Assembly: GCA_023150835.1 (NCBI GenBank)
Contig: JAKLKB010000178.1
Coordinates: 1 to 10,386, forward strand
DNA from: Myxococcota bacterium
Lineage (GTDB): Bacteria > Myxococcota_C > UBA6777
Length of the DNA: 10,386 nucleotides
Direction: 5' to 3'
Shown here: piece by piece, positions 1 through 10,386 of the stretch
Numbering within the stretch: the stretch's first letter is position 1
Layout of the letters: each line of letters starts with the position of its first letter
Made by a program: the position numbers and the translations under genes
Notes under the pieces: model-generated
Database searches by the model: none
Told to the model about the DNA's origin: nothing
The model's input: the letters and a program-made list of their open reading frames with translations, nothing else

Positions 1-37
1 GCCCTGTGATTGGGCAGCCACACCTGTCTGCCCCTAC
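1..37 (+). repeat. Family X repeat, core-only copy at window edge
   Basis: These bases match the central hairpin of the X family (compare 6174-6210, 6280-6316 and, inverted, 10053-10090). GGGCAG at 13-18 pairs with CTGCCC at 29-34, and CCCCTAC follows as in the other copies. The left part lies outside the window. The right arm ending in TCGTATG seen in the other copies is not found downstream, so this copy looks truncated or strongly diverged. Confidence 0.7.
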
Positions 38-416
38 TTTTTCACGTACTTCACGGACGGAACTCGTAGAAACTGTTTGCTTTGAAAAAAGCAGCCGTCA
101 AAGCGAACAGTCCGGAGCAGAAACCTCGTTACGCAGGGAACTATGGGGTTCCACCCCACGCCCCGCAAGGGGTCGCAGCCCCCTTGACCCCGTATCGGCG
201 GAGCGGATAAAAGTGTTTCAAACGAACGACTCTGCCGCGTGAAGCCTCCTCCGCTCGACAAAGACCTTGTGCAGGCTTAGTTAGAACAAGGCTCGACAAC
301 TCAAAAACGCGCCACACGGCACCGCTTTTCCCTAAAACTGCCTCGCTTTGTGCGATGCCCTCTTGAAGTCGCGGCCCAAAGACCCGTTCTACCGCCCAAA
401 CCAAGGACGATCCATC
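38..416. other. Non-coding stretch upstream of the epimerase gene
   Basis: I see no credible gene here. The short open frames have no family resemblance and pass through the Y repeat at 141-238. Small symmetric elements are present: AAGCCT (242-247) with AGGCTT (273-278), CCTTGT (265-270) with ACAAGG (286-291), and the direct repeat CTCGACAA near 254 and 292. A promoter for the downstream gene should lie between about 240 and 400, but no convincing -35/-10 pair stands out. Confidence 0.6.
141..238 (+). repeat. Family Y double-hairpin repeat, copy A
   Basis: This matches 2322-2420 on the same strand and 10177-10274 on the opposite strand. The order is a first hairpin GGGG-N5-CCCC at 145-157, the constant CACGCCCC, a second GC-rich hairpin, then CCCTTGACCCCGT and a looser tail containing GTTTCAAAC and a CTCT/CTC motif. 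The first hairpin loop differs between copies while the stem is kept. It is a REP/BIME-like intergenic element of unknown function. Confidence 0.75.
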
Positions 417-833
417 ATGATCAAGAAACTCGATCACATCGCCATCGCCGTACGCAACATCGAAACCGCCTCCAAGTTTTATACTGAGCATCTTGGCCTA
501 TCCATCGCCAAGATCGAAGAAGTCCCCACCGAAAAAGTGCGCGTCGCCTTTATTCAAGTCGGCGATATCTGGATCGAATTACTTGAACCCACTGCGGAGG
601 ATTCCCCGATCTCCAAATTCCTCGACAAACGCGGCGAAGGACTCCATCACCTCTGTCTTCAAACCCACGATATCCAAGAATCGATCACAAACCTCCACCA
701 ACACGGTGTCCGTATGCTCGATGAATCGCCGCGAATCGGTGCAAAAGGAACCCAAGTCGCTTTCGTGCATCCCAAGGCCAACGCTGGCGTCTTAACCGAG
801 CTTGTCCAATACCCCGAAGGCGAAAGCCACTAG
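417..833 (+). CDS. mce: Methylmalonyl-CoA epimerase
   Basis: This 138-residue protein of the vicinal-oxygen-chelate fold should interconvert the two methylmalonyl-CoA epimers, linking propionyl-CoA carboxylase to methylmalonyl-CoA mutase in the cytoplasm. The sequence starts LDHIAIAV (5-12) and contains IWIELLEP (51-58), GLHHLCLQ (75-82) and LTELVQ (126-131). This is the two-module VOC pattern. By family knowledge the likely metal ligands are His7, Gln47, His77 or His78, and Glu128. The length is typical for a bacterial epimerase. The ATG at 417 is preceded by AAGGA at 403-407 with nine bases between; the frame stays open upstream to 348, but the protein family begins at this Met. No mutase or carboxylase gene is in the window. 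A general VOC enzyme is the alternative, but the HHLCLQ context favours the epimerase. Confidence 0.9.
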   Translation: MIKKLDHIAIAVRNIETASKFYTEHLGLSIAKIEEVPTEKVRVAFIQVGDIWIELLEPTAEDSPISKFLDKRGEGLHHLCLQTHDIQESITNLHQHGVRMLDESPRIGAKGTQVAFVHPKANAGVLTELVQYPEGESH

Positions 834-1017
834 GCTCTGTTGGCTGCGCTTGACCGCTCCCTCGATCACAAGACAAGGCGCGTCAACCCAAACGAACCGC
901 TCTCGCACCCAAGCAAACCTCTCTCGATTCGGTTGAGCGCACTGATCCGTTCCTTCGATCACAAAAGCCTCAAACGAGGCTGTTGACCCAACACCGCACA
1001 CGACAGGAGCCCAAACC
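834..1017. other. Intergenic region with imperfect direct repeat and small hairpin
   Basis: Two related stretches, near 850-871 and 942-963, share the pattern CCG-T-TCC-TCGATCACAA and are both followed after a few bases by a TTGACCC or TCAACCC motif. A perfect hairpin AGCCTC-AAAC-GAGGCT lies at 966-981; it has no T-run in the plus direction, so it is not a convincing terminator for the epimerase gene. No gene is supported. Confidence 0.5.
1005..1009 (+). promoter_or_regulatory. Ribosome binding site deciding a TTG start
   Basis: AGGAG lies eight bases before TTG at 1018, an ideal spacing. The next in-frame ATG (1084) has no comparable Shine-Dalgarno sequence, so TTG is the likely start of the ligase gene. 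Confidence 0.7.
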
Positions 1018-2286
1018 TTGCTCACCACATCCACAAATCACCCATCCAACGCCCTCCCCCAAGAAGTCCTCACCCACGCCGCGATGCGCGCTTTCTTTGA
1101 AATGGCTTACAAACCCCGTGAACGGTGGCGGATCGGTTGCGAATACGAGATGAGCGGCGTCTTCAAAGACGACCTCCAACCCCTACCCTTTCGCGGCGAG
1201 CGCAGTATCGCGTACATCACCGACCGCTTGCGTCAGCGCTACGGTGAAAAAGATCCCTCCGTAGAAAACGGCTATTACTACGGCTTTACTCTCCCCTACG
1301 GCCACATCTCTCTCGAACCCGGCGGACAAATCGAGTTTTCTTCCCATCCCGTCGCACAGATCGCCGAGATGGAAACCGCCTTCCGCCAATTCCTTTACGA
1401 CGTCTGCACGCTCGGCGAAGAGATCGGCGTCCACTTCTTTATCGCGGGTGTCGATCCCTTCCACGACGTCACACAGATCCCTTGGAGCGAAAAAGGCCGA
1501 TACAAGGTCATGCGCGAATATCTGATCAAGCGGGGACGCTTCGCCCATCACATGATGAAACAAACCATGTCTTTGCAGTTCAACATCGACTACGCCGACG
1601 AAGCCGATGCTGTCCAAAAATACATGACGGCTCTCCGCCTTTATCCCACCCTCGAGTTTCTCACCTACAACTCCTTTGTCTACAATAACACCATCCTCGA
1701 TCATCCTTTCCGCCCCAAGATCTGGACCGAAATGGACCCCGACCGCTCTGGTCTTCCTCCAAGCATCCGTAGCTTCGACGATTACATCGATTACGCCCTT
1801 GATGTCCCGATCTTTTTCCTCAACCGCGCAGCATCCATCCTCCCCGTCGCCAATGGAACCACCTTCCGCCAATTCATGCAGAGCGGATTCCAAGGACACA
1901 CCGCCACTTACGCCGATTGGACTCTCCACCTCTCCACCCTCTTCCCCGAAGTTCGCTTCAAAAAAAACGCCCTCGAACTACGCATGTTCGATGGCAACCG
2001 CCCTGAGATGCTATTTGCCTTTGCAACCCTCGTTCGCGCAATCTTCTATCACACCGAAGCGATCGAGGCTATCGCTAACCAGACCTTCGACCGCTCTTGG
2101 GATGCCGCCGAACGCCTTCTCTCTCTCACCCAACAATACACCCCCGCCGAAGAACAACATTACCTCCTCCCCCTCCAAAAAGAACTCCAACGCCGCACAC
2201 AGCCCGGACTCCTCGCCGTTGAACACTTCCGCAATCACAACCTCGATCCCCACGCCCTCCTCGCTTACCTTCGCATCCAACCCTGA
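1018..2286 (+). CDS. gshA: Glutamate-cysteine ligase, plant-type (GCS2 family)
   Basis: This 422-residue cytosolic enzyme should join L-glutamate and L-cysteine with ATP to make gamma-glutamylcysteine, the first step of glutathione-type thiol synthesis. Family landmarks appear in order: IGCEYEM (39-45), SLEPGGQIEFSS (98-109), MSLQFNID (184-191), RPKIWTEMDPDRSG (232-245) and the block LSTLFPEVRFKKNALELRMFD-like region (305-325). The combination SLEPGGQIE plus FPEVR with a downstream acidic residue is typical of the plant/proteobacterial class rather than the gammaproteobacterial class. Length is normal for the bacterial members. The start is TTG with a good ribosome binding site. A glutathione synthetase gene is not present nearby, so whether the product is glutathione or an ergothioneine precursor (EgtA role) cannot be settled from this window. 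It may be cotranscribed with the epimerase gene 184 bases upstream, but no functional link is obvious. Confidence 0.88.
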   Translation: MLTTSTNHPSNALPQEVLTHAAMRAFFEMAYKPRERWRIGCEYEMSGVFKDDLQPLPFRGERSIAYITDRLRQRYGEKDPSVENGYYYGFTLPYGHISLEPGGQIEFSSHPVAQIAEMETAFRQFLYDVCTLGEEIGVHFFIAGVDPFHDVTQIPWSEKGRYKVMREYLIKRGRFAHHMMKQTMSLQFNIDYADEADAVQKYMTALRLYPTLEFLTYNSFVYNNTILDHPFRPKIWTEMDPDRSGLPPSIRSFDDYIDYALDVPIFFLNRAASILPVANGTTFRQFMQSGFQGHTATYADWTLHLSTLFPEVRFKKNALELRMFDGNRPEMLFAFATLVRAIFYHTEAIEAIANQTFDRSWDAAERLLSLTQQYTPAEEQHYLLPLQKELQRRTQPGLLAVEHFRNHNLDPHALLAYLRIQP

Positions 2287-2300
2287 TCCTTGCAGGATCA
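2284..2300 (+). terminator. Possible hairpin at the end of gshA
   Basis: TGATCCT (2284-2290), loop TGC and AGGATCA (2294-2300) form a perfect 7-bp stem that includes the gshA stop codon. There is no T-run after it, so intrinsic termination is doubtful. It may only stabilise the 3' end. Confidence 0.3.
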
Positions 2301-2321
2301 AAGTGGCCTGTTCACCCGATT

Positions 2322-2420
2322 TTGTGGGGTTTCACCCCACGCCCCACAAGGGAGCGCTGCCCCCTTGACCCCGTCTTGGGCGAACAGATCGCTGGTTTTC
2401 CAATCCAGCAACGCTCTCGC
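2322..2420 (+). repeat. Family Y double-hairpin repeat, copy B
   Basis: It aligns through its length with copies A (141-238) and C (10177-10274, inverted): GGGGTTTCACCCC at 2326-2338, CACGCCCC, a second hairpin region, CCCTTGACCCCGT, then a tail with ACGCTCTCGC at 2411-2420. It sits between convergent genes (gshA and the restriction-enzyme remnant) and may serve as a bidirectional 3' structure. Confidence 0.75.
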
Positions 2421-2449
2421 TCCAAGTTGAGGCGCAAAAGAGCTGTCGC

Positions 2450-2938
2450 TCACTTCCGAAATGAGGCGATATAGGCTGTAGTGTGGGCGCAAAGAGAAGT
2501 TGCAAAAGCTGTAAAGCCGAATCCTTGGTTTGGCTCTCGATAAACTCCTTGCAACCCGCTCTCTTGTTCGGAAAGAAGAAGGCAAGCTCGATCATACAAA
2601 CGTTCTCTCACGAGACGCTCGCAAAACAGTTCGTAGCGCCTAGCATACGAAGAATCCCTGAATTCCTCGAATGCTGTGACGACAAGATCCCAATCTTTGG
2701 TGGGGCGAAAATAACCGGGCAATGTTGTGGCGGTTGTGTGGATCGCCTCTCTAGGCAGGCCGGACTCGCAAAGCAAATCGACCAAAAGGTTTGCAAAACC
2801 GTCCAAGTGCCGCCCTCCCGTGACGGCTCTTCGATTGCCAGAGTCTCTTCTCCCTGATGTTCGGCCTTGCGCTTGCTGTTGCTGGGTTCTTGTTTCCCAA
2901 AAGAACCTCACAGCCTGCTCGACACGGTGTTTATCCAT
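2450..2938 (-). pseudogene. XhoI/PaeR7I-type restriction endonuclease, internally deleted
   Basis: The 162-residue frame begins MDKHRVEQAVRFFW and continues with AVTGGRHLDGF (38-48) and LPGYFRPTKDWDLVV (73-87). These are the N-terminal signatures of the XhoI/PaeR7I family, type II enzymes cutting CTCGAG. From about residue 89 it jumps to SYARRYELFCERLVRERLYD (97-116) and GVYREP (131-136), which I recognise as that family's C-terminal part. The stretch normally between them, with the EFKSQ catalytic lysine motif and following core, is absent: roughly 75-80 residues, compared with a usual length near 240. The junction lies near 2670-2680 and keeps the frame. AAGGAG at 2947-2952 with eight-base spacing precedes the ATG, which overlaps the methyltransferase stop as ATGGATAA. 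It should have no nuclease activity. Family assignment is from memory of conserved segments, not from a search. Confidence 0.75.
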
Positions 2939-3368
2939 CGGATGGGCTCCTTGTGGTTTTGAGCACCATGCGAGAAAACAAAGAAACGCTTGCGTTTTGG
3001 ATGCGCGTTTGCGCCATATCGAGATAGCGTGGATCGACTTCGATACCGATGGAATGCCGCCCCCACCTCGCGGCAGCGACAACGGTCGTCCCCGTACCCA
3101 CAAAGGGATCAAGCACAGTATCCCCAACAAAAGAAAACATACGGATCAACCGCTCGGCGAGCTCTTCGGGGTAAGGGGCAGGATGATTGCGGGTAGAAGC
3201 TCCCGTCAAACCAGACCAAATCGATTGAAACCACCGTTTGTGATTCTCTTCGGAGATCACCGACAAGACACGCCACACGCATCGAGATCCCTTGTGCAGC
3301 CGAGGGCGGAGATTGCGATGGATGCGATGCCATCGGTGGTTGCGCAGGATTTGGCGCGTCAGAGGCAT
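2931..3368 (-). pseudogene. DNA methyltransferase, C-terminal half only
   Basis: Residues 47-80 of this frame (FQSIWSGLTGAS, then HPAPYPEELAERLIRMFSF) match motif X and the preceding linker of beta-class N4-cytosine/N6-adenine methyltransferases. VLDPFVGTGTT (85-95) is motif I, the S-adenosylmethionine site, and IGIEVD (107-112) is motif II. In this class the catalytic (S/D/N)PPY motif IV lies in the N-terminal half, and none is found upstream, so the enzyme lacks its catalytic motif. Such proteins are usually about 300-450 residues; here the recognisable part is about 110. The first 35 residues (rich in Arg and His) do not look family-like, so true homology probably begins near 3265. It overlaps the endonuclease start by eight bases, as in an intact modification-restriction operon. 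Intended specificity would be CTCGAG if it partners that enzyme. Confidence 0.7.
2947..2952 (-). promoter_or_regulatory. Ribosome binding site of the endonuclease remnant
   Basis: On the minus strand AAGGAG lies eight bases before the ATG at 2938, inside the end of the methyltransferase frame. It fixes the start of the endonuclease and shows that the translation signals survived the decay of both genes. Confidence 0.6.
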
Positions 3369-3630
3369 GGGGCGACAACGGTTGTGGTTGAGAAGACGAT
3401 GCAGAGGCCTGTGGGCCTTGCAAAAGAGGCGCGTGTGGATCTTGTGCGAAGGGTTGGCGTGCCAGAAAGCGCGCCAGTTCTTCTGACGGAAAGCGCATAT
3501 CCTGTGTGGTCTTGTCCAAAGCTACCTCGGAAATAGACAGCGGGGCTTGTTGGTTGACGTCACGTTGGGCGAGGGAGGCTTGTTGGGCAACGTCACTTCC
3601 ATCCAACCGATCTGCTGGGAAATCCATCAT
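3109..3630 (-). CDS. Unrecognised Pro/Ser/Gln-rich ORF upstream of the methyltransferase remnant
   Basis: The frame opens with ATGATG at 3630, preceded by AAAGGG seven bases upstream and AGGAG further up. Residues 1-60 look like an ordinary soluble protein (for example SEELARFLARQPFAQDPHAP at 49-68). Residues 70-113 are rich in Pro, Ser, Gln and Ala. After about residue 113 the reading is merely the shifted frame of the methyltransferase, so the real coding part probably ends or changes frame near 3290-3300. It shows no methyltransferase motif, signal peptide or membrane segment. It may be an unrelated gene whose 3' end was lost in the same rearrangement that removed the methyltransferase N-terminus. 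A single frameshift would fuse it to the methyltransferase half. I do not recognise a function. Confidence 0.35.
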   Translation of the reverse strand: MMDFPADRLDGSDVAQQASLAQRDVNQQAPLSISEVALDKTTQDMRFPSEELARFLARQPFAQDPHAPLLQGPQASASSSQPQPLSPHASDAPNPAQPPMASHPSQSPPSAAQGISMRVACLVGDLRRESQTVVSIDLVWFDGSFYPQSSCPLPRRARRAVDPYVFFCWGYCA

Positions 3631-3720
3631 CTGCGTGCCCTTTTGCTTTTCTCCTGTGTGCTATGGACTTTTTGCGGGGTGCGCCGACAACAAAAAATCA
3701 GAACACGAAGAAGACGAGCA

Positions 3721-4212
3721 TCAGCCTTGGCAGGAGCATTGGAGGGGTTTGAGAGGTTCGGTGGAAATGGAGGTGGCGCGTTCGCGGGCTTTTTCGATGT
3801 CATCAAGGCTCATGCCGAGCGCAAGCTGAACCGACCGCAGCAGCTTGCTTTCGCGCACATCGACGTACTTGTCAGCGAGCAAGATCCGCCAGAGATCTTC
3901 GATCAAAGACAGTTTGTCCTCTTGGGAAAAGCCGCTGGCGACGGTCTTTGTGCAAGGCCGATGGTCGTAATCTTTTTGCATCATCTCATGGGCTTGGCGC
4001 AACAAAAGCAACGCCTCTTCTTCTTTGAGGCTCAACCGCTCTTGGACGATGTGTTTGATCATCTGCATCTCGCGCTCGTCCAGTTGAGCGTCAGCGTAGG
4101 CCATCTCGACAAGTAGCCCAACAAAGGCCATCTCACGAGACAAACAAGGAGCCTCTTTGCCTGTTTTTTTGGCAGGAAAGAAGCGAGAAAAAAGCGAGGA
4201 CAACGGGATCAT
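3721..4212 (-). CDS. TerB-like protein
   Basis: This 163-residue protein is probably a cytosolic all-helical TerB-family (COG4103-like) protein. Two halves repeat the same pattern: LLVEMAYADAQLDEREMQ (33-50) and LLADKYVDVRESKLLRSV (111-128), each an Ala-Asp turn with acidic residues followed by an amphipathic helix. In TerB proteins these acidic positions are proposed metal-binding sites. The family was named for tellurite resistance, but most stand-alone members have no shown role, and no other ter genes are present. The ATG at 4212 overlaps the stop of the upstream HEAT-repeat gene as ATGA, so the two are probably translationally coupled. An AAGGAA lies about 12 bases upstream. Identification by pattern is good; function is unknown. 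Confidence 0.75.
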   Translation of the reverse strand: MIPLSSLFSRFFPAKKTGKEAPCLSREMAFVGLLVEMAYADAQLDEREMQMIKHIVQERLSLKEEEALLLLRQAHEMMQKDYDHRPCTKTVASGFSQEDKLSLIEDLWRILLADKYVDVRESKLLRSVQLALGMSLDDIEKARERATSISTEPLKPLQCSCQG

Positions 4213-5846
4213 AGTCGTTTGTTCTTCCTTGGCATCGAGGGGACGGGCATTTTCCCCGAGGAGGATTGGATCACACGCAGCGCACGTTCAGCAGCTTGGC
4301 GGATGATCGGTTCGTGGGCTGTAAGCTGCTTTTGCAAAGCAGGGATCGCTGCGACGGCTTGGGGTCCATACCAACGCAGCGCAGCAATCGCCCCATAGCG
4401 CACTTGCCACTGCCCGTCAAGCAAGGCGCGGATCAATTCGGATATCGCGTGCTTTGCGGGCCAATAGCGCAAAAGATCCCGTCCGATGGTCGGGATCGCA
4501 AACGCTGCCGAACGCCGAACTTGCCATTGGGTATGATGCAGCCCTTGCAAAAGGCCCAAAGCCGCAGGAGCCGCAGCAGGCCCGATCGCCCCCAGCGCAT
4601 CGATCGCCGCCACCCGCCACCACCACGAGTCCAACAAAGCTGCTTTGCGCAACGCTGGCACCGCTGCTTTGCCGATCCGACTCAACGTCCATATCGCACC
4701 TTGGCGCAAGGCCGCTTGGGGCGCATTGAGATAAGGGATGAGCGCATCTACCGCAGAAGCCCCCGATTGTTCGGCGCTTCCGACAGCCAAGATCGCAGCC
4801 TCTTGGACAAGGAGGTCTTTGTCTTCGAGAGCCTTGCGCAAGATCGCAAAGAATGCGGGGTGTTGTGCGCGTTCTTCCAAAGCTTTGATCGCCGCCAACC
4901 GCACTTCTCTTCGCGGATCACGCAACGCCTTTTGCAACACCACCAAACTCCGCTCCCCGATCTGCGCCAAGGTATGCCCCGCCGCCATCCGCACCGGCAA
5001 CTCAAGATCCGCCAACGCCGCCCCAAGATCCCCCACCAACGGCTCCACCACATCCCCCAACCCTGCAAGCATACCGCCCCATCCCGCGAGCGTTTTTGCC
5101 ACCAATGTCCGCGTCAGATAATCCTTGCTTTTGAGCAGATCACGCAGTCGACCGATCAACGCATCCGTCTGGGGCGATGCCTTGACGGATCTCGGAAACA
5201 TCGGTCGGATCGCAACGATGGCCTCTTGATGGACGGAGGTATGGGGATCGCGCAGCGCATGAAGCAAAGTCGGCAAAGCAGACCGCGCACGCACGCCCAA
5301 ACGCCCCAAAGCCTCCACCGCCGCAACCCGCACTTCGGGTCGTGTGTCATGCACCAACGACACCAACCACGGAAAACACTTGGCAAAGCCTCTCTCGTGT
5401 TGTGCGGCTTGAAACAACACTTGCACCGCCGCCATCCGCACCCTCCAATGCGACTCAAGGCTCGCCGCTCTTACCCATGACAGATGCGGCCCGATCTCTT
5501 TGGCCCCCACATCACCGAGCGCAAGCAACGCCGCCCGCCGAATCACAGACGATCCGTCCTTCAACGCCCCAAGCAGCGTCGGGATCGCAGATTTCCCTTT
5601 ATGTCCCAATCGACCGATCGCATCGAGGTATTCGACCTTTGCAGAGACTGTCGATGCCGCCTGATAGCTCCGCACCAAAGCCTTCCATGATGGATCTCCC
5701 CCTGCTTCCGATATCCCAAGCCATCCCCACAACACCAGCCAAACGCACACACACCACGCCACGCCTTGCTGCAAAAAGCCCCTCACAACGCGCTCTCTTC
5801 GCCACAACACGATCTCACCAAAAAACATCTCTGTCTGACTTTCCAT
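4209..5846 (-). CDS. Exported HEAT-repeat protein
   Basis: From ATG at 5846 this gives 545 residues. After a basic stretch (WRRERVVRGF, 15-24) comes a Trp-rich hydrophobic segment (about 29-45) ending in SEAG, a likely signal peptide or membrane anchor, so the rest should lie in the periplasm. The remainder, about 60-530, is a run of roughly 13 HEAT/PBS-lyase-like repeats of 30-45 residues, for example IPTLLGALKDGSSVIRRAAL, VRVAAVEALGRLG, VRLAAIKALEE and VRYGAIAALRWYG. Such solenoids bind proteins; no catalytic residues are visible. The tail is basic (MPRKNKRL). The start is uncertain: the frame stays open to a TTG at 5921, ATG at 5828 and GTG at 5786 are also possible, and the GTG would give the most standard signal peptide. 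The stop overlaps the TerB-like start by four bases. The gene is divergent from the PcRGLX-like gene across 528 bases. Partner unknown. Confidence 0.82.
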   Translation of the reverse strand: MESQTEMFFGEIVLWRRERVVRGFLQQGVAWCVCVWLVLWGWLGISEAGGDPSWKALVRSYQAASTVSAKVEYLDAIGRLGHKGKSAIPTLLGALKDGSSVIRRAALLALGDVGAKEIGPHLSWVRAASLESHWRVRMAAVQVLFQAAQHERGFAKCFPWLVSLVHDTRPEVRVAAVEALGRLGVRARSALPTLLHALRDPHTSVHQEAIVAIRPMFPRSVKASPQTDALIGRLRDLLKSKDYLTRTLVAKTLAGWGGMLAGLGDVVEPLVGDLGAALADLELPVRMAAGHTLAQIGERSLVVLQKALRDPRREVRLAAIKALEERAQHPAFFAILRKALEDKDLLVQEAAILAVGSAEQSGASAVDALIPYLNAPQAALRQGAIWTLSRIGKAAVPALRKAALLDSWWWRVAAIDALGAIGPAAAPAALGLLQGLHHTQWQVRRSAAFAIPTIGRDLLRYWPAKHAISELIRALLDGQWQVRYGAIAALRWYGPQAVAAIPALQKQLTAHEPIIRQAAERALRVIQSSSGKMPVPSMPRKNKRL

Positions 5847-6118
5847 CGCTACCACAAACTCCGCAAGATTCGTATGTTCCGAGCCAAAGACACCGAAGCA
5901 GCACGCCCCAACGCCTCGCAAAGGCTGTTATGGTGGAGCAGAGTCCACTCCAATGCAACCCTCCGCTGCTTCGCGATCCTCCGCTGCTTCTGCGCAAGGC
6001 GCTCGGCGCTTGCATCTTAGCCCCCAAACCCCGATGTTCTGAGAGCGGCAACTCTTTTGCCGATGTCGCTTGGACGGGTGAGAACGCGGGGGTTTTTGGC
6101 AACCGCGCAAGCCTATGC
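5847..6118. other. Left part of the divergent intergenic region
   Basis: No gene is supported. An 18-bp spaced direct repeat CCTCCGCTGCTTC occurs at 5960-5972 and 5978-5990. AAGATTCGTATG at 5865-5876 resembles the right terminal repeat of family X and lies just upstream of the HEAT gene start, possibly a decayed element end. TTGGCA at 6096-6101 with TATACG at 6121-6126 is only a weak promoter candidate for the rightward gene. Confidence 0.5.
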
Positions 6119-6246
6119 TTTATACGATCTCCGAGAGAAGTGTGCTTAAAGGATAGGTGCGATCCGCTGTAGACGCCCTGTAGTTGGGCAGCCACAGGGG
6201 GCTGCCCCTACATATTGGCGCACACGATGGGAAGATTTCGTATGTT
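6119..6246 (+). mobile_element. Family X MITE-like element, diverged copy
   Basis: This aligns end to end with the reverse complement of 10017-10137. Shared parts are ATACGAT-TCCGAG at the left end, GTGTG, the core TTGGGCAGCCACA then CTGCCCCTACA, and CGATGGG--GATTTCGTATG at the right end. The outer arms ATACGA (6122-6127) and TCGTAT (6238-6243) are inverted repeats. The core hairpin has an 8-bp stem, GGGCAGCC (6187-6194) with GGCTGCCC (6201-6208). It has no coding capacity. Its right half was later duplicated (6170-6380). Confidence 0.7.
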
Positions 6247-6380
6247 TTTTTCTGGATAGGAGAGGATGGATGCGATAGACGCCCTGTGGTTGGGCAGCCA
6301 CAGGGGGCTGCCCCTACATATTGGCGCACACGATGGGAAGATTTCGTATGTTTTTTCTGGATAGGAGAGGATGGATGCGA
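6170..6380 (+). repeat. Tandem duplication of leader, 106 + 105 bp
   Basis: Unit 1 is 6170-6275 and unit 2 is 6276-6380. They differ visibly only at one base (CTGTAG versus CTGTGG, near 6181/6287) and in a T-run of seven versus six after TATG. Each unit holds the family X core hairpin, the right terminal arm GATTTCGTATG, a T-run, the sequence AGGAGAGG and the start-like ATGGATGCGA. The high identity suggests a recent duplication or ongoing homogenisation. Confidence 0.92.
6363..6370 (+). promoter_or_regulatory. Ribosome binding site of the PcRGLX-like gene
   Basis: AGGAGAGG lies just before ATGGATG; the in-frame ATG is at 6375, seven bases from AGGAG. An identical site at 6258-6265 in the first duplicated unit leads to ATG CGA TAG (6270-6278) and, from ATG 6266, to a 32-codon frame that stops at 6362-6364, overlapping this site. 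Confidence 0.7.
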
Positions 6381-9300
6381 TTGGGTTTGTGTTTGTGGTG
6401 TTGGGTGGGTTTGTGTTTGTGGCTTCCAGCGCAGGCGCACGCTCACACCAATCTGTATATCCCGCTCACCTTGCAAGAAGCTCTGCCGAACAATCCCGAT
6501 AGTCCGACATTTCAACTGATCAAAGGCATGGATCGTTTGGATGAACCCGTCACGTTCACGATCCCGCTCGATCCCGATCTTGAAAGCATCAACTATGTGC
6601 TGATCGGCGCAAAGTACGCCCAGATCACACCTCTGACCGCATGGCCGAATGGAAGACCCCGCTGGATCAAGATCCATTCGCTTGTCGATCTGCGTGGCGG
6701 GGAACAATACCAAAAGATGTTCTTTACCCTCGGCGAAGGGAACCTCACCGCGCCCGATATGGCGAAAGATTCACCCGACAAGATCACAGTCGACACAGGG
6801 GCCGCCCAATTCACTGTCCGAAAAACCCAATTCAACGGCCTCGATCAAGTCCAGATCGGCGAGACCACGCTTTTACGCAACGCCCCGCTGTCTGGTCTGA
6901 TCGCCGAAGATGCCGACGGCAAGACCTATTCTGCCGAGTCCGATCCAAACCTACGCGCCGTCATCGAAGAAAATGGCTCTGTTCGTTCAATCCTGCGTAT
7001 CCAAGGGACATTGCGCAACACCGCCCAAGAAAGCCTAGCGGATTTCACCCTCCGTCTGGCCTTTACACGCTCCCGATCGGACGTTCGTCTCACGCTCACA
7101 CTCCAAAATGCCAGCAAACAGCGCATCCGCCATCTTCGTTTGCGTAGCCTGCGCTTTTCCCTTGCAAGCAAGATCAGCGCACCACGCACCACCTTTTCAA
7201 CGCACACCACCCCGTTCTCCACCACTCTCCAATCCAACGACGCTCCCGTCACCCTATTTCAAGGGCGCAATCGCCTCCCCACCCTTGGACTCGATCTCTA
7301 TCCTGCGGACAAACACCCCGCACGCTCCGATGGATACACCCTCCAACAAGCACAACAGCCCCTTGCTTCGGGAACAGCAGCACAACCCATCGCTCTGTTT
7401 TTTGCTCAACTCTCCGCAACACAACCCGACCAAGGCGTGATCACCTTCGGTACGCGCTTCGCGGCACAATACGCCCCCCAAAGCCTAGAGATCAACGCCG
7501 ACGGGCGCTTCACCCTTTACGCCCTGCCACCACAGATCGGCCACACTTACACCTTGCGCTTTGGAAGCCACCACACCACCGAACACCTCTTGGACTTCGC
7601 CACCAAAACGACCGATGCTTCGGCCTCTTTCTTTCGTTATCAATATCCGCTCGTGATCCGCCCCAAGACACCCGAGTGGCACAATGAAGCCTTCTCCGCA
7701 GGCATCGATCGCCTGATCTCATTTAAGGAAGAAGAAAGCTACTTCACCGCCCGCAACTGGAAGGTGACAGGCGATCCCCTCGCGATCCAAGATCGCCGCC
7801 CACAATTTGCTCCTGTGCGCGCCCTTCAATGGGACGCGACCGCACCGCTACTCCATGACCCCGCACGCATCGACCTCTTGAACTATTTTCGCCAAGAAGC
7901 CCCTCACGCAGGAACCTATTATCTCCAAGCCCGCCAACGACTCGCGTATTATGCCGATCAATCGGTCTTCCACAGCGACGACTTTGAGGCTTCGGATCGC
8001 TGTCAACAAGCCGCTGCCCTCTGTAAAAACAACCAACCCACCCCCGATGCCGATCTCGCAGGAGCCGAGGGCCTACCGCCCTTCCAACCGCGCTTTCCGA
8101 TCCATGACCGTCACGCTTACAGCCTTGCTCTCGGCTATCACACCACAGGCGATCCCCGCCTGCGCGATGCTTTTTTGGCGTGGGGCGAACACCTCCTGTA
8201 CGAAAACCAACAAGAACCCACCGAGACCCTCCGCTCTTATGCGTGGAAGCTGCTCAACCTAACAAAGCTGTATGTGATCTCGAAAGAAGCTCGCTACCAA
8301 CAAGCAGCTTGGGCGCTCTTGCAACGCGAAAGCCTTGACAAATCGGCCAAAGTCGGAGAGTCGAGCGGCACCGATTGGAGGCGCGGTTTTTTTGTGCCTT
8401 CGTCACAAGCCAAAGAGGCCCAACGCATCCAAAGCACCGAAGAGATCGCCGAACTGCTGTTGCGTGCCTATGCCAGTTTTCTCGATGACGCGGCCCTCGA
8501 CGAGACACAACGCGACAAGACACGCAGCTTGCTCGAAGGTCTTGCTCGCTTTGTTTCACATGAGCTTTGGCGTCCAAACACCCAAAACCCTGCTGCATCG
8601 GGCTATCCCAAGCAATATAACCTCGATACAGCCCCACCCATCGACCCCACCACGCTTCCTGACTGGCAAGACGGCTTGCGGGCGGGATACCTCGGCTTTT
8701 TCTTCACCTACCTTTTTTCCCGAGACAAGCGCTGGTTAGAAAGCGCTGAACGCCTTCAAGAAGCCACCGCCAACAACCAAGCCAAACGCGCAGATCTGCC
8801 CGATCATCCGTCTCGACAAACCCTTCACCACGCCCAAGAAGCCACCATCCTCTATGCCGCTTGGCGTCCACTGCCTTTGCGCATCGACCGCGAAAGCGAT
8901 GGCACCTACATCTTGCGTTGGCTCGCCCCACCCGCCGCCAAAACCTACCAGTTCAAATACGCCCAAACACCGATCGTCGACTGGCTTGATTACAACCCAC
9001 AAACCCGCACCTTCGGCAAAGATCCCGCCCAACATACCGCGTTTTTCGCCGCCCAAGATATCCTCCAAGAACCCACTCCCACCGAGCACGGTACACTCCA
9101 GTCCATCCGACCCGACAAACTCCCCAAAGATCAGCCTCTGTTCTTTGCCGCACGCTACGCCAGTACCGACCCCCGCGCTCCGACCCCCCTCGATCCCGAA
9201 GCCGATCTCGAAGCTCTCCAAGAATCCCCATCCACCGAGACCACCGCTGATGCCTCGGTCGACGCCTTGACCGATACCCTCACCGACAACCCCCCCCAAG

Positions 9301-9425
9301 ATCCCACTCCACCCCACAACGGATGCCGCTGCGAAGCCCTCTCTCCCCACGAAGGGCTTGTCTGGCTCGGCCTGTTCGGACTCTTGCTTACGTACCGCAA
9401 AAGACGCATAGTCCCCGAAAGATAA
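6375..9425 (+). CDS. Secreted PcRGLX/YetA-like protein with MYXO-CTERM-like tail
   Basis: From ATG 6375 the product has 1016 residues. A signal peptide (1 to about 23, ending AQAHA) is followed by a beta-rich domain (about 47-162) with LTAWPNGRPRWIKIHSL, as in the N-terminal RIFT barrel of PcRGLX/YetA proteins. A beta-sandwich-like region (about 180-420) and an alpha-helical region (about 497-830, including HDRHAYSLALGYHTTGDPRL), probably an alpha/alpha toroid, come next. Then a fibronectin-III-like stretch (832-930), an acidic Thr/Pro linker (942-982), CRC at 984-986, a hydrophobic helix (994-1007) and RKRR. Members of this family include exo-acting rhamnogalacturonan lyases, so polysaccharide cleavage is plausible, but catalytic residues could not be assigned and substrate is unknown. 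The tail suggests surface sorting. The frame is open upstream to 6321, but those residues come from the duplicated repeat. It is followed after 23 bases by a lipoprotein gene. Confidence 0.7.
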   Translation: MRLGLCLWCWVGLCLWLPAQAHAHTNLYIPLTLQEALPNNPDSPTFQLIKGMDRLDEPVTFTIPLDPDLESINYVLIGAKYAQITPLTAWPNGRPRWIKIHSLVDLRGGEQYQKMFFTLGEGNLTAPDMAKDSPDKITVDTGAAQFTVRKTQFNGLDQVQIGETTLLRNAPLSGLIAEDADGKTYSAESDPNLRAVIEENGSVRSILRIQGTLRNTAQESLADFTLRLAFTRSRSDVRLTLTLQNASKQRIRHLRLRSLRFSLASKISAPRTTFSTHTTPFSTTLQSNDAPVTLFQGRNRLPTLGLDLYPADKHPARSDGYTLQQAQQPLASGTAAQPIALFFAQLSATQPDQGVITFGTRFAAQYAPQSLEINADGRFTLYALPPQIGHTYTLRFGSHHTTEHLLDFATKTTDASASFFRYQYPLVIRPKTPEWHNEAFSAGIDRLISFKEEESYFTARNWKVTGDPLAIQDRRPQFAPVRALQWDATAPLLHDPARIDLLNYFRQEAPHAGTYYLQARQRLAYYADQSVFHSDDFEASDRCQQAAALCKNNQPTPDADLAGAEGLPPFQPRFPIHDRHAYSLALGYHTTGDPRLRDAFLAWGEHLLYENQQEPTETLRSYAWKLLNLTKLYVISKEARYQQAAWALLQRESLDKSAKVGESSGTDWRRGFFVPSSQAKEAQRIQSTEEIAELLLRAYASFLDDAALDETQRDKTRSLLEGLARFVSHELWRPNTQNPAASGYPKQYNLDTAPPIDPTTLPDWQDGLRAGYLGFFFTYLFSRDKRWLESAERLQEATANNQAKRADLPDHPSRQTLHHAQEATILYAAWRPLPLRIDRESDGTYILRWLAPPAAKTYQFKYAQTPIVDWLDYNPQTRTFGKDPAQHTAFFAAQDILQEPTPTEHGTLQSIRPDKLPKDQPLFFAARYASTDPRAPTPLDPEADLEALQESPSTETTADASVDALTDTLTDNPPQDPTPPHNGCRCEALSPHEGLVWLGLFGLLLTYRKRRIVPER
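6383..6422 (+). repeat. 24-bp-period repeat inside a signal peptide
   Basis: GGGTTTGTGTTTGTGG occurs at 6383-6398 and 6407-6422. It encodes the doubled GLCLW of the hydrophobic core (GLCLWCWVGLCLW). The eight-codon period keeps the frame, so the core looks extended by duplication. Confidence 0.8.
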
Positions 9426-9437
9426 ACAGATGATGTA

Positions 9438-9443
9438 TGGAGG
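9438..9443 (+). promoter_or_regulatory. Ribosome binding site deciding the lipoprotein start
   Basis: TGGAGG is five bases before ATG 9449. The upstream in-frame ATG at 9437 overlaps this site and has no site of its own, so 9449 is the start. Confidence 0.7.
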
Positions 9444-9448
9444 TTTTG

Positions 9449-10009
9449 ATGTACACATCCCCTGTTGCTTTCTCTCGTATCTTTCGCCTGTTCAGCATCT
9501 TTCTTCTTCCCATGATCGCCGCATGGAGCCTTATGACGGCCTGCCCCGCTCCCAACGCCACCCCCGACGGCAGCACCGAAACCACCCCCGACGGCAGCAC
9601 CGAAACCACCCCCGACGGCAGCACCCAAGAAACCATGTCCGAAGCCACTCCCGAAGGCAGCGGTGCGATCCGTTCGCTTGTCACCAAAGAAGGCACTTAC
9701 CGCGTGGTCTACGTCCCTGCCCCCGATCCCATCCCCCTCAACGAAAACTTTGCGATCAACTTCACCGTCACCTACGCGGATGGCCGTGAGATGGCCCTTC
9801 CCGCCGATCTTGAATTAAAAGCCGACGCCACCATGCCTGCCCACAAACACGGGATGCTCCAAAAACCCACGATCCAAAAAGAAACGACCGGAAAGTACAA
9901 AGTCGACGGGATGAAGTTCCACATGCCCGGTCAATGGGTGATGAAAGTCGACCTCACTTCGGGCGCAAAAACCGAAACTGTCGACTTCGAGATCAATCTG
10001 TCCAACTGA
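9449..10009 (+). CDS. Lipoprotein with YtkA/FixH-like domain
   Basis: The 186-residue product starts with a basic n-region and hydrophobic core, then a lipobox-like LMTAC with Cys32, so it is probably a lipid-anchored envelope protein. After the Cys is a Thr/Asp/Gly/Ser linker made of three TPDGST repeats (38-58). Residues about 84-184 form a small beta-sandwich with PIPLNENFAINFTVTYADG (94-112), MPAHKHGM (129-136) and GMKFHMPGQW (154-163). This MP-H-HGM ... FHMPG-W pattern is that of YtkA/FixH-like domains. The two His/Met clusters look suited to bind a metal such as copper, which is an inference. It lies 23 bases after the PcRGLX-like gene and shares its strand, so cotranscription is likely. 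No cytochrome oxidase or peroxidase genes, which often accompany such domains, are nearby. The Met at the -3 lipobox position is unusual but tolerated. Confidence 0.78.
   Translation: MYTSPVAFSRIFRLFSIFLLPMIAAWSLMTACPAPNATPDGSTETTPDGSTETTPDGSTQETMSEATPEGSGAIRSLVTKEGTYRVVYVPAPDPIPLNENFAINFTVTYADGREMALPADLELKADATMPAHKHGMLQKPTIQKETTGKYKVDGMKFHMPGQWVMKVDLTSGAKTETVDFEINLSN
9557..9628 (+). repeat. Three 24-bp tandem repeats in the lipoprotein linker
   Basis: Units 9557-9580, 9581-9604 and 9605-9628 read (G/A)CCACCCCCGACGGCAGCACC then GAA or CAA. They differ at one base each from the middle unit and encode TPDGSTET-type repeats. Copy number should be able to vary without changing the frame. Confidence 0.93.
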
Positions 10010-10016
10010 TCGAGGA

Positions 10017-10137
10017 GTCATACGAAATCCGCCCATCGCGTAACCTTAACGGTGTAGGGGCAGACAGATGTGGCTGCCCAAGAATCGGGCGTATACGCAA
10101 TATCTTACGATCACACATCACTCGGATATCGTATGAC
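10017..10137 (-). mobile_element. Family X MITE-like element, best-preserved copy
   Basis: The 121-bp element has terminal inverted repeats GTCATACGAAATCCG (10017-10031) and CGGATATCGTATGAC (10123-10137), matching at 14 of 15 positions. Inside are the family core (GGGGCAGACAG ... CTGCCC, 10057-10079, inverted relative to the other copies) and a perfect palindrome GCGTATACGC (10089-10098). It starts seven bases after the lipoprotein stop codon. It encodes no protein; a transposase would have to act in trans. No clear target duplication beyond the arms is visible. Confidence 0.78.
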
Positions 10138-10176
10138 GCATTCGGCCCCCCAAAAACCGTGTTCGCACCCTTCCAA

Positions 10177-10274
10177 GCGAGAGCGTCGTCTGTTTGAAAA
10201 ACTACCGATCTCTTCGCCAATACGGGGTCAAGGGAGCCGCGCTCCCTGCGGGGCGTGGGGCAGCGCCCCATACG
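10177..10274 (-). repeat. Family Y double-hairpin repeat, copy C (inverted)
   Basis: On the minus strand it reads CGTATGGGGCGCTGCCCC, CACGCCCCGCAGGG, AGCGCGGCTCCC, TTGACCCCGTATTGGCG and ends near ACGCTCTCGC, matching copies A and B. Its second hairpin, GGGAGC-GCG-GCTCCC, is perfect, and the first keeps a GGGG/CCCC stem with a different loop. Confidence 0.75.
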
Positions 10275-10341
10275 CGCCTTGTTAAGGTGGAAACCTCGTA
10301 GAGTCGGTCTTGATCGCCTTTTTTTTTCTCCCCCCCTCAAT

Positions 10342-10360
10342 CCCCCCGGCCAACGGGGGG
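10342..10360. repeat. GC-only hairpin next to a C-tract
   Basis: CCCCCC (10342-10347) pairs with GGGGGG (10355-10360) around a seven-base loop, preceded by another C7 tract (10330-10336) and TCAAT. The shape is that of a dispersed intergenic palindrome. There is no T-run after it on either strand, so a terminator role is not supported. Confidence 0.5.
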
Positions 10361-10386
10361 AAGTTGGAACGGGCAGCGTCTGCATT

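Follow-up and report, generated by a model that had tools for sequence, protein, structure and literature searches.

The gene at 6375-9425 carries its Shine-Dalgarno sequence and start codon twice, and this raises the question of whether the additional copy serves the gene or has merely been carried along by the repeat in which it is found. The stretch of DNA that was analysed (10,386 nucleotides, the window in what follows) makes up contig C127 in full, in a Myxococcota assembly of 7.56 Mb and 239 contigs, the one available genome of its species. It was compared with Myxococcota MAG KLAP109 (G001), a sister species of the same genus. The explanation that we regard as likely is that the duplication is a by-product of a hairpin-bearing repeat family: an element was inserted, and a tandem duplication with little homology at its ends then copied the gene start incidentally. 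The features of the locus are collected in Table 1.

Two units of 106 and 105 bp stand in tandem directly 5' of the gene. TRF reports the repeat at 6170-6381 with a period of 106, 2.0 copies, 98% match and a score of 408. A tandem of 106 bp that is so nearly identical is far beyond chance and the duplication is real. Each unit is made up of the right part of a MITE-like element and an adjoining leader of 33 bp, which comprises a T-run, the Shine-Dalgarno sequence of the gene and its ATG; the units end with TTTTTTCTGGATAGGAGAGGATGGATGCGA, in which the Shine-Dalgarno sequence AGGAGAGG and the ATG are contained. They differ by one substitution (A6182 against G6288) and by one T in the T-run (T7 against T6). 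The first-pass annotation had given the coordinates and lengths of the units correctly, and TRF and the unit alignment also bear out its statement that the T-run holds the single length difference. Likewise the doubled translation signals that it described (Shine-Dalgarno sequences at 6258 and 6363, ATGs at 6270 and 6375), the two hairpins with 8-bp stems and the right arm of a MITE-like element were all found, the latter matching the element at 6123-6242. Sigma-70-like promoters and terminators were searched for near the locus and none was found, and the Rfam search of the window returned no family.

Table 1. Features at the duplicated gene start (window coordinates)
Feature	Position	Strand	Description
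MITE-like element copy TACGATCTCC...GATTTCGTA	6123..6242	+	120 bp; aligned to dispersed copies
Tandem unit 1	6170..6275	+	106 bp; element right part, leader, Shine-Dalgarno (SD) and ATG
Core hairpin copy 1	6186..6207	+	GGGCAGCC-ACAGGG-GGCTGCCC; minus strand preceded by GTAG
Predicted hairpin, element end (UCGUAUG) and T-run with unit 1 SD and start	6238..6275	+	-11.2 kcal/mol, z -2.97
Duplicated Shine-Dalgarno AGGAGAGG	6258..6265	+	in unit 1
Duplicated start ATG CGA TAG (Met-Arg-stop)	6270..6278	+	105 nt upstream of 6375 and in its frame
Tandem unit 2	6276..6380	+	105 bp; adjoins gene; A/G at 6182/6288 and one T against unit 1
Core hairpin copy 2	6292..6313	+	8-bp stem GGGCAGCC/GGCTGCCC
Predicted hairpin, end of the element and T-run with SD and start of the gene	6344..6380	+	-11.3 kcal/mol, z -2.87
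Gene's Shine-Dalgarno AGGAGAGG	6363..6370	+	in unit 2
Secreted-type protein gene	6375..9425	+	1016 aa; PcRGLX-like central beta sandwich domain (PF21345) matched in part, E 3.2e-9

The assembly is fragmented and its contigs often end in repeats of this family, which might suggest that the assembler doubled a single unit. Such a pure assembly duplication is very unlikely, because two differences separate the copies; moreover, many other arrays with distinct units were assembled inside contigs. The same frequent breaking of the assembly at these repeats means that the two units seen here may be a lower bound.

The end of the C-terminus of the gene product (window 9320-9422), with a CRC motif, a hydrophobic stretch and YRKRR, is similar to a myxobacterial C-terminal sorting signal, and no NCBIfam match was obtained for it. 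The YtkA-domain gene contains a perfect 24-bp tandem repeat of 2.8 copies within its coding region (window 9558-9629). Overlapping ORFs on the minus strand at 2450-3630 form a type II restriction-modification locus which may be broken: they match restriction endonuclease XhoI with E 8e-31 and an N6/N4 DNA methylase with E 1.9e-25, the latter match covering only the C-terminal part.

Relatives of the element at 6123-6242 are scattered through the genome. The family is short, non-coding and dispersed, as MITEs of 70-300 bp are, with nearly all of the 23 two-ended copies measuring 105-121 bp and with about 805 core sites in the genome. The ends are TACGATATCCG and CGGATTTCGTA, which form terminal inverted repeats of about 11 bp with a mismatch, the terminal inverted repeats of MITEs being longer, 15-30 bp (PMC3733652). 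Identical 3-bp flanks, as left by a target-site duplication, occur in 10 of the 23 copies, and in nine of these they are TGA, TTA or TCA. The copy in the window has TTA as its left flank and TGT as its right flank, and the absence of the visible target-site duplication expected of a MITE speaks against the by-product explanation. None of the five DDE_Tnp_1 loci, the transposase family covered for this purpose, was found to be a parent transposase with the ends of the element.

Downstream of the YtkA-domain gene there is a further element of the family (window 10019-10131), and the sister species has one in the same place and orientation. The copies in the two species are clearly of different subtypes, though the DNA of the neighbouring gene is about 92% alike, and this mismatch reflects either two insertions made separately at the site or conversion among copies. 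The window also has three copies (144-208, 2325-2389 and 10174-10280) of a second dispersed repeat family, which is GC-rich and has the form CACCCCACGCCCC-CAAGGG...CCCTTGACCCCG; one copy of it is found upstream of the ortholog of the gene in the sister species.

The core of the element is a hairpin. Searched as GGGCAGCCAC-N5-GCTGCCCCTAC with at most three mismatches, it has 403 forward and 402 reverse sites in the genome, the reversed control giving 0. Both copies in the window have a predicted folding energy of -18.6 kcal/mol (z -2.57). Read on the minus strand, the core is GTAG-GGGCAGCC-CCCTGT-GGCTGCCC, that is, GTAG followed by an 8-bp stem and a 6-nt loop, and it has the form that defines GTAG REPs, a palindrome of 20-40 bp with a GTAG tag at one end. 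One RAYT-like ORF (310 aa, match to Y1_Tnp with E 2.2e-6) is present in the genome, and similar GTAG hairpins are found inside and beside it. This ORF is on the minus strand of L090 at 1453-2382, where the GTAG-hairpin repeats are translated as IGQAQ repeats, and a further array of cores starts beside it at L090 1103. Sequence that the GTAG repeats encode interrupts the ORF, which may be inactive.

The array in the window is one of many. An exact core followed by another exact core at 14-75 bp was found in 69 spans, at about 40 loci in the genome (0 in the reversed control). In the arrays that were read the units measure 34-156 bp, with many periods and edges, and all contain the core hairpin; elsewhere whole elements stand in tandem or were inserted side by side. 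Many arrays are at contig ends, where the assembly does not give their true lengths, and the edges of several are uninformative owing to such a location or to a fractional excess. Where both edges are within the contig and clean, the copy number is mostly near-whole and the junction homology or excess is 0-2 bp. The duplication at 6170-6380 itself has a junction homology of 1 bp (T), which is why slippage between direct repeats of greater length was rejected here.

Read from the junctions alone, the mechanism would be an initial duplication with little or no homology, later followed by expansion in some cases, and the near-zero junction homology fits this. According to the by-product explanation, the inserted element, which belongs to a MITE-like family of mostly 105-121 bp with about 800 core copies, would have brought a GTAG-tagged, REP-like hairpin core to the site just upstream of the gene. 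Afterwards, with about 1 bp of homology at the junction, a tandem duplication would have copied the right part of the element together with the adjoining 33 bp. Similar duplications centred on the hairpin, with some expansion by slippage or recombination, would have taken place at about 40 other sites. The start of the gene would have been included by where one breakpoint happened to fall.

The arrays could also have been made by a transposase of the RAYT type (HUH) acting on the GTAG hairpin, and not by errors of replication or repair. The presence of the RAYT-like ORF with its GTAG hairpins, and the fact that the unit begins at GTAG in some arrays, that of the window included, are in keeping with this idea. 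Nevertheless the breakpoints are widely scattered, and by eye a minority of them (about 7 of 30) are at or next to a GTAG(A)CGCCC stretch; enrichment for a GTAG-specific breakpoint was considered and not shown. Together with the interruption of the ORF, this makes the action of a RAYT a rather unlikely source of the arrays.

Among the other arrays examined, none gave a convincing case of a Shine-Dalgarno sequence and start that are repeated and lead on to a long ORF beyond the array; the hit at L139 was discarded, as its reading frame runs through the repeats themselves. Because none of the arrays examined among the roughly 40 elsewhere copies a start, we take the copied start in the window to be incidental, probably a by-product and not a selected switch.

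Comparison with the sister species indicates when this happened. The ortholog of the gene there has 94% amino acid identity and a dN/dS of 0.14, and the upstream region is conserved, has no element and contains a single start region. A different repeat is present there, so the site is not a clean empty one, and this too counts against the by-product explanation. Since the sister species has neither the element nor a second start, the insertion and the duplication are probably specific to the present lineage, the former having occurred after the species split. The two units differ by one substitution in 105 aligned positions and by one T, as against a dS of 0.23 between the species, and the duplication is therefore presumably young. 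The sister species has 2 exact spans and about 143 cores, its lower number of arrays possibly reflecting its more fragmented assembly, and this difference was left out of the argument.

The first-pass annotation had suggested that there may be two strong initiation sites, and this part of it was not supported as it stood: the upstream ATG is directly followed by CGA TAG, so that Met-Arg would be made and translation would stop, and the predicted folds leave both sites mostly in base pairs. The unpaired probability, predicted for naked RNA with an assumed transcript start, is 0.10 for the copied Shine-Dalgarno sequence and 0.23 for that of the gene, and 0.05-0.13 for the AUGs. The leader of the sister species, without the element, has a weaker predicted fold (z -1.19) and an openness of 0.42 for the Shine-Dalgarno sequence and 0.37 for the AUG, and because of this initiation may have become lower when the element was inserted. 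The second unit leaves the Shine-Dalgarno sequence of the gene as open in the prediction as before (0.23, against 0.22 for a single unit).

The last figures bear on the proposal that the number of units and the length of the T-run alter the hairpins of the leader and ribosome binding, so that the gene is tuned by a length-variable switch. It is true that the copies differ in T-run length, that the T-run pairs with the Shine-Dalgarno sequence in the predicted fold and that the breaking of contigs at arrays hints at possibly variable lengths. However, no variation is seen in the one available genome of the species, one unit or two are predicted to make practically no difference, and the other arrays, with no copied start, suggest no special selection here. 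Tuning of expression by array length, which had also been put forward in the first-pass annotation, is possible, and we consider such a switch improbable.

The in-frame upstream start was rejected as the beginning of an N-terminally extended protein, its third codon being TAG; this stop, at 6276-6278, is there because the unit starts with TAG. At 6266 a further ATG begins a frame of 32 codons, which ends at 6362-6364, at the Shine-Dalgarno sequence of the gene; this ATG stands immediately against its own Shine-Dalgarno sequence and is probably a poor start. There is also the proposal that the Met-Arg-stop minigene, which has its own Shine-Dalgarno sequence and lies 105 nt upstream in the frame of the gene, regulates that gene in cis through ribosome occupancy or mRNA protection. 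Two-codon leader minigenes in axe-txe and LEE1 do affect the downstream gene (PMC8708949). Yet the effect in axe-txe depends on distance and needs active translation (PMC8708949), while here the Shine-Dalgarno sequence is predicted to be paired, the stop arises simply from the initial TAG of the unit and transcription through 6270 is an assumption. We give this role of the minigene little chance. Under the by-product explanation, the gene would still be translated from the ATG at 6375, and the upstream start, if transcribed, would yield a two-codon minigene with at most a modest effect.

A function of the duplication for the gene is accordingly unproven. The most far-reaching possibility, that a stuttering repeat family has created a heritable leader of variable length in which decoy starts, minigenes and Shine-Dalgarno hairpins dependent on the T-run set the output of an exported protein, seems to us very improbable. 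The locus is nonetheless a recent and clear example of a mobile-type repeat carrying the translation start of its neighbour into a tandem array, with an element-free site in the sister species. The roughly 40 arrays, with their varied units and mostly 0-2 bp of junction homology where clean, make the seeding of tandem duplications by hairpins testable through junction statistics. That a single genome has so many and such varied arrays is a point that possibly deserves the attention of specialists. A literature search for a duplicated ribosome binding site of such a sort found no paper.

Several known systems resemble parts of what is described here. The MIRU-VNTR loci of mycobacteria consist of interspersed units, some of them in tandem, which are intergenic and include translation signals; their elements are unrelated to the present family, and variation in unit number has been shown in mycobacteria, whereas here there is one genome. 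The bacterial MITEs Nezha, RUP and NEMIS (PMC3733652) are alike in size, terminal inverted repeats, absence of coding capacity, high copy number and position next to genes, the present family differing in that no parent transposase was found for it and in being strongly prone to partial tandem arrays. With the GTAG-tagged REPs of Di Nocera et al. (2013, PMC3733652) it shares the GTAG tag, the 8-bp stem, the hundreds of copies and the presence in the genome of a RAYT-like gene, which may here be inactive, although here the core is mostly within an element of 105-121 bp having its own terminal repeats, and the arrays are head-to-tail. The minigenes of axe-txe and LEE1 (PMC8708949) are likewise two-codon leader ORFs preceded by a Shine-Dalgarno sequence, and their translation and effect were demonstrated, whereas ours is known from its sequence. 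There is likeness, finally, to Pseudomonas fluorescens SBW25, in which tandem REPIN clusters with flanking sequence are known (16 clusters; Bertels and Rainey 2011, PMC3116915) and form head-to-tail arrays of a mobile hairpin repeat with its flanks, as here. The present case differs in its MITE-like element with a REP-like core, its roughly 40 arrays with many unit lengths and the one unit that holds the Shine-Dalgarno sequence and ATG of a gene. The array in the window is thus of a known kind, a tandem REPIN-like cluster with flanks, and has an unusual passenger, the start of a gene.
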